From Marinobacter maroccanus (GTDB taxonomy: Bacteria; Pseudomonadota; Gammaproteobacteria; Pseudomonadales; Oleiphilaceae): DNA of 64,000 bases. This document shows, piece by piece, positions 1 to 64,000 of the stretch. The position numbers and the translations under genes are program-made. A model generated the notes under the pieces. The model made no database searches. It had not been told where the DNA came from and saw nothing but the letters and a program-made list of their open reading frames with translations. The stretch is from NCBI RefSeq assembly GCF_002933275.1, contig NZ_PSSX01000004.1:186001-250000 (forward strand), written 5' to 3'. Every line of letters starts with the position of its first letter. The stretch's first letter is position 1.

Positions 1-434
1 GCGTCGTAAGTGCGGTTCTCGGGTGGGCGGATCACGTAGTTGTTGCTGTGGGTCTGCCCGGGAATGGACTTGGGATTGCTGAACCGGAACTCCACCGGAA
101 TCTGTGAGCGACCCAGGTCCGTGCGGCTATCGCCGGGGCGAAGGCCCAGCGGATCCAGGTAAAAATCGTCCTCAACCCGGGGCTTGAGCGGAACACCGGC
201 AGCCGGCGCCGTCAGACCACCTTCGATAACGGTATTGGCCAGAGTTTCCTCTTCTATGGAATTCAGCTGGATGGTGTGGATGGTTGAGCGCTCTTGGTAC
301 TGGAAAGCACTGTCTTGTTTATTGCTCTGGGCAACCGCCACACCGGCAGTAAAAGCTGCTGTCAAAAGCCCAGCCGACATCAGTGCCGTGCTTACCCTGT
401 TCTGAACGTTTCCCGCGTCTCCACGCATACCCAT
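1..434 (-). CDS. Secreted hypothetical protein, N-terminal part (runs off the window)
   Basis: An open frame reads leftwards from an ATG at 434 and is still open at base 1, so only about 144 N-terminal residues are visible. Residues 1-36 look like a Sec signal peptide: a basic start, a hydrophobic stretch (LMSAGLLTAAFTAGVAVA) and a cleavage-like AQS site. The mature part is polar, rich in E, P, R and N, and has no motif I recognise. An in-frame ATG at 428 is an alternative start. A GGGG lies about 10 bases before the 434 ATG. It is probably exported. The function is unknown and should not be guessed from this fragment. Confidence 0.75.
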   Translation of the reverse strand, partial: MGMRGDAGNVQNRVSTALMSAGLLTAAFTAGVAVAQSNKQDSAFQYQERSTIHTIQLNSIEEETLANTVIEGGLTAPAAGVPLKPRVEDDFYLDPLGLRPGDSRTDLGRSQIPVEFRFSNPKSIPGQTHSNNYVIRPPENRTYD

Positions 435-502
435 GGCATTTACCCCGGCAGACGATCCTGTCTGCGTACAGTTGTGACAAATTTTGATCAGTTTATCGAC
501 AA

Positions 503-531
503 ATTAGACAACCTGCCCGGGCACTCGGCAA
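503..531 (-). promoter_or_regulatory. Putative sigma-70 promoter of the secreted-protein gene
   Basis: Reading leftwards, TTGCCG (526-531) and TCTAAT (503-508) are separated by 17 bases. This is a reasonable -35/-10 pair about 70 bases before the start at 434. It is a prediction from hexamers only. Confidence 0.4.
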
Positions 532-545
532 TTTTGTGACATCAT

Positions 546-1061
546 TCACTTGTCGTCGGCGGGCGCCTGGTAACGAATGCCAACCACGAACACCGACTTC
601 CAGCCTTCCGGGGTGCGAACGCTCACTTCATCGTCCAGGCGCTTGCCAATCAAGGCCCGAGCCAGGGGCGAGTTGATGCTGAGATAGCCTTTGCTCAGAT
701 CAAACTCATCCGCACCTACCAACCGATAGGTCTGTTCCTCACCGTCCTCGTCTTCCACCGTCACCCAGGCACCAAAAAATACCTTGTCCCGGTCATCTGG
801 TAAACGGTCAACGACGGTGAGCTCTTCCAGGCGCTTGCTGAGGAACCGAACCCGACGGTCGATCTCCCGTAATTGCTTCTTGCCGTATATGTACTCGGCA
901 TTCTCGGACCGATCGCCAAGAGCGGCGGCTTCACGCACGGCCTGGGTGACTTCCGGGCGCTTTACCTTCCAGAGATACTGCAGTTCGTCACGCAAGGCAC
1001 GTTCGCCTTCCGGCGTGATGTATCTCGGGCGAGGGCCGCCATTACCGGGAACCTGAGTCAT
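546..1061 (-). CDS. greB: Transcription elongation factor GreB
   Basis: GreB binds the secondary channel of RNA polymerase and stimulates cleavage of backtracked RNA. The 171-residue length fits GreA/GreB. The N-terminal coiled coil spans about residues 15-85. Its tip motif GDRSENAEYIYGK carries the two acidic residues (D50, E53) that reach the active site. The motif LREIDRRVRFLSKRLEE is typical of GreB rather than GreA. The C-terminal half is an FKBP-like fold ending in VFVVGIRY. An intrinsic terminator about 50 bases upstream isolates the gene from transcription entering from the right. GreA is the alternative, but the basic coiled-coil sequence favours GreB. Confidence 0.96.
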   Translation of the reverse strand: MTQVPGNGGPRPRYITPEGERALRDELQYLWKVKRPEVTQAVREAAALGDRSENAEYIYGKKQLREIDRRVRFLSKRLEELTVVDRLPDDRDKVFFGAWVTVEDEDGEEQTYRLVGADEFDLSKGYLSINSPLARALIGKRLDDEVSVRTPEGWKSVFVVGIRYQAPADDK

Positions 1062-1111
1062 TGGTCTCGCAACATCCTCTACCAGTTGGCAATCAGAAAA
1101 TGGAAGGGCAT

Positions 1112-1135
1112 AAAAAAACCCCGTAAAAACGGGGT
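1112..1135 (-). terminator. Intrinsic terminator upstream of greB
   Basis: Read leftwards, a 7-bp stem (ACCCCGT/ACGGGGT) with a 4-base loop is followed by seven T. No protein gene on this strand lies directly upstream (1135-1363), so it must end a short transcript, probably a small RNA. Confidence 0.8.
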
Positions 1136-1233
1136 AAGGCTAGCGCTGTGCTGGAGGGAGAAGCAAGCAACAAATCTGCAGGCTTCCAAAGCTACAGTTT
1201 CAATTATGCACAGCGTGGATTACACCGGCGTGG
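1112..1233 (-). ncRNA. Candidate small RNA, about 120 nt
   Basis: The 3' end is set by the terminator at 1112-1135. Two 8-base arms (1208-1215 and 1144-1151, CGCTGTGC in the RNA pairing with GCACAGCG) would close a large loop. That loop holds a pyrimidine-rich stretch, TTGCTTGCTTCTCCCTCC in the RNA sense, which is complementary to Shine-Dalgarno-like sequence. A possible promoter is TTGGTA (1263-1268) and GTAATT (1240-1245) with 17-bp spacing, placing the 5' end near 1233. This architecture (seed loop, 3' hairpin, U tail) is that of Hfq-dependent sRNAs. I do not recognise a known family. Confidence 0.35.
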
Positions 1234-1363
1234 CCGAGGAATTACCTTTTAGTCAGGGAAACTACCAACGCTGGCCCTGGGAATTAGGTTGCAGACTCTA
1301 GGTTCGGAGCATAGCGTAGCGTTCATATTCTTTTCGAACGTTTCCATTCTCGGAGAAAACAAC

Positions 1364-1645
1364 ATGAATACTCAGAAGCTGCTGAACATGGCACTTAATG
1401 GCGTGGATGTGATTGGCTACCGGCTGGACCAGTACGGAATCACCGGCAAGATCAACCGCCACAACATTGCTGCTTTTCTGGCGGCAGAGCAGAAGCATCT
1501 GGAAGGTGAATGGGACAGCATTCAGGTACGAGTGAACCGTCGCCGCTCCCAGGTTGAAAGGATTACCCACGAAATCGAGTCTCGCAAAGACGCCCTGATC
1601 GGCCCGGTGATCTCCCGAATCAACCGGTTCCGCGCCAGTCAGTGA
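1364..1645 (+). CDS. Small hypothetical protein, 93 residues
   Basis: The start at 1364 is chosen because CGGAGAA lies just upstream; a longer frame from 1289 has no ribosome site. The protein is soluble, charged and probably helical. It has no signal peptide or membrane segment and no motif I recognise. The second half (residues 42-80) is rich in E, R and Q and could form a coiled coil. Its stop overlaps the end of the convergent histidine kinase gene by 7 bases. No function can be assigned. Confidence 0.7.
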   Translation: MNTQKLLNMALNGVDVIGYRLDQYGITGKINRHNIAAFLAAEQKHLEGEWDSIQVRVNRRRSQVERITHEIESRKDALIGPVISRINRFRASQ

Positions 1646-3129
1646 GTATTTACGCCGGTGGATTGAGAGGCGGCTCGGGTGTCCCCGGCCGCTGAATCTG
1701 CTGGCTGCTCGGCCTGGGCCGCACGAATGCGTTTACGGGCTTCGGTAAAGGCGGGAATTTTCACCGCTACGGTCAGCCCCGGCGACTCTTCCCCGGGGTG
1801 GGTATCGCTCAGAACAATCTGCCCCTGATGTATCTCCGCAACAGCGCTCACCAGGCTCAGGCCCAGACCATTTCCCGGTAGCGAGCGACTCTTGCCCACC
1901 CGGTAGAAACGCTGGAAAACCTGGTCCTTCTCGGCGTCGGGAATACCGATGCCACTATCCCGAACTTCAAAGACTGCTTCAGCACCCTCCCGCCGAACGG
2001 AAACGCCAATCACGCCATGCTCGGGCGTGTATTTGATCGCATTATCAATCAGGTTGCTGACCATCTGAAACAGGAGGTCCCGGTCGCCCTCAATCATCAC
2101 TCCGCTTTCAAGACCTTGCTCAAACGACTGGTCCTTATCCTCTGCCAGAGCCTCGTAGAGCTCACAGGCATCGGTTACCAGCTCATCCAGCGACACGGGT
2201 TTCATATCCGCGGTATTACCCCGGGTTTCCAGGCGGGCGATGCGCAACAAGGCGTTGAAGGTAGCCAGCAACTGGTCGGCTTCTGCCACGGCCCTGCCGG
2301 CCTGCTCCCTCGCCTCGTCGTTATCCACCGACATCAGGGTGTTTTCCAGCTGGTTACGAAGCCGGGTCAGGGGCGTGCGCAAATCGTGGGCAATGCTGTC
2401 GGAAACGTGCCGAATACCTTCCATCAGATACACAATCCGGTCCAGCATCTGGTTCAGGTTTTCCGCCAGCTGGTCGAAATCATCGTCGGTGCCGCGGGTT
2501 GGAATTCTCAGGGACAGGTGGCCGTTCATGATCCGGCGGGAGGTGTTGTTGATCACCTCGATGCGCCGGGTCGTGCTCCGGCTCATCAAAAAACCACCGA
2601 GTAACGCGAGGGCAAGGGTGATGCCCATCCCCCAGTTGATGGCGGTTTCAATCACCCGCTTCAGGTTGGTGAGCTCGTCGACATCACGCCCCACCAGCAG
2701 GCGCAAGCCACCCTGGACCTCGAAGATTCGGGCGCGGGCCAGGCGTTCGGGCCCTGTCCACCCTACCGATTCATTCAGGGTGAAATTGATCCAGCCACTC
2801 TCGGAACGGCTGCCTTCCGGCCAGGTTTCGATGTTGCCGGCCAGCTTGAGGAAGTCGTCGGTGGTCAGCAGGTAAATGGATTTGGCGTTGGGGTCGCGGG
2901 CAACACGCTCACGAATGATGGTGATCAGGCCGTTTACGCCACGGCCGCGGTACTGCTCCGCCAGACCGGCGATTTCCGCTTCGATGGTTTCGTCGGTCTG
3001 GGCGGTCATGAACCCCGCCGTACGCCAATAGATAAAGGCCAGTAACAGAAATACCGAGGTGGCAAATACCACCATGTACAGCAGGGCTAGCTGGAAGGAC
3101 GAGGTCCTGAGCTGGCTAAGCAGTTTCAC
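1639..3129 (-). CDS. Sensor histidine kinase, HAMP type
   Basis: Inner-membrane sensor kinase of about 496 residues. Transmembrane segments lie near residues 13-35 and 163-183, flanking a periplasmic domain of about 125 residues. A HAMP linker follows (184-238), then the phosphoacceptor motif SIAHDLRTPLTRLR with His248, the N box NLIDNAIKYTP (N363), the G1 box DSGIGIP and the G2 box GNGLGLSLV. The C-terminal 30 residues are a low-complexity A/Q/S tail. I chose the GTG at 3129, preceded by CAGGG, because the upstream extension is just the end of the regulator gene in another frame. The start overlaps the regulator stop by 14 bases, so the two are translationally coupled. The signal sensed is unknown. 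Confidence 0.93.
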   Translation of the reverse strand: MKLLSQLRTSSFQLALLYMVVFATSVFLLLAFIYWRTAGFMTAQTDETIEAEIAGLAEQYRGRGVNGLITIIRERVARDPNAKSIYLLTTDDFLKLAGNIETWPEGSRSESGWINFTLNESVGWTGPERLARARIFEVQGGLRLLVGRDVDELTNLKRVIETAINWGMGITLALALLGGFLMSRSTTRRIEVINNTSRRIMNGHLSLRIPTRGTDDDFDQLAENLNQMLDRIVYLMEGIRHVSDSIAHDLRTPLTRLRNQLENTLMSVDNDEAREQAGRAVAEADQLLATFNALLRIARLETRGNTADMKPVSLDELVTDACELYEALAEDKDQSFEQGLESGVMIEGDRDLLFQMVSNLIDNAIKYTPEHGVIGVSVRREGAEAVFEVRDSGIGIPDAEKDQVFQRFYRVGKSRSLPGNGLGLSLVSAVAEIHQGQIVLSDTHPGEESPGLTVAVKIPAFTEARKRIRAAQAEQPADSAAGDTRAASQSTGVNTH

Positions 3130-3796
3130 GTAACATGTACCCTGCACCCCGGATGGTCTGCAGTAAGGGTGTATCGAATTCCTTATCGATCTTGGCTCGA
3201 AGCCGGCTGATGTGCACGTCAATCACGTTGGTCTGGGGATCAAAATGATAATCCCAGACTTTTTCCAGCAGCATGGTCCGGGTCACAACCTGACCGGCAT
3301 TGCGCATCAGGTATTCCAGCAAACGGAATTCCCGGGGCTGAACATCAATGTTCTGTCCGGCCCGCTTGACGGTCCGCGCCAGCAGGTCCATTTCCAGGTC
3401 CGCCACCCGCAATACCGTTTCAGTCTCTGCAGACTGACGATTACGCCGCACCAGGGATTCAATACGTGCGAGCAACTCGGTAAACGAAAACGGCTTGGTC
3501 AGGTAATCGTCCCCGCCGCCTCGTAAACCTTCAACACGGTCGTCCACATCACCCAGGGCGCTGAGAATCAGAACCGGCACCTGGTTTCCGGTCGCACGCA
3601 CCGTCTTGATGATGGACAAACCGTCCATGCCCGGCAGCATGCGGTCCACAATCATGATGTCGTAATCTTCGCTGGCCGCCATCATCATGCCTTCCTTGCC
3701 ATCGGACGCATGATCGACCACGAAGTCGGATTCCTTCAGCCCTTTGACAAGATAATTTGCAACGTCCTGATCGTCTTCGATTACCAGCGCTTTCAC
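3116..3796 (-). CDS. OmpR-family response regulator
   Basis: A DNA-binding regulator of 226 residues paired with the kinase that follows it. The receiver domain shows D8/D9, the phosphorylated D51 (IMIVDRMLPGMDG), T/S at LILSA and K101 (YLTKPF). The winged-helix C-terminal domain ends with VIDVHISRLRAKID and IRGAGYML, typical of the OmpR/PhoB group. The GTG at 3796 follows GGGAGGAG at a good distance and begins exactly at the receiver domain; the ATG at 3853 would add an unsupported extension. The target genes are not evident from the neighbourhood. Confidence 0.94.
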   Translation of the reverse strand: MKALVIEDDQDVANYLVKGLKESDFVVDHASDGKEGMMMAASEDYDIMIVDRMLPGMDGLSIIKTVRATGNQVPVLILSALGDVDDRVEGLRGGGDDYLTKPFSFTELLARIESLVRRNRQSAETETVLRVADLEMDLLARTVKRAGQNIDVQPREFRLLEYLMRNAGQVVTRTMLLEKVWDYHFDPQTNVIDVHISRLRAKIDKEFDTPLLQTIRGAGYMLRETA

Positions 3797-3899
3797 CGGC
3801 TCTCCTCCCGATAGCGGATTACAGTAACGACAAGGGTACGAAGAAGTTGGCAACCCGGCCAGTTACGATCTTGTAAGAGGGTGTCGCCAATGGCGACGG

Positions 3900-4679
3900 T
3901 CAGACCTTACCTGCAAACCAGCCGAGACTGTCACCCGTCGCCCCCGTGGGCCGGTATTCCGCGCTTACCCAGCCGTCATAACCCATGGCATCGATGGCCT
4001 CAAAAACATTCGAAAAGTTAATCTCCCCGGTGCCAGGCTCATGCCGCCCGGGATTATCGGCAAATTGAATGTGGCCGATCCAGGGCAGCAGGCATTCCAT
4101 CGAGCGCACCAGATCCCCTTCCATGATCTGCATATGGTAGAGGTCATATTGCAGACGCACGTTGTCTGCATCCACTTGCTCAATCAACGCGAGCACCTTA
4201 CCGGAGGTATCCAGAACAAAACCGGGCATGTCCACTCGAGAGTTAATGGCTTCCAGGCACAGGGTGATGCCCTCGTCCGCCAGCCTGGCCGCTGCCCAGC
4301 CGACATTATCCACCAGCGTCTGCCAGGCAATGTCATCGGAAACATGGTCTGGCTTCAGCCCTGCCAGGCAATTCAACTGGCGGCAACCCAGAGCGCGAGC
4401 ATAGTCAATCGCCTGATCCACACCGGCCTGGAACTCTTCAACCCGGTCCGGCAGGCAAGCGATGCCCCTTTCACCGGCACCCCAGTTACCGGGTGGCAGA
4501 TTAAACAGCACCTGAGTCAGTTTGTTGTCATTCAGCATCTGACTGAGCAGCTCTTTGGGATAGGCGTAGGGGAACAGATATTCCACCCCCTCAAAACCGG
4601 CGGCCCGGGCCATGGCAAACCGCTCGGGAAAGTCCACTTCGGTGAACAGCATGGACAGGTTGGCAGCAAAACGGGGCAT
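3900..4679 (-). CDS. hyi: Hydroxypyruvate isomerase
   Basis: A TIM-barrel sugar isomerase/epimerase of 259 residues, matching the length of Hyi, which interconverts hydroxypyruvate and tartronate semialdehyde. It starts MPRFAANLSMLFTEVDFPER, typical of the family. Metal-site acidic residues are visible in ITLCLEAIN, LQYDLYHMQIMEGD, HIQFADNPGRHEPGTGEINF and SAEYRP. The ATG at 4679 is preceded by GAAGGAG and lies 7 bases after the stop of the reductase gene, so the two form one operon. Together they handle C3 products of glyoxylate condensation. The glyoxylate carboligase gene (gcl) is not in the window. A weak hairpin at 3883-3897 follows the stop. Confidence 0.9.
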   Translation of the reverse strand: MPRFAANLSMLFTEVDFPERFAMARAAGFEGVEYLFPYAYPKELLSQMLNDNKLTQVLFNLPPGNWGAGERGIACLPDRVEEFQAGVDQAIDYARALGCRQLNCLAGLKPDHVSDDIAWQTLVDNVGWAAARLADEGITLCLEAINSRVDMPGFVLDTSGKVLALIEQVDADNVRLQYDLYHMQIMEGDLVRSMECLLPWIGHIQFADNPGRHEPGTGEINFSNVFEAIDAMGYDGWVSAEYRPTGATGDSLGWFAGKV

Positions 4680-4686
4680 GGCGTAT

Positions 4687-5598
4687 TTACTCCTTCGGGC
4701 CGCGGCCAAGGGAGCCAAGCAGGGCACCGTTCAGATGCTCCAGCTCCAGCAGCAGGCCACTGTGGTCGACATCACTGTGGCCATTGGCCACCAGCGACAG
4801 GTATTCATTATGAGTCTGCTGGGCCAGCGGCAGGGTTAACCCTTCCGCACGGGCCTCATCCAGAATCATCCGCATGTCCTTGAGCTGAATCCGCGCTGGC
4901 GCGCCAGGCGCAAAATCCCGGTCGATCATCCGCTGCCCGTGCAACTCCAGAATCCGGCTACCGGCAAACCCGCCCAGTAACGCCTCCCGCACGGCCGCAG
5001 GATCCGCACCGCCTTTCGCCGCAAGCAGCAGCGCCTCGGATACGGCACCAATGGTGATTCCAACAATAGCCTGATTGGCCAACTTCGCCAGCTGCCCGGC
5101 GCCAACAGGACCGATCCGCGTGCATTTGCCGAGCACTTCAAACACCGGCCTGGCGCGATCCACATCCGCTTCCGAACCCCCAGCCATAATACTCAAACGA
5201 GCCTCAGCCGCGCCCAAAGTACCTCCGGAAACCGGCGCATCCACATAGCCAGCGCCCCGTTCAGCAGCCAACTCAGCATGGCGACGGGCCACGGAAGGCT
5301 GGATGGAACTCATATCAATTACCAGCGCCCCTGGTTTCAGGGCATCAATCACGCCCTGAGCCACCAACACCTGCTCCACCACATCGCTGTTCTCCAGCAT
5401 GGTGATCACCACGTCCGCGTTGGCAACCGCCTCCGCCGGGGATTCGGCAATGGTTGCCTCCGATGAAAAGGGCTCGCATTTGCTGGACGTGCGGTTCCAC
5501 AAGGTCATCGGGAAACTCGCTTTCAGGAGATTTCGCGTCATGGGCTCACCCATGAGTCCGATACCAAGAAATGCGATATGGGGTTTAGTCGAGGTCAT
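4687..5598 (-). CDS. glxR: 2-hydroxy-3-oxopropionate (tartronate semialdehyde) reductase
   Basis: A 303-residue member of the 3-hydroxyisobutyrate/6-phosphogluconate dehydrogenase-like family, which reduces tartronate semialdehyde to D-glycerate with NAD(P)H. The dinucleotide-binding motif is FLGIGLMGEPM (residues 10-20). The substrate loop is DAPVSGGTLGA (120-130). The catalytic lysine is K172 in GQLAKLANQ. The assignment to tartronate semialdehyde rather than hydroxyisobutyrate rests mainly on its tight pairing with hyi directly downstream. garR is the paralogous name and cannot be excluded. Confidence 0.88.
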   Translation of the reverse strand: MTSTKPHIAFLGIGLMGEPMTRNLLKASFPMTLWNRTSSKCEPFSSEATIAESPAEAVANADVVITMLENSDVVEQVLVAQGVIDALKPGALVIDMSSIQPSVARRHAELAAERGAGYVDAPVSGGTLGAAEARLSIMAGGSEADVDRARPVFEVLGKCTRIGPVGAGQLAKLANQAIVGITIGAVSEALLLAAKGGADPAAVREALLGGFAGSRILELHGQRMIDRDFAPGAPARIQLKDMRMILDEARAEGLTLPLAQQTHNEYLSLVANGHSDVDHSGLLLELEHLNGALLGSLGRGPKE

Positions 5599-5626
5599 GG
5601 TTAGTTGGCCTTACTCAAAGGTTCGG

Positions 5627-5740
5627 GGCGTGGTTGGGTGGCGCCTCCCAAAACTGTGCGGAGCCAGGGATGGCGGAGCCCAAGCGCCACATGGATGTGC
5701 CGCAAGGAGCGTGTTTTGGGAGGCGCCACCCAAGCACGTC
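5627..5740. repeat. Dispersed structured repeat, copy 1
   Basis: A 114-bp element with 28-bp inverted arms (5627-5654 and 5713-5740, 26 of 28 complementary; the inner 21 bp are perfect). Between them are smaller hairpins. Read on the minus strand, the interior contains ACGCT, CACATCCATGTG, GCGCTTG and a GCCATCCCTGGC motif. The same motifs occur in the same order in the element at 63631-63740, whose arms have a different sequence. It lies between glxR and the rpoH terminator and contains no gene. Confidence 0.9.
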
Positions 5741-5773
5741 TTCCACAAAAGTCAGATAGCCGATTATACAAAC

Positions 5774-5809
5774 AAAAACGCCACCAACCGGAACCGGTGG
5801 TGGCGTTTT
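5774..5809 (-). terminator. rpoH intrinsic terminator
   Basis: Read leftwards, a long GC-rich hairpin (AAAACGCCACCACCGG against CCGGTTGGTGGCGTTTT, with one bulged base) ends in five T followed by GTTTGT. It lies 34 bases after the rpoH stop. Confidence 0.88.
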
Positions 5810-5842
5810 AACTTTTCCAGCCTTTAGAGACTAGCCAATAAC

Positions 5843-6703
5843 TCAGGCCGCCTCGGACATCTGCATGCGAATCTTCTTCATCGCATTCTTCTCGAGCTGC
5901 CGGATACGTTCCGCCGACACGCCGTACTTGTCCGCCAACTCATGCAGCGTGGATTTGCTCTCGGACAACCAGCGCTCCCGCAGAATATCCTGGCTGCGCT
6001 CATCCAGCTGCTCCAGAGCCTGCATCAGACGACCGTTGGAATCGTCGGACCAGTCGGCGTTCTCAAGCTGGGTTGCCGGGTTGCTGCGAGCGTCTTCCAG
6101 ATAATACGCCGGTGCCTGATAGGCGTTGTCGTCATCGTCATCCTGCGGACCGTCAAACGCGGTATCCTGGGAAGCCAAGCGGCCTTCCATCTCCCGGACA
6201 ACCTTGGGCTCGACACCCAGATCCGCGGCAACCGCGTTCAGCTCATCATGACTGAGCCAGGCAAGCTTTTTCTTCTGGCTGCGCAAGTTGAAGAACAGCT
6301 TGCGCTGGGCCTTGGTAGTGGCTACTTTCACGATCCGCCAGTTGCGCAGAATGAACTCGTGAATCTCTGCCTTGATCCAGTGCACCGCAAAGGAAACCAG
6401 GCGCACGCCGTATTCCGGATTGAAGCGTTTGACCGCTTTCATCAGGCCGACGTTGCCTTCCTGGATCAGGTCGGCCTGTGCCAGACCATAACCGGAATAA
6501 CTCCGGGCAATGTGAATCACAAAGCGCAGGTGAGACATAACCAGCTGACGGGCGGCTTCCACATCGCCCTCATAATGGAGCCTTTCAGCCAGCTCCCGCT
6601 CTTCATCCACTGTGAGCACCGGGATGCGGCTCGCAGCCTGAATATAAGACTCGAGATTCTGACCCGGAACCAGTCTGTCAACCAGTTGTAAACTCGTACC
6701 CAT
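5843..6703 (-). CDS. rpoH: RNA polymerase sigma-32 factor RpoH
   Basis: The heat-shock sigma factor, 286 residues, the usual length. Region 2 contains [34 protein letters not shown] and [15 protein letters not shown]. The RpoH-box QRKLFFNLR, diagnostic for sigma-32, follows region 2. Region 4 ends with the helix-turn-helix [20 protein letters not shown]. The ATG at 6703 is preceded by CGGAGG. It has its own promoter and terminator. The heat-shock genes hslR/hslO at 14.1-15.4 kb are plausible members of its regulon. The rpoH-ftsX-ftsE-ftsY order matches Pseudomonas and enteric genomes. Confidence 0.98.
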
Positions 6704-6732
6704 GCTCTAACCTCCGAACCCAACGGCCCTTA

Positions 6733-6761
6733 AATATACCAATTGCCACTTAGACCGCCAA
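6733..6761 (-). promoter_or_regulatory. rpoH sigma-70 promoter
   Basis: Reading leftwards, TTGGCG (6756-6761), a 17-bp spacer and TATATT (6733-6738) form a good promoter 30 bases before the rpoH start. A second, AT-rich region with AAAACGTTTT lies further upstream and could hold more control sites. Confidence 0.6.
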
Positions 6762-6895
6762 GAACCCTGAAAGTTCCCGAAATCTCCAGTAAAACGTTTT
6801 AAATCAACTATCTGGAAATTTCACCGTGGCTTTGCTGACTCTCAACCTACGCCAGCAGAAGCTGTTTCTTCAATACGCTTTTACCGCTATCCAGA

Positions 6896-7903
6896 TCACC
6901 CACTTCCGGCAATATCACCCGGCTCCATGTCATCCAGATGACGTTTCACCGCTACCCAGGCGCCCAGCCAGCCTAGCAGCATCGCAACAATTATCAACGC
7001 CAGGGCCCCATCAAACTGCAAACCGTCGAGGGAGAAATCGCTCCGATACAGCCCTGCCAGCCGCTCTATGGGCCCGCTGAGCCACCAGAGTGACATTTGC
7101 AATAATATAAGAGCCACAACCCCACCACCGAGCCCGAACCAGGCGCCGGTGTACAGAAAGGGCCTGCGAACAAAGCTGTCTGTCCCGCCCACCAGTTTCG
7201 CAACCAGGATTTCGTCCCGGCGGCTCTCAATGGAGAGGCGCACGGTGTTGCCGATCACCAGCACAACCGCAGCGGCGAGCAGGATCGCCAGCGCCCAGAC
7301 GGCACGGGCAAGAAGATCGGTCATGGCGTTCAGGCGCTGCAACCAGCCCAGGTCCACCTGAACCCGCTCTACGCCTTCCATGCCCTCGATAAACCGCACC
7401 AGCCCCTCCACACCTTCGGTGGAACGGGCGCCTTCCTCCGGAGTAATCAGCAGGGTGTGCGGCAGCGGGTTGTCTTCGAGATAATCCAGTGCATCCTCCA
7501 GGCCCGATGAGGCCCGGAACTCCGCCAGCGCCTGGTCCCGATCAACCAGCTCGACGCCGGCCACCCGGCCGTCTCCGGCAATGTCATTGCTCAACACCCG
7601 CGCCCGTTCAAGCGGCACATCCAGTTCAATATAGGCGGTCACCCGGGCACTGCTTTCCCAACCCGCGCTAACGCCTTGAAGGCTGGTAAGCAACAACAGC
7701 AATGCCACCGGCAAAGCCAGAGCAACCCCCATCACTGTCCACGTCATCAGGCTGGCCACCGGATTACGCCAGAGCCGGCGGGCGCTATCCTCGGCAACCT
7801 TGCGATGATGGGTGAAATAGCTTTCAGCCTGCTCGCGCCAGGGCGAACGGGCCTTGTTGGCACCCCGTGCAGGTTGTGACTTCTTGCGCGAATCAGCGGC
7901 CAC
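6896..7903 (-). CDS. ftsX: Cell division ABC transporter permease FtsX
   Basis: The membrane half of the FtsEX complex, which links ATP hydrolysis at the divisome to septal peptidoglycan hydrolase activation. It has four membrane segments: one after the basic N-terminal region (LMTWTVMGVALALPVALLLLL) and three in the C-terminal half. Between the first two is a periplasmic domain of about 150 residues. I chose the GTG at 7903 because GGCGGAGG stands directly before it and it overlaps the ftsE stop by 11 bases; the longer frame to 7951 only translates ftsE out of frame. The resulting 335 residues fit FtsX. Confidence 0.95.
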   Translation of the reverse strand: MAADSRKKSQPARGANKARSPWREQAESYFTHHRKVAEDSARRLWRNPVASLMTWTVMGVALALPVALLLLLTSLQGVSAGWESSARVTAYIELDVPLERARVLSNDIAGDGRVAGVELVDRDQALAEFRASSGLEDALDYLEDNPLPHTLLITPEEGARSTEGVEGLVRFIEGMEGVERVQVDLGWLQRLNAMTDLLARAVWALAILLAAAVVLVIGNTVRLSIESRRDEILVAKLVGGTDSFVRRPFLYTGAWFGLGGGVVALILLQMSLWWLSGPIERLAGLYRSDFSLDGLQFDGALALIIVAMLLGWLGAWVAVKRHLDDMEPGDIAGSG

Positions 7904-8585
7904 TGGCACCTCCGCCAATAACCGAGGCGCCGCCGGTAACCAGACGGCCATGATCCAGCTTCAGCGTTCTCCGACCCATCTCGTTAATCAGGGCGATGTC
8001 GTGGGTTGCGATCAGTACGGTAACACCTACCTGACTGAACTGCCCGAACAGGTTCATGATGTCGGCAGACAGGGCCGGGTCCAGGTTACCTGTGGGCTCG
8101 TCTGCCAGCAGCACCGGGGGCTTGTTCACCACCGCCCTGGCAATACCCACGCGCTGCTGCTCCCCGCCGGAAAGCTGCATCGGGTTCATTTTTTCCTTTT
8201 GCAGCAGCCCCACCTTGTCCAGGGCAGCACGCACACGCCGGCCCGTGTCTCTGGGCGACGCACCCATGACTTCCAGAGGCATGGCGACGTTGTCGAAAAC
8301 GGTACGGTCAAACAGCAGCTGGTGATTCTGGAAGACCACACCAATGTGGCGCCGAATGTAGGGGATCTGACGGCGGGGCAGGCGGTTCAGAACCTGCCCG
8401 CCTACCACAACCTCGCCGGCACTGGGGCGCTCCATCACCATGATCAGCTTCAGCAGGGTACTTTTGCCAGCGCCGGAATGGCCGGTCAGAAACGCCAGCT
8501 CGCCACGCTCCAGGCCAAAATTGACCTGCCGCAGGGCGGTGTGATCACTGTCGTAACGCTTGGTGACCTGGCGAAACTCAATCAT
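7893..8585 (-). CDS. ftsE: Cell division ATP-binding protein FtsE
   Basis: The ATPase partner of FtsX, 230 residues. The Walker A motif is GHSGAGKS (35-42), the ABC signature LSGGEQQRVGIARA and Walker B LLADEPTGNLDP, followed by an H-loop in LIATHD. The protein begins MIEFRQVTKRY, as most FtsE proteins do. It lies between ftsY (30 bases upstream) and ftsX (overlapping), so the three form one operon. Confidence 0.97.
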   Translation of the reverse strand: MIEFRQVTKRYDSDHTALRQVNFGLERGELAFLTGHSGAGKSTLLKLIMVMERPSAGEVVVGGQVLNRLPRRQIPYIRRHIGVVFQNHQLLFDRTVFDNVAMPLEVMGASPRDTGRRVRAALDKVGLLQKEKMNPMQLSGGEQQRVGIARAVVNKPPVLLADEPTGNLDPALSADIMNLFGQFSQVGVTVLIATHDIALINEMGRRTLKLDHGRLVTGGASVIGGGASGR

Positions 8586-8614
8586 GGGCGGCTTCCGCGC
8601 GGCTGGATTCCGGG

Positions 8615-9784
8615 CTACTCGTCAAACAGGGCGTCCACAAAGGTTTCGGCATCAAAGCTACGCAGGTCGTCCACCTGCTCACCAACACCAATATACCGGA
8701 TGGGCAACTGCAACTGACGGGCGATGGCAAACACAATACCGCCTTTGGCCGTGCCGTCCAGTTTCGTTAACGTAATGCCGCTCACGCCGACGGCCTGCTG
8801 GAACACCTGGGCCTGACTCAGGGCGTTCTGGCCGGTGCCCGCATCCAGCACCAGCATCACTTCGTGGGGCGCGGATTCGTCCAGCTTTTTCATCACCCGG
8901 ACCACCTTCTCCAGCTCCTGCATCAGGTTGTCCTTGTTCTGCAGTCGACCGGCGGTATCGGCAATCACCACATCAACGCCACGGGACTTGGCTGACTGGA
9001 TGGCGTCAAAAATCACCGAGGCGCTGTCAGCGCCGGTGTGCTGCGCCACAACCGGAACGTTGTTGCGTTCACCCCAGACCTGCAATTGCTCAACGGCTGC
9101 GGCACGGAAGGTATCGCCAGCGGCCAGCATGACCGACTTTCCTTCGTTCTGGAATTTCTTGGTGAGCTTACCTATGGTGGTGGTCTTACCCACGCCATTT
9201 ACGCCCACCATGAGAATGACATAAGGCGTCTTTCCGGAGTCGATCTGCAACGGCTTGGTCACGTCCTTCAGCAGCCCATGCAGTTCATCCCGCAAGGCCT
9301 TGCGCAGGGCCTCGCCGTCCTTGAGCTGATTGCGCTCGAGCTTGTCTGTGAGCGAATCAATGATTTCGGAGGTGGCGGTAACACCCACGTCGGCCATCAG
9401 CAGCGTGGTTTCAATTTCCTCGAGCAGGTCCTCGTCAATTTTCTTGCTCAGGGAAAACAGGTCCGACAGGCCGCCGGTCAGGCTTGCCCGGGTCTTGCCC
9501 AATCCGTTTTTGATTCGCTCGAAAACGCTGACCTGGGGCTCGGGTTCCGGCGCTTTCTCCGGCTCTTCTGCCGGGGCGGGCCCAGGTGACGGTTGCGGCT
9601 CGGCGGCGGCAGGCGCTTCACTCTCGCCTTTTTCCGGCGCAGGTGCAGGCCCTTTGGCAACCTCGGGCTTGCGCTGTGGCACCGGCTTCGGGCGTGGCGC
9701 CCGGCTTCGGTTACCAGCGATATCCAGGACAAATACGAGCACAAGAAGGGCCAGAAGGCCGATTGAAATCCACTCTGCCGTCAT
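8615..9784 (-). CDS. ftsY: Signal recognition particle receptor FtsY
   Basis: The SRP receptor GTPase, 389 residues, which docks ribosome-SRP complexes at the membrane. Residues 5-25 form a hydrophobic membrane anchor (ISIGLLALLVLVFVLDIAG). A P/E/A-rich acidic linker (about 30-85) stands for the A domain. The NG domain follows, with G1 GVNGVGKTTTIGKL, DTAGR and TKLDG motifs and the closing FVDALF. An extended -10 box (TGCTAGAAT, read leftwards, near 9829-9837) upstream may be its promoter. Confidence 0.97.
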   Translation of the reverse strand: MTAEWISIGLLALLVLVFVLDIAGNRSRAPRPKPVPQRKPEVAKGPAPAPEKGESEAPAAAEPQPSPGPAPAEEPEKAPEPEPQVSVFERIKNGLGKTRASLTGGLSDLFSLSKKIDEDLLEEIETTLLMADVGVTATSEIIDSLTDKLERNQLKDGEALRKALRDELHGLLKDVTKPLQIDSGKTPYVILMVGVNGVGKTTTIGKLTKKFQNEGKSVMLAAGDTFRAAAVEQLQVWGERNNVPVVAQHTGADSASVIFDAIQSAKSRGVDVVIADTAGRLQNKDNLMQELEKVVRVMKKLDESAPHEVMLVLDAGTGQNALSQAQVFQQAVGVSGITLTKLDGTAKGGIVFAIARQLQLPIRYIGVGEQVDDLRSFDAETFVDALFDE

Positions 9785-9945
9785 AAAAGTCTATCCATCA
9801 GTCTGAATGGGCGGGACAAAGAAAGCCGGTATTCTAGCAGACTGTCCCGGTGAAGTGAGGGCCGCCCCGATTATCGCGCCGGGCCAGGTTTCCGGTAAGA
9901 TGCGCGCAGATACCCAGAACCCAGCACACTCCCGGAGCCGCGACT

Positions 9946-10596
9946 ATGGCGCGCCGAAAATCCACAAGCCAGAGCCCGTCAAAAAGCACCCCTTCCGGTC
10001 GAGGTGCGGCTCCGGCACGCACCAATATCGGCACTGGTGAACTGCGAATCATCGGCGGTGACTGGCGCAGCCGGAAACTGCGCTTTCCCGATGCCGGTGG
10101 CGTACGGCCAACGCCCGCCAGAACCCGGGAAACCCTGTTCAACTGGCTTGCCTTTCACCTCGCAGGCAGCGACTGCCTGGATCTGTTCGCCGGCTCTGGC
10201 GCGCTTGGATTGGAGGCCCTGTCCAGAGGTGCCGCACGAGCAACCCTGGTCGATCACACCCCGGCCCTGGCGAAGGCGCTCAGGGACAACCTCAGGCTGC
10301 TGAAATCCGAGGGTGGTGAGGTGGTGTGCTCAGATGTGGAGAGCTACCTGCGCCAGAGAAACCGCCCGCCATTCGACATCGTTTTCATGGATCCGCCGTT
10401 CCGTCAGGGTTGGCTGGAAAAACTGTTTCCGTTGCTCGACGAGCAGGCCTGGATCAAACCCGGCGGCTGGATTTACGTGGAACACGAGAGCGAATTGCCA
10501 ACCCCGGCGGTGCCTGCATCCTGGCAGCTACATCGGCAGAAAAGCGCTGGCCAGGTGACCTACTCCCTGTTCCGGATCATTTCCGGGTCGGAATGA
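9946..10596 (+). CDS. rsmD: 16S rRNA (guanine966-N2)-methyltransferase RsmD
   Basis: A SAM-dependent methylase of 216 residues acting on G966 of 16S rRNA. After a basic, disordered N-terminal tail of about 28 residues come the family markers: IIGGDWRSRKL, the RPTPARTRETLFNWL segment, SAM motif I DLFAGSGALGLEALSRGA and the catalytic motif FMDPPF. A GGAG lies 8-10 bases before the ATG. It is transcribed divergently from ftsY, the usual neighbourhood. The 30-bp palindrome at 10601-10630 begins 5 bases after the stop. Confidence 0.96.
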   Translation: MARRKSTSQSPSKSTPSGRGAAPARTNIGTGELRIIGGDWRSRKLRFPDAGGVRPTPARTRETLFNWLAFHLAGSDCLDLFAGSGALGLEALSRGAARATLVDHTPALAKALRDNLRLLKSEGGEVVCSDVESYLRQRNRPPFDIVFMDPPFRQGWLEKLFPLLDEQAWIKPGGWIYVEHESELPTPAVPASWQLHRQKSAGQVTYSLFRIISGSE

Positions 10597-10600
10597 AAAA

Positions 10601-10630
10601 GGGATCAGATGAAAGCTTTCATCTGATCCC
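10601..10630. repeat. 30-bp REP-like palindrome, copy 1
   Basis: A perfect 30-bp palindrome; each half is GGGATCAGATGAAAG. A related 30-bp palindrome lies at 17149-17178. Both sit just after a stop codon. There is no T run, so it is not a classic terminator, though the hairpin could stop exonucleases or polymerase. The GGGRTCAGA...TCTGAYCCC pattern resembles REP-type repeats. Confidence 0.8.
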
Positions 10631-10675
10631 CGGATTCACCGCCGAAGCAGGTTCAGGTCGATTTTCTGCGCCGGA

Positions 10676-11854
10676 TCAGGCCGAGGGCCGCAGCGAGTAC
10701 GCTCTGAGGTGCTCGGCAAACTCCTCAAGATACCGGATACCGCTGGCTTCCGCCTCCCGGCACCACTCCATCAGAGCATTCAACTTGTCCTGAGGCTTGA
10801 GCCCACGCTGACGCCAGAGCGCCTGCAGCTCGTGGCTCTTCTCATAGATCTGGCGCAGCACCGCGTTACGCTCCAGCACAGACTCGAGAGTTTCCTTCTC
10901 TTTCGGATGGATAAGCGTAATTTCCCGTGAAAGCAGCTGCTTGAGCTTCCGGTAGCGGGGACGGATTTCATCATCCATCAGTGACTTCTGCTGGCGCAAC
11001 ACCGGCTCCATAACGCGCTTGCGGTACTGGCGCATGATGTCGAAGCGGTTATTGGCGATTGCCTGAACGGTTTCTACGTCCACCTCCAGCTTGCCCGGTA
11101 CATGGTGGGCAATCGGACGAAAGCCCTTGGGCTTGGCCAGCCCGAACAACTGGAACAGACGGATGTAACCCCAGCCGATATCCACTTCAAACCAGCGACG
11201 GGACAGCTTGGAGGAATTCGGGTAGGTGTGGTGGTTGTTGTGCAGCTCTTCACCGCCGATCAGAATACCCAGGGGACTGATGTTGCGGGCGTTATCGGCA
11301 CATTCGTAGTTCCGGTAACCCATCCAGTGACCAATGCCGTTGACCACACCGGCAGCCCACACCGGAATCCACATCATCTGCACCGCCCAGATCCAGATGC
11401 CATGAACGCCGAACAGAGCCAGGTTGATCACCGCCATCAATGCGATGCCGAGCATCCTGTAGCGGCTGTAGACATTCCGCTCTACCCAGTCTTCCGGGGT
11501 CCGCTGGCCATAACGCTCGAGGGTTTCGGGAGTTGCCGACTCGGCGTAGAGTTCAGCGCCCTCAAACAAAACCTTGCGAATGCCCAACACTACCGGGCTG
11601 TGGGGATCTTCCTCGGTTTCGCACTTGGCGTGGTGTTTGCGGTGGATAGCCGTCCATTCCTTGGTGTTCTGGGCGGTGGTCAACCAGAGCCAGAACCGGA
11701 AAAAGTGTTTCAGAGCCGGATGCAAATCCAGCGAATTGTGCGCCGAGTGGCGGTGCAGGTAGAGCGTTACACTGACAATCGTGACGTGGGTCATTCCGAG
11801 GGTGACCAGAATGAGCTGCATCCACGACAGGTCAAGAAGACCGTTAAACCACAT
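10676..11854 (-). CDS. Membrane fatty acid desaturase (DesA-like)
   Basis: A 392-residue integral-membrane di-iron desaturase that introduces double bonds into acyl chains. Three histidine boxes are present: HRHSAH (34-39), HRKHH (71-75) and HNNHH (205-209). Hydrophobic segments lie between them. The C-terminal 130 residues are charged and mostly helical, a tail that I recall in Pseudomonas DesA-type enzymes. The ATG at 11854 is preceded by GAGG. A FabR-like palindrome at 11905-11922 sits between the likely -35 (TTGTTG) and -10 (TAAAGT) of its promoter, suggesting repression linked to membrane lipid state. Confidence 0.9.
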   Translation of the reverse strand: MWFNGLLDLSWMQLILVTLGMTHVTIVSVTLYLHRHSAHNSLDLHPALKHFFRFWLWLTTAQNTKEWTAIHRKHHAKCETEEDPHSPVVLGIRKVLFEGAELYAESATPETLERYGQRTPEDWVERNVYSRYRMLGIALMAVINLALFGVHGIWIWAVQMMWIPVWAAGVVNGIGHWMGYRNYECADNARNISPLGILIGGEELHNNHHTYPNSSKLSRRWFEVDIGWGYIRLFQLFGLAKPKGFRPIAHHVPGKLEVDVETVQAIANNRFDIMRQYRKRVMEPVLRQQKSLMDDEIRPRYRKLKQLLSREITLIHPKEKETLESVLERNAVLRQIYEKSHELQALWRQRGLKPQDKLNALMEWCREAEASGIRYLEEFAEHLRAYSLRPSA

Positions 11855-11904
11855 AGAAAATCCTCAAATCATTATCTTTGGCCCGAGGCCAACACGACCA
11901 CTTT

Positions 11905-11922
11905 AGCGTACAGCTGTAAGCC
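11905..11922. promoter_or_regulatory. FabR/DesT-like operator before the desaturase gene
   Basis: AGCGTACAGCTGTAAGCC is a near-perfect palindrome with a TACAGCTGTA core. From memory it resembles the AGCGTACA-N2-TGT sites bound by FabR at enteric fabA/fabB. On the minus strand it overlaps the spacer between TTGTTG and TAAAGT (18 bp). The regulator itself is not in the window. Confidence 0.45.
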
Positions 11923-11993
11923 ACAACAACAGCATTTGGATGCAAAATTGTTACTGATTACACTTACCTGTTTACCATCGGAGATTCCCGCCC

Positions 11994-12806
11994 GTGCCTG
12001 AACTACCTGAAGTTGAGACAACCCGACGGGGTATTGCTCCCCATTGCGAAGGCGAGACGATTGTCCGTGTTACGGTGCGCAACGGTAGCCTGCGCTGGCC
12101 TGTTCCGACAGATCTTGGCGAGAAACTGGAAGGTCAGGTTATAAGAAGTATAGACCGACGGGCCAAATATTTGTTCCTCAACATGGACCAGGGCACCGTG
12201 ATTGTTCACCTCGGCATGTCGGGCAGCCTGCGCATCATCACCAACAACACGCCTCCTCTGACCCACGATCATATCGACCTTCAGTTGCAGTCAGGGGTCA
12301 TCCTGCGATTCAACGATCCCCGCCGGTTTGGCTGCTGGCTCTGGGCCGACTCTGCCAATGAGCACTCGCTGATCAGCCATCTTGGCCCCGAACCCCTTGC
12401 CCCGGAATTTAACGGCGCCCTGCTATTCAGGTTATCCCGAGGCAAAAACACGCCGGTAAAGTCCTTCATCATGGACAACCATGTAGTAGTCGGGGTTGGT
12501 AACATCTACGCCAACGAAGCCCTGTTCAAATCGGGTATTCACCCCCGACGCAAAGCCGGGCGAATCAGCCTGGACCGCTATCACAGGCTGACAGAAGCCA
12601 TCCGTGAAACACTCAGCGCCGCCATACTGATGGGCGGAACCACACTGAGAGACTTTGTGAACAGTGATGGCCAGCCCGGCTATTTTGCCCAGTCTCTGCT
12701 GGTGTACGGTCGCGGCGGCCAGCGCTGCAAGGAATGTGGGACCTCGCTGAAAGAAATCCGGATGAACAACCGCGCAACGGTTTATTGCCCACGCTGCCAG
12801 CGTTGA
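11994..12806 (+). CDS. mutM: Formamidopyrimidine-DNA glycosylase MutM (Fpg)
   Basis: Base-excision repair enzyme removing 8-oxoguanine and formamidopyrimidines, 270 residues. It begins [13 protein letters not shown], where the N-terminal proline and E3 form the catalytic pair. Other markers are the beta-lyase region with KYLF, the helix-two-turn-helix [14 protein letters not shown] and a C-terminal zinc finger C-x2-C-x16-C-x2-C (CKEC ... CPRC). The start codon is GTG. It is divergent from the desaturase gene. A small exported protein follows, as in Pseudomonas. Confidence 0.97.
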
Positions 12807-12943
12807 ATGCTTACGAGATGGCACATTCAGCAACGAAAAATCGTTTGAAAATGCGCAAATATGATTCATAGTTAACAGAGGATTAACGCCCAAGGTTTAT
12901 AATGGGATGGTATTTAGGGCCAAAAAGCTCAGGAGACAGTACG

Positions 12944-13273
12944 ATGACCCGCAAGATTTCCCGCACCCTGGTGGCCACTTTAGCGGCCTGCCTTTTGGCA
13001 TTCTCATCCCTCGGGCATGCTCAAGCCGTGGATGAAACCCCGTCAGCACTGGCCATGACCGGCGACGCGATTTTTGTTCGCCCGGCACTGCTGGCAACCA
13101 CCATTGTGGGCAGCGCTGTCTACCTGGTATCCCTGCCCTTTTCACTGCTGGGCGGCAACGCCGATGAAGCCGGTGAGGTCCTGGTGATGGGTCCTGCGAA
13201 GGCGACCTTCGTACGCTGTCTTGGTTGCACCCGCACCGGCAAGAAGCCCGAGACGGTCCAGACCAGCGACTGA
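12944..13273 (+). CDS. Small exported hypothetical protein, 109 residues
   Basis: The start at 12944 is chosen because CAGGAGA stands just before it. Residues 1-29 form a signal peptide (basic MTRKISR, hydrophobic LVATLAACLLAFSSLG, HAQA cleavage site). A second hydrophobic stretch around residues 46-70 (LLATTIVGSAVYLVSLPFSLLGG) may span the membrane. A CLGC pair occurs near the end. A good -10 box (TATAAT, 12898-12903) precedes it. Genes like this follow mutM in Pseudomonas and are annotated only as hypothetical. No role can be assigned. Confidence 0.8.
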   Translation: MTRKISRTLVATLAACLLAFSSLGHAQAVDETPSALAMTGDAIFVRPALLATTIVGSAVYLVSLPFSLLGGNADEAGEVLVMGPAKATFVRCLGCTRTGKKPETVQTSD

Positions 13274-13333
13274 TCCGGCTCCACCGGACAAGCCTCCGTA
13301 CTATCACGGCTTGCCCCAACGAGCGAACTGCGG

Positions 13334-13363
13334 CAGCCTGAAGAAAATTCTTCAGGCTGTTTT
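13334..13363 (+). terminator. Intrinsic terminator directly before yrfG
   Basis: An 11-bp stem (CAGCCTGAAGA/TCTTCAGGCTG) with an AAAT loop is followed by TTTT. It ends only 5 bases before the yrfG ATG, so it would cut off that gene from upstream transcription. Confidence 0.8.
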
Positions 13364-13368
13364 GCTCT

Positions 13369-14058
13369 ATGGTTGACTGGTCTTCTCTACAAACAGTGTT
13401 CCTGGATATGGACGGAACACTGCTTGATCTGCATTTCGATAATCACTTCTGGCTCGAACACCTGCCAGCTCGCTACGCCGAGCACTACGACCTCCACCCC
13501 CAGGAAGCAAAAGACCGCCTGATTCCGATGATCATGGCTGAGCGTGGTTCGCTGAACTGGTACTGCACCGACTACTGGAGCGAGCGACTATCCCTGGACA
13601 TCACCGGCCTGAAAGCAGAAGTGGGCGACCGGATTGGTTACCGGCCGCACGTCACCGATTTTCTGGATGCACTCAGGCAATCCGGTCTCCAGTCGGTGAT
13701 CGTCACCAACTGCCACCCGGACCCACTGGCCCTGAAGCTTCAGCGAACAGGCCTGGATACCCGAGTGGATGCCATTGTCTCCAGTCATCAGCTTGGCAAG
13801 CCCAAGGAGGATCCGTCGTTCTGGAACGATCTCCAGCGCCTGGCGCCCTATCGGGCTGAAAATACCCTGATGGTTGATGACAGCTTCCCGGTGCTGGAAA
13901 GTGCCCTCGCAGCCGGCATTGGCCAATGCCTTGCAGTACTGGCGCCCGACAGCCAGCAGGAGGCACGGCAGCGACACCCGGAAATCCCCTGTATCCATCA
14001 CTTCGATGAAATTCTTCCAGCCCTTCGCCAACGCTCGCCCCTGCCATCCGGCCCATGA
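13369..14058 (+). CDS. yrfG: HAD-family GMP/IMP nucleotidase YrfG-like
   Basis: A 229-residue haloacid dehalogenase-superfamily phosphatase. Motif I is FLDMDGTLLD (nucleophile D13, acid D15), motif II VTNCHP, motif III the lysine in HQLGKPKEDP and motif IV LMVDDS. The assignment to the purine nucleotidase YrfG rests on its position ahead of hslR, hslO and pckA, the same order as in E. coli. No Shine-Dalgarno sequence is visible before the ATG at 13369. The bases there belong to a terminator hairpin. Confidence 0.85.
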   Translation: MVDWSSLQTVFLDMDGTLLDLHFDNHFWLEHLPARYAEHYDLHPQEAKDRLIPMIMAERGSLNWYCTDYWSERLSLDITGLKAEVGDRIGYRPHVTDFLDALRQSGLQSVIVTNCHPDPLALKLQRTGLDTRVDAIVSSHQLGKPKEDPSFWNDLQRLAPYRAENTLMVDDSFPVLESALAAGIGQCLAVLAPDSQQEARQRHPEIPCIHHFDEILPALRQRSPLPSGP

Positions 14059-14099
14059 CAGGGTTATAATTGGGGCACAAGCCCATCAGGTGAGGAGAC

Positions 14100-14507
14100 A
14101 TGACGGCATCAACCGCTGACGACCAACGTGTAAGACTCGATAAATGGCTCTGGGCCGCCCGCTTTTACAAGACCCGCTCCCTGGCCAAGGAAGCGATTGA
14201 GGGAGGCAAGGTCCATTACAACAGCCAGCGCTGCAAGCCCGGCAAGCTGGTGGAAACCGGCGCAAAACTGACGCTACGCCTGGGCTGGCAGGAAAAAATC
14301 GTTATTGTTGATGACATCAGCGACCGGCGCCGTGGTGCGCCCGAAGCTCAAAAGCTCTATCACGAAACCGAAGCCAGCGTTAAGAAACGCGAGGAATTGG
14401 CCTGGCAGCGGAAGACCATGCAGGCAGCGCAGCTTCCTCCGGCCAGAAGGCCCTCAAAGAAAGACCGGAGGGATATCCAGCGCTTTCGCGAACAGAACGG
14501 CCTCTGA
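14100..14507 (+). CDS. hslR: Ribosome-associated heat-shock protein Hsp15
   Basis: A 135-residue RNA-binding protein that recycles 50S subunits carrying stalled nascent chains. The S4 domain occupies about residues 11-60 (VRLDKWLWAARFYKTRSLAKEAIEGGKV). The C-terminal third is highly basic and ends with KKDRRDIQRFREQNGL. GGTGAGGAG gives a strong ribosome site. A TATAAT-like box (TTATAATTGG, 14064-14073) inside the gap after yrfG may be its own promoter. Confidence 0.95.
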   Translation: MTASTADDQRVRLDKWLWAARFYKTRSLAKEAIEGGKVHYNSQRCKPGKLVETGAKLTLRLGWQEKIVIVDDISDRRRGAPEAQKLYHETEASVKKREELAWQRKTMQAAQLPPARRPSKKDRRDIQRFREQNGL

Positions 14508-14573
14508 ACCTTTTTCATCCCCGCCCTCAGTCAACGTGCAACAGACCGGCATTCAGTATTCGGGAGACACAAC

Positions 14574-15428
14574 ATGGCAGCCCGCGACCAGTTCCAGCGC
14601 TTTATTTTTGAACACAGCCAGGTGCGGGGAGCCTGGGTGCAACTTGCCGACAGCTATCAGGAAATTGGCAGCCAGGCGCCCTATCCGGACACCGTTCGGG
14701 AACTCCTCGGGGAAGCCCTGGTGGCGAGTATTCTTATGAGCAGCACTCTGAAGTTTGAGGGCACGCTGTCGGTCCAGGCCCAGGGAGAAGGCCCGTTGCG
14801 CACACTGATGGCCGAGTGCAGCCACGACCGCCACATCCGTGGGCTGGCCCGCTTCGACGAGCATGCGGTCAGCGAGGACAGTTTCCATGATCTGCTCGGT
14901 GAAGGCCGTATGGCCATCACGATTACGCCAAACCGCGGCAACCGCTATCAGGGCGTGGTACCCCGGGATCAGGACACCCTTGGCGGCTGTCTTGAGGAAT
15001 ACTTCGATCGTTCGGAACAGATTCCCACCAGCCTGTTCCTGTTTGCCGATGAAAACGGCGCCGCCGGACTGATGCTCCAGCGCCTGCCGGGTGCAACAGA
15101 GGAAGACGAAGACCTCTGGGACCGGGTAAACCACCTGGCACGGACAGTGGAAGCCGGCGAGTTGCTGGAACTGGACAGCGAAACCCTGCTCCATCGCCTG
15201 TTCCACGAGGAAACTGTGCGGCTGTTCGATGCCGAGCCGGTCGCCTTCCGGTGCAGCTGCTCCCGGGAGCGCACCCTCGGCGCCCTGGAAGCCATTGGCC
15301 GTGAAGAGTGCTACAGCATTCTGGAGGAACAGGGCTCCATCGAGATGGACTGCCAGTTCTGTCACGCTCACTATCGCTTCGATAGAAATGATATTGATCA
15401 TCTTTTCACCGGTCATACGCTACACTAG
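14574..15428 (+). CDS. hslO: Redox-regulated chaperone Hsp33
   Basis: A 284-residue holdase chaperone activated by oxidation and heat. The C-terminal redox switch has the family pattern C-x-C-x30-C-x2-C (FRCSC ... CQFC), which binds zinc when reduced. The N-terminal domain contains LVASILMSSTLKFEG and the PNRGNRYQGVVP segment. It follows hslR by 66 bases and is likely co-transcribed. An imperfect hairpin with TTTTTT lies at about 15447-15487 and may end the transcript. Confidence 0.97.
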   Translation: MAARDQFQRFIFEHSQVRGAWVQLADSYQEIGSQAPYPDTVRELLGEALVASILMSSTLKFEGTLSVQAQGEGPLRTLMAECSHDRHIRGLARFDEHAVSEDSFHDLLGEGRMAITITPNRGNRYQGVVPRDQDTLGGCLEEYFDRSEQIPTSLFLFADENGAAGLMLQRLPGATEEDEDLWDRVNHLARTVEAGELLELDSETLLHRLFHEETVRLFDAEPVAFRCSCSRERTLGALEAIGREECYSILEEQGSIEMDCQFCHAHYRFDRNDIDHLFTGHTLH

Positions 15429-15518
15429 AAATACGTTCGATTCGCCGGGAAACCGCTGATAGCAAGGCTTTCCGGGCAGTCGTTTTTTACCGGCGTCTCT
15501 GGCATAATAGCGCGCCTG

Positions 15519-15572
15519 AATTGACCCGATTGCTCAGATTTCCGTCAATTTTGGGGGGCGGCCTGAGCAATC
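15519..15572 (+). other. Interleaved inverted repeats in the pckA leader (possible pseudoknot or RNA switch)
   Basis: Two perfect inverted repeats are interleaved. Arm A is AATTGAC (15519-15525) with A' GTCAATT (15544-15550). Arm B is GATTGCTCAG (15528-15537) with B' CTGAGCAATC (15563-15572). The order A-B-A'-B' would give an H-type pseudoknot with 7- and 10-bp stems, or two mutually exclusive hairpins. A GGGGGG run lies between A' and B'. The pckA ribosome site begins about 14 bases after B'. Alternatively B/B' could be a protein operator. A CATAAT box with upstream TGG (about 15499-15507) is a likely -10, so the element would be in the RNA. Confidence 0.5.
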
Positions 15573-15600
15573 ACTAAGACATCCCGAGGGCGAGGTCGAA

Positions 15601-17136
15601 GTGAGCAACACTTATAATGATCTGAGTACAGCACGACTGGTCGAGGTGGCACTGGCACGTGAAGAAGGCCAACTGGCATCCAACGGTTCCCTGGTCGTAA
15701 AAACCGGCGACCGCACAGGCCGGTCTCCCAAGGACCGTTATATTGTCGAGGAGCCCAGCACCTCGGACGATATCCACTGGGGTCCGATCAATCGTCCTTT
15801 CGACGCTGAAAAATTCGACGCCCTCTGGGACCGCGTTGAAGCCTACATCGCCGAGAAAGACCAGTTCGTCTCTCACGTTCATGTCGGTTCCGACCCGGAA
15901 CACTATCTGCCGGTTAAGATGACCACCGAGACCGCCTGGCAGAATCTCTTTGGCCGCAACCTTTTTATCCGCCCGGAAAGCTACAACCCGGCAGACAAGC
16001 AGGAATGGCAGATCCTCAACGCCGCCAACTTCGAGTGTGTGCCCGAGCGCGATGGCACCAACAGCAACGGCTGCGTGATGATCAACTTTGCCAAGCGCAA
16101 GGTTCTGCTGGCTGGCATGCACTACGCCGGCGAAATGAAAAAGGCCATGTTCTCGGTACAGAACTTCCTGCTGCCGGAAAAAGACGTGCTGCCCATGCAC
16201 TGCTCCGCCAACGTTGGTGAAGACGGCGAGACCTGCCTGTTCTTCGGCCTTTCCGGCACTGGCAAGACCACCCTCTCCGCCGATCCGCACCGCTTCCTGA
16301 TCGGTGACGACGAGCACGGCTGGGGCCCAGGCACCGTATTCAACATCGAAGGCGGCTGCTACGCCAAGTGCATCGACCTGTCCCGGAAAAACGAACCGAT
16401 CATCTGGGATGCCATCCGCTTCGGCGCCATCGTTGAGAACGTAACGATCGACCCGGAGACCCGTGAGCCGGATTACACCGATGTGTCCCTCACCGAAAAC
16501 TCCCGCTGCGCCTACCCGCTCGAACATGTTGAAAAACGTGTGATCGAGAATCGCGCCGGTGAGCCTTCGCACATCGTCTTCCTGACCTGTGACATGACCG
16601 GTGTTCTGCCGCCGGTATCGATCCTGAGCCGCGAAGGCGCCGCTTACCACTTCCTGAGTGGCTACACTGCGCTGGTCGGGTCTACCGAAATGGGTTCTTC
16701 GTCCAAGCTGAAGTCCACGTTCTCCACCTGCTTCGGCGCGCCCTTCTTCCCGCGTCCGGCCGGCGTTTACGCTGAGCTTCTGATGAAGCGGATGGACGAG
16801 TTTGGCAGCAAGGTCTTCCTGGTCAACACCGGCTGGACTGGTGGTCCCTACGGGGAAGGTCAGCGGTTCAGTATTCCGACCACTCGCGCCATCATCGCCT
16901 CGATCCAGAACGGCGATCTGGACGACGTGGAAACCGAGCACCTGCCAACCCTGAATCTGGACGTGCCCAAGCATGTTCCGGGCGTGGACACCGAGCTGCT
17001 GAACCCGCGCAACACCTGGGTAAGCCCGGATTACTACGATGGCAAGGCCCAGGAATTGATCAGCCAGTTCGTCGAGAACTTCAAGAAGTTCGACGTGGCG
17101 GATTCAATCGTCGAGGCCGGTCCGAAGCTGAGCTGA
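15601..17136 (+). CDS. pckA: Phosphoenolpyruvate carboxykinase (ATP)
   Basis: The gluconeogenic enzyme that converts oxaloacetate and ATP to PEP, CO2 and ADP. At 511 residues it is slightly shorter than the E. coli enzyme. The kinase loop [11 protein letters not shown] (about 216-226), the metal-binding [17 protein letters not shown] and the [11 protein letters not shown] segment near the N-terminus are all present. The start is a GTG after GAGGGCGAGG. The gene has an elaborate leader (15519-15572), and its end is followed by a palindromic repeat and a strong intrinsic terminator. hslO-pckA proximity matches enteric gene order. Confidence 0.97.
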
Positions 17137-17148
17137 AAAGCTGAGAAG

Positions 17149-17178
17149 GGGGTCAGATGAATGCTTTTATCTGACCCC
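17149..17178. repeat. 30-bp REP-like palindrome, copy 2
   Basis: Left half GGGGTCAGATGAATG and right half CTTTTATCTGACCCC pair at 13 of 15 positions. Length and sequence match the copy at 10601-10630 (differences at a few positions, one of them a paired A-T to G-C change). It starts 12 bases after the pckA stop. Confidence 0.8.
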
Positions 17179-17183
17179 GGACC

Positions 17184-17217
17184 AAAAAGCGCCCTGCGAA
17201 AGCACGGCGCTTTTTTT
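17184..17217 (+). terminator. pckA intrinsic terminator
   Basis: AAAAAGCGCC pairs with GGCGCTTTTT across a 12-base loop, followed by a run of seven T. It follows the palindromic repeat behind pckA. Confidence 0.88.
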
Positions 17218-17252
17218 GTATGATAAGGGAAACCAATCAAGGAAATGGCCTC

Positions 17253-17531
17253 ATGAAACAGCGCCTGCGACAGCTCTTTTCTCCCCTGCTCAAACCACTG
17301 GAATCCGGGAGAGTCGGTCCCAGCTACAAGGATTCACATCGAACCGTTCTGAACGTAGTGGGGGTACTGTTTCTCTTTCTGGCAAACGTCTCTGCCGTAG
17401 CGCTGGTGTTCACCGGCAAGGCCGGCGCCCTGATTCCGGTACTGGTGTTTCTGGGCATTGGCGGAGTATGCGTGATTGTCGGAACCCTGGGCTCGGACGT
17501 CGCTGTCTCGAAGATGTGGGGCAACCGCTAG
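17253..17531 (+). CDS. Small membrane hypothetical protein, 92 residues
   Basis: Two predicted transmembrane helices (about residues 33-55 and 58-80) follow a basic, cytoplasmic N-terminus (MKQRLRQLFSPLLKPLESGR). The ATG at 17253 is preceded by AAGGAAA. No catalytic or binding motif is visible. Its stop codon lies in the middle of a 24-bp palindrome shared with the end of the convergent TRAP gene. The function is unknown. Confidence 0.75.
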   Translation: MKQRLRQLFSPLLKPLESGRVGPSYKDSHRTVLNVVGVLFLFLANVSAVALVFTGKAGALIPVLVFLGIGGVCVIVGTLGSDVAVSKMWGNR

Positions 17532-17541
17532 CGGTTGCCCC
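17518..17541. terminator. 24-bp palindrome between convergent genes
   Basis: A perfect 24-bp palindrome (half GGGGCAACCGCT) is centred on the CTAG that contains the stop of the 92-residue gene, 12 bases from the end of the convergent TRAP permease gene. Without T runs it is only a possible bidirectional terminator. Confidence 0.5.
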
Positions 17542-17552
17542 TGGTAACCGGA

Positions 17553-19616
17553 TCAGGCGTAGAACAACAGCGGCACAAAGGCCACCAGCACCAGCGAAAT
17601 GCCCATGGCAATCAGCGGCATGATAATTCGCTCATGGCGCTGATAGAAGGTCCCCGTTTCCTGTTGCGCCGCCAGCACTTCCGCCTCGCCAACCACCTGC
17701 CGGGTCAGCAGGTGGTTCAGGGCCACCGGCGGGCTCAGGTAGCCCAGCTCGAATGCCACCAGGGTCACCATCCAGAAATGGATCGGATGAATGCCACTGG
17801 AGTAGGCAATCGTGGCGACCGTGGCAGTCACCAGGATCACCGCACCGAACGCATCCATGATCATGCCCAGGATTACCAGGATCACCACCATCAGCAGCAT
17901 TGCCGACCAGGCACTGTCAAACGACTGCGGGAATGCCTCCATCAGGTGAGCCCGTTCGATCACCCCACCGATGCTGACCGACAGGCCCAGCAACAGCAGT
18001 AGTGCGCCAATTTCCGCCGTTGTATCGTTGGTGGCACCACGGAGACTTCGTTCCAGCCCCTGGTGGTTGATTTCCCCCGAGGCTTTTCCTTTCCGGTTTT
18101 TCAGGCTGACGTGCTCATACACAAGGATTGCCAGCATGATCACAGGCAGCAGCCTTGGCGCCGAGAACTCATCCATGCTCACATCCAGTGCCAGACGGTA
18201 GAACAGCACCACGGCAGCGATTACCAGGACGTAGGGAATCAATGGTTTGAGAGCCTGCGTCATCGCCGGGAAGGCCTCTGCAGAAGGCGCCAGGTTGAAC
18301 TCACTCTGGCGGTTCACACTCAGGGCCACCATCGCGAACATGGTGGCAGTCAGCACGAACACCCAGATACCCCAGCCAAACAGCTCGTCGGTGGTAACTT
18401 CCCGGTTCAGATAGGCGATCACCACCACCAGCAGGCAGGGCCGTAAAACCACACCCAGGGAGCCGGACATGGCGGTCGCCGCCAGGGCCAGATGGCGCCG
18501 GGCCCCCGCGGCACGCAGCTCACTGTAGATCACGGCGCCGGCCGCGATCACAAAGATGCCGGAGGCACCGGTGTAGGCCGTGGGCACGGCAGCAACCAGA
18601 ACAGCCACAACCGCCAGCATCTCCGGCGGCATGCGCCAGGGCCGGAAGACATTGAACACCAGGGTGGCCAGGCGGGTCTGCTTCAGCATCATGCCCACCC
18701 ACACGTACAGACCGACATTCAGGAACATGTCGGACAGCTCCATCATCTTGCCGAGATAGATCCCAATCCCCGAGGCGTGCCCGATCAGGGCGAAATAGGT
18801 GCCGGATATCAGACACATGACCGTGTAGAGCGGAACGGCCAGGAAGGCCTTGTTCAGGTTTCCGCCTTCCTCAAGATCATCAGGCACACGGAACAGCCGG
18901 TAAAGGCTGGCCAGCGTCAGGCAGGCGAAACCGACAATCCAGAAATTGTGCAGTAACAACTCTTCCGATGAAACAGCAGTGTCCGAGCCCAAACTGGATT
19001 GGCGGAAGATCGCGCTTGAGCCCAACAACATGGCATTGGCGATGGTTTGCAGGGTATGGGAGACGGTGTAATCCAGCCGTGTCTCCATGGCACGCATGGC
19101 GATATGGTGGCGGGTCAGGGTCGCAGTCACCGCACACAACATAACCAGGATCACCAGAATGAAACGCTGGGACTCCAGGCCAAAGGCAATCAGGTCGGCA
19201 ATAAACAGTTCGACGGCCCGATAGGCTTTCACACCCGGTGTCAGCTGGTCACTGAGATTCTCGAAATTCCGGTGGGCCTCGCGGCAGTCAGCAACCGCCC
19301 GTTCGATCGCGAGCCGGACATCGGCCGGGTCTTTTTCCTCGGCGCCCAGCAACGCCGCCATGGGGTCGTTCGTCTCGGCATCGGCGGCCATTTCGGCAGC
19401 TACCGCCGCCTCAATGTCCCGGTTCGGGTCGCAGGTGGGCTGAACCGGGTCCATCCGCAACTTGTAATAGCCACTCCAGAGCTGCTCGCCCCCGCGCAGC
19501 ATCTGGTTGTGGATGTCACTGCTCGTGGAGAAGATGACCACCGCCAGCAACAGCAGACAGGCCGGCAGCGATGAAAACCACTCCAGCCCGCTACGATGAA
19601 AACTGCCCTTCGACAT
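17553..19616 (-). CDS. TRAP-type transporter, fused small and large permease (QM)
   Basis: A 687-residue integral-membrane protein with roughly 15-17 hydrophobic segments. The N-terminal third has few helices and a long soluble loop (about 45-130), as in a DctQ-like part. The rest resembles the DctM large permease (for example TGASGIFVIAAGAVIYSELR and GMIMDAFGAVILVTATVATIAYSSGI, LGYLSPPVALNHLL). It follows the lipoprotein gene by 26 bases. With that lipoprotein (T) and the binding protein at 21318-22355 (P) it forms a sodium-driven TRAP-like uptake system resembling, from memory, the Tat(P-T)/QM set of Treponema. The substrate is unknown. Confidence 0.82.
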   Translation of the reverse strand: MSKGSFHRSGLEWFSSLPACLLLLAVVIFSTSSDIHNQMLRGGEQLWSGYYKLRMDPVQPTCDPNRDIEAAVAAEMAADAETNDPMAALLGAEEKDPADVRLAIERAVADCREAHRNFENLSDQLTPGVKAYRAVELFIADLIAFGLESQRFILVILVMLCAVTATLTRHHIAMRAMETRLDYTVSHTLQTIANAMLLGSSAIFRQSSLGSDTAVSSEELLLHNFWIVGFACLTLASLYRLFRVPDDLEEGGNLNKAFLAVPLYTVMCLISGTYFALIGHASGIGIYLGKMMELSDMFLNVGLYVWVGMMLKQTRLATLVFNVFRPWRMPPEMLAVVAVLVAAVPTAYTGASGIFVIAAGAVIYSELRAAGARRHLALAATAMSGSLGVVLRPCLLVVVIAYLNREVTTDELFGWGIWVFVLTATMFAMVALSVNRQSEFNLAPSAEAFPAMTQALKPLIPYVLVIAAVVLFYRLALDVSMDEFSAPRLLPVIMLAILVYEHVSLKNRKGKASGEINHQGLERSLRGATNDTTAEIGALLLLLGLSVSIGGVIERAHLMEAFPQSFDSAWSAMLLMVVILVILGMIMDAFGAVILVTATVATIAYSSGIHPIHFWMVTLVAFELGYLSPPVALNHLLTRQVVGEAEVLAAQQETGTFYQRHERIIMPLIAMGISLVLVAFVPLLFYA

Positions 19617-19642
19617 AACTGATTACTCTGGGTGGGGAGTGG

Positions 19643-20707
19643 TTACAGCAGATCGTCCAGATCCATGGTTTCAACCTCTTCCTGCTGGTCATCCCAGAAG
19701 GTGCCGAGCTGGCCCATGGGCGTACGATGCCCTGTGTTCTCGACCCAAAGACGATCAGACACCGCGACAATCATATCGGTGGCCATGGCGTCCACGAACC
19801 GCCACTCCTCGTTGGCCGGTGTACTCTCGATCGATTCGGCATGATCGCGGATCACCGACCGGACCATGGCCTCGTCACCCTTGTTCAGGGCCGCGATGGC
19901 GTGGAACACGTGCGGCAAACGCACGCCCGCAACCTCGCCCTGATCATCTGCAATCGCCAGCCGCTCGAAAGCGTCCTCACCCTCGGGCTGGGCGCCGGGT
20001 ATCATCGCCCAGACCGTTGCCCGCAAAGCCATGGGTGCGCCCCACCATTTTTCATTATCAAGACAGCTCGTGGCACGGGCGGCAATGGAGCCAACGTTGG
20101 CCGGTACGCCAATGGACGAGGTGGACTGAATCTGGGCATTGAGCGCCTGAAGACCGGACAGCAGGCCGGCCATGTAGATAAACTCGTCCATGTCGTCATC
20201 GAAATCCGGGCATTCGCCGTCCGCGGGATTGCCGTAATGGGCATTGTGGCGCTGCCAGGCCGTGTAATAACGCCGGGCGGCAACGGTATGGGCCCGCTTC
20301 TGGCGAATCATGGCATCTTCGGCAGCATTCCCGTTCATGGCGTGCATGGCGGCAAGGGCAGCCAACTCATGCTCCCTGGCCTCTTCCTCGGCACAACCGC
20401 CGGCCGAGAGGTAGAGCATTACCGCCAGCTGGTCCGGTTCATTGGTGACACGACCGAAGGACATCAGCAATGGCGCAGTCGCCTCGCTCATGGCGCAGCC
20501 CATGGCCAGGTCATTACTCTCCATCAGAAAGGGCACCGTGTGATTCCGGGAAAAGCCCTGCATCACATCCCCGGTGGTCTTGTAAATCATGTGATTGACC
20601 ACGCCGCAGCCGCTCAGGACAACACTGGCCGTGAAAGCCGCCACAAGGTTACGTACACAGCGCACGGAAAAGAGCGTCTTGCGGGAGGGATTCCGGAAAT
20701 GGGTCAT
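19643..20707 (-). CDS. TRAP-associated lipoprotein (TatT-like T component)
   Basis: A 354-residue protein with a lipoprotein signal: basic N-terminus, hydrophobic LVAAFTASVVLSG and lipobox LSGC with C34. The body is alpha-helical and resembles TPR-like T components of TRAP systems, which assist ligand delivery from the binding protein. The start at 20707 is preceded by AGGTGAAGAAGG; an upstream ATG at 20761 lacks a ribosome site. The assignment rests on architecture and on its direct coupling to the QM permease gene. Confidence 0.75.
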   Translation of the reverse strand: MTHFRNPSRKTLFSVRCVRNLVAAFTASVVLSGCGVVNHMIYKTTGDVMQGFSRNHTVPFLMESNDLAMGCAMSEATAPLLMSFGRVTNEPDQLAVMLYLSAGGCAEEEAREHELAALAAMHAMNGNAAEDAMIRQKRAHTVAARRYYTAWQRHNAHYGNPADGECPDFDDDMDEFIYMAGLLSGLQALNAQIQSTSSIGVPANVGSIAARATSCLDNEKWWGAPMALRATVWAMIPGAQPEGEDAFERLAIADDQGEVAGVRLPHVFHAIAALNKGDEAMVRSVIRDHAESIESTPANEEWRFVDAMATDMIVAVSDRLWVENTGHRTPMGQLGTFWDDQQEEVETMDLDDLL

Positions 20708-20790
20708 ACCTTCTTCACCTTTTGCGTTTTTTGTTCTGATGCAGTTCTGCTGCGATCCCACGGTCCAGACTCTGTCGGCCGAAGCGGTTT

Positions 20791-20820
20791 GTTACAGACT
20801 GTAACCAGCCACGCATTATG
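20791..20820 (-). promoter_or_regulatory. Palindromic operator and -10 box for the TRAP T-QM operon
   Basis: GTTACAGACTGTAAC (20791-20805) is a perfect 7-1-7 palindrome. On the minus strand it lies immediately after a CATAAT -10 box (20815-20820), where it would cover the transcription start. No -35 is obvious. The binding protein is unknown. Confidence 0.4.
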
Positions 20821-20896
20821 GCGTACGAGGTCCTGTTTTTATGCGACCGATGCCGCAAATGACGCCAAATGACACACACTTCCGCCGCCCACGGGT

Positions 20897-20925
20897 TTGC
20901 ACAATGGGCCAGGAGCCACTATAGA
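20897..20925 (+). promoter_or_regulatory. Sigma-70 promoter of the HU gene
   Basis: TTGCAC (20897-20902), a 17-bp spacer and TATAGA (20920-20925) lie 77 bases before the HU start. Confidence 0.6.
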
Positions 20926-21002
20926 TTGAAGCAACCGTGAGTCGTTGTGATTCCGGCCAGGACCAGACTGAACAAACATAAATACAAAAAAAGGAGTATC
21001 CG

Positions 21003-21275
21003 ATGCGCAAACCTGAACTCGCCGCGGCCATTGCCGACCGCACAGGCTTGACCCGAGACAAGGCCAGCGAAGTGATTACCGCGTTTACCGACCAGGTGTC
21101 GGCAGCCGCCTCAAGAGGCGAAGATGTCACCCTTATCGGCTTTGGCACCTTCAATATCCGCAGTCGCGAGGCGCGGGATGGACGCAACCCGCAAACCGGC
21201 GAGACCATTCGCATCCCTGCCAGTAAAACTGTGGGCTTCAAGGCCGGCAAGGCTCTGAAAGACGAAATACGCTAG
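21003..21275 (+). CDS. HU-family DNA-binding protein
   Basis: A 90-residue histone-like protein of the HU/IHF family that bends DNA as a dimer. The family signature GFGTFNIRSREARDGRNPQTGE covers the DNA-binding beta arm, including the intercalating proline in RNPQTG. The dimerisation helices at the N-terminus (ELAAAIADRTGLTRDKASEVI) and C-terminal ASKTVGFKAGKALKDEI are complete. AAGGAG precedes the ATG. It is a monocistronic gene with its own promoter and terminator, set between the two halves of a TRAP locus. HU rather than IHF is favoured by the arm sequence, but which HU paralogue it is cannot be decided. Confidence 0.93.
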   Translation: MRKPELAAAIADRTGLTRDKASEVITAFTDQVSAAASRGEDVTLIGFGTFNIRSREARDGRNPQTGETIRIPASKTVGFKAGKALKDEIR

Positions 21276-21281
21276 TCAGGC

Positions 21282-21305
21282 TCAGGCCCGCAGACGCGGG
21301 CCTGA
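21282..21305. terminator. Hairpin between HU and the TRAP binding protein
   Basis: TCAGGCCCGC pairs with GCGGGCCTGA around an AGAC loop, between convergent stops. It has no strong T run but is GC-rich and well placed to act in both directions. Confidence 0.6.
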
Positions 21306-21317
21306 TAAATTCCCGTC

Positions 21318-22355
21318 TCAGGTGCCTGCAACGGAGGCACACTCGGAGCGGGTGGCATCGACCCGGCACCGAATCGCTTTCATCAACTTGATGGCGCGCT
21401 CATCGTAAACACCGTCCTCCAGTAACGACAGGCGTACCTTGCGCAGCATCTTGTCGTATTCGGCAGTGTCCTCCTGAGGCAACTGCATCCAGACCTCTTC
21501 CGGAATCTCCGCCTCTGCCTGGGCGATGATTTCGTATGCCTCGTCAATGCGTTTGATCGCCTGGTCGCGCACCATCTGACCGGCGGAATCCGGGAACCGG
21601 TCCCGGTGGATGATCACCTGGAAGTTCATGTACCCCAGGGCATATTTGACCACTGCACCGTTTGGCTGCACGCCCTTGTACAGTTCCAGCGGGGTGTAGG
21701 CGACAGCCGGGGCATAAGCCAGGTCAACGCTGCCGTTATTGAACTTGCCGGCAAAGTTCGCGGAATTGGAGCCCACCACGGATGCGCCCACATGGCGAAC
21801 CATCCGCACGGATGCCTGATCGTAGTCCAGGGTAGCAATCCGTTTGCCCTGGAGCTTCTCGACCGAATCGATACTGCGGTCACGGGTGTGCAGGTAAATG
21901 GCTCCCCCCGGGAACACGCCGGCCACTTCGTAAGGACCATCAATCAGGAACGGCCGGGCCTTGGGTTGGCTCAGGGTGTTATACAGCAGCCGCATTTCCT
22001 CTTCGCCAGGCACTGCGCCCATGGCTTCAAGGCTGCCAGTGAACTTGTTGAATTCCCGGGCACGGGTGCCGGTAAGCAGAACGGCATCGCACTGCCCCGC
22101 CTTGAAGTCCTCGGCGGCCACCTTCTCATCGGTGTAGGCACGAAGCTCCAGCTTGATGCCGTTTTTCAGGGCAACCGGCTGGAAGGTCTTGGTGATGGCA
22201 AACAGGGGGCCATTGGCACCAACCGGATCAAAAACGCAAAAACTGCGTTCCAGAGGCTCATTCTGTGCCTGCGCCAGCCCCATCGAGGGGAACACCAGAC
22301 TGGCACAGAGGGCAGCCGCCTTGGCTACCCGCTGGGGGAGATTTGCTGATTTCAC
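21318..22355 (-). CDS. Putative TRAP solute-binding protein (P component)
   Basis: A 345-residue exported protein. The signal peptide ends after AQA at residue 30. The body has a periplasmic-binding-protein character: FCVFDPVGANGPLF near the mature N-terminus, a domain beginning EKLQGKRIATLDYDQASVRMVRHVGA, and CDAVLLTGTRAREFN. It resembles the DctP-like group associated with TatT/QM systems. The start is a GTG after CAGGAG. It is separated from the T-QM genes by the HU gene, which is read in the opposite direction, so it has its own transcript. Confidence 0.75.
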   Translation of the reverse strand: MKSANLPQRVAKAAALCASLVFPSMGLAQAQNEPLERSFCVFDPVGANGPLFAITKTFQPVALKNGIKLELRAYTDEKVAAEDFKAGQCDAVLLTGTRAREFNKFTGSLEAMGAVPGEEEMRLLYNTLSQPKARPFLIDGPYEVAGVFPGGAIYLHTRDRSIDSVEKLQGKRIATLDYDQASVRMVRHVGASVVGSNSANFAGKFNNGSVDLAYAPAVAYTPLELYKGVQPNGAVVKYALGYMNFQVIIHRDRFPDSAGQMVRDQAIKRIDEAYEIIAQAEAEIPEEVWMQLPQEDTAEYDKMLRKVRLSLLEDGVYDERAIKLMKAIRCRVDATRSECASVAGT

Positions 22356-22522
22356 GGGATGACTCCTGGTTATTATTGTCGGGCGCCGGACTATCCATAG
22401 GTACCGGTCAGGCCACGTTTTCCTTGGTCGACCATAGGGCGACGGCTACAAGAATACGTTGGCACAGGTGCCTGCCATCAAGGGTTTTTCAGCAACAGGG
22501 AGAGATTCTGTGATGGTGTCGA

Positions 22523-22542
22523 CAGAGGTTCCGCAACCTCTG
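22523..22542. terminator. Hairpin after pyrX
   Basis: CAGAGGTT and AACCTCTG form an 8-bp stem with a CCGC loop, 27 bases after the pyrX stop. There is no T run, so termination is only suggested. The rest of 22356-22568 holds the region upstream of the TRAP binding-protein gene, where I see no clear promoter. Confidence 0.4.
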
Positions 22543-22568
22543 CCGCACTTTCAGACAGTATGACAGGA

Positions 22569-23873
22569 TCAGATCGCGGGCTGGGGCCAGGCCTTTCGAC
22601 CCTCACACAGGGTGAGTCTGACAATACCTGGCAATTCGCGGTCAGTCACCGGGGCGTGACGACCGGCCGAAACCAGTGTTTTCGAGTCTGGTGTCCAGAA
22701 GGCATCGGGATCGAACAGGCAAAGATCGGCCGTTTCACCCTCCGCGAGCCGGGCCGTTTGGCCAAGCACGGAAGCCGGACCGGTGGTCAGCGCACGGATC
22801 AGGTCAGGCAGCGCCAGCTCATTCATTTCAACCAGCTCCAGACCCAGCGACAGTACACTCTCGATACTGGACAGGCCGGGCTCGGTGGCCGCCATGGGAG
22901 CCTGCTTGGCGGCGGTATCATGGGGCTGATGCTGGCTGACGATGGCATCAATCACGCCTTCCCGGACACCGGCAATCAGGGCCTTTCGATCGCTCTCGCC
23001 TCGTAGTGGCGGCCGGACATGGAAGCGGCTGTCAAACCCCGCCAGGGCGTCCTCGGTGAACACCAGCTGGTGCATGGCCACATCGGCGGTTACCGCAATA
23101 CCGCGGCTACGGGCATCGGCCAGCATTTCAACACTGCGACCGCAGGATAACTGGCTCAGATGCAGACGAACACCGGTTTCCTCTGCCAGCAACAGCATTT
23201 CCATCACCGCCGCGGTTTCCGCCACTTCCGGAATACCGAGCAGGCCCAGCCGCGAGGTCACCAGACCATCATGAGCGTAGCCATCGGCGGCCAGGGCCTG
23301 GTTCTCGGGGCTGAACATCACCGTCAAACCAAAGGTCTGGGCGTAGGCCATGCACCGGCGCAAAATGCGGGCATTGCGCACTCCCCGGGAGCCATTACCC
23401 ACGGCGACACAGCCCGCCGAGGCCAGGCCGGCCATGTCGCTGAGCAGATCGCCCTCAAGCCCCCGGGTAATGGCACCGATGGGCAAGACCCGGATCGGCG
23501 AGCGGCTGGCAGCACCATCACGGATCAGGTGGGTGACGGCACTGGAATCGTTCACCGGTGACGTCTCCGGCGAGGCGCACACCGTGGTAAACCCGCCATG
23601 GGCCGCTGCAAGGGTTTCCGAGGCAATATTACCTTTCTGGCCATTACCCGGCTCACGGAGGTTACAGCACAGATCGATAAACCCCGGCGTGATCACGCCG
23701 TTTTCGGCGCTGATGGTCTCGTCGGCCGATTCCCGGGCGGCGGCTTCGCCCATCGCGGCAATACGGCCGTCCCGAATCAGCAGTGCGGTACTCTCCTGCT
23801 CTTCGCCCTGACCATCGAACAGTCGGCCTCCGGTGATTTTCAGACTGCGTCCGGATGTGTTGACACTGCTCAT
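22569..23873 (-). CDS. pyrX: Dihydroorotase-like non-catalytic subunit PyrX (PyrC')
   Basis: A 434-residue amidohydrolase homologous to dihydroorotase. The metal-binding HxH that should follow PGFIDL is replaced: here it reads [14 protein letters not shown], with C69 and N71 where histidines belong. The carboxylated-lysine segment is also not recognisable. It is therefore almost certainly inactive. In Pseudomonas the corresponding PyrX/PyrC' is needed to assemble the dodecameric aspartate transcarbamoylase with PyrB. The gene overlaps pyrB by 4 bases (ATGA), which fits a 1:1 complex. A genuine dihydroorotase must be encoded elsewhere. Confidence 0.92.
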
Positions 23874-24883
23874 GTCTGGCCCCTCTCACTCAGTTTCTGC
23901 TGGCGTTCAGCCACCTGCCCACCCATGGCCATGGACATGACCGCCATCCGGATGGCAATGCCGTTGGTGACCTGGTTCAGAATCACCGATTGCGGCCCGT
24001 CGGCCACTGCCGATTCAATCTCAACGCCCCGGTTAATAGGTCCGGGATGCATAACGATGCATTCCGGGTGAGCCAGGGCCAGTTTCTGCTGATTCAGGCC
24101 GTAGAGCCGGTAGAACTCCCTCTCGCTGGGCAGCAATGCACCTTCCATACGCTCTTTCTGAAGCCGGAGCATGATCACCACATCCAGATCCTTCATCCCC
24201 CGGGCCATATCGTATTCCACAGTGCAGCCCAGGCTTTCCACGTCTTTGGGAAGCAGGGTACCCGGGGCAATGACCCGGACTTCCCCGGCACCCAGCTCGT
24301 TGAGGGCCCGGATCTGGGAGCGGGCCACCCGGGAGTGCAGCACGTCGCCAACAATGGCGACTTTCAGTCCCTCGAACTGCCCCTTGTGCTGGCGAATGGT
24401 GAGCATATCCAGCATAGCCTGGGTCGGGTGCGCATGACGCCCGTCACCGGCGTTGATAATGGCGACCCCCGGGGTAACGCTCTCGGCAATGAAATGCGGC
24501 GCTCCACTCTGGGAGTGCCGGACCACGAACATGTCGCTGGCCATGGCTTCGAGGTTGAGCAGGGTGTCCGACAGGGATTCGCCCTTGGATGTGGCGGAAG
24601 TACTGATATCCAGGTTGAGCACATCCGCAGACAGTCGCTTGGCCGCCAGCTCAAAGGTGCTGCGGGTACGGGTGCTGGATTCGAAAAACAGGTTCACTAC
24701 GGTCCGGCCACGAAGCAGCGGCACTTTCTTGATGGTTCGCTCACCGACCTCGATAAAGGAATCTGCCGTATCCAGGATGTCGGTCAGCAAGGCGCGGTCA
24801 AGGCCGTCGAGGGTGAGGAAGTGCCGCAACTGACCATCCCGGGTCAGCTGCAAGTGGTGCGGGGAGGAGTCGTTCGCGGTCAT
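23870..24883 (-). CDS. pyrB: Aspartate carbamoyltransferase catalytic subunit PyrB
   Basis: Second step of pyrimidine synthesis, joining carbamoyl phosphate and aspartate; 337 residues. The carbamoyl-phosphate motif [10 protein letters not shown] and HPTQAMLD are intact. The N-terminal extension of about 30 residues is typical of the Pseudomonas-type class A enzyme, where it carries the regulatory nucleotide site. It lies in the order pyrR-pyrB-pyrX. Confidence 0.97.
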
Positions 24884-24910
24884 GGGTCGCCTGTTATCTG
24901 ATTCGGAGGT

Positions 24911-25420
24911 TTATTGTCCGGCTTCCTGAAGCTCGATACGGAGCGGGTCGGGGCCACGCAGCTTGACGCGCTGATGGGATTCCAGCGCCATTGTCTTGCC
25001 AGCCACATCCGGCTGGATGGGCAGTTCCCGGGCGCCAAGGTCAATCAGGGTGGCCAGTATGATACTGGCTGGGCGGCCATAATCGAAGATCTCATTCATG
25101 GCGGCGCGGATGGTCCGGCCGCTCATGATGACATCGTCAATCAGGATGATGTCCCGGCCTTCGGTATCGAAGGGCAGGCTTGAGGGTTTGACCCGGGGGT
25201 TCAGGCCGATGCGGCTGAAATCATCGCGATAGAAGGAAATGTCCAGTTCGCCGAACGGCTCTTCGATACCCAGGCGCTTGCTGAGCACATCCGCCAGCCA
25301 GACACCTCCAGTCCTGATACCGATCAGAACCGGTGATTCCACGCCCCGTTGCTCAAGCGCCTGACGCAGCCCGGATTCCATCTGGTCCAGCAACTGATCA
25401 ATATCAAGCAATGCCGTCAT
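24911..25420 (-). CDS. pyrR: PyrR, uracil phosphoribosyltransferase/pyrimidine regulator
   Basis: A 169-residue type I phosphoribosyltransferase. The PRPP-binding signature is IILIDDVIMSGRTIRAAMNE. GIRTGGVWLA is the loop-II region. In Gram-positive bacteria PyrR controls RNA attenuation of pyr genes. In Pseudomonas-like species it is linked to pyrB expression, but I see no attenuator hairpin in the 27 bases before pyrB. It overlaps no gene and sits 7 bases from ruvX. Confidence 0.93.
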   Translation of the reverse strand: MTALLDIDQLLDQMESGLRQALEQRGVESPVLIGIRTGGVWLADVLSKRLGIEEPFGELDISFYRDDFSRIGLNPRVKPSSLPFDTEGRDIILIDDVIMSGRTIRAAMNEIFDYGRPASIILATLIDLGARELPIQPDVAGKTMALESHQRVKLRGPDPLRIELQEAGQ

Positions 25421-25427
25421 TAGTTCC

Positions 25428-25850
25428 TCACTGTGTAAAAAACGTTTCCAGGATCAGCACTGCGGCCCGATCATCCACCCCGTGCCTGCCGAAATCACGA
25501 CTGCCTCCGGCGGCCATCACCTCACCTTTGGCCTCGAAGCTGGTGAGCCGCTCATCCACCATCTCGACCGGCACATGGTAGCGACCATGCAGACGCTTGC
25601 CGAACTTGCGGGCCCGGGCACACATGTCGTTCTCGGTGTCATCCATATTGAGGGGCAGGCCAACCACCACCAGATCCGGGCGCCACTCGTCGAGCAGGGA
25701 TTCAATCTGCTGCCAGTCCGGGATACCGTCGCGAGCGGGAATCAGCGCCACCGGCTGCCCGGTGCCCAGCAATTCCTGGCCGACGGCAACACCAATCCGG
25801 CGGGTACCAAAATCAAACGCCATAACACGACGGCTGGCTGGCTCAGGCAT
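25428..25850 (-). CDS. ruvX: Putative pre-16S rRNA nuclease / Holliday junction resolvase-like RuvX (YqgF)
   Basis: A 140-residue RNase H-fold protein. Motifs include MAFDFGTRRIGVAVG with the catalytic D13, VVGLPLNMD, and DERLTSFEA with a carboxylate pair. It matures the 5' end of 16S rRNA in E. coli. I prefer the ATG at 25850, which overlaps the yqgE stop by 8 bases and gives the usual family length; a GTG at 25865 is possible. Confidence 0.93.
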   Translation of the reverse strand: MPEPASRRVMAFDFGTRRIGVAVGQELLGTGQPVALIPARDGIPDWQQIESLLDEWRPDLVVVGLPLNMDDTENDMCARARKFGKRLHGRYHVPVEMVDERLTSFEAKGEVMAAGGSRDFGRHGVDDRAAVLILETFFTQ

Positions 25851-26409
25851 GGCCGACCGATTCACTGAGCTGGTTCAGATCAATGCCGATAAGCTGGAGT
25901 ACCGCCTTGTAACGTTCTTCCCAGGGGGTACGGAACAGGATGTCAGTGGTGGCCGGGCAAGTCAGCCAGGCGTTACTGCCCAGCTCTTCTTCCAGCTGCC
26001 CCTCGCTCCAGCCCGAGTAGCCCAGGGCCACCAGGTATTCATCGGGGCCCTCAGCGCGGCCAATGCCCGCCAATACGTCGCGGGATGTGGTCAGCAGAAC
26101 ATCGTCGGTGACCTTGGCCGTATTCTGCCAACTGGTTCCGGGAGGGTGCAGCACAAAACCCCGTTCCGGCTGTACCGGACCACCGCTGAATACCGGCAGA
26201 TCCAGTTCACCCCCCGGCAGGTCCAGCTGTTCCAGAATCTCACCCAGATGAATGTCCAGCGGATGATTGATCATCAACCCGAGGGCCCCGTCGTCGGAAT
26301 GCTCGCAGATATAGATGACGCCGCCGTGGAAACGCGGATCAGCGAGATAGGGTGATGCCACCAGAAATTGGTGCCGCAAGCTGTGGGGAGAGTGCTTTGA
26401 TGCTGTCAT
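25843..26409 (-). CDS. yqgE: YqgE/AlgH family protein
   Basis: A 188-residue member of the UPF0301/DUF179 family, called AlgH in Pseudomonas. Family markers are LRHQFLVASPYLADPRF, GGVIYICEHSDDGALGLMIN, the GGPV segment and YSGWSEGQLEEEL. The molecular function is not established. It is coupled to tonB (overlap of 4 bases upstream) and ruvX (downstream), as in Pseudomonas. Confidence 0.93.
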   Translation of the reverse strand: MTASKHSPHSLRHQFLVASPYLADPRFHGGVIYICEHSDDGALGLMINHPLDIHLGEILEQLDLPGGELDLPVFSGGPVQPERGFVLHPPGTSWQNTAKVTDDVLLTTSRDVLAGIGRAEGPDEYLVALGYSGWSEGQLEEELGSNAWLTCPATTDILFRTPWEERYKAVLQLIGIDLNQLSESVGHA

Positions 26410-27272
26410 CCGGATGTCAGCCCCCGACGCTGGAAGGACCAGGTACGTATGATTTCGAGTTCATCCACCTCTTGCCGCATTTCGTCCGGAAATGGTGCAA
26501 AAGGCGCGGCCATCCTGACAATGCGTATAGCAGCGTCGTCCAGCACGGTACTGCCAGAAGACTGCAGGATAGCCACCTCTTTAATAGTGCCGTCCTTTTT
26601 CAGCGACACTAGCAATCTCAGTGTGCCATAGATTCCGGCATTGCGCGCCTCAGTCGGGTAATTGATATTACCCACCCGGGTTACCTTGCTCACCCAGTTC
26701 TGAACGTACCAGGCGTTGGTGGACTTGAGCGTGGAGGCAGCGGTAACGCGCATCACTCTGGGTTTGCGGGCATAGGCCTGCTGCTGGGCATCGAAGCGCG
26801 CCTCCAGGCTGGCAATCTCTAGGCTGCGCTCCATCAGGCTCTTTTTCTCCCGCACCGGCAGAGGCTCCTCTTCCGGCCTGGTGCGCTCCTCCGGCTGCTG
26901 AACCTTCTGGCTGGACGAGCTCTCGGTCTGCACCACCTGTTTTTCCTGGCGCGGCTGCGGCTCGGTCTGGGACGGCGGCTCAGGCTGAACCTGAGCCACT
27001 TCAGGCTGACTGACCTCTGCCGGTTGGGGCGTGGTCATTTCCCGAGCCTCTTCCTGGGTGCCGCTGCCTTTCTGACTGGTCTGGGCCAGAAAGTCCGCTT
27101 TCTCCGGGGCTTCTTCGTCGTCAAACTGGGACAGGGTGATTTCCATGGTCTGGGCCGAGGAACGGGGTGACTCAGGCGCAAAGGTGATTCCCAGCACCAC
27201 GATGGCGTGCACCGCCAGCGCCATGAAAAGGGTGAAGGAAAACCGGTCGAAGTCGCTTACCTGAACTGCCAT
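26406..27272 (-). CDS. tonB: TonB-family energy transducer
   Basis: A 288-residue inner-membrane protein with an N-terminal anchor (FSFTLFMALAVHAIVVLGITF). A long P/E/Q-rich periplasmic linker (about 40-190) follows, with a predicted coiled coil. The TonB C-terminal domain is YGTLRLLVSLKKDGTIKEV ... IVRMAAPFAPFP. It delivers proton-motive force to an outer-membrane partner. No exbB/exbD lies nearby. From memory, P. aeruginosa has a tonB3 gene at this same place before gshB and pilG, where it was connected with twitching motility, so a role in pilus biology is plausible. Confidence 0.88.
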   Translation of the reverse strand: MAVQVSDFDRFSFTLFMALAVHAIVVLGITFAPESPRSSAQTMEITLSQFDDEEAPEKADFLAQTSQKGSGTQEEAREMTTPQPAEVSQPEVAQVQPEPPSQTEPQPRQEKQVVQTESSSSQKVQQPEERTRPEEEPLPVREKKSLMERSLEIASLEARFDAQQQAYARKPRVMRVTAASTLKSTNAWYVQNWVSKVTRVGNINYPTEARNAGIYGTLRLLVSLKKDGTIKEVAILQSSGSTVLDDAAIRIVRMAAPFAPFPDEMRQEVDELEIIRTWSFQRRGLTSG

Positions 27273-27320
27273 TCCTGATACGGATCCTGTCGTTAAACCT
27301 GCCCGGTCGCCATTACCGGA

Positions 27321-28274
27321 TTATGCCTGACCCAGGCGCTTTGCAATTGCTTCCATTAACAGACCGCCAATATCGATCCCGAACGCCGCATCGAGTTCCC
27401 GGATACAGGTCGGGCTGGTGACATTGATTTCGGTGAGGTAGTCCCCGATCACGTCCAGGCCGACAAAGATGAGGCCTTTTTCTTTAATCACCGGTGCAAC
27501 CCGCTCGCAGATTTCCCGGTCCCGGGCGGTCAGCTCACGACCCTCACCCCGGCCGCCGGCGGCAAGGTTGCCCCGATTTTCTCCGTGGGACGGTATTCTC
27601 GCAAGGGAATAGGGGACCGGCTCACCGTCGATCAGCAGGATACGCTTGTCGCCATCGCTGATTTCCGGAATGTATTTCTGGGCCATGGCCTGGTGGGTGC
27701 CATAATTGGTGAGAGTTTCGATGATGACCCCCAGGTTGAAATCATTTTCCCGGATCCGGAAGATCGAATGGCCGCCCATCCCGTCCACCGGTTTCATGAT
27801 CACGTCGCCGTGTTTGGCATAGAACTCGCGAAAACGGCTTGCCGAACGGCTGACCAACAGCGGTGGTGTCAGGTCCTCGAACTGCGTGGCAAAGAGTTTC
27901 TCGTTGCAGTCGCGAAGCGTGGATGCCGGGTTAACCACCAGTGCCCCCTGCTGCTCGGCCGCCTCCAGTATATAGGTGGCCATCAGGAATTCCCGATCTA
28001 CCGGCGGGTCCTTGCGCATGAGGATGACGTCCAGGTCGCCCAGCGCCCGGTCCTGGCTCGGGCCGAAGCTGTACCAGTTCTCTGGATCCATGTGGACGGT
28101 CAGGTCGCGGGTATGTGCCATGGCCCGACCACCATCAAGATACATGTCCGGCAGCTCCATGTACTCAATTTCCCAACCACGGTTCTGGGCAGCCAGCAAC
28201 ATGGCCAGTGAGCTGTCTTTCTTGAAGTGGATATCTTCAATCGGATCCATCACGATCCCGAGTCTGACGGTCAT
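27321..28274 (-). CDS. gshB: Glutathione synthetase
   Basis: ATP-grasp enzyme joining gamma-glutamylcysteine and glycine, 317 residues from the ATG at 28274. Markers are the N-terminal MTVRLGIVMDPIEDIHFKKDSS, VIMKPVDGMGGHSIFRI (nucleotide-binding loop), DGDKRILLIDGEPVPYSL, and the glycine-rich lid NRGNLAAGGRGEGRELT, ending with INVTSPTCIRELD. A longer frame to 28307 lacks support. It is divergent from pilG. Confidence 0.97.
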   Translation of the reverse strand: MTVRLGIVMDPIEDIHFKKDSSLAMLLAAQNRGWEIEYMELPDMYLDGGRAMAHTRDLTVHMDPENWYSFGPSQDRALGDLDVILMRKDPPVDREFLMATYILEAAEQQGALVVNPASTLRDCNEKLFATQFEDLTPPLLVSRSASRFREFYAKHGDVIMKPVDGMGGHSIFRIRENDFNLGVIIETLTNYGTHQAMAQKYIPEISDGDKRILLIDGEPVPYSLARIPSHGENRGNLAAGGRGEGRELTARDREICERVAPVIKEKGLIFVGLDVIGDYLTEINVTSPTCIRELDAAFGIDIGGLLMEAIAKRLGQA

Positions 28275-28467
28275 GGGCGTTCCTGCACTCCTGAGGGTTA
28301 AAAACACGAACCGGTCTGCAGAGCGGACCGGGCATTAAGTGCTATGCTTTGAAATCAGATGGTATTGTACCCGAGCTGCAAATGCATCCGGAGAAATCCT
28401 CAGTCAGTTACGTGACGTTGCGGGCAGAAGTACATTTGGTCACAAACTAATACTTTTTATCCGGCCA

Positions 28468-28497
28468 TTGATAATCTATAAATGAGCGGGGTTTATA
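28468..28497 (+). promoter_or_regulatory. Putative promoter of the pil-chp operon
   Basis: TTGATA (28468-28473), an 18-bp spacer and TTTATA (28492-28497) lie 75 bases before pilG. Between them and pilG is a small AT-rich hairpin (TTAAAAC, CCCC loop, GTTTTAA, 28518-28535). The promoter call rests on hexamers alone. Confidence 0.4.
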
Positions 28498-28571
28498 GAA
28501 GAACCTTAAGGTTTGTGTTAAAACCCCCGTTTTAAAATAACGACAGTCGCTGAGCGCAAGGCAGTTGGACA

Positions 28572-28964
28572 ATGGATGACAACTTCGAGAATTTGAAGAT
28601 CATGGTGATCGACGACAGTAAAACCATACGTCGCACCGCAGAAACCCTTCTGAAAAAGGTCGGCTGTGAGGTCATCACCGCGACTGACGGCTTTGACGCT
28701 CTTGCCAAGATTGCCGATTCCCAGCCGGACATCATTTTTGTTGATATCATGATGCCCCGCCTGGACGGCTACCAGACCTGCGCACTTATCAAGAACAATT
28801 CCTCCTTCAAAAAGACGCCGGTTATCATGCTCTCCAGCAAGGACGGGCTGTTCGACAAGGCCAAGGGCCGTATCGTCGGCTCGGACCAGTATCTGACCAA
28901 ACCGTTCAGTAAGGATGAGCTGCTCAATACCATCCGCCAATACGTTCCACAGGCGGAACAGTAA
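28572..28964 (+). CDS. pilG: Response regulator PilG
   Basis: A 130-residue stand-alone receiver domain of the type IV pilus chemosensory system. Acidic pocket D14/D15, phosphorylation site D58 (DIIFVDIMMPRLDG) and K110 (YLTKPFS) are present. PilG is CheY-like and promotes pilus extension through ChpA phosphotransfer. It is the first gene of a cluster pilG-pilH-pilI-pilJ-pilK-chpA-chpB-chpC. Confidence 0.96.
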   Translation: MDDNFENLKIMVIDDSKTIRRTAETLLKKVGCEVITATDGFDALAKIADSQPDIIFVDIMMPRLDGYQTCALIKNNSSFKKTPVIMLSSKDGLFDKAKGRIVGSDQYLTKPFSKDELLNTIRQYVPQAEQ

Positions 28965-28996
28965 ACCTGCTGACCCCAAGAACCATCGAGGAAACC

Positions 28997-29359
28997 ATGG
29001 CCCGCATTCTGATTGTTGACGATTCCCCTACCGAGGTTAAGAAAATTTCCACGATCCTGGAAAAGCACCAGCACGAAGTGCTGACCGCCGACAACGGCGC
29101 AGACGGTGTTGCCAAGGCCCGTGCCGAAACCCCGGATCTGGTTCTGATGGATGTGGTTATGCCCGGCCTCAACGGCTTCCAGGCAACCCGCCAACTGACC
29201 CGCGCACCAGAAACCGCTTCCATCCCGGTGATCATCGTAACCACCAAGGATCAGGAAACTGACCGCGTGTGGGGCACCCGCCAGGGCGCCAAGGGTTACC
29301 TGGTCAAACCGGTTAACGAAGACGACCTGATCAAAACAATCAACAGTCTGATTGCCTGA
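28997..29359 (+). CDS. pilH: Response regulator PilH
   Basis: A second CheY-like receiver, 120 residues, with D52 in LVLMDVVMPGLNG and K104 in YLVKPVNEDD. In the Pil/Chp pathway PilH competes with PilG for phosphate and favours retraction. It follows pilG by 32 bases with its own ribosome site (CGAGGAAACC). Confidence 0.96.
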   Translation: MARILIVDDSPTEVKKISTILEKHQHEVLTADNGADGVAKARAETPDLVLMDVVMPGLNGFQATRQLTRAPETASIPVIIVTTKDQETDRVWGTRQGAKGYLVKPVNEDDLIKTINSLIA

Positions 29360-29379
29360 TCCCCAACCGTGGAGTACGC

Positions 29380-29925
29380 ATGTCCGCCCAGGCCGCCCCT
29401 TTTGCTGTTCTGACGGATATCGCCGCACGCAGCCGGTCCCTGGCTGCCGGCCTGCCGGAACAACAGGAAGCCGTTGAACTGTGGAACGGCATCGGTTTCG
29501 TTCTCGCAGGTGAACGCTACGTTGCCCCCATGGGCGAAGTTACTGAAATCCTCCATGTCCCCCGGTTCACCCACATACCGGGGGTTCGCCCGTTTCTGCT
29601 TGGCGCAGCCAATGTCCGCGGCCGTCTCCTGCCCCTGGTTGATCTCGCCGGCTTTTTCGATATTCCCCGCTCATCCCGAAGCCAGCGTGAGCGGCGAGTG
29701 CTGGTTGTTGAACAGGGCGATATTTTCAGCGGGCTGGTGGTCGACAGTGTCCTGGGCATGCAGTACTTCGCGACTGACAGTTTCAAGGATTCGCCTGAAG
29801 GCGTACCTGAAAACGTTCGACCGTTTGTCTCAGGCGGTTATGAACGCAACGAGGAAGTCTGGAAAGTGTTTTCGGCCGTCGACCTGCTCGAGGACGAACG
29901 ATTTCTGGACGTCGCACAGTGGTAA
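29380..29925 (+). CDS. pilI: CheW-like coupling protein PilI
   Basis: A 181-residue CheW-domain adaptor linking the receptor PilJ to the kinase ChpA. The domain includes FVLAGERYVAPMGEVTEILHVPRFTHIPGV, the NVRGRLLPLVDLAGFF core and VLGMQYF. GGAG precedes the ATG. Confidence 0.95.
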   Translation: MSAQAAPFAVLTDIAARSRSLAAGLPEQQEAVELWNGIGFVLAGERYVAPMGEVTEILHVPRFTHIPGVRPFLLGAANVRGRLLPLVDLAGFFDIPRSSRSQRERRVLVVEQGDIFSGLVVDSVLGMQYFATDSFKDSPEGVPENVRPFVSGGYERNEEVWKVFSAVDLLEDERFLDVAQW

Positions 29926-30016
29926 GGGTGGTGACAATGGCAGGAACATCACCCTGACCGCCTGAAACCCGAAAAAACAAACTTGCCAATTTCTTGAAGA
30001 GGCCGGGAGCCAGAAA

Positions 30017-32092
30017 ATGAAGAACAGAGCCGGAAGACTCAGTATGGGACAGGGAGGCAACAAGCTGGTTGCCGGCCTGATCGCCGCGCTGATCGCACTC
30101 ACCATCCTGCTCGTTGTCGTGCTGTTCATTATCAACAAAGACAGCCAGAACGATCAGGAATACATCGCCAACACCGCCGAGCTGAGGGTGCTCTCTCAGG
30201 AGATTGCGAAGAACGCGACCGAGGCTGCCGGCGGTACCGCCGAGGCCTTCAACCAGCTGCGCCGCTCCCGTGACGAATTCCAGCAGCTCTGGACCAACGT
30301 AACCGAGGGTAACCCGGAAACCGGTCTGCCACCGAGTGAACTGGCCCAGCAGAGTGGCGTTCAGGAAAACTGGAACACCGTGCGGGAAAACGCCGACAGC
30401 ATCCTCTCTACCCAGGATGCGGTACTCGGCCTGCACGAGGTTGCCCGGACCCTGAACGAAACCATCCCGCAGTTGCAGGTTGAGTACGACGATATCGTAC
30501 AGATCCTGCTCGACAACGACGCACCCGCCGAACAGATCGCACTGGCCCAGCGCCAATCCCTGCTGGCGGAACGTATTGTTCGCTCGGTCAACAACGTACT
30601 TTCCGGTGACGAGGACGCGGTTATTGCCGCCGACCGTTTCGGTCGTGATGCAAGCCTGTTCGGACGAGTGCTCGAAGGCCAGCTGAACGGCAACCCGGCC
30701 ATGGGCATCTCCAGGGTTAACGATGATGATGCCGTTTACGGTCTCGAAGCCGTCGATGAACTGTTCCAGTTCGTTTCCCAGAACGTAGACGCGATCCTTG
30801 AAGCCTCTCCCGACCTCTTCAAGGTTCGTACTGCTGCCAGCGACATCTTCCAGAATTCCGAGATCCTGCTTTCCGAGCTGTCTGTTCTGGCCGAGAACTT
30901 CCGGACCCAGTCCGGCTCGCGACTGGTCAGCCCGACCCTCGCCTTTGCCATCCTGGCCGCCATGGTTGCGATCGTTGTATTCATCGGTCTCGCCCTGTAC
31001 CGCGAAGCGCAGGCCCGACTGGCTACTACCCAGGAGCAGAACGAGCAGAACCAGAACGCGATCCTGCGACTGCTGGACGAACTGGCCGACCTGGCTGATG
31101 GCGACCTGACCACCGAGGCCACGGTAACCGAGGACTTCACCGGTGCCATCGCCGACTCCATCAACTACGCGATCGACCAGATGCGCGGGCTGGTGCAGGC
31201 GATTCGTGGTACCGCCGTACGGGTAGCGTCCGCGGCCCAGGAAACCCAGGCCACGGCCATGCACCTTGCCGATGCTTCCGAGCACCAGGCCCAGGAAATT
31301 GCCGGCGCCTCCGCCGCGGTTAACGAGATGGCTGTGTCCATCGACCAGGTATCCTCGAACGCTGCCGAATCCTCTGCGGTTGCGGAGCGGTCGGTTGCGA
31401 TCGCGAAGAAAGGCGCGGAAGTGGTACAGAACACCATCCGTGGCATGGACAACATCCGTGAACAGATCCAGGAAACCTCCAAGCGGATCAAGCGTCTGGG
31501 TGAGTCTTCCCAGGAAATCGGTGACATCGTATCCCTGATCAACGACATCGCCGACCAGACCAACATCCTGTCCCTGAACGCAGCGATCCAGGCGTCCATG
31601 GCCGGTGACGCGGGCCGGGGCTTCGCAGTTGTTGCGGACGAAGTTCAGCGACTGGCGGAACGTTCCTCCGCGGCTACCAAGCAGATTGAAGCGCTGGTTA
31701 AGACGATCCAGTCGGACACCAACGAAGCGGTTATCTCCATGGAACACACCACCGCCGAGGTGGTCCGTGGTGCCCGTCTGGCCCAGGACGCGGGTATCGC
31801 TCTCGAGGAAATCGAGAACGTATCCATGTCTCTGGCGGAACTGATCCAGAACATCTCCAACGCCGCACGTCAGCAGTCCTCGTCGGCCGCTCACATTTCC
31901 AACACCATGAACGTTATCCAGGAAATCACGTCCCAGACTTCCTCCGGTACCAATGCGACCGCGAAGTCCATCGGTAACCTGGCAGAAATGGCGTCCGAGC
32001 TGCGGTCTTCCGTTGCCGGCTTCACCTTGCCGGAAGAAGACGTGGCGGATCAGGAAGAAGAGGAAGATAGCGACGTTCCGGTGGTGGGCTGA
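30017..32092 (+). CDS. pilJ: Pilus chemoreceptor PilJ (methyl-accepting protein)
   Basis: A 691-residue receptor. Transmembrane helices lie near residues 17-39 and 309-331, bracketing a large periplasmic domain that in PilJ proteins contains two helical PilJ modules. A HAMP-like region and a long methyl-accepting coiled coil follow; the hairpin tip is DQTNILSLNAAIQASMAGDAGRGFAVVADEVQRLAERS split over about residues 510-550. The C-terminus is acidic (EEDVADQEEEEDSD). It senses a pilus-related signal and feeds PilI/ChpA. The strong codon bias produces a 783-codon open frame on the other strand, which is not a gene. Confidence 0.96.
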   Translation: MKNRAGRLSMGQGGNKLVAGLIAALIALTILLVVVLFIINKDSQNDQEYIANTAELRVLSQEIAKNATEAAGGTAEAFNQLRRSRDEFQQLWTNVTEGNPETGLPPSELAQQSGVQENWNTVRENADSILSTQDAVLGLHEVARTLNETIPQLQVEYDDIVQILLDNDAPAEQIALAQRQSLLAERIVRSVNNVLSGDEDAVIAADRFGRDASLFGRVLEGQLNGNPAMGISRVNDDDAVYGLEAVDELFQFVSQNVDAILEASPDLFKVRTAASDIFQNSEILLSELSVLAENFRTQSGSRLVSPTLAFAILAAMVAIVVFIGLALYREAQARLATTQEQNEQNQNAILRLLDELADLADGDLTTEATVTEDFTGAIADSINYAIDQMRGLVQAIRGTAVRVASAAQETQATAMHLADASEHQAQEIAGASAAVNEMAVSIDQVSSNAAESSAVAERSVAIAKKGAEVVQNTIRGMDNIREQIQETSKRIKRLGESSQEIGDIVSLINDIADQTNILSLNAAIQASMAGDAGRGFAVVADEVQRLAERSSAATKQIEALVKTIQSDTNEAVISMEHTTAEVVRGARLAQDAGIALEEIENVSMSLAELIQNISNAARQQSSSAAHISNTMNVIQEITSQTSSGTNATAKSIGNLAEMASELRSSVAGFTLPEEDVADQEEEEDSDVPVVG

Positions 32093-32119
32093 TTTCCGTT
32101 CCAGGGCTGTTGACGGTTT

Positions 32120-33019
32120 ATGGCGCAAATGCATAACAACCTGTCACCTGCCGAGGGCATCTGGTCACTGCGCCGACTCCCGGATATGGACGAGGCGCAG
32201 TTCAGCCAGTGGCAAACCCTGCTGGAACACCGAACCGGCATAACCCTGTCCGCCGAGCGCCGTTCGTTTCTGGAAACGAATCTCGGCATCCGGATGCGGG
32301 AAATCGGTTGCAGCAGCTATCAGGCCTATTACGAGAAAATCGTATCCGGGCCCGATGCGATCAGGGAATGGTCAACGCTGGTGGATCGGCTCACGGTTCA
32401 GGAAACCCGGTTTTTCCGGGATCCCGATGCCTTCCGGCTGGTTTCCGACTATGTCCTGACCCGGCCACGGGAGCAGCTGAAAAAGCGCCCCCTGGAGGCC
32501 TGGAGTGTTGGATGTTCCACCGGTGAAGAGCCTTACACCCTGGCAATGGTGCTGAATGAATGCATGAGTCAGCTGGCGTTGCAGCCGCTGTTTGGTGTCA
32601 CCGGCTCTGACATCAGCAAGCCGGTGATCGAGAAGGCCAGGAACGGCCAGTTCAATCCCCGCAAACTGCTGGGAATGGACGAAGACATGAAATCCCGGTA
32701 TTTCCGCCCGGCCGAGCGGAATACCGTAGAAATTGTGAACAGCATCCGTGACAGGGTGTGCTTTACCAGACTGAATGTTCTGGATCTTGATAAGGCACCC
32801 ATGCACGGGATGAACATTATCTTCTGCCAGAATCTGCTGATTTATTTCCGTCGCTGGCGCCGACGGGAAATTGTCAAGCGACTTGCAGAGCGGCTGGCGC
32901 CCGGGGGGTTGCTGGTTCTGGGCCAGGGAGAGCTGACCGACTGGCAGCCTCCCGGGTTACAGAGAGTCCCCTCGGAACATGTGCTGGCGTGGATCAAACG
33001 CCAGACTGACGAAGAATAA
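32120..33019 (+). CDS. pilK: Chemotaxis methyltransferase PilK (CheR family)
   Basis: A 299-residue SAM-dependent glutamate methyltransferase that should adapt PilJ. The N-terminal helical domain precedes LTVQETRFFRDPDAF. The SAM-binding loop is GCSTGEEPYTLAMVL (about 131-145), followed by VTGSDISKPVIEKA and IIFCQNLLIYF. The ribosome site before 32120 is weak, so the start is not certain. Confidence 0.95.
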   Translation: MAQMHNNLSPAEGIWSLRRLPDMDEAQFSQWQTLLEHRTGITLSAERRSFLETNLGIRMREIGCSSYQAYYEKIVSGPDAIREWSTLVDRLTVQETRFFRDPDAFRLVSDYVLTRPREQLKKRPLEAWSVGCSTGEEPYTLAMVLNECMSQLALQPLFGVTGSDISKPVIEKARNGQFNPRKLLGMDEDMKSRYFRPAERNTVEIVNSIRDRVCFTRLNVLDLDKAPMHGMNIIFCQNLLIYFRRWRRREIVKRLAERLAPGGLLVLGQGELTDWQPPGLQRVPSEHVLAWIKRQTDEE

Positions 33020-33030
33020 CCGGAGTGGTT

Positions 33031-36000
33031 ATGGGCAATCACCATGACAGCATCGCCCTCGACTGGGTTCGGGGCGAGATACAGGACACGCTGACCCAGG
33101 GTCAGCATGCACTGGAAGCGTATGTCGAGAATCGTGACGACACCGCGCGCCTGCGCTTCTGCCTGAATTATCTCCATCAGGTGCACGGCACCCTGCAAAT
33201 GGTCGAGCTCTACGGTGCAGCCCTGCTCACCGAGGAAATGGAAAAGCTCACCCAGGCCGTGCTCAACGAAACCGTTGCCAATACCGACGAAGCCGTTGAA
33301 GTCCTGATGCAGGCCATCCTGCAGCTGCCCCAATACCTTGAGCATCTGGCCAGCAGCCAGGACGATTTTCCGATGGTGCTGCTGCCACTGCTCAACGACC
33401 TCCGGGCCGCCCGCGGCGAATCCCTGCTGTCTGATACCTCGTTGTTCAAACCGGACCTGGCTCCCTCACGCATCACCGTGACCGGGAAAGTATCCCAGCG
33501 CCTGCAAGACCCGACGGTTCTGGGCCACATCCGCAAGCTGCGCCAGATGTACCAGTTTGCGCTGGCCGGCGTCATCCGGGAAGCGGATCTCGATGCCCAT
33601 TTCGAGTACATGCAGAAGGTGATTCAACGACTGATCCGTCTGTGCCAGAAAACGCCCCGGGGCGAGCTCTGGAAAGCGGCCAGTGCGTTCGTGGAAACAC
33701 TGCAGGCACACGTCAATCCGGTGAATGCTGCGGTGAAATCCCTGCTCAGGGAACTGGACAGCGAAATCCGCCGACTGACCGACGAGCATGCGGATATCCT
33801 TCAGCAACCGGCCCCGGAAGCGCTGCTCAAACACCTGCTCTACTATGTCGCCCGTGCCCGGGATCTGGATTCACCCCAGGTCAGCGCCCTGCGGGACGCC
33901 TACCGTCTGAACCAGGCATTACCTTCGGAAGACGACGTTGATGCCGCCCGAACCCGGGTATCCGGTCCGGGTCGGGATGCCATTCATTCCGTTGTCGGCG
34001 CACTCAACGAAGAGCTGGCCAAACTCAAGGATCAGCTTGACCTGTTTGTTCGCTCAGAGCTGCGTCAGAACAGTGAGCTTGAAGACCTGCTGCCGGGTCT
34101 GCGTCAGGTGGCCAATACCCTCGCGGTGCTGGGGCTGGGCATACCGCGGAAAGTGGTTACCGAGCAGGTCGAACTGGTTGAAAAACTCAGCGCCCAGACC
34201 GAACAGGTCGATGATGGCACTCTGATGGACATCGCCGGCGCGCTGCTTTATGTCGAAGCCAGTCTCGCCGGCCTGGATAGTGAAGGGCAACACGAGTCGT
34301 CCTCAGAAGAGGCCTCCGATGCCCCGGTGAACCTTGGTTCCAGGGAACTTGGCGAAGCCAGTGGCGCGCTGCTCCGGGAATCCCGGAACACCCTGGAACA
34401 GGTTAAATCCGCCATCGTGAATTTCATTGCCTCGCAATGGGATACCCGAGAGATTGAACACGTTCCAGGTCTGCTGCACAGCATTCGCGGTGGCCTCAGC
34501 CTGATCCCGCTGGATCGGGTTGCCGGCATGCTGGCCTCGGCCGAACGCTACATTACCGATGTGCTGCTGAGCAGCAAACAGGTTCCGGACTGGAAGCAGC
34601 TGGATATCCTGGCCGATGCGGTCACCAGCATCGAGTATTACCTCGAGCGCCTGGCCGACGGGATTGGCGAAAACGACTCGATCCTGAAAGTTGCGGAAGA
34701 CAGTCTCACATCCCTCGGTTTCCCGGTAGGGGCCGAACCCACCTGGACGGAAACCACCGCGGAGGATGTACCCGTCGTAGAGTCGGTTGAAGAGCAACCG
34801 GAGACCACCGCTGCGGCCGCCGAAGAAACCAAGAGCTCGGATGCGGAGCTTCTGGACGATGAGATTCTCGGCATTTTCGTAGAGGAAGCCGAGGAGGTTC
34901 TCGAAACCATCCATGAATTCTATCCCCGGCTGCGCCAGAATCACGATGATCGTGAAGCGCTCACCGAGGTCCGTCGTGCCTTCCACACGCTCAAGGGCAG
35001 CGGACGGCTTGTTGGCGCAACCAGTATTGGCGAGCTGGCATGGTCTGTGGAGAACCTGCTGAATCGCGTGATTGATCAGACCATTCGCCCCACCGACGAC
35101 ATGTTTAACCTGGTGGACGAAGTCAATGCCCGCATTCCCTCGCTGATCCGTGAGTTCAAGGAAGGCCAGACTGCAGGCGACGTTGAAGCGCTCATCAGTC
35201 GTGCCGAAGCCATGGCGACGACCCGTCGTACTGACGATGAGGCCGGAGAGGCACCGGAAGTTCCCGAGGTGGAAGACACTGCGGCCGATTCGCAAGAGGA
35301 AGCACAGGTAACAGAGTCACCCACTGAGGAAAAAGACACCGCCGAGGCCGCATCTGAAGAGTCCTTCGACGAAGACGACCTGATTGACGATGAAATACTC
35401 GAAATCTTCGTCGAAGAAGCCGGTGAGGTACTGGACACCATTCGTGAATACCTGCCGATGCTTCTGCGCCAGCACGATGACCGCAGTGCTCTGTCGGAAG
35501 TCCGCCGTGCCTTCCACACACTGAAAGGCAGTGGCCGTATGGTTGGCGCGCTGGTCGTGGGTGAGCTGGCCTGGTCGGTGGAAAATATGCTGAACCGCGT
35601 CATCGACGGCAGCATTTTCATGAACGATGACATTGCCGGCCTGCTGGAGGATGTCACCGCCAATCTGCCGGCCCTGGTCGAGGATTTTGAAAAGCGCCGG
35701 GCGCCGTCGGTGGATACCTCCAATCTGGAAGCCCGCGCCAATGCCCTGGCCAACGGCGAGATTCCCGATGCCAGCATGATGCCCGCTGCCGAGTCGGATG
35801 GTTCCGAAGCAGAAGGCGAGACCGGCACCGCTGTCGCAGAGACCGATGCCTCTGAAGAGGATGCGGTCGACCCGGTATTGCTGGACATTTTTGAAAGCGA
35901 AACCGAGACCCACCTGCAGACGCTGAAAGACTTCCTCTCGGCAGCGGGCGACAAAACCACCGTTGCCTACACCGATGATCTTTCCCGGGCCCTGCATACG

Positions 36001-39000
36001 CTCAAAGGCAGCGCACATACAGCAGGCATCGGTCCGATCGCAGCCGTGATCACGCCGCTGGAGCGTTTCGTCAAGGAATCCCGGGCCCAGAACAAGCGGG
36101 CCAACCGCGACGTCCTTTCGCTGATCGAATCCGCCTGCGATTTCCTGACCCAGGGCTTGGCCCAGATTCGTGAAAACCCGCAGGCCTCGCTGCCAGGCAC
36201 CGATGCATTCCTTGAAAAACTGGATCACCTGACGGAGGAAACACTCCGCAGCCACAGTGAGGAAGCACCGCGCCAGCATCCACAGCAGGCACCGTCACAG
36301 CTGGTTCAGCTGTTCCTGAATGAAGGCCTCGACATCGTTCTTGATGCCGACCGGATTCTCGATCACTGGGCAGACAACCCTGGCGAGATGGAGTCGTTGA
36401 AACCGCTGCGTTCGGAACTGGAGCAGCTGACCTCCGGCGCCTCCGAAGCCGGGCTCGGCGATGTCGCCGCGCTCTCGGGTGCACTGAAAGAAACCTATGA
36501 CGAGGCCGCGAAGCACGACGAAGCACCGGACGAGGCTTTCTTCGAGACGGTGCGGGCCGCTCATGAACAGCTGATCAACATGATGGACCAGGTGGCGGCC
36601 GGGCTCGCCACTGAATCCGGCGAAGACATGGTCGCCGCCCTCGAAGGGCTGAAACAGGCCCAGACCCCGGAAAGCCAGGAACCGGATGCCTTCGAGCAGG
36701 AATTCACCGGCGACCTTGAGGAGATCGATCTCAGCTTTGAGATGGACGAGACCGAGACGTCAGCCAGTGAAGAGCCCGCAACAACCGAGCAACCGCCGCT
36801 CCCGGAAACGGCCAAATCCGATGATGAAATGGATGAGGAACTGGCGGAAATCTTCCTGGAGGAAGCCCGCGACCTCGTCGATAGCACCGCCGAAGCACTC
36901 CAGAGCTGGAGCGAAGATACCGCCAACCTGGACATCCTGCGTCTGCTCCAGCGGGATCTGCATACCCTCAAGGGTGGCGCACGGCTGGCGGACATCCCGG
37001 CCGTAGGCGATCTCTCCCATGAACTGGAAAACCTGTTTGAGGGACTGACCGAACAGCGGCTGTCAATCACCGATGAGCTGTCCGACCTGTTGTTCCGCTG
37101 CCACGACCGTCTGGCGGGTATGGTTGAGAATCTTGAGGCCAAGGAGCCGCCACGTCCCGCTCCGGATCTCATTGGCGAAATCCAGGCTTACATGGACAGC
37201 GCCACGGGAACCCGTCCGGTGACCAACGTAGCCAGTCAGGACGAAAAACCCGAAGCCGAATCAGGCACTGAGGAACAGGCCCCGCTCCCTGACGTCGATG
37301 AGCCGGAAGAGGCCGACTTTGCCAATGCCGATGAGGCCGGCGAATCAGAAGACGGTGTCGCGGACCTGTCCCACCTGGATCCGGAACTGGTCGGCATCTT
37401 CCTGGAAGAAGCCTACGATCTGATCAACTCCACCGGCAGTGCCCTGCACACCTGGACCGAAGATCCCTCGGACCGGAGCATCGCCGCCGAACTGCAACGG
37501 GATGTCCACACTCTCAAGGGTGGCGCCCGGATGGCCGGCGTTGAAGCCATCGGCGACCTGACTCATGTGCTGGAAGACCTGTTCGAGAAGGTTGCGGAAG
37601 GTCAGCTGGAAGCCAGCGACTCCATGAATGACCTGCTGTTTGCCTGCCACGACAGGCTGGCGCAGATGGTCGAGCAAGTGGCCACCCAGAAGCCCTGCCC
37701 GCCGGCCGATGAGCTGGTCGCCCGCGTTCAGTCCATCCTGCGGGGCGAGGCGATGCCCTCAGATGCCCGTGAGGAAGAACCGGAACAACCGGCCGAGACC
37801 GAGAAAGCGGTGTCTGCGGCCGAGGAAGCACCAGAAGCCACCAGCCTCAGCGAGACTCTGACACAGGCCAGTGACGACGACCTGATCGGCATCTTCCTCG
37901 ACGAAGGCCTGGAAATCTACGACGCTATCAGCGAGTGCCTGGATCAGTGGCGAGACGAGCCGGAAGAACTGACCGGCCTGACCCAGCTCCAGCAGGAACT
38001 GCACACCCTCAAGGGCGGTGCACGGCTTTCTGATGTTGATCCCATTGCCAACCTGGCAGAGGCATGGTCAGACGCCCTGGATCCGCTGATTTCCGGCTCC
38101 AATAACCAGAAGACTCTGCTCAGCCTCAGCGATCGGGCACTGGGCAGCCTCAAGACCATGCTCAACAGCCTGGAAGATGGCAGCAAGCCCGAATCTGATA
38201 CGGCGCTTATTGAAGACTTCCAGGCAGCCCACGAGGTCGCCGCCGAAGAGACCGCAGCCCCCCGTGAAGAATCCGGACAGGAAGCGATCGATCCGGAAGT
38301 ACTGGAAATCTTCCTGGAGGAAGCCGGCGAGATCATGGATCAGCTCGAGCAACTGCTTGAGGACTGGCGCAAGGAGCCGGCAAACCACAGCTTCAACCAG
38401 GAAGCCCAGAGGGCACTGCACACCCTCAAGGGCGGTGCCCGTCTGTCCCAACTTACCCAGCTTGGTGACAAGGCCCACGCTTTTGAAACCCGGTTGATTG
38501 ATCTGGGCGGCAATGCCCCGGATGAATCACAGTGGCAGGCCATTACCGAAGATCACGACGCCATCATTGCCCTGGTTGCCGATATCCGTAAGGGCTATGA
38601 GTCCGGCTCGGGCGTGCCGGAACCGGCAAAGACCGAGCAGCCGGCGCCGGCCCAGACCGCGCCAGAACCTAAGAAGCCCGAAGAGCCGACAACGCCCGCC
38701 AAAGCGGAGAAACCGGTGGCACCGGCGCCGAAACCCGGGAAATCGCCGGCCAAGGCCCGCAAACAGGCGGCCGAAGCCCAGCGGGCGGCCCAGGAAACCA
38801 TCCGGGTATCCGCACCGCTACTCGATGAGCTGGTCAACCTGGCCGGTGAAACCAGTATTACCCGTGGCCGGCTTGAGCAGCAGACCAGTGATTTTGGCCA
38901 TACCCTCGATGAAATGGCCGCCACCATCGAACGTCTGCGTGAGCAGCTGCGCCGGATGGAAATCGAAACCGAAGCGCAGATCCTGTTCAGTGCCGAGAAA

Positions 39001-40623
39001 GAGCACGGTCCGGATTACGGCGACGACTTCGACCCCCTGGAAATGGACCGTTACTCGTCCATCCAGCAGCTGTCCCGGGCCCTGACCGAGTCCTCCTCGG
39101 ACCTTGCGGACCTGCGAGAGACTCTGTCTGACCGGGTACGGGACACTGAAACCCTGCTGGTACAGCAGTCGCGGATCAATACGGAGCTTCAGGAAGGTCT
39201 GATGAAGACCCGGATGATTCCGTTCGCCTCCATGGTGCCCCGCCTGCGTCGGATCGTCCGCCAGATCAGCGGCGAGCTGGGCAAGAAAGTGGACTTCGAT
39301 GTCCGCAACGCCGAAGGCGAGATGGACCGGAACATCCTCGAGCGCATGATCGCGCCCCTGGAACACATGCTCCGGAACGCTCTGGATCACGGCATCGAGA
39401 GCCCGGCCGATCGTAAACAAGCCGGCAAGCCGGAAACGGGCGAAGTCACGCTTTCACTGACGCGGGAAGGCGGCGACGTAGTGCTGCGCATGATCGACGA
39501 CGGTGCCGGCATTCCCTCTTCGGTGATCCGCGACAAGGCCATCCGTCAGGGCATGCTGCGGGAAGATGAGGATCTGTCTGAACGGGAAATCCTGCAGTTT
39601 ATCCTGCAACCCGGCTTCTCCACCGCTCAGCAGGTAACTCAGATTTCCGGCCGCGGCGTGGGCATGGACGTGGTTGCCAGTGAAATCAAACAGCTCGGCG
39701 GCAGCCTGGATATCGATTCCGCTGTTGGCCGCGGGACGACCTTCACCGTGCGCCTGCCGTTCACGGTTTCCGTGAACCGGGCCCTGATGGTTTCCACCGG
39801 CGAAGACTTCTACGCGATTCCGCTGAACACCATTGAGGGTATTGTCCGGGTCAGCACCTACGAGCTCGAGGAATACTACAAGCCGGATGCGCCGCTGTAC
39901 GAATACGCCGGCCAGGAATACCGGCTCCAGTATCTGGGCAGCCTGCTGAACAGTGACCACCATCCGAAGTTGCAGGGGCAGGCCCTGCCGCTGCCGGTGA
40001 TCCTGGTGCGCGGTGCCGAGCAGCCCATGGCCCTGCAGGTGGACAACCTGATGGGCAGCCGGGAAATTGTTGTGAAATCCCTTGGCCCGCAATTCAGTTC
40101 GGTCCGGGGTGTTTCCGGTGCCACCATTCTGGGTGACGGTAACGTGGTGGTGATTCTCGACCTGCCGGCCATGATCCGTTCCGACATCCTGTCCGAGCGT
40201 CAGCGCCTGGCCAATCTCGAGAAGGCCCGCGAGTCGGCCCGTTACGAGGAACAGGCCACCGTGGTCATGGTGGTGGACGACTCGGTTACGGTACGGAAGG
40301 TTACCTCACGACTGCTGGAGCGTAACGGCATGGAAGTCATCACCGCGAAAGACGGCCTGGATGCGGTGGCACAACTTCAGGATCACAAACCGGACATTAT
40401 CCTGTTGGATATCGAGATGCCGCGGATGGATGGTTTCGAAGTTGCCAGCTTTGTACGCCACGACGATAACCTGCGGGAAACTCCGATCTGCATGATCACC
40501 TCCCGGACCGGCGAAAAACACCGCGAACGTGCGCTGGCCATTGGTGTCAACGAGTATCTCGGCAAGCCGTTCCAGGAAACCGAGCTGCTTGAGACCATTG
40601 AGCGGCTGACCGGAAGACAGTGA
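33031..40623 (+). CDS. chpA: Chemosensory hybrid histidine kinase ChpA (multi-Hpt)
   Basis: A 2530-residue cytoplasmic kinase, the hub of the Pil/Chp system. Seven canonical phosphotransfer motifs (HTLKGS/HTLKGG) have their histidines at residues 652, 829, 989, 1311, 1493, 1658 and 1797. Two degenerate N-terminal copies are also visible (LHQVHGTLQM near residue 50 and LLHSIRGGLS near 485). Acidic linkers separate them, and a P/A/K-rich linker follows. The CheA-type core comes next: dimerisation (RVSAPLLDELVNLAGE), ATPase N box MLRNALDHGIE, G1 DDGAGIP and G2 GRGVGMDVV. A CheW domain and a C-terminal receiver (VVDDSVTVRK, LLDIEMPRMDG, YLGKPF) complete it. The ATG at 33031 fits the CGGAG at 33020-33024. 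Confidence 0.96.
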   Translation: MGNHHDSIALDWVRGEIQDTLTQGQHALEAYVENRDDTARLRFCLNYLHQVHGTLQMVELYGAALLTEEMEKLTQAVLNETVANTDEAVEVLMQAILQLPQYLEHLASSQDDFPMVLLPLLNDLRAARGESLLSDTSLFKPDLAPSRITVTGKVSQRLQDPTVLGHIRKLRQMYQFALAGVIREADLDAHFEYMQKVIQRLIRLCQKTPRGELWKAASAFVETLQAHVNPVNAAVKSLLRELDSEIRRLTDEHADILQQPAPEALLKHLLYYVARARDLDSPQVSALRDAYRLNQALPSEDDVDAARTRVSGPGRDAIHSVVGALNEELAKLKDQLDLFVRSELRQNSELEDLLPGLRQVANTLAVLGLGIPRKVVTEQVELVEKLSAQTEQVDDGTLMDIAGALLYVEASLAGLDSEGQHESSSEEASDAPVNLGSRELGEASGALLRESRNTLEQVKSAIVNFIASQWDTREIEHVPGLLHSIRGGLSLIPLDRVAGMLASAERYITDVLLSSKQVPDWKQLDILADAVTSIEYYLERLADGIGENDSILKVAEDSLTSLGFPVGAEPTWTETTAEDVPVVESVEEQPETTAAAAEETKSSDAELLDDEILGIFVEEAEEVLETIHEFYPRLRQNHDDREALTEVRRAFHTLKGSGRLVGATSIGELAWSVENLLNRVIDQTIRPTDDMFNLVDEVNARIPSLIREFKEGQTAGDVEALISRAEAMATTRRTDDEAGEAPEVPEVEDTAADSQEEAQVTESPTEEKDTAEAASEESFDEDDLIDDEILEIFVEEAGEVLDTIREYLPMLLRQHDDRSALSEVRRAFHTLKGSGRMVGALVVGELAWSVENMLNRVIDGSIFMNDDIAGLLEDVTANLPALVEDFEKRRAPSVDTSNLEARANALANGEIPDASMMPAAESDGSEAEGETGTAVAETDASEEDAVDPVLLDIFESETETHLQTLKDFLSAAGDKTTVAYTDDLSRALHTLKGSAHTAGIGPIAAVITPLERFVKESRAQNKRANRDVLSLIESACDFLTQGLAQIRENPQASLPGTDAFLEKLDHLTEETLRSHSEEAPRQHPQQAPSQLVQLFLNEGLDIVLDADRILDHWADNPGEMESLKPLRSELEQLTSGASEAGLGDVAALSGALKETYDEAAKHDEAPDEAFFETVRAAHEQLINMMDQVAAGLATESGEDMVAALEGLKQAQTPESQEPDAFEQEFTGDLEEIDLSFEMDETETSASEEPATTEQPPLPETAKSDDEMDEELAEIFLEEARDLVDSTAEALQSWSEDTANLDILRLLQRDLHTLKGGARLADIPAVGDLSHELENLFEGLTEQRLSITDELSDLLFRCHDRLAGMVENLEAKEPPRPAPDLIGEIQAYMDSATGTRPVTNVASQDEKPEAESGTEEQAPLPDVDEPEEADFANADEAGESEDGVADLSHLDPELVGIFLEEAYDLINSTGSALHTWTEDPSDRSIAAELQRDVHTLKGGARMAGVEAIGDLTHVLEDLFEKVAEGQLEASDSMNDLLFACHDRLAQMVEQVATQKPCPPADELVARVQSILRGEAMPSDAREEEPEQPAETEKAVSAAEEAPEATSLSETLTQASDDDLIGIFLDEGLEIYDAISECLDQWRDEPEELTGLTQLQQELHTLKGGARLSDVDPIANLAEAWSDALDPLISGSNNQKTLLSLSDRALGSLKTMLNSLEDGSKPESDTALIEDFQAAHEVAAEETAAPREESGQEAIDPEVLEIFLEEAGEIMDQLEQLLEDWRKEPANHSFNQEAQRALHTLKGGARLSQLTQLGDKAHAFETRLIDLGGNAPDESQWQAITEDHDAIIALVADIRKGYESGSGVPEPAKTEQPAPAQTAPEPKKPEEPTTPAKAEKPVAPAPKPGKSPAKARKQAAEAQRAAQETIRVSAPLLDELVNLAGETSITRGRLEQQTSDFGHTLDEMAATIERLREQLRRMEIETEAQILFSAEKEHGPDYGDDFDPLEMDRYSSIQQLSRALTESSSDLADLRETLSDRVRDTETLLVQQSRINTELQEGLMKTRMIPFASMVPRLRRIVRQISGELGKKVDFDVRNAEGEMDRNILERMIAPLEHMLRNALDHGIESPADRKQAGKPETGEVTLSLTREGGDVVLRMIDDGAGIPSSVIRDKAIRQGMLREDEDLSEREILQFILQPGFSTAQQVTQISGRGVGMDVVASEIKQLGGSLDIDSAVGRGTTFTVRLPFTVSVNRALMVSTGEDFYAIPLNTIEGIVRVSTYELEEYYKPDAPLYEYAGQEYRLQYLGSLLNSDHHPKLQGQALPLPVILVRGAEQPMALQVDNLMGSREIVVKSLGPQFSSVRGVSGATILGDGNVVVILDLPAMIRSDILSERQRLANLEKARESARYEEQATVVMVVDDSVTVRKVTSRLLERNGMEVITAKDGLDAVAQLQDHKPDIILLDIEMPRMDGFEVASFVRHDDNLRETPICMITSRTGEKHRERALAIGVNEYLGKPFQETELLETIERLTGRQ

Positions 40624-41675
40624 TGGCCGGCCAGTGCGGCCGGCCAAAGGTCGGGATCGTCTCGGATGTGGTCCTGCAGCGTCATCGGCTGCAGGCCGCC
40701 ACATCCAAGTTTGGTCTCGAGGTGTGCTTCTCCGGGGATCCGGACCGGTTGCTGGGCTATCCGGCGTTTCCCGATGCCAGCCTCTGGCTGGTCACCCTCG
40801 AGGACGAAGCCGATCACCCGTTACTGTTCGATCACCTGCTTGAAAACACGGAAGCACCGGTGCTGTTCGGACTGGACGAAGCCCCCAAACCCGGAAGCAC
40901 TGAGTACTTTCGCTGGGAAAGACGGCTGCTGGGCAAGCTGGAGCAGCAACTGGGGAATCTGGAAGAGCTGGATTCCGAAGCCACACTGGCACAGCTGGAG
41001 CAGGATACACCGGCAGCGACACCTTCACCGGACCTGCCTCACTGGATTCCACCGGCTGTTCCCGGATCGGTGGCCGAGGAAGTGTGGATCCTGGGCGCCT
41101 CATTGGGTGGCCCGGCAGCGGTAAAAACGTTCCTGGATCACCTGCCTCCGAATCTGCCCGTGGGCTTTATCTATGCCCAGCACATTGATGGCAACTTCAC
41201 CGAGGTTCTGACCCGGGTACTGGGGCGCCACGCCCACTACCAGCTCAAGCGGGCAGAAGAAGGGTACCAGGTCCAGAATGGTGATGTTGTGCTGATCCCG
41301 GTGGAACACGAGTGGAAGTTGAGCGAACAGGGCACGCTGACAGAAACCAGCAATGCCTGGCCGGGTCCGTATGGGCCCTCTATTGATCAGGTTTTGCTGA
41401 ATGTCGCTGATCATTATGGCCAGCGCTGCCATGCCATTCTTTTCTCCGGCATGGGCAATGATGGCGCTATTGCGGCGCCTTTGCTGAAAGCTTACGGTAG
41501 CCGGATCTGGGTGCAGGAGAGCACAAGCTGTGGCAACAGCTCCATGCCCGAATCCGTGGCCGCCACCGGTTGCGCCGGTTTTTGTGGCACCCCGGAGCAG
41601 CTGGCCCGGGAACTGGTCAAAACCATTGAAGAATCCTGCCTGCTCAAGAGCCGGCAGAAACGGGACTCCGCCTGA
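40623..41675 (+). CDS. chpB: Chemotaxis methylesterase ChpB (CheB-like)
   Basis: A 350-residue methylesterase that would remove methyl groups from PilJ. The catalytic triad is S160 (GASLGGPAAV), H187 (AQHIDGNF) and D280 (GMGNDGAIA). The N-terminal 120 residues replace the usual receiver domain: they lack a DD pair and a phospho-aspartate, so the enzyme is not regulated by phosphorylation in the standard way. Start and chpA stop overlap (TGATG). Confidence 0.93.
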   Translation: MAGQCGRPKVGIVSDVVLQRHRLQAATSKFGLEVCFSGDPDRLLGYPAFPDASLWLVTLEDEADHPLLFDHLLENTEAPVLFGLDEAPKPGSTEYFRWERRLLGKLEQQLGNLEELDSEATLAQLEQDTPAATPSPDLPHWIPPAVPGSVAEEVWILGASLGGPAAVKTFLDHLPPNLPVGFIYAQHIDGNFTEVLTRVLGRHAHYQLKRAEEGYQVQNGDVVLIPVEHEWKLSEQGTLTETSNAWPGPYGPSIDQVLLNVADHYGQRCHAILFSGMGNDGAIAAPLLKAYGSRIWVQESTSCGNSSMPESVAATGCAGFCGTPEQLARELVKTIEESCLLKSRQKRDSA

Positions 41676-41686
41676 GGTAACAAGCA

Positions 41687-42148
41687 ATGAACGACAACAG
41701 CCAATCCCTCTCCTGCGTCATGATTCCCATGAGCGGACGGCAACTGTTGCTGCCAAACGTCTCGATTGCAGAAGTGGTCGACTACGCCAGCTCTGACGCG
41801 GGCGCCAACACACCGGAATGGCTGGTTGGCTACCTGGACTGGCGGGGCCTCCAGCTCCCGGTGATCTCCTACGATGCAGCCAACGGTGGCGCCCTTACCG
41901 TTCCGGGCGACAATCGTGGTCGGATTGTTGTACTCAACACCATCGGCGATCACCACAAGGAAGTCCCGTTTATGGCACTGGTTACCCAGGGTATTCCCAG
42001 CCAGGCCCGTCTGACCGAGGAACAGGTCAGGAAGCTGGAGGGCGAGCCAGGCCCGGCTGATCTCATGCTGGTTGAGGTAGAGGGCGAGAACGCCTGGATC
42101 CCGAATCTGGAATACCTGGAATCCCTGGTTGTGAAATCCCGGCACTGA
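41687..42148 (+). CDS. chpC: CheW-like protein ChpC
   Basis: A 153-residue CheW-domain adaptor, the last gene of the cluster. Features include MIPMSGRQLLLPNVSIAEVVDY, YLDWRGLQLPVISYD and the closing LEYLESLVVK. GAGGTAAC precedes the ATG. ChpC probably couples additional inputs to ChpA. Confidence 0.92.
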   Translation: MNDNSQSLSCVMIPMSGRQLLLPNVSIAEVVDYASSDAGANTPEWLVGYLDWRGLQLPVISYDAANGGALTVPGDNRGRIVVLNTIGDHHKEVPFMALVTQGIPSQARLTEEQVRKLEGEPGPADLMLVEVEGENAWIPNLEYLESLVVKSRH

Positions 42149-42189
42149 CCGGTTGTTCGTTTCACTGCCGGGCATGGCAGACATTCCTG

Positions 42190-42212
42190 CAAATGTTATA
42201 ATGTTTCAAATT
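42190..42212 (+). promoter_or_regulatory. Zur box overlapping the zur promoter
   Basis: CAAATGTTATAATGTTTCAA and its flanks match the left half of the known Zur consensus (GAAATGTTATA) and contain a perfect -10 box TATAAT (42197-42202). It lies 17-39 bases before the zur start, implying autorepression of zur-znuC-znuB when zinc is plentiful. The right half is degenerate. Confidence 0.5.
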
Positions 42213-42228
42213 TTGCAGGATCCCGACC

Positions 42229-42720
42229 ATGTCAGCCCGAGCCATTCCCTATCGGCCCCACAACCACGACGCGTGCGTCAGCCAGGCCCTGACTGACGCC
42301 CGAGCCATTTGCCAGCGCCAGAATGCCCGTCTCACCGCCATCCGGGAACGGGTGCTGGAACTGATCTGGCAGTCCCATAAGCCCCTGGGTGCCTATGATG
42401 TGCTCGCGGAGCTGTCCTCTGATGGCCATAACGCGGCCCCGCCGACGGTTTACCGCGCACTGGATTTCCTGCAACAACACGGCCTGGTGCATCGTATTGC
42501 CTCACTCAATGCGTTTATCGGCTGCACCCACGCGGGTGAAAACCACACCGGCATGTTTCTGATCTGTCGCGTCTGTGGCAATGTCCTAGAATTGACCGCA
42601 CCGTCAGTCTCAACGGAAGTGCGCAAAGCAGCCGCTGAGGAAGGCTTCCGGGCCGAGAACACTACCCTTGAAATAGCCGGCCTTTGCCCCCGTTGCCAGG
42701 CGGAGCCGGACCATGACTGA
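42229..42720 (+). CDS. zur: Zinc uptake regulator Zur (Fur family)
   Basis: A 163-residue Fur-family repressor. The winged helix contains LTAIRERVLELIWQSHKPLGAYDVL and PPTVYRALDFLQQHGLVHRI. The structural zinc site has two CxxC pairs: C113/C116 (CRVC) and C153/C156 (CPRC). The regulatory site is in CTHAGENH. The gene heads a zinc-uptake operon, as in Pseudomonas np20/zur-znuCB. Confidence 0.95.
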   Translation: MSARAIPYRPHNHDACVSQALTDARAICQRQNARLTAIRERVLELIWQSHKPLGAYDVLAELSSDGHNAAPPTVYRALDFLQQHGLVHRIASLNAFIGCTHAGENHTGMFLICRVCGNVLELTAPSVSTEVRKAAAEEGFRAENTTLEIAGLCPRCQAEPDHD

Positions 42721-43501
42721 TCCTCTGGTCAGCCTGCAGAATCTCACCGTCCAGTTTGACTCACGGCCTGTGGTTGACCGGGTCAACCTGAAGATCCATC
42801 GGGGCGATATCATCACGATTATCGGCCCCAACGGGGCCGGGAAAACCACGCTGATCAAGGCAGTCCTGGGTATCCAGAAAGTGTCCGCAGGCCAGGTGTC
42901 GGTGAAAAAGAACCTGGTGATCGGCTACGTGCCACAGCATCTGACTCTTGAGGCCACACTTCCCCTCAGCGTCAAGCGGTTCATGCTGCTAAGCGGGCGG
43001 TCGCTCAGCGAATGTGAGTCCGCACTCGCCCGCACCGGTGTCGGCCACCTGTTACATGCCTCCGTGCACCATCTGTCTGGTGGTGAGAAACAGCGGTTGT
43101 TGCTGGCCCGGGCCCTGGCTCGCAAACCGGATCTGCTGGTGCTCGATGAACCGGCTCAAGGGGTCGATATCAACGGTCAGGCGTCGCTGTATGACCTGAT
43201 TCGCCAGTTGCGGGACGACCTGAATTGCGGCGTGATCATGATCTCCCACGACCTGCACCTGGTCATGGCGGCCACTGACAAGGTTATCTGCCTGAACCAG
43301 CATATCTGCTGCAGCGGTTACCCGGCGGACATCTCCCACGACCCGGCGTTCATCGAGACGTTTGGCCGGCCGGTGGCCGAATCCCTGGCGGTTTACCACC
43401 ATCACCATAACCACAGCCACGACCTGCACGGGGATGTGGTGGACAGCGAGTCTCACAACGCCCCATCCGGACACGCGGAGTGTGACCATGCCCATCATTA
43501 A
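42713..43501 (+). CDS. znuC: Zinc ABC transporter ATP-binding protein ZnuC
   Basis: A 262-residue ATPase. Walker A is GPNGAGKTT (38-46), signature LSGGEKQRLLLARAL and Walker B LLVLDEPAQGVD. The C-terminal 35 residues are extraordinarily histidine-rich (YHHHHNHSHD ... HAECDHAHH), probably a zinc-binding tail. Its ATG overlaps the zur stop by 8 bases and its end overlaps znuB by 14, so translation is coupled. Confidence 0.96.
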   Translation: MTDPLVSLQNLTVQFDSRPVVDRVNLKIHRGDIITIIGPNGAGKTTLIKAVLGIQKVSAGQVSVKKNLVIGYVPQHLTLEATLPLSVKRFMLLSGRSLSECESALARTGVGHLLHASVHHLSGGEKQRLLLARALARKPDLLVLDEPAQGVDINGQASLYDLIRQLRDDLNCGVIMISHDLHLVMAATDKVICLNQHICCSGYPADISHDPAFIETFGRPVAESLAVYHHHHNHSHDLHGDVVDSESHNAPSGHAECDHAHH

Positions 43502-44300
43502 CGCCGTTCTGGACGATTTCTTCTGGCGCGCCCTGATTGGCGGCCTCGGCGTTGCTCTCGTGGCGGGACCACTGGGCTGTTTCGTGGTCTGGCGAAGAAT
43601 GGCCTATTTTGGCGATACCTTGGCCCACTCGGCACTGCTGGGCATTGCCCTGAGCTTTCTGATCAGCGTGCCCCTGAACGTCGGGGTCATCATTACCTGT
43701 GTGGTGCTGGCCATGGCACTGGTGCTGCTGTCCCGTACGCGAGCCCTGGCAACAGACACAATGCTTGGCATCCTCTCACACAGCGCGTTAGCCATAGGCC
43801 TGGTAACCCTGAGCTTCATGCCGGATGTGCGGGTGGATCTGACCGGCTTACTGTTCGGGGATCTGTTGGCCATGAGTCGCGAAGATCTACTTTGGATTTA
43901 TGGCGGCGCCACAGTCATCCTCCTTCTTCTCGCAGTGCTCTGGCGGGGGCTAATTATGAGCACGATCCATGAGGAACTTGCCCGTGTTGAGGGTGTTCCT
44001 GTGGAGCGTCTCCGGCTGGTTCTCATGCTGATGTTTTCGCTGGTCATTGCTGTCGCAATGAAAATCGTCGGTGTGCTGCTGATTACCGCACTGCTTATCA
44101 TTCCCGCGGCGACCGCCAGGCGGCTGGCTCACAATCCGGAGATTATGGTGGCCATGGCAGTTATCTTCGGATGCATTGCGGTGACGGGCGGTCTGAGTCT
44201 GTCCTGGTACCTTGATACTCCCGCCGGACCTTCGATCGTGGTCACGGCCTTTGCGGCCTTTCTGCTGGTATACAGTGCCGCGGGAAGGGCCCGGGCCTGA
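43488..44300 (+). CDS. znuB: Zinc ABC transporter permease ZnuB
   Basis: A 270-residue permease with about eight transmembrane helices. It begins MPIINAVLDDFFWRALIGG, with the start at 43488 inside the end of znuC. Family motifs are RRMAYFGDTLAHSALLGIAL and the loop with ARVEGVPVERLRLVLM that contacts the ATPase. A znuA gene for the periplasmic zinc-binding protein is not in this neighbourhood. Confidence 0.95.
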   Translation: MPIINAVLDDFFWRALIGGLGVALVAGPLGCFVVWRRMAYFGDTLAHSALLGIALSFLISVPLNVGVIITCVVLAMALVLLSRTRALATDTMLGILSHSALAIGLVTLSFMPDVRVDLTGLLFGDLLAMSREDLLWIYGGATVILLLLAVLWRGLIMSTIHEELARVEGVPVERLRLVLMLMFSLVIAVAMKIVGVLLITALLIIPAATARRLAHNPEIMVAMAVIFGCIAVTGGLSLSWYLDTPAGPSIVVTAFAAFLLVYSAAGRARA

Positions 44301-44393
44301 ATATTTCCCTGAATTCGACACCTCGTCTAAAGTGAAGGGATAAAGGCAGTTACTTTTACCCGGGTGCAAAGCCCGCCGCAAAGGAAGCTCGGC

Positions 44394-45401
44394 ATGGAAA
44401 GCTCAGCTCCAGCCCGGTTCCGCAAACCGGTACTTTGGCCAGGGCTCTGGATCCCCCTGGTTCTGGTCGCAGTCGGGCTGCTGGTAACCGGAATCACCGC
44501 AACGATCGAAGGACGGCGGGCCATGGCCCTGGCTGAAGCGCGTTACTATGCCCAGCATCAGGCCCTGGTCAATCACCTGCTCGCCAACGTGCCGAATCAG
44601 CCGGAAGCGGGCGAAAGCAGCCAGCCCGTCTCGGCCTGGCTCCAGGCGTTGTTTAGCGACACTCTCCCCGAGTCCCTCGGCCTGCGCATCGATACCCTCG
44701 AACGACACACCAAGATGCCACTGCTGCAGATAGGAACCAACGGTTCGGTGGACCCAACTCGGGCGCTGCGCACTGAAGTGTCTCCACTGGACCAGCATTG
44801 GATACTCACCACCGTTCCCTCGCCCGAAGGGCTGGAAGAGGTCGCCCGTGCAGCCGAGCAAACGGTCTGGATCGCCGGTTTTGCCCTGTCTGTCTTCGCT
44901 GCCGCTCTTGCCCTGTTACTCAATCGTCGGCTTGATTTGCAGACGCTCCGCATCCGGGGCCTGGAACAGAGGGAAGTCGGCGCTGACCATCAGATCGCCA
45001 ACTTTCAGGTTGAGAAGTCGATATTGCGTCAGGCGCTGAATGATAGCGAACAGCGAAGTCGTGACCTGGTGGCTCTGTCCGGAGCCGTGATCTGGGAACT
45101 GGATGAAAATGGCAGGATCGGTTTTGTTTCTCCACAGATTGCCGAACTTCTGGATCGGGCGCCCGCTGACCTCGTCGGGCAGCCCCTGGAGGAACTGGTG
45201 GCACCCGCCTTTCAGTCCAATTACCGACTGGCCCTGACGACCGCTCGCAGTGAGCGCTCCATTGAGCGAATTGATCTTCCTCTCCTCCACCGCAATCAGG
45301 AAGCAGAGGTTCCGGTAGTGCTCAGGGTCCGGGCGCTGAAAGACCCGGTCCACGGCCTGTCAGGCTTCAGGATAAGTACACTGCAACGTTTGGCGGTCTA
45401 G
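44394..45401 (+). CDS. Membrane-anchored PAS sensor without an output domain
   Basis: A 335-residue protein with two membrane helices (about residues 18-38 and 153-176) around a periplasmic loop of about 115 residues. A coiled coil follows, then a PAS domain (ALSGAVIWELDENGRIGFVSPQIAELLDRAPADLVGQPLEEL). The protein stops after the PAS core; no kinase, GGDEF or receptor domain follows. AAAGGAAG supports the ATG at 44394 over an upstream GTG at 44364. The stop overlaps that of the convergent CDGSH gene at a shared CTAG. It may act by binding another signalling protein. Confidence 0.8.
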   Translation: MESSAPARFRKPVLWPGLWIPLVLVAVGLLVTGITATIEGRRAMALAEARYYAQHQALVNHLLANVPNQPEAGESSQPVSAWLQALFSDTLPESLGLRIDTLERHTKMPLLQIGTNGSVDPTRALRTEVSPLDQHWILTTVPSPEGLEEVARAAEQTVWIAGFALSVFAAALALLLNRRLDLQTLRIRGLEQREVGADHQIANFQVEKSILRQALNDSEQRSRDLVALSGAVIWELDENGRIGFVSPQIAELLDRAPADLVGQPLEELVAPAFQSNYRLALTTARSERSIERIDLPLLHRNQEAEVPVVLRVRALKDPVHGLSGFRISTLQRLAV

Positions 45402-45646
45402 TCGAGGGTCTTGTGAGTGCCGTCGCACAAGGGCGCGTTGCCCGTCTGCTTGCAACCGCAGAACCAGACCCACTCTTTCTTTTCCGCCTCGTACTTCACC
45501 GGGCTTATACCGGTTCCCTTATGGGAGCCGTCACAGAAGGGCTGGCTGCCACTGCGGCCACAGGCACACCAGAGGTAGTTCTTTCCTGCCTCCACCATCA
45601 CAGAAAAGGGCGTCTTGCTGGCAACCACCGGTTTTTCATCGGACAT
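45398..45646 (-). CDS. CDGSH iron-sulfur domain protein
   Basis: An 82-residue protein with two CDGSH-type 2Fe-2S sites of three Cys and one His each: C27/C29/C38/H42 (CAC ... FCDGSHK) and C63/C65/C74/H78 (CGC ... LCDGTHK). Double-CDGSH bacterial proteins are thought to act in redox or iron-sulfur handling. No partner is evident nearby. It ends on the stop of the PAS gene. Confidence 0.93.
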   Translation of the reverse strand: MSDEKPVVASKTPFSVMVEAGKNYLWCACGRSGSQPFCDGSHKGTGISPVKYEAEKKEWVWFCGCKQTGNAPLCDGTHKTLD

Positions 45647-45709
45647 ATTCTGTTCCCCAAGTCATGACTGTACTGCACCAGTATAGACACTCCTGAAGAA
45701 ACACCGCTT

Positions 45710-46792
45710 TTAGAGGGGCCTGACGACATCCGCCAGACGCCCGGTTTCGATAAGCTCCAGAAACTCGTCACCCAGGCGGTCACTTTCGGCAATGGCCGAT
45801 CGCCAGGCCCGCTCCCGGCCGGCATCATCACCGACATAGCGCTCAAAATCCTTCCGGTCCGGGAGTTTTCGGTCAGGCAGGGATTCCAGATAGGTTTTTG
45901 AGGGCGCCACCAGCAGTACATCCTGCAACCGGGTGGCGTCGCCCCGCCGCCAGGGCAAAGACTTGTCGAACCAGCCGGGCACCACCTTATCGGTGAAGTG
46001 CGGGTATAACACCACGCCCGGCTGCTGGTAGGGCAGGTCCAGGTGATAGTCCAGAAGGCCACCGTCACGATAGACCCCTTCCGGCGCACCGGGAATATTC
46101 CGGACACCGGACATCACCAGCGGAATGGAGGCAGAAGCCAGAAGGGCGGGCATCAGGTTCTCGCGGGTCAGCGCCACTTCGTGGCTGGGAAAATCCACCA
46201 GCTTCGCCACAGGCGCTTTCAGGCGGGCATCGTGGATGATGCCCCGCTCCATAAACCGGCTGAGGTGCCGGCGACTGACCATATTGGCGCTGATGGCGCT
46301 CATCAGGCCAAGCCCCAATCGCCCACGCGCGTCCTCCGCGAGCATGCCAAGGCTGCGAACAACCACGACGTTAAGCCGGTACCAGGGGTGGTTCAGAATG
46401 GCATCTTCCCGGCCACCAAGCAGCTCTTCCAGGAACAGCACACTCTTGCGGCTCACTTCCGCCGCACTGACGCCTTTGGCGAATCGCTGCGCGGTGTAAA
46501 GCTCAGCCAGCCGACCGAGCTGACTTTTCGGGTCATCGGAGGAAGCCACGGCGGCAAACCGCCAGCTTCCGATCGAAGAGCCGATCAGCGATCGTTCCTG
46601 CGGAACCCGCGGCAGCCAGTCGCCGAATATGGCCTTGTCCAACCCGCTTATTCCCAGAGCCTTGGGGCCACCGGCAGCGCCCGGAATCACGTGTACGTCT
46701 TCCGGTGACAGCGGTTTTTCCTTGAAGCGCTGCAACGCGCGACGGCCGGCCCGGATAGTCAGGGCCGGTTCTCGGGTGTGAATAGCAGTCAT
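45710..46792 (-). CDS. Patatin-like phospholipase
   Basis: A 360-residue acyl hydrolase. The oxyanion loop is GAAGGPKALGISG (39-50), the serine motif GSSIGSW (S73) and the catalytic aspartate is in YRDGGLLDYH. No signal peptide is visible, so it is cytoplasmic or exported by other means. It is transcribed alone, divergent from the diguanylate cyclase. The lipid substrate is unknown. Confidence 0.85.
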   Translation of the reverse strand: MTAIHTREPALTIRAGRRALQRFKEKPLSPEDVHVIPGAAGGPKALGISGLDKAIFGDWLPRVPQERSLIGSSIGSWRFAAVASSDDPKSQLGRLAELYTAQRFAKGVSAAEVSRKSVLFLEELLGGREDAILNHPWYRLNVVVVRSLGMLAEDARGRLGLGLMSAISANMVSRRHLSRFMERGIIHDARLKAPVAKLVDFPSHEVALTRENLMPALLASASIPLVMSGVRNIPGAPEGVYRDGGLLDYHLDLPYQQPGVVLYPHFTDKVVPGWFDKSLPWRRGDATRLQDVLLVAPSKTYLESLPDRKLPDRKDFERYVGDDAGRERAWRSAIAESDRLGDEFLELIETGRLADVVRPL

Positions 46793-46987
46793 AGGATGGT
46801 CCCTGGGCGTGTCCCTGAATTGTTCTCGCGGAGTTTAGCGAAGTGGACAAGGCCCGGCCAACTGAACAAAACTAATGGTGGTCATAAACGACGCTATCTG
46901 CTTAATTAGAGCAATGGCCATGCTAGACTTCACGACAGTCCCGGCACCGGACGCGGGCGGATACGACTCAGACAGCGGGAGTATGCT

Positions 46988-48055
46988 GTGAATTTTTCGG
47001 TACCACCCTCTACCCTTGCAACCAACCCGACCATCGCGGTGCTGGGTTTCAAACGCCAGTTGGTCTATCACCTGCATTTCTGGGCGTTCATCGCGGTGGC
47101 TCCCCTGGTGATGGTGCAATGGCAGCAAGCCCATTACCTGCTATCCGCGGTACTGGTCCTGTTCTGTGTCAACGCCCTTCTGGTCATCGCTTTTCTGAGG
47201 TTCCGTGGCACCTATTTTCTCAAAGGCCGACTGTTCCCCCTGCTCGCGGTGGTCAGTGCCGCCTATTCCACGCACATCAATGGCCATGCCGGTCTCTACT
47301 GGGCCTACCCTGCCGCCACGGCCCTGTTTTTCCTGCTGCCCCTGAGGGAAGCCATTGGCAGCAACATTATCTTTGTGGTGGTTATGGCTGTCGTGTCCTT
47401 CCTGCGCTTTCCTGAAGCCGACTTTTGGCGAATCACTTTTTCCCTTGGCCTGACCTGCCTGTTTGCCATGATTTTTGCCTTTCTGGTGGGCAAACTCCAA
47501 CAGGAGCTCACACGCCTGGCCACCACGGATCCATTGACCGGTTGCCTGAACCGCTCACAGCTTGCCGATATTCTCAACGGCCAGATTCAGATGCGGGAAC
47601 GGTATGAACGGGTGTCCAGCCTGATTTTGCTGGATCTGGACTACTTCAAGACCATCAACGATCAGTGGGGCCATCTGGCCGGTGACAAGGTGCTCACGGA
47701 AATGGCGCTGCGTTTGCGCAAACGACTGCGGGAAAGTGATCAGCTGTTCCGGATCGGCGGCGAGGAGTTCATGATCGTCCTGCCGGAAACCCGCCAGAAA
47801 GATGCCGATGCGTTGGCCCACCAGCTTTTGACCAGCATCAGCGCCCGGCCTTTCCTTGAAGATATCAAGGTGACGGCCAGCGCCAGTGTCGCGGAAGTCA
47901 GCAAGGGGGAAACCTGGTCGGTCTGGCTGAACCGGGCGGATCAGGCGCTGTATGAAGCGAAGTCCCGGGGTCGCAACCAGGTGGTCAATGCCGCCCGACC
48001 ACTTCCGGTTGTGGGTCGGGGCGCCGAAAACATGCCCGATTCCGCGTCGGGCTGA
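46988..48055 (+). CDS. Diguanylate cyclase with a membrane N-terminus
   Basis: A 355-residue protein with five or six membrane helices (about 25-175) and a GGDEF domain. The active site is GGEEF (257-261). An inhibitory RxxD site (RESD) lies five residues before it, suggesting product feedback by c-di-GMP. The start is a GTG after GGGAG. The sensed signal is unknown. It is one of three c-di-GMP proteins within 12 kb. Confidence 0.92.
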   Translation: MNFSVPPSTLATNPTIAVLGFKRQLVYHLHFWAFIAVAPLVMVQWQQAHYLLSAVLVLFCVNALLVIAFLRFRGTYFLKGRLFPLLAVVSAAYSTHINGHAGLYWAYPAATALFFLLPLREAIGSNIIFVVVMAVVSFLRFPEADFWRITFSLGLTCLFAMIFAFLVGKLQQELTRLATTDPLTGCLNRSQLADILNGQIQMRERYERVSSLILLDLDYFKTINDQWGHLAGDKVLTEMALRLRKRLRESDQLFRIGGEEFMIVLPETRQKDADALAHQLLTSISARPFLEDIKVTASASVAEVSKGETWSVWLNRADQALYEAKSRGRNQVVNAARPLPVVGRGAENMPDSASG

Positions 48056-48074
48056 AGCGCAGTACCTGCCAGGT

Positions 48075-48995
48075 TTACTGATCGCAGCGTTTACGAAACT
48101 CCCGGTAGGCGCTGAAAACCTCCCAGGGGCACTCGAAATGCGGGTAGTGCCCGATGTTCCTCAGAGTCACTACATCGCCATCGGGTATCAGCTCCCGGTA
48201 CCGACGCGCCATGCCGGCTCCGGAGACAGGATCGGCCGTACCGGATATCAGTCGCATCGGTTGAGTCGCCTTCTGCAACGCGCCAACCCAACGGTTCCGG
48301 TGACAACGGCGCTCTTCCATGAACTGGATAAGGTGGTGCAGGATGCCTCGCCCGTTGTTGTAGGTCAGCAGATGCCAGAAGTCCTCCATGTCCTGACGGT
48401 CCGGTGGATTCTGGCTGCCGAATAACCGGCGGAAGCTGCGCTCGAAACTGCGTCGTGTGAGACCTCGGCTGATCAAACCGCCAAAGGGGCTTCTCAACAG
48501 CTTCTGAATCAGCAACGGATTGTGGACTTCCGGGAAAAGGGCACCGTTGAGAAAGCAGACACTGGCAATCCGGAAAGGCAGCCCGCCTTCCTGCTCCCTG
48601 GCCAGAAGTTCCTGGGCCACACTGCAACCATAGTCATGGACCAGCAGGTGCACCGACGGCAGGCCCAGCCCCTCAATCCAGCCCTGGAACAGATCAGCCT
48701 GGTCTTCGATGCTGTAATCGTAATTGGAAGGCTTATCTGAAAAACCGAAGCCCAGCATATCCAGCGTCAGCACATTGTGCTGCTGGACCAGCATCGGCCA
48801 GAGCCGATTCCAGTCCCAGCTGGCGGTAGGAAAACCGTGAATCAGGACCAGCGGTTCACCCGTGCCTGCCATCCGGCTGAAAATGGCATGCCCCTCGAAA
48901 CTGAACCACTTACCTCCCTGTTGCCACCCTTCAAGGGTGCCTTCATCGCGCCCTGCGGCGGAAATCCCACCGACGGTAGGCATCACCTCTTCCAT
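48075..48995 (-). CDS. Alpha/beta hydrolase with Asp nucleophile (haloalkane dehalogenase/epoxide hydrolase-like)
   Basis: A 306-residue alpha/beta hydrolase. The oxyanion segment is LIHGFPTASWDW (51-62). The nucleophile elbow reads HDYGCS, with an aspartate (D121) where esterases have serine, as in haloalkane dehalogenases and epoxide hydrolases. The catalytic histidine is in NIGHYPHFE and the acid probably in SGTADPVSG. I chose the ATG at 48995; the upstream extension to 49277 overlaps folE and has no support. The physiological substrate cannot be read from the sequence. Confidence 0.85.
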   Translation of the reverse strand: MEEVMPTVGGISAAGRDEGTLEGWQQGGKWFSFEGHAIFSRMAGTGEPLVLIHGFPTASWDWNRLWPMLVQQHNVLTLDMLGFGFSDKPSNYDYSIEDQADLFQGWIEGLGLPSVHLLVHDYGCSVAQELLAREQEGGLPFRIASVCFLNGALFPEVHNPLLIQKLLRSPFGGLISRGLTRRSFERSFRRLFGSQNPPDRQDMEDFWHLLTYNNGRGILHHLIQFMEERRCHRNRWVGALQKATQPMRLISGTADPVSGAGMARRYRELIPDGDVVTLRNIGHYPHFECPWEVFSAYREFRKRCDQ

Positions 48996-49190
48996 GTATT
49001 GTCCCCGGCGAACATTTACAGCCCGAAACTTTAGAACAAAGCAGCTCCCGCTGCCATAGCCCTGTCGCCCAAACCACAGGGCGAGGAAGCCAAAGTGGTC
49101 TTTTCCGGCAATGACTCCGTAAACGTAGAGATGGTGGCCAAATTGCCTTAAGCTTTGGCCCTCGTAAGACACTGCTAACCGGATAAGACT

Positions 49191-49760
49191 ATGAGCAAAC
49201 TCCTTGACGACCTCTCCGGGCACTTTCGTGCCATTATCGATGGCCTGGGCGAAGACCCGGACCGCGAGGGTCTGCAAGACACTCCAATGCGCGCCGCCAA
49301 GGCCATGCAGTTCCTCACATGCGGGTATAAGCAGGACCTGGGCGACCTGGTGAACAATGCGGTATTCGAGTCGGCCATGGACGAAATGGTCGTGGTACAG
49401 GACATTGAGCTATACAGCATGTGTGAGCACCATATGTTGCCGTTTATCGGCAAGTGCCACATCGCCTACCTGCCCCAGGGCAAGGTGCTGGGTCTATCCA
49501 AATTCGCCCGCATCGTCGACATGTATGCCCGCCGCCTGCAAATCCAGGAAAACCTGACCCGGCAGATTGCCGAAGCCGTCGAGAGTGTTACCGGCGCGAA
49601 GGGCGTGGCGGTGGTTATTGAGGCCCAACATATGTGCATGATGATGAGAGGCGTGGAGAAACAGAATTCGCGCATGAAGACGTCGATGATGCTGGGACAG
49701 TTCCGTAAATCCCAGGCCACTCGCACCGAGTTTCTGACTCTGATCAGTACCAATCGCTGA
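49191..49760 (+). CDS. folE: GTP cyclohydrolase I FolE
   Basis: First enzyme of folate/pterin synthesis, 189 residues. Zinc ligands are C78 and H81 in MCEHHMLPF and C149 in [34 protein letters not shown] is the family core. It is divergent from the alpha/beta hydrolase gene. The gap contains an imperfect hairpin (GGCCAAA/TTTGGCC, about 49137-49161) close to the start. Confidence 0.97.
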
Positions 49761-49784
49761 AGCACCTGACCCTAGGGAGGCCGC

Positions 49785-50159
49785 ATGACAGACGTCCACG
49801 GGAATCACCTGGCAAAAGTCCGGATCAAGGATCTTCTGCTGAGAGCCTACATCGGCATCAAGGAAGAGGAAATCAACAACCAGCAGGACGTGTTGATCAA
49901 CGTTGCGCTGACCTACGATGCTTCTGAAGCGGTAAACCGGAATGAAATTTCTGCCGCCTTGAACTATCGCACCATCACCAAGCAGATTATTCATCATGTG
50001 GATGGCAACCGGTTTGCCCTGCTCGAACGCCTGACCCACGAGGTCCTGACCATCGTGATGGAGCATGAGGCGGTGACGTGGGCCGAAGTGGAAATCGACA
50101 AGCCTCACGCGCTACGCTACGCGGAATCCGTGTCTGTCTGTCTTCAGGCACACCGTTAA
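49785..50159 (+). CDS. folX: Dihydroneopterin triphosphate 2'-epimerase FolX
   Basis: A 124-residue tunnelling-fold protein. IRKL-like [34 protein letters not shown] and [19 protein letters not shown] closely match E. coli FolX as I recall it, more than dihydroneopterin aldolase FolB. It follows folE by 24 bases, with AGGGAGG as ribosome site. Confidence 0.9.
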
Positions 50160-50182
50160 TTCAGCGAGGTTTCCCAAGTACC

Positions 50183-50620
50183 ATGCCCAGCAATAGCCCG
50201 GACCAGATGCGTGACATCCTGACGACAGTCAGGACCATTGCCCTTGTGGGCGCCAGTGAGAAGACCAATCGACCCTCCCACGAGGTTATGGAATATCTTC
50301 AGGCCCACGGCTACCGAATCCTCCCGGTAAATCCACGCCTGGCAGGGCAGAAAGTACTTGGCGAAACCGTTTACGCCGATCTGCATAGCCTGCCGGAACC
50401 GGTGGAAATGGTTGAGCTGTTCCTGGCGCCGGAGCGCACCGATGCGATCATTGATCAGGCCATCGATCTGAACATCCCGGTGGTCTGGCTCCAGATTGGT
50501 GTTATCAATGAGGATGGTGCTGCCAGGGCAGAGGCTGCCGGACTGACGGTAGTGATGGATCGTTGTCCCAAGCAGGAAATTCCCCGCCTGGGTATTCCCA
50601 GGGCTTCTGAACGCCGCTGA
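50183..50620 (+). CDS. CoA-binding domain protein (YccU-like)
   Basis: A 145-residue Rossmann-fold protein of the CoA-binding family. The nucleotide motif is IALVGASEKTNRPSHEVMEYLQAHGYRILPVNP, and VVWLQIGV and MDRCPKQE are characteristic. The start at 50183 follows GCGAGGTTTCC. It is probably co-transcribed with folE-folX. Its role is not established. A small hairpin (CCTGAT/ATCAGG, 50623-50638) follows the stop. Confidence 0.87.
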   Translation: MPSNSPDQMRDILTTVRTIALVGASEKTNRPSHEVMEYLQAHGYRILPVNPRLAGQKVLGETVYADLHSLPEPVEMVELFLAPERTDAIIDQAIDLNIPVVWLQIGVINEDGAARAEAAGLTVVMDRCPKQEIPRLGIPRASERR

Positions 50621-50727
50621 AACCTGATCTGAATCAGGCACTGCGTCACACTTCAGGCACTCTTCTGTTACCGGTCTGTCAGGTCTGACATAATCACCGA
50701 ACACCAACAGAAGACTGGAAGAGCCCT

Positions 50728-52995
50728 GTGGATCAACCTGCATCACCCCCTAAAGCTGTTATTTCGGGCCTCTTGAGCCCGGCGTTTCCGGTGGTGATTT
50801 TCCTGGTTTTCCTGGGCCTGGCCGCCGGCCTGCGCTATGGACTGGTTCAACAGGACAAAAGTCAGATCCAGGCAAATCTGGCCAACGAAGCCCGGGCCAT
50901 GGCCAACCACCTGGAGCGGGAATTCCTGGTCCACGCCGAGGCAATCCGGCGCATGGCCAAACGCCTTGAGGCGGACCCGGTCACAACCGAACTGGAATGG
51001 CGACGGGATGCCCGCAACTACCTCGACGACTTTGGCGTTTATCAGGCCATCGAATGGATTGACTCCGATTTCATTATCCGCTGGCTGGAGCCGATAACCG
51101 ACAACGAAGAGGTCATCGGCTACAACGTCGCCTTCAACGAGGAACGCCGCCAGGCATTGGAACTGGCAAGGCAGTCCGGCACCTGGGATCTTTCCGGTGT
51201 GATCGAATTGCGCCAGGGCGGTCAGGGCATGGTGATCTACGCACCAGTGGGTGCCGGCGCGGATAACAACGGCTTTATGGCCGGTGTATTCAAAATGGAA
51301 GTGCTGGCACGCCAGCTTCTCACCAAACGGGTACTGGAATCATTCCGGATCGAGATCCGCGAAGCGGGCGCGGTGAGCTATGAGCTGAACGTCTCACAGC
51401 CGGTCAGTAGCGACTTTTTCCATACCCAGGCCGTTGATCTTCCGACACTCGATTGGACGTTAACCCTGCGCCCGTCCACCGAATGGGTGGATAGCCAATA
51501 CAGCCACTGGCCCGGGATGACCTTCGCCACTTTTGTGCTGATGGGCCTGCTAACCAGCCTGACCACGCTGCTGGTGCAGCTCATCCTGAAACGCAACCGG
51601 GCGTTGCTGAAGACGCGGCGGGAACTGGACCAGGAAATCGAGCAACGAACCGCCATTCAGAAAGACCTGGCTCGGCTTGAGTCCACTGACACCCTCACCG
51701 GCCTGGCAAACCGACGGTTCTTCATGGAAGACCTGTCCCATACCCTGAACATTGCCGATCGCCAGATGCGCCAGGTTGCCCTGGTGATGCTGGACCTGGA
51801 CCGTTTCCAGACCCTCAACGACTCCCTCGGCCACCAGTTCGGGGACGAACTGCTGATCAAGGTGTCCGAGCGGCTGAACAGTCTCAGCAATGAAAGACTG
51901 CTGGTCGCTTACTCCGGGGGTGATGAGTTCATGTTCTGCCAGCAACAGGTGGACGACATTGACGACATCATTCACCTGCTGGGCCAGATCAAACAGTGCT
52001 TTGATCAGCCCTTCGATGTTCAGGGCCAGTCCCACAGCATTACCGCCACCATGGGCGTAGCGGTGTACCCGCAGAGCGGTCTGGACGCGGATACTCTGTT
52101 GCGCAATGCCGATATTGCTCTCTACCGGGCCAAGGAACAGGGCCGGAATACCTACCAGTTCTACACCGAGGGCATGCAGGAACGGGAAGTCATGCGCCTG
52201 GAGCTGGACAAGGATCTGAGCCAGGCCCTGGCCAACAACGAATTCGTGCTCTTCTATCAGCCTCAGCTGAACCTGGACACCGGTGAAATCCAGAGTGTCG
52301 AGGCGCTGATCCGCTGGCGCCATCCCCGCCGCGGTCTTCTGCCGCCGGTGGAATTCATCCCTCTGGCGGAGGAAAGCGGCCGCATCACCGATATCGGGCG
52401 CTGGGTGGTTATGGCGGCCTGTCGGCAGCTGGCGGCCTGGAAAGGCACTGCCCAGGAGGGCCTGCGCATAGCGGTCAATCTCTCGGGCCGGGAGCTGGAC
52501 GACGAAGATCTGGTGGACCACATTCGGGAAGCTCTGGCGGCGGAGAATGTGCCGGCGGATCGCCTGGAGGTCGAGCTCACCGAAGAGATCTTCATCCAGA
52601 ATATCGAGCACAACCTGAATCAGCTTTCCCGTCTGCACCAGCTGGGTGTTCACCTGGCCATTGATGACTTCGGGGTGGGCTATTCGTCGCTCGGTTACCT
52701 GCGGGATTTCCCGGTCGACCTGCTGAAAATCGACCGCTCGTTTATCACGGAAGTCACGGAGCGACATGACGATGCGGTGATCACCCGGGCGGTGATCAAT
52801 CTGGCCCACAATTTGGGTATTGAGGTGGTGGCCGAGGGAGTGGAAACCGAAGAGCAGTTGAGTTTCCTGAAGAATCACCGATGTAACTTCGCCCAGGGTT
52901 ATCTGATCAGCCGACCGATTCCGGTCTCCGACCTTGAGAAGGCTCTGGCCTCGGGCGTTCTGGTGGCGGGCATTACGGCCGATTCCGGATTGTAA
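50728..52995 (+). CDS. CHASE-GGDEF-EAL c-di-GMP protein
   Basis: A 755-residue protein. One membrane helix (about 16-36) precedes a periplasmic CHASE-like domain (about 45-255), and a second helix follows near 265-290. The GGDEF domain (about 310-475) has an intact SGGDEF (396-401). The EAL domain has E525-A-L in SVEALIRWRHP, plus DDFGVGYSSLGYL and KIDRSFI, so both activities may be functional. The start is GTG after GGAAGAG. An extended -10 box (TGACATAAT, 50686-50694) is a likely promoter element. Confidence 0.93.
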   Translation: MDQPASPPKAVISGLLSPAFPVVIFLVFLGLAAGLRYGLVQQDKSQIQANLANEARAMANHLEREFLVHAEAIRRMAKRLEADPVTTELEWRRDARNYLDDFGVYQAIEWIDSDFIIRWLEPITDNEEVIGYNVAFNEERRQALELARQSGTWDLSGVIELRQGGQGMVIYAPVGAGADNNGFMAGVFKMEVLARQLLTKRVLESFRIEIREAGAVSYELNVSQPVSSDFFHTQAVDLPTLDWTLTLRPSTEWVDSQYSHWPGMTFATFVLMGLLTSLTTLLVQLILKRNRALLKTRRELDQEIEQRTAIQKDLARLESTDTLTGLANRRFFMEDLSHTLNIADRQMRQVALVMLDLDRFQTLNDSLGHQFGDELLIKVSERLNSLSNERLLVAYSGGDEFMFCQQQVDDIDDIIHLLGQIKQCFDQPFDVQGQSHSITATMGVAVYPQSGLDADTLLRNADIALYRAKEQGRNTYQFYTEGMQEREVMRLELDKDLSQALANNEFVLFYQPQLNLDTGEIQSVEALIRWRHPRRGLLPPVEFIPLAEESGRITDIGRWVVMAACRQLAAWKGTAQEGLRIAVNLSGRELDDEDLVDHIREALAAENVPADRLEVELTEEIFIQNIEHNLNQLSRLHQLGVHLAIDDFGVGYSSLGYLRDFPVDLLKIDRSFITEVTERHDDAVITRAVINLAHNLGIEVVAEGVETEEQLSFLKNHRCNFAQGYLISRPIPVSDLEKALASGVLVAGITADSGL

Positions 52996-53045
52996 TTGCC
53001 GCGGCCCGTCCCCAAAATACGGTTAAATTCGCCAGGTGAGATTCT

Positions 53046-53357
53046 ATGGCTGCGCAATACCTGACTCCGGAACAGGACGAGAAGATTCGCCAGTGGGAAC
53101 GCTGGAACCGGAACTATTTCATTTTTGCGTTTGTGGCGCTGACCATCATTCTGGTGTTCAGCAGTCAACTGGGGCTGTCCAGCGGTGAAAGCTGGGGCCC
53201 CTTGGGTGTTCTGATCGCTGCCCTGATCACACCCATCGTTGTTCTACAGTTGAAGCTGGCCTGTCCGGCCTGCGGCCACAAGATTGGTTGGCAGGCCAAG
53301 CTGATGGCGCCGGACCAGTGCAAGACCTGCGGTACATTCCTACGCTCCCGGGATTAA
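53046..53357 (+). CDS. Small membrane protein with a zinc ribbon
   Basis: A 103-residue protein with two hydrophobic helices (about 24-42 and 50-69). A C-terminal zinc-ribbon-like motif follows: CPACGHK ... CKTCGTF, two CxxC pairs 17 residues apart. AGGTGAG precedes the ATG. It follows the GGDEF-EAL gene by 50 bases. I do not recognise the family. Confidence 0.78.
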   Translation: MAAQYLTPEQDEKIRQWERWNRNYFIFAFVALTIILVFSSQLGLSSGESWGPLGVLIAALITPIVVLQLKLACPACGHKIGWQAKLMAPDQCKTCGTFLRSRD

Positions 53358-53390
53358 TAGCCCTCCCCAGACTTCTTCCCCAAAAAACCT

Positions 53391-53422
53391 TTGACCTGTG
53401 AGTTGCTCACAGGTTTTAGGCT
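53391..53422 (+). promoter_or_regulatory. MerR-type promoter and operator of the copper operon
   Basis: TTGACC (-35, 53391-53396) and TAGGCT (-10, 53417-53422) are 20 bp apart. The spacer is nearly filled by a perfect 9-3-9 dyad, ACCTGTGAG-TTG-CTCACAGGT (53394-53414). An over-long spacer with a dyad is the hallmark of promoters twisted into activity by MerR-family regulators. It drives the merR-copA genes downstream, so the regulator controls its own synthesis. Confidence 0.8.
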
Positions 53423-53479
53423 ATTCTCAATGTAAAGGATTCTGCCGTGTTGAGGCAGGACCAGATTGAGAACAAAACG

Positions 53480-53923
53480 ATGAAAGTAAAAGAGATTGCA
53501 GAAGCCGCCGGCGTCAACCCGGATACGGTTCGGTTCTACACACGCGAGAACCTGCTCAAACCAACCCGTAACCCTGACAACAACTACCAGCAGTTTGATG
53601 CCGAGGATCTTCGACGGCTTCGGTTTGCCCGTAAGGCCCGCCAGCTGGGATTTTCGTTACCGGAGATACGGCAGATTCTGGATCAGGCGGACGATCATCA
53701 TTCGCCGTGTCCGATGGTTCGGGATGTGTTTCAACACCGATTGGCGGAGGTTGAGCGGGAGATTCGGGAGCTGCAGCAGTTACGCAAGCGGATGACCGCT
53801 GCGCTGGCTGCCTGGCAGGACATGCCGGATGGTACGCCCGATGGCCACACCATTTGCCGGTTGATCGAACACTGGGATGATCCGGCGCCCTGTTGCGGGG
53901 CAAGCGAACAGAACGAGGAGTGA
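53480..53923 (+). CDS. MerR-family metal-responsive regulator
   Basis: A 147-residue regulator. The helix-turn-helix is MKVKEIAEAAGVNPDTVRFYTRENLL, followed by the wing and a dimerisation helix (about 80-110). Candidate metal ligands are a Cys in HHSPCPMV, a Cys in HTICRLIEH and a CC pair in DPAPCCG. This differs from CueR and resembles ZntR/CadR-like members, although the ATPase it controls looks like a copper exporter. An in-frame GTG at 53447 with AAGGA before it is an alternative start that adds 11 residues. Confidence 0.88.
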   Translation: MKVKEIAEAAGVNPDTVRFYTRENLLKPTRNPDNNYQQFDAEDLRRLRFARKARQLGFSLPEIRQILDQADDHHSPCPMVRDVFQHRLAEVEREIRELQQLRKRMTAALAAWQDMPDGTPDGHTICRLIEHWDDPAPCCGASEQNEE

Positions 53924-53929
53924 TTCTGG

Positions 53930-56551
53930 ATGACTGACACACCTGTTTTACAAACCACTCTCAGCATTTCCGGGGCTTCCTGCCAGGGCTGTGCGAAGAA
54001 GATTCGCAACGCGCTGGAGACGTTGACTGGTGATGCCGAGCTGGTTGAAGTCGATCTGGAAAAGCAGACCGTGGCGCTGCCGGAGGGCGTGGATGCCGCC
54101 GAGGCGGCGCGTATTGTTACCGAGACTGGCTACCCGGCTGAGCCTTTCCAGGAAGAAGCCGAGCCGGCCAGTTGCTGTGCTTCCGAGAATAAGAGTGAAG
54201 CCCACACCGGCGGCGACTCTGAAGGTGAGGCAACCGAGGCAGATTCTGCTCCGACTGGTTCAGGGGGAGCAGACGGTGCGGACGGGCAAATTCATCTGTC
54301 GGTCACAGGTGCCACCTGTGCGTCCTGTGTAAACACCATTGAGAAGGCCCTGATGTCGGTCTCCGGTATCAGCCATGCCCATATGAACCTGGCAGACAAT
54401 ACCGCCACGGCCACGGGTGATGCGGATCCTGAGGCGCTGGTGAAGGCGGTTGAGAGTGCCGGTTATGGCGCCAGCGTGATTGAGGACGAGGACGAAGCCG
54501 ACGATCGCAAGCAGGAGGAAGACCGCAAGCAGTATAAGACGCTGCTGGTGAAGATGGCGGTGAGTCTGGGCCTGGGTCTTGGGCTGATGGCCTGGGGCAT
54601 GGGCTTCGGCACCATGATGGTGACCGACGCCAACCAGGGCACCTGGCTCGGGCTGGGTGTGCTGACACTGGTCGTGATGGCCGCCACCGGCGGGCATTTC
54701 TACACCGGGGCGTGGAAGGCGTTCCGGCACCACAATGCCAACATGGATACCCTGATTGCCCTGGGAACCGGCACCGCCTGGCTTTATTCCATTGTCGTCG
54801 CCAGTATTCCCGGCGCGTTGCCGGAGATGGCCCGCCATGTCTACTTTGAAGCCTCGGCGATGATCATCGGTCTGATCAACCTGGGTCAGGCACTGGAGCT
54901 TCGGGCCAAAGGCAAGACCTCAGAAGCGGTGCGCCGGCTGCTGGACCTGCGGGCGAAAACGGCTCGGGTGATTCGCAATGGTGAAGAACAGGACGTTCCG
55001 GTAGAGGAAGTTCGCAAGGGCGACCAAATCCGGGTCAGGCCCGGTGAGAAACTGCCGGTCGATGGCGTGATTGCCGAAGGCGCCACCCGCATTGATGAGA
55101 GCATGCTCACCGGTGAGCCCATGCCGGTCAGCAAATCGGAAGGCGATGAGGTGTCTGCCGGCACCCTGAATACCCATGGCTCGATTGTCTACGAGGCCAC
55201 CCGGGTCGGCAGTGAAACCGCGCTGGCTCAGATCATCAAGCTTGTGAAGAAGGCCCAGGGCTCGAAGCCTGCCATTGGACGGCTTGCGGACAGGATTTCG
55301 TCGGTGTTCGTGCCCTCCGTCATGCTGATTGCCGTGGTGGCAGCGCTGGTCTGGTACAACGTCGGGCCGGAACCGGCGGTGGTTCATATGATGGTGGCGG
55401 CCACCACGGTGCTGATCATTGCCTGCCCCTGTGCCCTGGGTCTGGCTACGCCCATGTCGGTAATGGTCGGGGTCGGCAAGGCCGCGGAATACGGCGCGCT
55501 GATCCGCCAGGGCGATGCCTTGCAGACCGCTGGCAAGCTGGATCTGGTGATACTGGATAAAACCGGCACCATCACGGAAGGCCATCCGGCAGTTACCCGG
55601 GTTCATGCCAACGACAAAGATGAGCAACGCCTGCTGGCCCTCGCCGCCGGGCTGGAACAACACTCCGAACACCCTCTGGCTGAGGCGATTCTGGCTAAGG
55701 CCAAAGAAGAAAGCGTTCAGCTGGAGAAGGTGACCGGTTTCGAGGCCCTGAATGGTAAAGGCGTGCAAGGTGAACTCGACGGCAAGCCCGTGCGTCTGGG
55801 CAACCGTCGCTGGCTGGAAGACCAGGGCATTGCTCTGGGCGAACTGGACGATGCCGCCCATTCGATCACCGAAGAAGCCGGCACGCCCCTGTTCCTGGCA
55901 TTGGGCACCGAGGCTATGGGCGTCATTGGTGTTGCCGATGCCATCAAACCGGACTCCAAGGCTGCCATCCAGCGCCTCCACGAGGCTGGTATCAAGGTGA
56001 TGATGGTCACCGGCGATGTCGACGCCACCGCAAAGGCCATCGCGAAAAAAGCCGGCATCGATGACTATCGCGCGGAAGTGCTGCCTGAAGACAAGGCCGA
56101 GGTGGTTAGCGAAATGCGCGGCAAGGGCTACACCGTCGCCATGGTCGGCGACGGCATCAACGATGCTCCGGCCCTGGCGGCGGCGGACGTCGGTTTTGCC
56201 ATCGGCACCGGCACGGATGTGGCCATTGAGAGTGCCGGCATCACCCTTATGCGTGGGTCGCTCCACGGCGTACCCGATGCCATCGAGATTTCCCGGGCCA
56301 CGGTGAAAAATATTCACCAGAACCTGTTTGGCGCGTTTGTGTACAACACAATGGGTATTCCGGTGGCCGCCGGCCTGCTCTACCCTGTCTGGGGAATACT
56401 GATGAGCCCGATACTGGCCGGCGCTGCCATGTCCCTGTCTTCGGTCACCGTGGTCTCCAACGCCAACCGTCTGAGGTTGTTCCGAACCAGTCACCGTCCG
56501 GAACGGAACGACAGCAACAGTGATCCGAAACAGCAACAGGAGCGGAACTGA
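53930..56551 (+). CDS. copA: Copper-type P1B ATPase (CopA-like)
   Basis: An 873-residue heavy-metal exporting ATPase. Two N-terminal heavy-metal-associated domains carry CxxC motifs at C18/C21 (ASCQGC) and C130/C133 (ATCASC), joined by a Cys/Glu/Ser-rich linker. Eight membrane helices include the transport motif CPC (499-501). The phosphorylated aspartate is D543 (DKTGT). HP is in [11 protein letters not shown] and the hinge is [11 protein letters not shown]. The last helices contain YNTMGIP and MSLSS, the residues that mark copper(I) pumps. It starts 6 bases after the regulator gene and is followed, with a one-base overlap, by a small membrane protein. Confidence 0.93.
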
Positions 56552-56667
56552 TGGAAACAATGCTGGTCAACGTCGGAGGCCTTGCCCTGATGGCAGCCAT
56601 CGTCTGGTGGTTCTGGCTTTCCGGTTCTGACAACACAGGCTCAAGTGAACATCAACATCACCACTGA
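56551..56667 (+). CDS. 38-residue membrane protein with His tail
   Basis: The ATG shares a base with the copA stop (TGATG), so it is translationally coupled. The encoded protein has one hydrophobic helix (LVNVGGLALMAAIVWWFWL, residues 5-23) and a short tail ending SEHQHHH. From memory, the helix looks like the membrane anchor of cupredoxin-domain proteins found beside copper ATPases, but here no cupredoxin domain follows. It could bind copper near the pump or regulate it as a small subunit. Confidence 0.65.
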   Translation: METMLVNVGGLALMAAIVWWFWLSGSDNTGSSEHQHHH

Positions 56668-56677
56668 GGTACTTGCC

Positions 56678-57127
56678 ATGAAAAAACACACCCTGGCTTT
56701 TGGCCTGATGGCAGCCCTGGGATTCAGCACCACGGCTCTGGCAGCCGGCGCAGCCCAGAGCATCCACGTCTACAAATCCCCGACCTGCGGCTGCTGTGGT
56801 GACTGGATTGATCACCTGGAAGAAAACGGCTTCGAGGTGGAGGCGACCAACACCAACGATATGGGCAGGATCAAGGCCGAAGCAGGCCTGATCGCCGGTC
56901 TGGGTAGTTGCCATACCGCATTCGTGGGTGATTACGTCATCGAAGGCCACGTGCCGGCCGACGACATCAAACGCCTGATCAGCGAAGCACCAAAGGCCAC
57001 CGGCCTGAGCGTGCCAGGCATGCCCATCGGGTCACCCGGCATGGAAATGGGCGATCGGAAAGATCATTACAAGGTCATCCTGTTTAACGAGGCCGGGCAG
57101 ACCCGGATCTTTTCGCAGCACAATTAA
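56678..57127 (+). CDS. DUF411 periplasmic metal-binding protein
   Basis: A 149-residue exported protein. The signal peptide covers about residues 1-22 (MKKHTLAFGLMAALGFSTTALA). The family motif is YKSPTCGCCGDW (C37, C39, C40), with a further Cys-His in LGSCHTAFVG. A methionine-rich stretch (VPGMPIGSPGMEMG) near the end is typical of copper binding. It lies 10 bases after the small membrane protein and probably handles copper in the periplasm. The ATG at 56678 is chosen over 56645 because it begins the signal peptide. Confidence 0.9.
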   Translation: MKKHTLAFGLMAALGFSTTALAAGAAQSIHVYKSPTCGCCGDWIDHLEENGFEVEATNTNDMGRIKAEAGLIAGLGSCHTAFVGDYVIEGHVPADDIKRLISEAPKATGLSVPGMPIGSPGMEMGDRKDHYKVILFNEAGQTRIFSQHN

Positions 57128-57139
57128 CGCCAATCACTG

Positions 57140-57178
57140 CGCAAGGGCCGCCATTTACCGGCCCTTGCGACCGCTTTT
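57140..57178 (+). terminator. Terminator of the copper operon
   Basis: CGCAAGGGCCG pairs with CGGCCCTTGCG (11 bp, 8-base loop), followed after five bases by TTTTT. It lies 12 bases after the DUF411 stop. Confidence 0.8.
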
Positions 57179-57283
57179 TCCTCCCGCTTCCTGCCAATCC
57201 CTGTCTGTTTTTTCTACACTCTGGTCAACCAGTGTTCTATTATTGGCGCCCAGAAACCCAGAAAAATCCGAGAGGGAAACTCG

Positions 57284-59002
57284 TTGAGCCTTAAAACCCG
57301 CATCCTTGGCCTGGCCGCCGGTCTCATCATCGTGGCCTCCCTCGCTTCGTGGCTGGCCTACCGGGAGCTCTCCGAGAGCATCATCGAGCGCTGGGGCCAA
57401 CAAGTAGCAGAAATACAGGTGCGCTACGACAGCGCCCGCCTGCTGCAGTCCCTGGAACGGGAAATCGGGTTGGCCAAACAAATGGCCAGTTCCTCCGCCC
57501 TGATCAACTGGGCCGCCAATCCGGATGACGCCGCACTCGAATCTGAAGCCATTCGCCAGATGGAAAGTTTTCGTTCCAATTTCCGGGACAGCAATTACTT
57601 CGTTGCCCTCGCCAACAATGGCCATTATTACTACAACAACGAGGAAAACGAATACGCCGGTAACCAGTTCCGGTACGTGCTGGACAAAGACAAGCCCGAT
57701 GACGCCTGGTTTTTCCAGCTGATTGAGGAAGGTCGGGACTTCCACCTCAACGTAAACCCGGATACCGAGCTCGGTGTTACCAAACTCTGGATCGATGTGC
57801 TGATGCGCAACGAGACCGGCGAGATCGTCGGCATGGTCGGTACTGGTCTAAGCCTGGACGCTTTCCTGCAGGATATTGTCGACATCGGCCAGGAAGGCAT
57901 CACCACCCTGTTCGTGGATTACAATGGCGCCATTCAGCTTTACCGCGACCGGAACTACATCGACTTCGCCAGCATCATCAAACCCGAAGGCCAGAAGAAC
58001 ACCGTCGACCTGCTGTTCGATGATCCCCAGGACAAGCAGCAAATTCTCGGTATGCTGCAGCTTCTCAAGAAGCGGAGTGACCAGGCGGGCCAGGTAGAAA
58101 GCGGCTTCGTGACGGTGGATGGCCGCAAGCATCTGGCCGGGGTTGCCTTCCTGCCGGCGATTGGCTGGTTCGAGATCACCCTGCTTGACCTTCATACACT
58201 CCTGCCGACCAGCTATCTGTGGCCGCTGGTGACGGTGTTCCTGGGCACACTGCTGGTCACACTGGTGCTGTTCCACCTGATCATCCAGTCCCGAATTCTC
58301 AAGCCCATCATGAGCCTGGAACACGCCGTGGAAAAAGTCCGGGAAGGCAGCTTCGATCTGCCGCGGCTGGATAAACCGGATAATGAGATCGGCTGGCTGG
58401 CCGATCACTTCGAGAAAATGACCCAGAGCCTGGGTCACTCTACCCGGGAGCTCGAAGAAAAAGTCGCGCAAAGAACGGATGAACTGAACCGGCTGGCCCG
58501 GATTGACCCCCTCACCGGTCTGAAAAACCGTCGTGGCCTGGACGAGGTGCTGGATGAGGAAATCCAGCGGGCCCGCCGCCAGGAGACCGGTTTTGGTGTG
58601 ATCTGGCTGGACATTGACCATTTCAAGAGCATCAACGACAACCTGGGCCATCAGGCGGGGGATCAGATCCTGTGCCGGGTCGCCCTCTGGCTGAAAGCCG
58701 GCGTTCGCCCCTACGATCATCCGGGACGCTGGGGCGGCGACGAATTCGTGGTACTGCTGTCACCCTGCGACCCGGAGACCCTGGGCCGTATCGCTCGTCG
58801 CATCCGGGAATCCGTGGAACAGGAAAGCCGAAAAACCGGAACAGCGGTCACTGTGAGTGTTGGCGGCTACTTTGCCTTGCCCGGCGACAACAGTGACACC
58901 ATTCTTCGTCACGCGGACCGGGCCCTCTATCAGGCCAAGCATGAGGGGCGGAACCGGGTCTGTATCACCACCTCGGAAGACCCGGAGATTAACCCGGCGT
59001 AA
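57284..59002 (+). CDS. Cache-HAMP-GGDEF diguanylate cyclase
   Basis: A 572-residue membrane protein starting at TTG (57284) with GAGGGAAA upstream. A helix at about 5-25 and another at about 305-330 bracket a periplasmic dCache-like sensor (about 40-300). A HAMP segment with ILKPIMSLEHAVEKVREG and a short coiled coil lead to the GGDEF domain. The active site is GGDEF (484-488), and the inhibitory RPYD site lies five residues before it. It is thus likely to be an active, feedback-inhibited cyclase responding to a small extracellular ligand. Confidence 0.92.
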   Translation: MSLKTRILGLAAGLIIVASLASWLAYRELSESIIERWGQQVAEIQVRYDSARLLQSLEREIGLAKQMASSSALINWAANPDDAALESEAIRQMESFRSNFRDSNYFVALANNGHYYYNNEENEYAGNQFRYVLDKDKPDDAWFFQLIEEGRDFHLNVNPDTELGVTKLWIDVLMRNETGEIVGMVGTGLSLDAFLQDIVDIGQEGITTLFVDYNGAIQLYRDRNYIDFASIIKPEGQKNTVDLLFDDPQDKQQILGMLQLLKKRSDQAGQVESGFVTVDGRKHLAGVAFLPAIGWFEITLLDLHTLLPTSYLWPLVTVFLGTLLVTLVLFHLIIQSRILKPIMSLEHAVEKVREGSFDLPRLDKPDNEIGWLADHFEKMTQSLGHSTRELEEKVAQRTDELNRLARIDPLTGLKNRRGLDEVLDEEIQRARRQETGFGVIWLDIDHFKSINDNLGHQAGDQILCRVALWLKAGVRPYDHPGRWGGDEFVVLLSPCDPETLGRIARRIRESVEQESRKTGTAVTVSVGGYFALPGDNSDTILRHADRALYQAKHEGRNRVCITTSEDPEINPA

Positions 59003-59073
59003 CGGGTCTGACTCATACCGCCATAACCGTTATACTCCGCTCCATCATTCATTTTTACCAGCCAGGTTACTTC

Positions 59074-61059
59074 ATGCTCAATGCCGACGCCCTCAGCCAG
59101 TTGCGCCAGCTGAAATCGGATATCAAGGACAACAAGGTGGTTTTTCCCGGAACTGTCAAAGCCACCAATGGCCGCTTCGGATTTGTTGCGCTCGACGAGG
59201 GCCGGGATGTGTTCCTGCCACCCGAGGAAATGCAGAAAGTGCTGCCCGGAGACCGGGTGAATGTCACCGAGCAGGAAGTTGAGAAAGGCAAAACCCAGGG
59301 CGTGGTGGACGAACTGCTGGAAACCCGCCTGAATACTTTTGTTGGTCGTTACCTGGTGAAAGGCAAAGGCCATTTCGTGGTGCCCGAGACCCCGGGCATC
59401 AACCGCTGGATCTTCATTCCCCCCAAGGAGCGAATGAACGCCCAGCAGGATGATTACATCTACTGCCAGATCCACAAACATCCGATCAAGGACGGCAAGG
59501 GCCAGGCCAAGGTGTTGCGGGTCATCGGCAAGGCCGGGGAGCCTGGCATCGAGCGTTCCTTCACCCTCGCAACCTTTGACCTGGCGGACACCTGGCCAGA
59601 CGCGGTGCGTACACAGGCCGACAGCCTTGGTGAAAGCGATATCGAATCACGGGAAGCCGGGCGAGAAGACCGCACGGACCGCCCGTATGTCACCATCGAC
59701 AGCCCGGGTACCCAGGACATGGACGATGCCCTGCTGGCCGAGCCCAACGCCACCGGCTGGACCCTGTCGATTGCCATTGCCGATCCGACCGCCATGATCG
59801 ACACCGACAGCCCGGCGGAGCAGGAAGCGTTCAATCGCGCCACCGCCATTTACTTCCCGGGCGAACCGCTACCCATGCTGCCTGACAGCATCAGCACCCG
59901 CCTGTGCTCGCTGATGCCAGAAGCCAAGCGCCTGGCTCTGGTGTGCGATCTCCAGGTCAACAACGATGGCAGCCTTGGCGACTACAGCTTTCACCAGGCG
60001 GTTATCCAGTCCAAGGGCAAACTCAGCTATGAGCTCGTCTCCAACCTGATCGAAGGCCGGGAAGACGACGAGATCAAGGCGCTTCCGGACGCCGTCGCCA
60101 ACAGCCTGGACCAATTGCACCAGGCAGCGACAGCACTCAGGAAATGGCGCAGCGAGCATGCGCTGTTGAGTGGAGACCGGCCGGAATTCCGCCTCCGGCT
60201 GGATGAAAACAAACGCATCCGGCTGATTGAACCGTCCGTCCAGAATGAAGCCCATCGCCTGGTGGAAGAGTGTATGGTCGCCGCTAACCGCTGCGCCGCA
60301 GACTTCCTGACCAATCAATCTGCCGGTTTGTTTATCCAGCATCCCGGGCTACGGGATGATCGCGCCGATAACATCCGGGCACTGATCGACAGCCACGCAC
60401 CGCATCTGTCGGGGGTTGATGCCCATCAGGCCGAGGGCTTCCGCAAACTGATGAAGGAAACCGACAGCCTCGAAGCCGAAGTACCGGTAAAAGCCATACT
60501 GTCCCGCCAGCTGGCCCGGGCCGAGCTGAGCTTCAGGCCCGCTCCGCACCAGGGAATGGGCCTGGACGCCTACACCACGTTTACTTCGCCACTGCGCAAG
60601 TTCTCGGACTTCTATGTGCACCGGCTGATCAAGTCGGCACTGTGGGATACTCCCATGAAAGCCTTGACCGAGGATCAGCTCGAGGCCCTGCAGGCAGCAC
60701 AGATTCGTGCCCGTCAGGCGGCAAACAGTCTGGAAACCTGGCTCAAGAGTGACTTTGCCAAAACACTCGGCGAAGAACCCATGAGCGGCGTAATCAGCCG
60801 CACCGTGCCCGCCGGTTTCTTTGTACGGCTGGATGCCAACGGTCTGGAAGGGTTCGTCAGCTGCAAGGATCTGGATGGCAAATACAGTTTTGACCCGGTC
60901 ACGCTTCGCCTGATCCACAACAAGAACGGCCGCATCTTCCAGCTGGAACAGCCGGTGACGGTCAGCTTTGCAGGGGTAGACGAGGAACGCAGGCAGATCA
61001 ATTTCAAGCTGGTGGAAGCGCAGGAAATACCCACCGGTGCCAGTTCCGACGACGGTTGA
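59074..61059 (+). CDS. rnb: Exoribonuclease II
   Basis: A 661-residue RNB-family 3'-5' exoribonuclease. It has cold-shock-like domains at the N-terminus (GTVKATNGRFGFVALD), the RNB catalytic segment TIDSPGTQDMDDALLAE (about 206-222), whose aspartates hold the metal ions, LSIAIADPTAMID, and a C-terminal S1 domain (ISRTVPAGFFVRLDANGLEGFV). Length and the lack of a long basic tail favour RNase II over RNase R. Confidence 0.9.
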   Translation: MLNADALSQLRQLKSDIKDNKVVFPGTVKATNGRFGFVALDEGRDVFLPPEEMQKVLPGDRVNVTEQEVEKGKTQGVVDELLETRLNTFVGRYLVKGKGHFVVPETPGINRWIFIPPKERMNAQQDDYIYCQIHKHPIKDGKGQAKVLRVIGKAGEPGIERSFTLATFDLADTWPDAVRTQADSLGESDIESREAGREDRTDRPYVTIDSPGTQDMDDALLAEPNATGWTLSIAIADPTAMIDTDSPAEQEAFNRATAIYFPGEPLPMLPDSISTRLCSLMPEAKRLALVCDLQVNNDGSLGDYSFHQAVIQSKGKLSYELVSNLIEGREDDEIKALPDAVANSLDQLHQAATALRKWRSEHALLSGDRPEFRLRLDENKRIRLIEPSVQNEAHRLVEECMVAANRCAADFLTNQSAGLFIQHPGLRDDRADNIRALIDSHAPHLSGVDAHQAEGFRKLMKETDSLEAEVPVKAILSRQLARAELSFRPAPHQGMGLDAYTTFTSPLRKFSDFYVHRLIKSALWDTPMKALTEDQLEALQAAQIRARQAANSLETWLKSDFAKTLGEEPMSGVISRTVPAGFFVRLDANGLEGFVSCKDLDGKYSFDPVTLRLIHNKNGRIFQLEQPVTVSFAGVDEERRQINFKLVEAQEIPTGASSDDG

Positions 61060-61120
61060 AAAACCACGTCGGCAGGCGCATCGTATCAATCAGGACATGA
61101 TCCGATGATGGAGGTGCGCC

Positions 61121-61324
61121 ATGCCCATCACCCCTGACGAGTTTCTCAGAAAGTACGGTTTCGACAAGGAAGAGGAAGAACGAGACCACAGCCTCCGCCA
61201 CAACGCGATGGAGCACGCCAAGCACCTGCGCCGGCCCCATGCGGGAACGCCCCACGACTGGGAAGAGTGGGAGCGCTACAAGCAGGAACATCCGGACGAA
61301 GTGGAGGACGACTCCGACAGCTGA
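61121..61324 (+). CDS. Small charged hypothetical protein, 67 residues
   Basis: A hydrophilic 67-residue protein rich in E, D, H and R, beginning MPITPDEFLRKYGFDKEEEERD. ATGGAGGTGC provides a ribosome site. There is no membrane segment or recognised motif. It lies between rnb and a convergent acyltransferase gene; their stops are 11 bases apart within a palindrome. The function is unknown. Confidence 0.7.
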   Translation: MPITPDEFLRKYGFDKEEEERDHSLRHNAMEHAKHLRRPHAGTPHDWEEWERYKQEHPDEVEDDSDS

Positions 61325-61325
61325 T

Positions 61326-61343
61326 GCCCGGTAATTACCGGGC
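61326..61343. terminator. 18-bp palindrome between convergent genes
   Basis: GCCCGGTAATTACCGGGC is a perfect palindrome covering the end of the acyltransferase gene (its TAA stop is at 61335-61337) and lying just after the 67-residue gene. It resembles the arrangement at 17518-17541 and may be a bidirectional terminator, though it has no T run. Confidence 0.5.
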
Positions 61344-62228
61344 CAGCATCCGCTCCAGCCGTTCATCCTTGGCCTGCCACTGATCCCCCAGCCAGTTTTT
61401 CACGTTACGGCGATGCTCAGCATCCGTTGAGTAGTCCCGGCCTTTCAGATGCTCCGGGATATCAACGGTGTGGATTTCCATTTTGACTTCCTTGACCCGA
61501 CCAGAGATAAACTCCCAGAAGGTGGGTGCTCCGTCCGGATAGGCGATGGTCACGTCCACCAGGGTCTGGATCGAATCGCCCATGGCGTCGAGTACAAAGG
61601 CGGCACCGCCGGCCTTGGGTGTCAGCAGATGCCTGTAGGCCGACTTCTGTTTGTCGTGTTTGGCCTGGGTAAACCGGGTGCCTTCCACAAAGTTCATCAC
61701 ACTGACCGGGGTATGGCGGAACTGCTCGCAGGCCCGACGCGTTGCCCGCAAATCTTCACCGCGTTTCTCCGGGTGTTTGATCAGGTACTCCCTCGTGTAA
61801 CGCTTCATGAACGGGAAATCGAGGCCCCACCAGGCCAGGCCTATAACGGGTACCCAGATCAGTTGCTGCTTGAGGAAAAACTTCAGGAACGGCGCCCGGT
61901 GATTGAAGACCCGCTGCATGGCGAAGATATCCACCCAGCTCTGGTGATTGGCCAGCACCAGGTACCAGCTTTCCCGCTTGAGGTTTTCGGCACCTTTCAC
62001 GTCCCATTTCGTACCATGGGTCAGCTTCATCCAGCCGGTGTTGCAGGCGACCCAGGCCTCAGCTATCCAGATAATGACTCGGGTGCAGAGTACCCGGAAG
62101 CCGGTCACAGGGATGATCAGTTTCAGGATGGCCGGTATATAAAGCAGTATGCACCAGAACAGGGTGTTGATTCCCAGCAGGATGGAGTTGAGTACACCGA
62201 TCACGGGGGCAGGGAGAAAGCTGAGCAT
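61335..62228 (-). CDS. Lysophospholipid acyltransferase family protein (YihG/PlsC-like)
   Basis: A 297-residue membrane acyltransferase. One or two hydrophobic helices occupy the first 60 residues. The HxxxxD catalytic motif is NHQSWVD (H95, D100) and the second motif is FVEGTRFTQAK. The length and this motif spacing resemble E. coli YihG. It would acylate lysophosphatidic acid or a related lipid. AGGA precedes the ATG. Confidence 0.9.
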   Translation of the reverse strand: MLSFLPAPVIGVLNSILLGINTLFWCILLYIPAILKLIIPVTGFRVLCTRVIIWIAEAWVACNTGWMKLTHGTKWDVKGAENLKRESWYLVLANHQSWVDIFAMQRVFNHRAPFLKFFLKQQLIWVPVIGLAWWGLDFPFMKRYTREYLIKHPEKRGEDLRATRRACEQFRHTPVSVMNFVEGTRFTQAKHDKQKSAYRHLLTPKAGGAAFVLDAMGDSIQTLVDVTIAYPDGAPTFWEFISGRVKEVKMEIHTVDIPEHLKGRDYSTDAEHRRNVKNWLGDQWQAKDERLERMLAR

Positions 62229-62343
62229 GGCGGTCCTGTTTTTCTGGTTATTCTTTCCAAATGGGACCTAATGATATCAACCACAGGCCTCGTTGGGCAG
62301 TGGCCTGAAGTGACCAGTTTGCCCTCCGGTTTGGACACTTCTG

Positions 62344-62369
62344 CCATGGTGATTTTCGCCTCACCATGG
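62344..62369. promoter_or_regulatory. 26-bp inverted repeat upstream of the PHA-synthase-like gene
   Basis: CCATGGTGA and TCACCATGG form perfect 9-bp arms around TTTTCGCC. It lies about 50 bases before a TATAGT box (62421-62426), in the divergent region between the acyltransferase and the hydrolase genes. It could be an operator. Nothing else is clear in 62229-62443. Confidence 0.4.
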
Positions 62370-62443
62370 ATAATCTGGATTTCTGGCCTGCGAGACGGGA
62401 CAGTAGAAGTTCGGTAATCCGTATAGTGAGCGTCACATTCTCC

Positions 62444-63607
62444 ATGGACATTCCCATGCCCAATCTCTTCAAATCCGCCGCTGACCGGGCGGCAGGCGTT
62501 ACCCGGCAAACGGCCCTTTATGCCGGCAACGCCTTCGACCGGGTCTTCCGGGCCGCCAGTCTGGTTCAGGCCGGGCAGACGCCGTTTGAGACTCTGTATA
62601 CCGATGGACTGGTCAGCCTGCGTTACTATCCGCCACTGGCCGAGGATTTCATCGAGCTGGAAGGTGAGACCATTCCGGTTGAGCGCACAGCCCATAAGAC
62701 ACCGATTGTGATCGTTCCGCCCCTGGCGGTGAATATGCTGATCTACGATCTGTTCCCCCAGCGCAGCCTGGTTCGGTTTCTGCGTGCCAAGGGGTTCGAG
62801 GTATATCTGATCGACTGGGGCATGCCCACGCGGGAGCACAGTCACTACAACCTGCATACCTATGTGGCCGAGTTGCTGCCGGCCTACCTGAACCGGGTTC
62901 GGGAGCACAGCGGTGAACAGGAGTTGTCGCTGCACGGCTGGAGTATGGGTGGCATGTTCACGCTGTTTTATTCCGCGCTCAGCAACGATCAGCACGTGCG
63001 CAATGCCATTGTGCTGGGCTCGCCGATCGACAGTCATGCATCCGGGATCCTGGGGCTTGTGAATCAGCGCATGGCGGATGTGGCCGGGTTTGTGCGGAAA
63101 CGCACTGGGTTCCGGCTACACGATGTGAAACCTCACTGGTTTCACACTCCCGGCTGGGCCAATACCATCGGATTCAAGCTGACCAATCCGATTGCCAGCG
63201 TGATGAGTTACTGGGAGCTGATCATCCGGCTGGGTGACCGGGAGTTTGTCACCAGTCACGCCACCACGTCGGCGTTTCTGGATCGTATGGTGGCCTATCC
63301 CGGCGGGATCATTCAGGACACGGTGGTTCGCGTCTGGATCGACAACCAGTTGTCCAAAGGGGAAATCCAGATCGGTGAAGACGTTGCCAGACTGGACAAT
63401 GTGAGTGCCAACTTACTGGCCATCGCCGGCGGCGAGGATACGCTCGTGACACCGGGTGCGGCCAAGCGGGTGATGGATCATGTGAGCTCTACGGACAAGA
63501 CGTTCCGGGTTGTGCCGGGTGGGCATATGGGCATTCTTGCGGGGAGCAAGGCTCCGCGTCAGAGTTGGCTGGAGTTGGCGGATTGGTTGGCTTTGCGGTC
63601 GGACTGA
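62444..63607 (+). CDS. PHA-synthase-like alpha/beta hydrolase
   Basis: A 387-residue protein related to polyhydroxyalkanoate synthases: TPIVIVPPLAVNMLIYDLFPQRSLVRFL, VYLIDWGMP and the closing VPGGHMGIL are typical. The nucleophile motif is GWSMGG with serine (S167), whereas genuine synthases have cysteine (GxCxGG). It is also shorter than class I synthases. It may therefore be a hydrolase or acyltransferase rather than a polymerase. The start is uncertain: ATGs at 62444 and 62456 are both possible and neither has a strong ribosome site. Confidence 0.75.
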   Translation: MDIPMPNLFKSAADRAAGVTRQTALYAGNAFDRVFRAASLVQAGQTPFETLYTDGLVSLRYYPPLAEDFIELEGETIPVERTAHKTPIVIVPPLAVNMLIYDLFPQRSLVRFLRAKGFEVYLIDWGMPTREHSHYNLHTYVAELLPAYLNRVREHSGEQELSLHGWSMGGMFTLFYSALSNDQHVRNAIVLGSPIDSHASGILGLVNQRMADVAGFVRKRTGFRLHDVKPHWFHTPGWANTIGFKLTNPIASVMSYWELIIRLGDREFVTSHATTSAFLDRMVAYPGGIIQDTVVRVWIDNQLSKGEIQIGEDVARLDNVSANLLAIAGGEDTLVTPGAAKRVMDHVSSTDKTFRVVPGGHMGILAGSKAPRQSWLELADWLALRSD

Positions 63608-63630
63608 TTCTTTGAGCTTTGAGATTGCCG

Positions 63631-63740
63631 GCAGGTGTTGGGCTAGGCTTTCCAAAACACGCTACGAGCACATCCATGTGCGCTTGTTTCGGGCCATCCT
63701 TGGCCCTCTACAGTTTTGGAAAGCCTACCCCAACACCTGC
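63631..63740. repeat. Dispersed structured repeat, copy 2
   Basis: A 110-bp element with 28-bp inverted arms (63631-63658 and 63713-63740), complementary at 27 of 28 positions. The interior holds ACGCT, the CACATCCATGTG hairpin, GCGCTTG and GGGCCATCCTTGGCCC. These are shared with the element at 5627-5740, in the same order and spacing. It fills the gap between two convergent genes. Confidence 0.9.
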
Positions 63741-63751
63741 CTCCGCTGGCT

Positions 63752-64000
63752 TTAGAGGTTTTTCAGGGTTGCCTCTAGTTCTGAAAGACTGTTGATCACT
63801 GCTGAGGGCTGAATCCCCCAGTCTTCAAACACCTTGTTCCGATCCCTCTGTACCCAGATTGCGAGTAATCCCGCAGCTCGGGCCCCAATCACATCCCAGG
63901 CGTTACTGGAGACAAGGCACAGGGGTTTTTCCCAGGAACCGGTTGCACGGCGGGCATAGGTGTAAACGGCAGGATCAGGTTTGAAACTCTTGATATCGTC
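63752..64000 (-). CDS. Haloacid dehalogenase-like hydrolase, C-terminal part
   Basis: An open frame enters from the right edge of the window and ends at a TAA (63752-63754); 82 residues are visible. It begins in the core of a HAD fold: FKPDPAVYTYA supplies the motif-III lysine, LVSSNAWDVIGARAAGL is the motif-IV region with the SSNAWD signature of L-2-haloacid dehalogenases, and GLLAIWVQR follows. The N-terminal catalytic aspartate lies outside the window. The type II haloacid dehalogenase assignment rests on SSNAWD. Confidence 0.85.
   Translation of the reverse strand, partial: DDIKSFKPDPAVYTYARRATGSWEKPLCLVSSNAWDVIGARAAGLLAIWVQRDRNKVFEDWGIQPSAVINSLSELEATLKNL

Follow-up and report, generated by a model that had tools for sequence, protein, structure and literature searches.

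The 64,000-nucleotide stretch of the Marinobacter maroccanus genome analysed here (the window) carries two copies of an intergenic element that belongs with the known RNA family TwoAYGGAY (Rfam RF01731), in a form with copy-specific stems. We consider it somewhat better than an even chance (a probability of about 0.55) that the element is an intergenic structured RNA of this family, predicted to bind the regulator CsrA/RsmA. In the proposed mechanism, the AYGGAY strand (plus in copy 1, minus in copy 2) would be transcribed and would adopt a stem of ~26-29 bp that ends in two small hairpins, with a CANGGANG loop on each. A CsrA/RsmA dimer would probably grip both loops, and the copies would serve as chromosome-wide CsrA sites, with an effect on the RNA of which they are part, or would together titrate CsrA. 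In this genome the copies turn over as arms change in pairs, cores are exchanged or inverted, and deletions occur; in other bacteria the family is mobile. The two copies and their parts are located as follows, where R1 denotes our own covariance model of the element.

5629..5738, AYGGAY (probable RNA) strand plus: copy 1 of the element (inverted repeat; RF01731 31.1 bits; R1 94.6 bits at 5631-5736)
5629..5654, plus: 5' stem arm of copy 1 (inverted-repeat search)
5665..5672, plus: first CANGGANG of copy 1, CAGGGATG, hairpin 1 loop (sequence reading; motif count)
5690..5697, plus: second CANGGANG of copy 1, CATGGATG, hairpin 2 loop (sequence reading; motif count)
5713..5738, plus: 3' stem arm of copy 1 (inverted-repeat search)
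63630..63741, AYGGAY strand minus: copy 2 of the element (inverted repeat; RF01731 29.9 bits; R1 105 bits at 63635-63736)
63713..63741, minus: 5' stem arm of copy 2 in the minus-strand reading (inverted-repeat search)
63695..63702, minus: first CANGGANG of copy 2, CAAGGATG (sequence reading; motif count)
63671..63678, minus: second CANGGANG of copy 2, CATGGATG (sequence reading; motif count)
63630..63658, minus: 3' stem arm of copy 2 in the minus-strand reading (inverted-repeat search)

The two copies are the first two of 16 inverted repeats listed for the window, with arms of 26 nt (96% complementary) around a core of 58 nt in copy 1, and arms of 29 nt (97% complementary) around a core of 54 nt in copy 2. 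The first-pass annotation, which gave copy 1 arms of 28 bp and an extent of 5627-5740, was correct within a few bases. It had also described a second copy with the same motifs in the same order; both elements are indeed real and share this order, the second palindrome reading GCCATCCCTGGC in copy 1 and GGCCATCCTTGGCC in copy 2. Both fold far better than shuffled sequence: the z-scores against dinucleotide shuffles, computed for both copies on the strand opposite to AYGGAY, are -7.1 (copy 1) and -10.5 (copy 2), and none of 200 shuffles equalled either. The claim that both copies lie between gene ends is true of copy 2, which is flanked by converging genes, but not of copy 1, which separates the end of one minus-strand gene from the start of the next; glxR and rpoH are the names given to this pair by the first-pass annotation. 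No gene called by a simple codon-usage script overlaps copy 1 or 2, in line with the statement that neither contains a gene, but some mechanical open reading frames, up to 142 aa and 81 aa in length, run across the copies.

The element is dispersed well beyond the window. The 4.34-Mb genome contains 28 occurrences of the core pattern ACATCCATGTNNGCT, whereas the same pattern read backwards, used as a control, does not occur at all. The covariance model R1 was built on the AYGGAY strand from 44 aligned copies; as these came from two core-based searches, the model favours the motif. It returned 112 rows in the genome, of which the 96 with a score of at least 55 bits (49 on the minus and 47 on the plus strand) are regarded here as copies; the remaining 16 rows are weaker, and some of them represent the reverse strand of a copy. 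The pattern counts and the 96 copies together show that the element is not due to chance, and bear out the first-pass description of a dispersed structured repeat. In 21 of the 96 cases the copies lie within ~130 kb of one contig outside the window (G000 C1:142081-272478), that is, within ~3% of the genome. Among the arm cells, 98.8% are paired, and two-sided changes are observed at 23 of the 24 arm pairs, though the arms vary between copies. Sequence conservation is found in the core and not in the arms. Where copies have identical cores, no more than 1 to 8 of their 12 outer arm positions match, which indicates that cores are more widely common than arms.

At gathering thresholds, Rfam has no match anywhere in the window. 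At relaxed thresholds, RF01731 aligns with both copies, at scores (31.1 and 29.9 bits) below its cut-off of 43; in the whole genome it yields 34 matches at E 1, the best at 42.4 bits and none over the cut-off, and no match was found in 14 control genomes. The alignments extend over the full length of the model (positions 1-168) and place two AYGGAY-type hairpin loops within one outer stem, on the AYGGAY strand. The portion of PMC2864571 available lists Gammaproteobacteria among the taxa with TwoAYGGAY. A scan of 274 genomes sampled from the class gave RF01731 matches in 23, over the cut-off in 13 of them, and R1 matches in 49, which represent 44 of 222 genera; within the taxonomic family, R1 matches 97/121 genomes and 9/16 genera. 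Only 14 and 33 candidates per genome were scored in the class and family scans, respectively, and these counts are lower bounds. Three of 12 RF01731 loci over the cut-off (L214, L217, and L218) match R1 at E 5e-13 or better, and at the other nine R1 fails E 0.01 at that place. Conversely, one of 11 R1 loci from other genera (L228) is over the RF01731 cut-off, and ten have no RF01731 match at E 1. The bridge between the two models is therefore real but partial, and the family is broader than either of them.

The second Rfam family related to the element, RF02770 (the Yersinia sRNA Ysr224), aligns to its opposite strand. It matches 26 of the 274 class genomes, with a best score of 51.3 bits and none over the cut-off of 70 bits, and R1 matches the opposite strand at 24 of 25 sub-threshold class loci. 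The same is true of all nine RF02770 matches over the cut-off (8 loci) in Yersinia similis and Y. pekkanenii. Hence RF01731 and RF02770 appear to be descriptions of a single element from its two strands. The first-pass annotation knew of no named family with this design, and held that an existing database family would speak against its proposal. Such families largely cover the element, RF01731 and RF02770 doing so from opposite strands, with the window copies below the RF01731 cut-off and no RF02770 match in this genome at E 0.001. The copies of Y. similis and Y. pekkanenii also fit YPAL, with which they were compared by published description; the portion of PMC2229807 available gives YPAL as a repeat of ~168 bp with internal inverted repeats and target duplications of 3-26 bp at sites of dyad symmetry. 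In the extracts found by literature searches for TwoAYGGAY, Ysr224, and AYGGAY, RF01731 and RF02770 are nowhere joined, which is no proof of absence, and a search combining Marinobacter, intergenic repeats, and CsrA returned no paper. Rfam microRNA matches are far below their cut-offs and were taken as an effect of the long stem, and nothing in the available text of the respective papers ties the element to triplex repeats (PMC4666352) or to the CsrA sRNAs of Alcanivorax (PMC9788540).

The two strands of the element differ both in motif content and in the mispairs found in their arms. In 95 of the 96 copies, CANGGANG occurs exactly twice on the AYGGAY strand and is absent from its complement, with both N positions variable. 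The same arrangement is present in 19/19, 15/16, and 13/17 copies in genomic slices of the relatives G098, G103, and G084, respectively, and in 36/51 copies from other genera. As judged from the R1 alignment and the motif count, the motifs are presented in hairpin loops, as in CsrA-binding RNAs. Read on the AYGGAY strand, the arm cells of 93 copies comprise 2159 Watson-Crick, 39 G-U, 3 A-C, and 31 other combinations, whereas a strand-symmetric DNA site is expected to have G-U and A-C in equal numbers (p 5.6e-9); the arm counts exclude 3/96 copies from this genome and 15/51 from other genera, in which less than 18 of the 24 positions pair in the register of the model. G-U also exceeds A-C in the copies outside the R1 training set (23 vs 3), in the slices of relatives (12 to 1, 6 to 0, and 14 to 1), and in 36 copies from other genera (45 to 8), of which several from Yersinia are near-identical and thus not independent. 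This excess suggests that selection acts on a single-stranded form of the AYGGAY strand. RNA is a simpler reading of this form than single-stranded DNA; G-T is better tolerated than A-C in single-stranded DNA too, so that the excess leaves RNA unproven.

The reading of the element as a structured RNA draws on this G-U excess, on the paired arms with two-sided changes, and on the bridges to RF01731 and RF02770. Its predicted binding of CsrA/RsmA is suggested by the two CANGGANG motifs in 95/96 copies, by the Rsm consensus A/UCANGGANGU/A (given in the available text of PMC6849547), by the presence of one csrA gene in this genome, and by an earlier proposal, based on motif matches, that TwoAYGGAY binds CsrA (PMC4333381, as excerpted). 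Several observations argue against this explanation as a whole. Ysr224 is annotated on the opposite strand, and its copies are reported as expressed in Yersinia, strand aside, in the portions of PMC9029176 and PMC12112432 available. The orientation to genes is neutral (24 to 27), unlike that of a sense UTR element; only 36/51 copies in other genera have exactly two CANGGANG and none opposite; and R1, built from core-selected copies, is biased toward the motif. Among the three options left by the first-pass annotation, a structured RNA fits best, given the strand-specific G-U tolerance and the motif conservation, a nucleoid-protein site leaves the strand asymmetry unexplained, and a MITE-like element accords with mobility seen in relatives (G409 and Yersinia) but not with the lack of any trace of it in this genome.

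The last option corresponds to the foremost alternative, which we regard as distinctly less probable: a selfish miniature mobile element, the hairpin of which (as RNA or single-stranded DNA) would be recognized by the transposition machinery, CANGGANG being the motif of that machinery and not of CsrA. The same hairpin is found in mobile units in Methylotuvimicrobium and Yersinia. In Methylotuvimicrobium (G409), the copies are situated inside an enclosing unit, the ends of which resemble CAGCAATTCCCAATTTG and, in 11/11 fetched copies, carry direct repeats of 8-11 bp. The longest flank repeats of eight complete Yersinia copies, 5, 5, 8, 10, 19, 21, 22, and 25 bp in length, resemble target duplications, and the four longest are palindromic. 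The patchy spread of the element (49/274 class genomes) and its neutral orientation to genes also favour a selfish origin. In contrast, the 96 copies of this genome have no target-duplication signal, their longest flank repeats being like those of mispaired controls, and their sites are common with relatives (15/17 and 10/17, see below). Furthermore, no match to Y1_Tnp (PF01797) was detected in this genome, although 5 of 14 control genomes have one, which rules out a REP/RAYT system, and neither a plasmid match for copy 1 nor a phage match for copy 2 was found.

The history of the copies was examined on contig C33 (311 kb), where 16 of the 96 copies lie and R1 also matches a long variant at 91091 (40.3 bits), giving 17 matches in all, by comparison with syntenic slices of G098 (93.1% identity), G103 (87.9%), and G084. 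An element is present at the orthologous place for 15 of the 17 sites in G098 and for 10 in G103. In 14 pairs of copies from this genome and G098, 259 arm positions are the same and 48 have changed on both sides and are paired; changes on one side are still pairing in 13 cases and broken in 14, and two positions changed on both sides are unpaired in one genome. Both-sides change accounts for 48/77 changed orthologous arm positions, including some that reflect whole-allele exchange, and the long variant at site 91091 does not align in register. At three sites in these pairs the core is inverted between the arms. Alleles also cross species out of order; at C33:11193, the allele of this genome resembles that of G103, and the allele of G098 resembles that of G084.

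The site of copy 2 is filled in this genome, G098, and G103, whereas G084, 95.2% identical to G103, keeps only the right arm, with AAG common at the join. Since close relatives are filled at this place, the lone arm in G084 is a deletion scar, showing that one-arm sites can arise by loss, and insertion by inverted target duplication, considered for the one-arm sites in G103 and G084, was ruled out. The site of copy 1 is filled in 9 of 20 relatives (one lacking hairpin 1 and one with an insertion), unfilled in 10, and unplaceable in one. With sites common with relatives, one-arm losses, and no target duplications, the copies of this genome look like old residents.

Three further kinds of sites were encountered in these comparisons. 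In the long variants, hairpin 2 is split by ~80 nt with further hairpins and a common stretch around GCTTATGAAGC, perhaps a nested element; they were seen at L143 11091-11188 (C33:91091 of this genome), at 103767 of the G103 slice, at L129, and in G084 opposite G103 32200. At C33:8840-8976, a different palindromic repeat (GTCGGATTACGCC..GGCGAAGCCGTAATCCGAC) occupies the place where G098 and G103 carry a TwoAYGGAY-type element. Finally, at L124 (G065) an insertion of ~1.9 kb, by eye maybe a group II intron with a reverse-transcriptase gene, separates the element from the adjoining terminator.

According to gene calls by the in-house codon-usage script, 94 of the 96 copies are outside genes and the other two share more than 20 bp with a predicted gene. 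The copies are located between same-direction (51), converging (25), and diverging (20) genes, and the gaps of at least 100 bp on contig C33, a background that includes the gaps holding elements, are of the same three types in 65, 7, and 38 cases (n=110). A second alternative, which we consider unlikely, explains the element by its long stem, which, in a transcript-end or mRNA-stability hairpin, would block exonucleases or be cut by RNase III, the core mattering little. It is consistent with the location of 25/96 copies in converging pairs against 7/110 of the C33 gaps (element-holding gaps included), with the long, stable stems, and with the description of ERIC, a similar kind of repeat, as affecting transcript stability (PMC2229807, in the portion available). 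However, sequence is conserved in the core and not in the arms, and the mispair asymmetry singles out one strand, yet either strand would form the stem.

The orientation of copies relative to same-direction neighbour genes has no bias (24 to 27), and a 3'-UTR element by orientation was ruled out. Pairs of copies less than 250 bp apart are in minus-plus order in 10/10 cases, and one pair 595 bp apart is in plus-minus order. The ten close, divergent doublets include G000 C33:288692-288975, C11:10919-11217, C6:51323-51715, and seven more, and have the same order in G098 and G084. On the AYGGAY strand, the 3' flank is A-rich and T-poor from ~20 to 80 nt past the model end (A 34 and 38%, T 13 and 15%), whichever gene end faces it; an effect of ribosome sites was ruled out, as this composition is present facing gene starts and gene ends alike.

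Less probable still, and in our view very unlikely, is a DNA-level site (a cruciform or a nucleoid-protein site), the arms of which would be held symmetrical through copy correction of one against the other as the DNA is replicated. The almost perfectly Watson-Crick arms (2159/2232 cells), the both-sides change at 48/77 changed orthologous positions, and the correction of imperfect palindromes by template switching agree with it, but G-U and A-C should then be equal (observed 39 to 3 and 45 to 8) and the motif is conserved on one strand. Copy correction may nevertheless help to keep the arms paired.

For the reading as a TwoAYGGAY-type RNA predicted to bind CsrA/RsmA, a wider proposal, which we offer tentatively and think rather doubtful, is that TwoAYGGAY, Ysr224, and YPAL (the latter by description) form one class-wide mobile hairpin family with a two-site CsrA dock, the ~96 residents of this genome constituting a ~190-site CsrA reservoir and the mobile repeat being now part of the Csr network. 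The element may move via an RNA or single-stranded DNA form, like a bacterial SINE, as suggested by the selected single-stranded form, the variable lengths of target duplications in Yersinia, and the A-rich 3' tail observed here.

The unification of RF01731 with RF02770 and the evidence for the working strand seem to be new, and the most useful results are this strand evidence and the finding that Ysr224 represents the reverse strand of a TwoAYGGAY-type element. Curation of the two families on opposite strands may mislabel the strand in genome annotation; Ysr224 is among the 20 most prevalent bacterial sRNAs (PMC9029176, in the portion available), and the strand question thus touches the annotation of many genomes. 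If the binding of CsrA is confirmed, repeats between genes would make up a large share of the Csr/Rsm network that has gone uncounted until now, and one that existing CLIP-seq methods could address. In addition, a genome with ~96 copies is a natural system for following fast sequence change in stems with pairing kept.

Among known systems, TwoAYGGAY (RF01731) has the same two (A)YGGAY-loop hairpins on an outer stem, in the same order and on the same strand; the element described here differs by its copy-specific outer stem, its many copies in one genome, and window scores below the cut-off. Ysr224 (RF02770) is the reverse complement of the same core, but is annotated on the opposite strand and has no match in this genome at E 0.001. 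YPAL, also known as the RU-2 repeat, resembles the element, by the portion of its description available, in its internal inverted repeats and in the target duplications seen at Yersinia copies, whereas the copies of this genome are without target duplications. The CsrA-sequestering sRNAs of the CsrB/RsmY type show several CANGGANG-like sites on hairpin loops; there, one RNA has many sites, whereas the element has two candidate sites per unit in ~96 dispersed units. Finally, REP/BIME repeats are likewise numerous intergenic palindromes that also form inverted pairs, but the element is larger and branched, has a conserved core inside variable arms, and is accompanied by no Y1_Tnp gene found in this genome.
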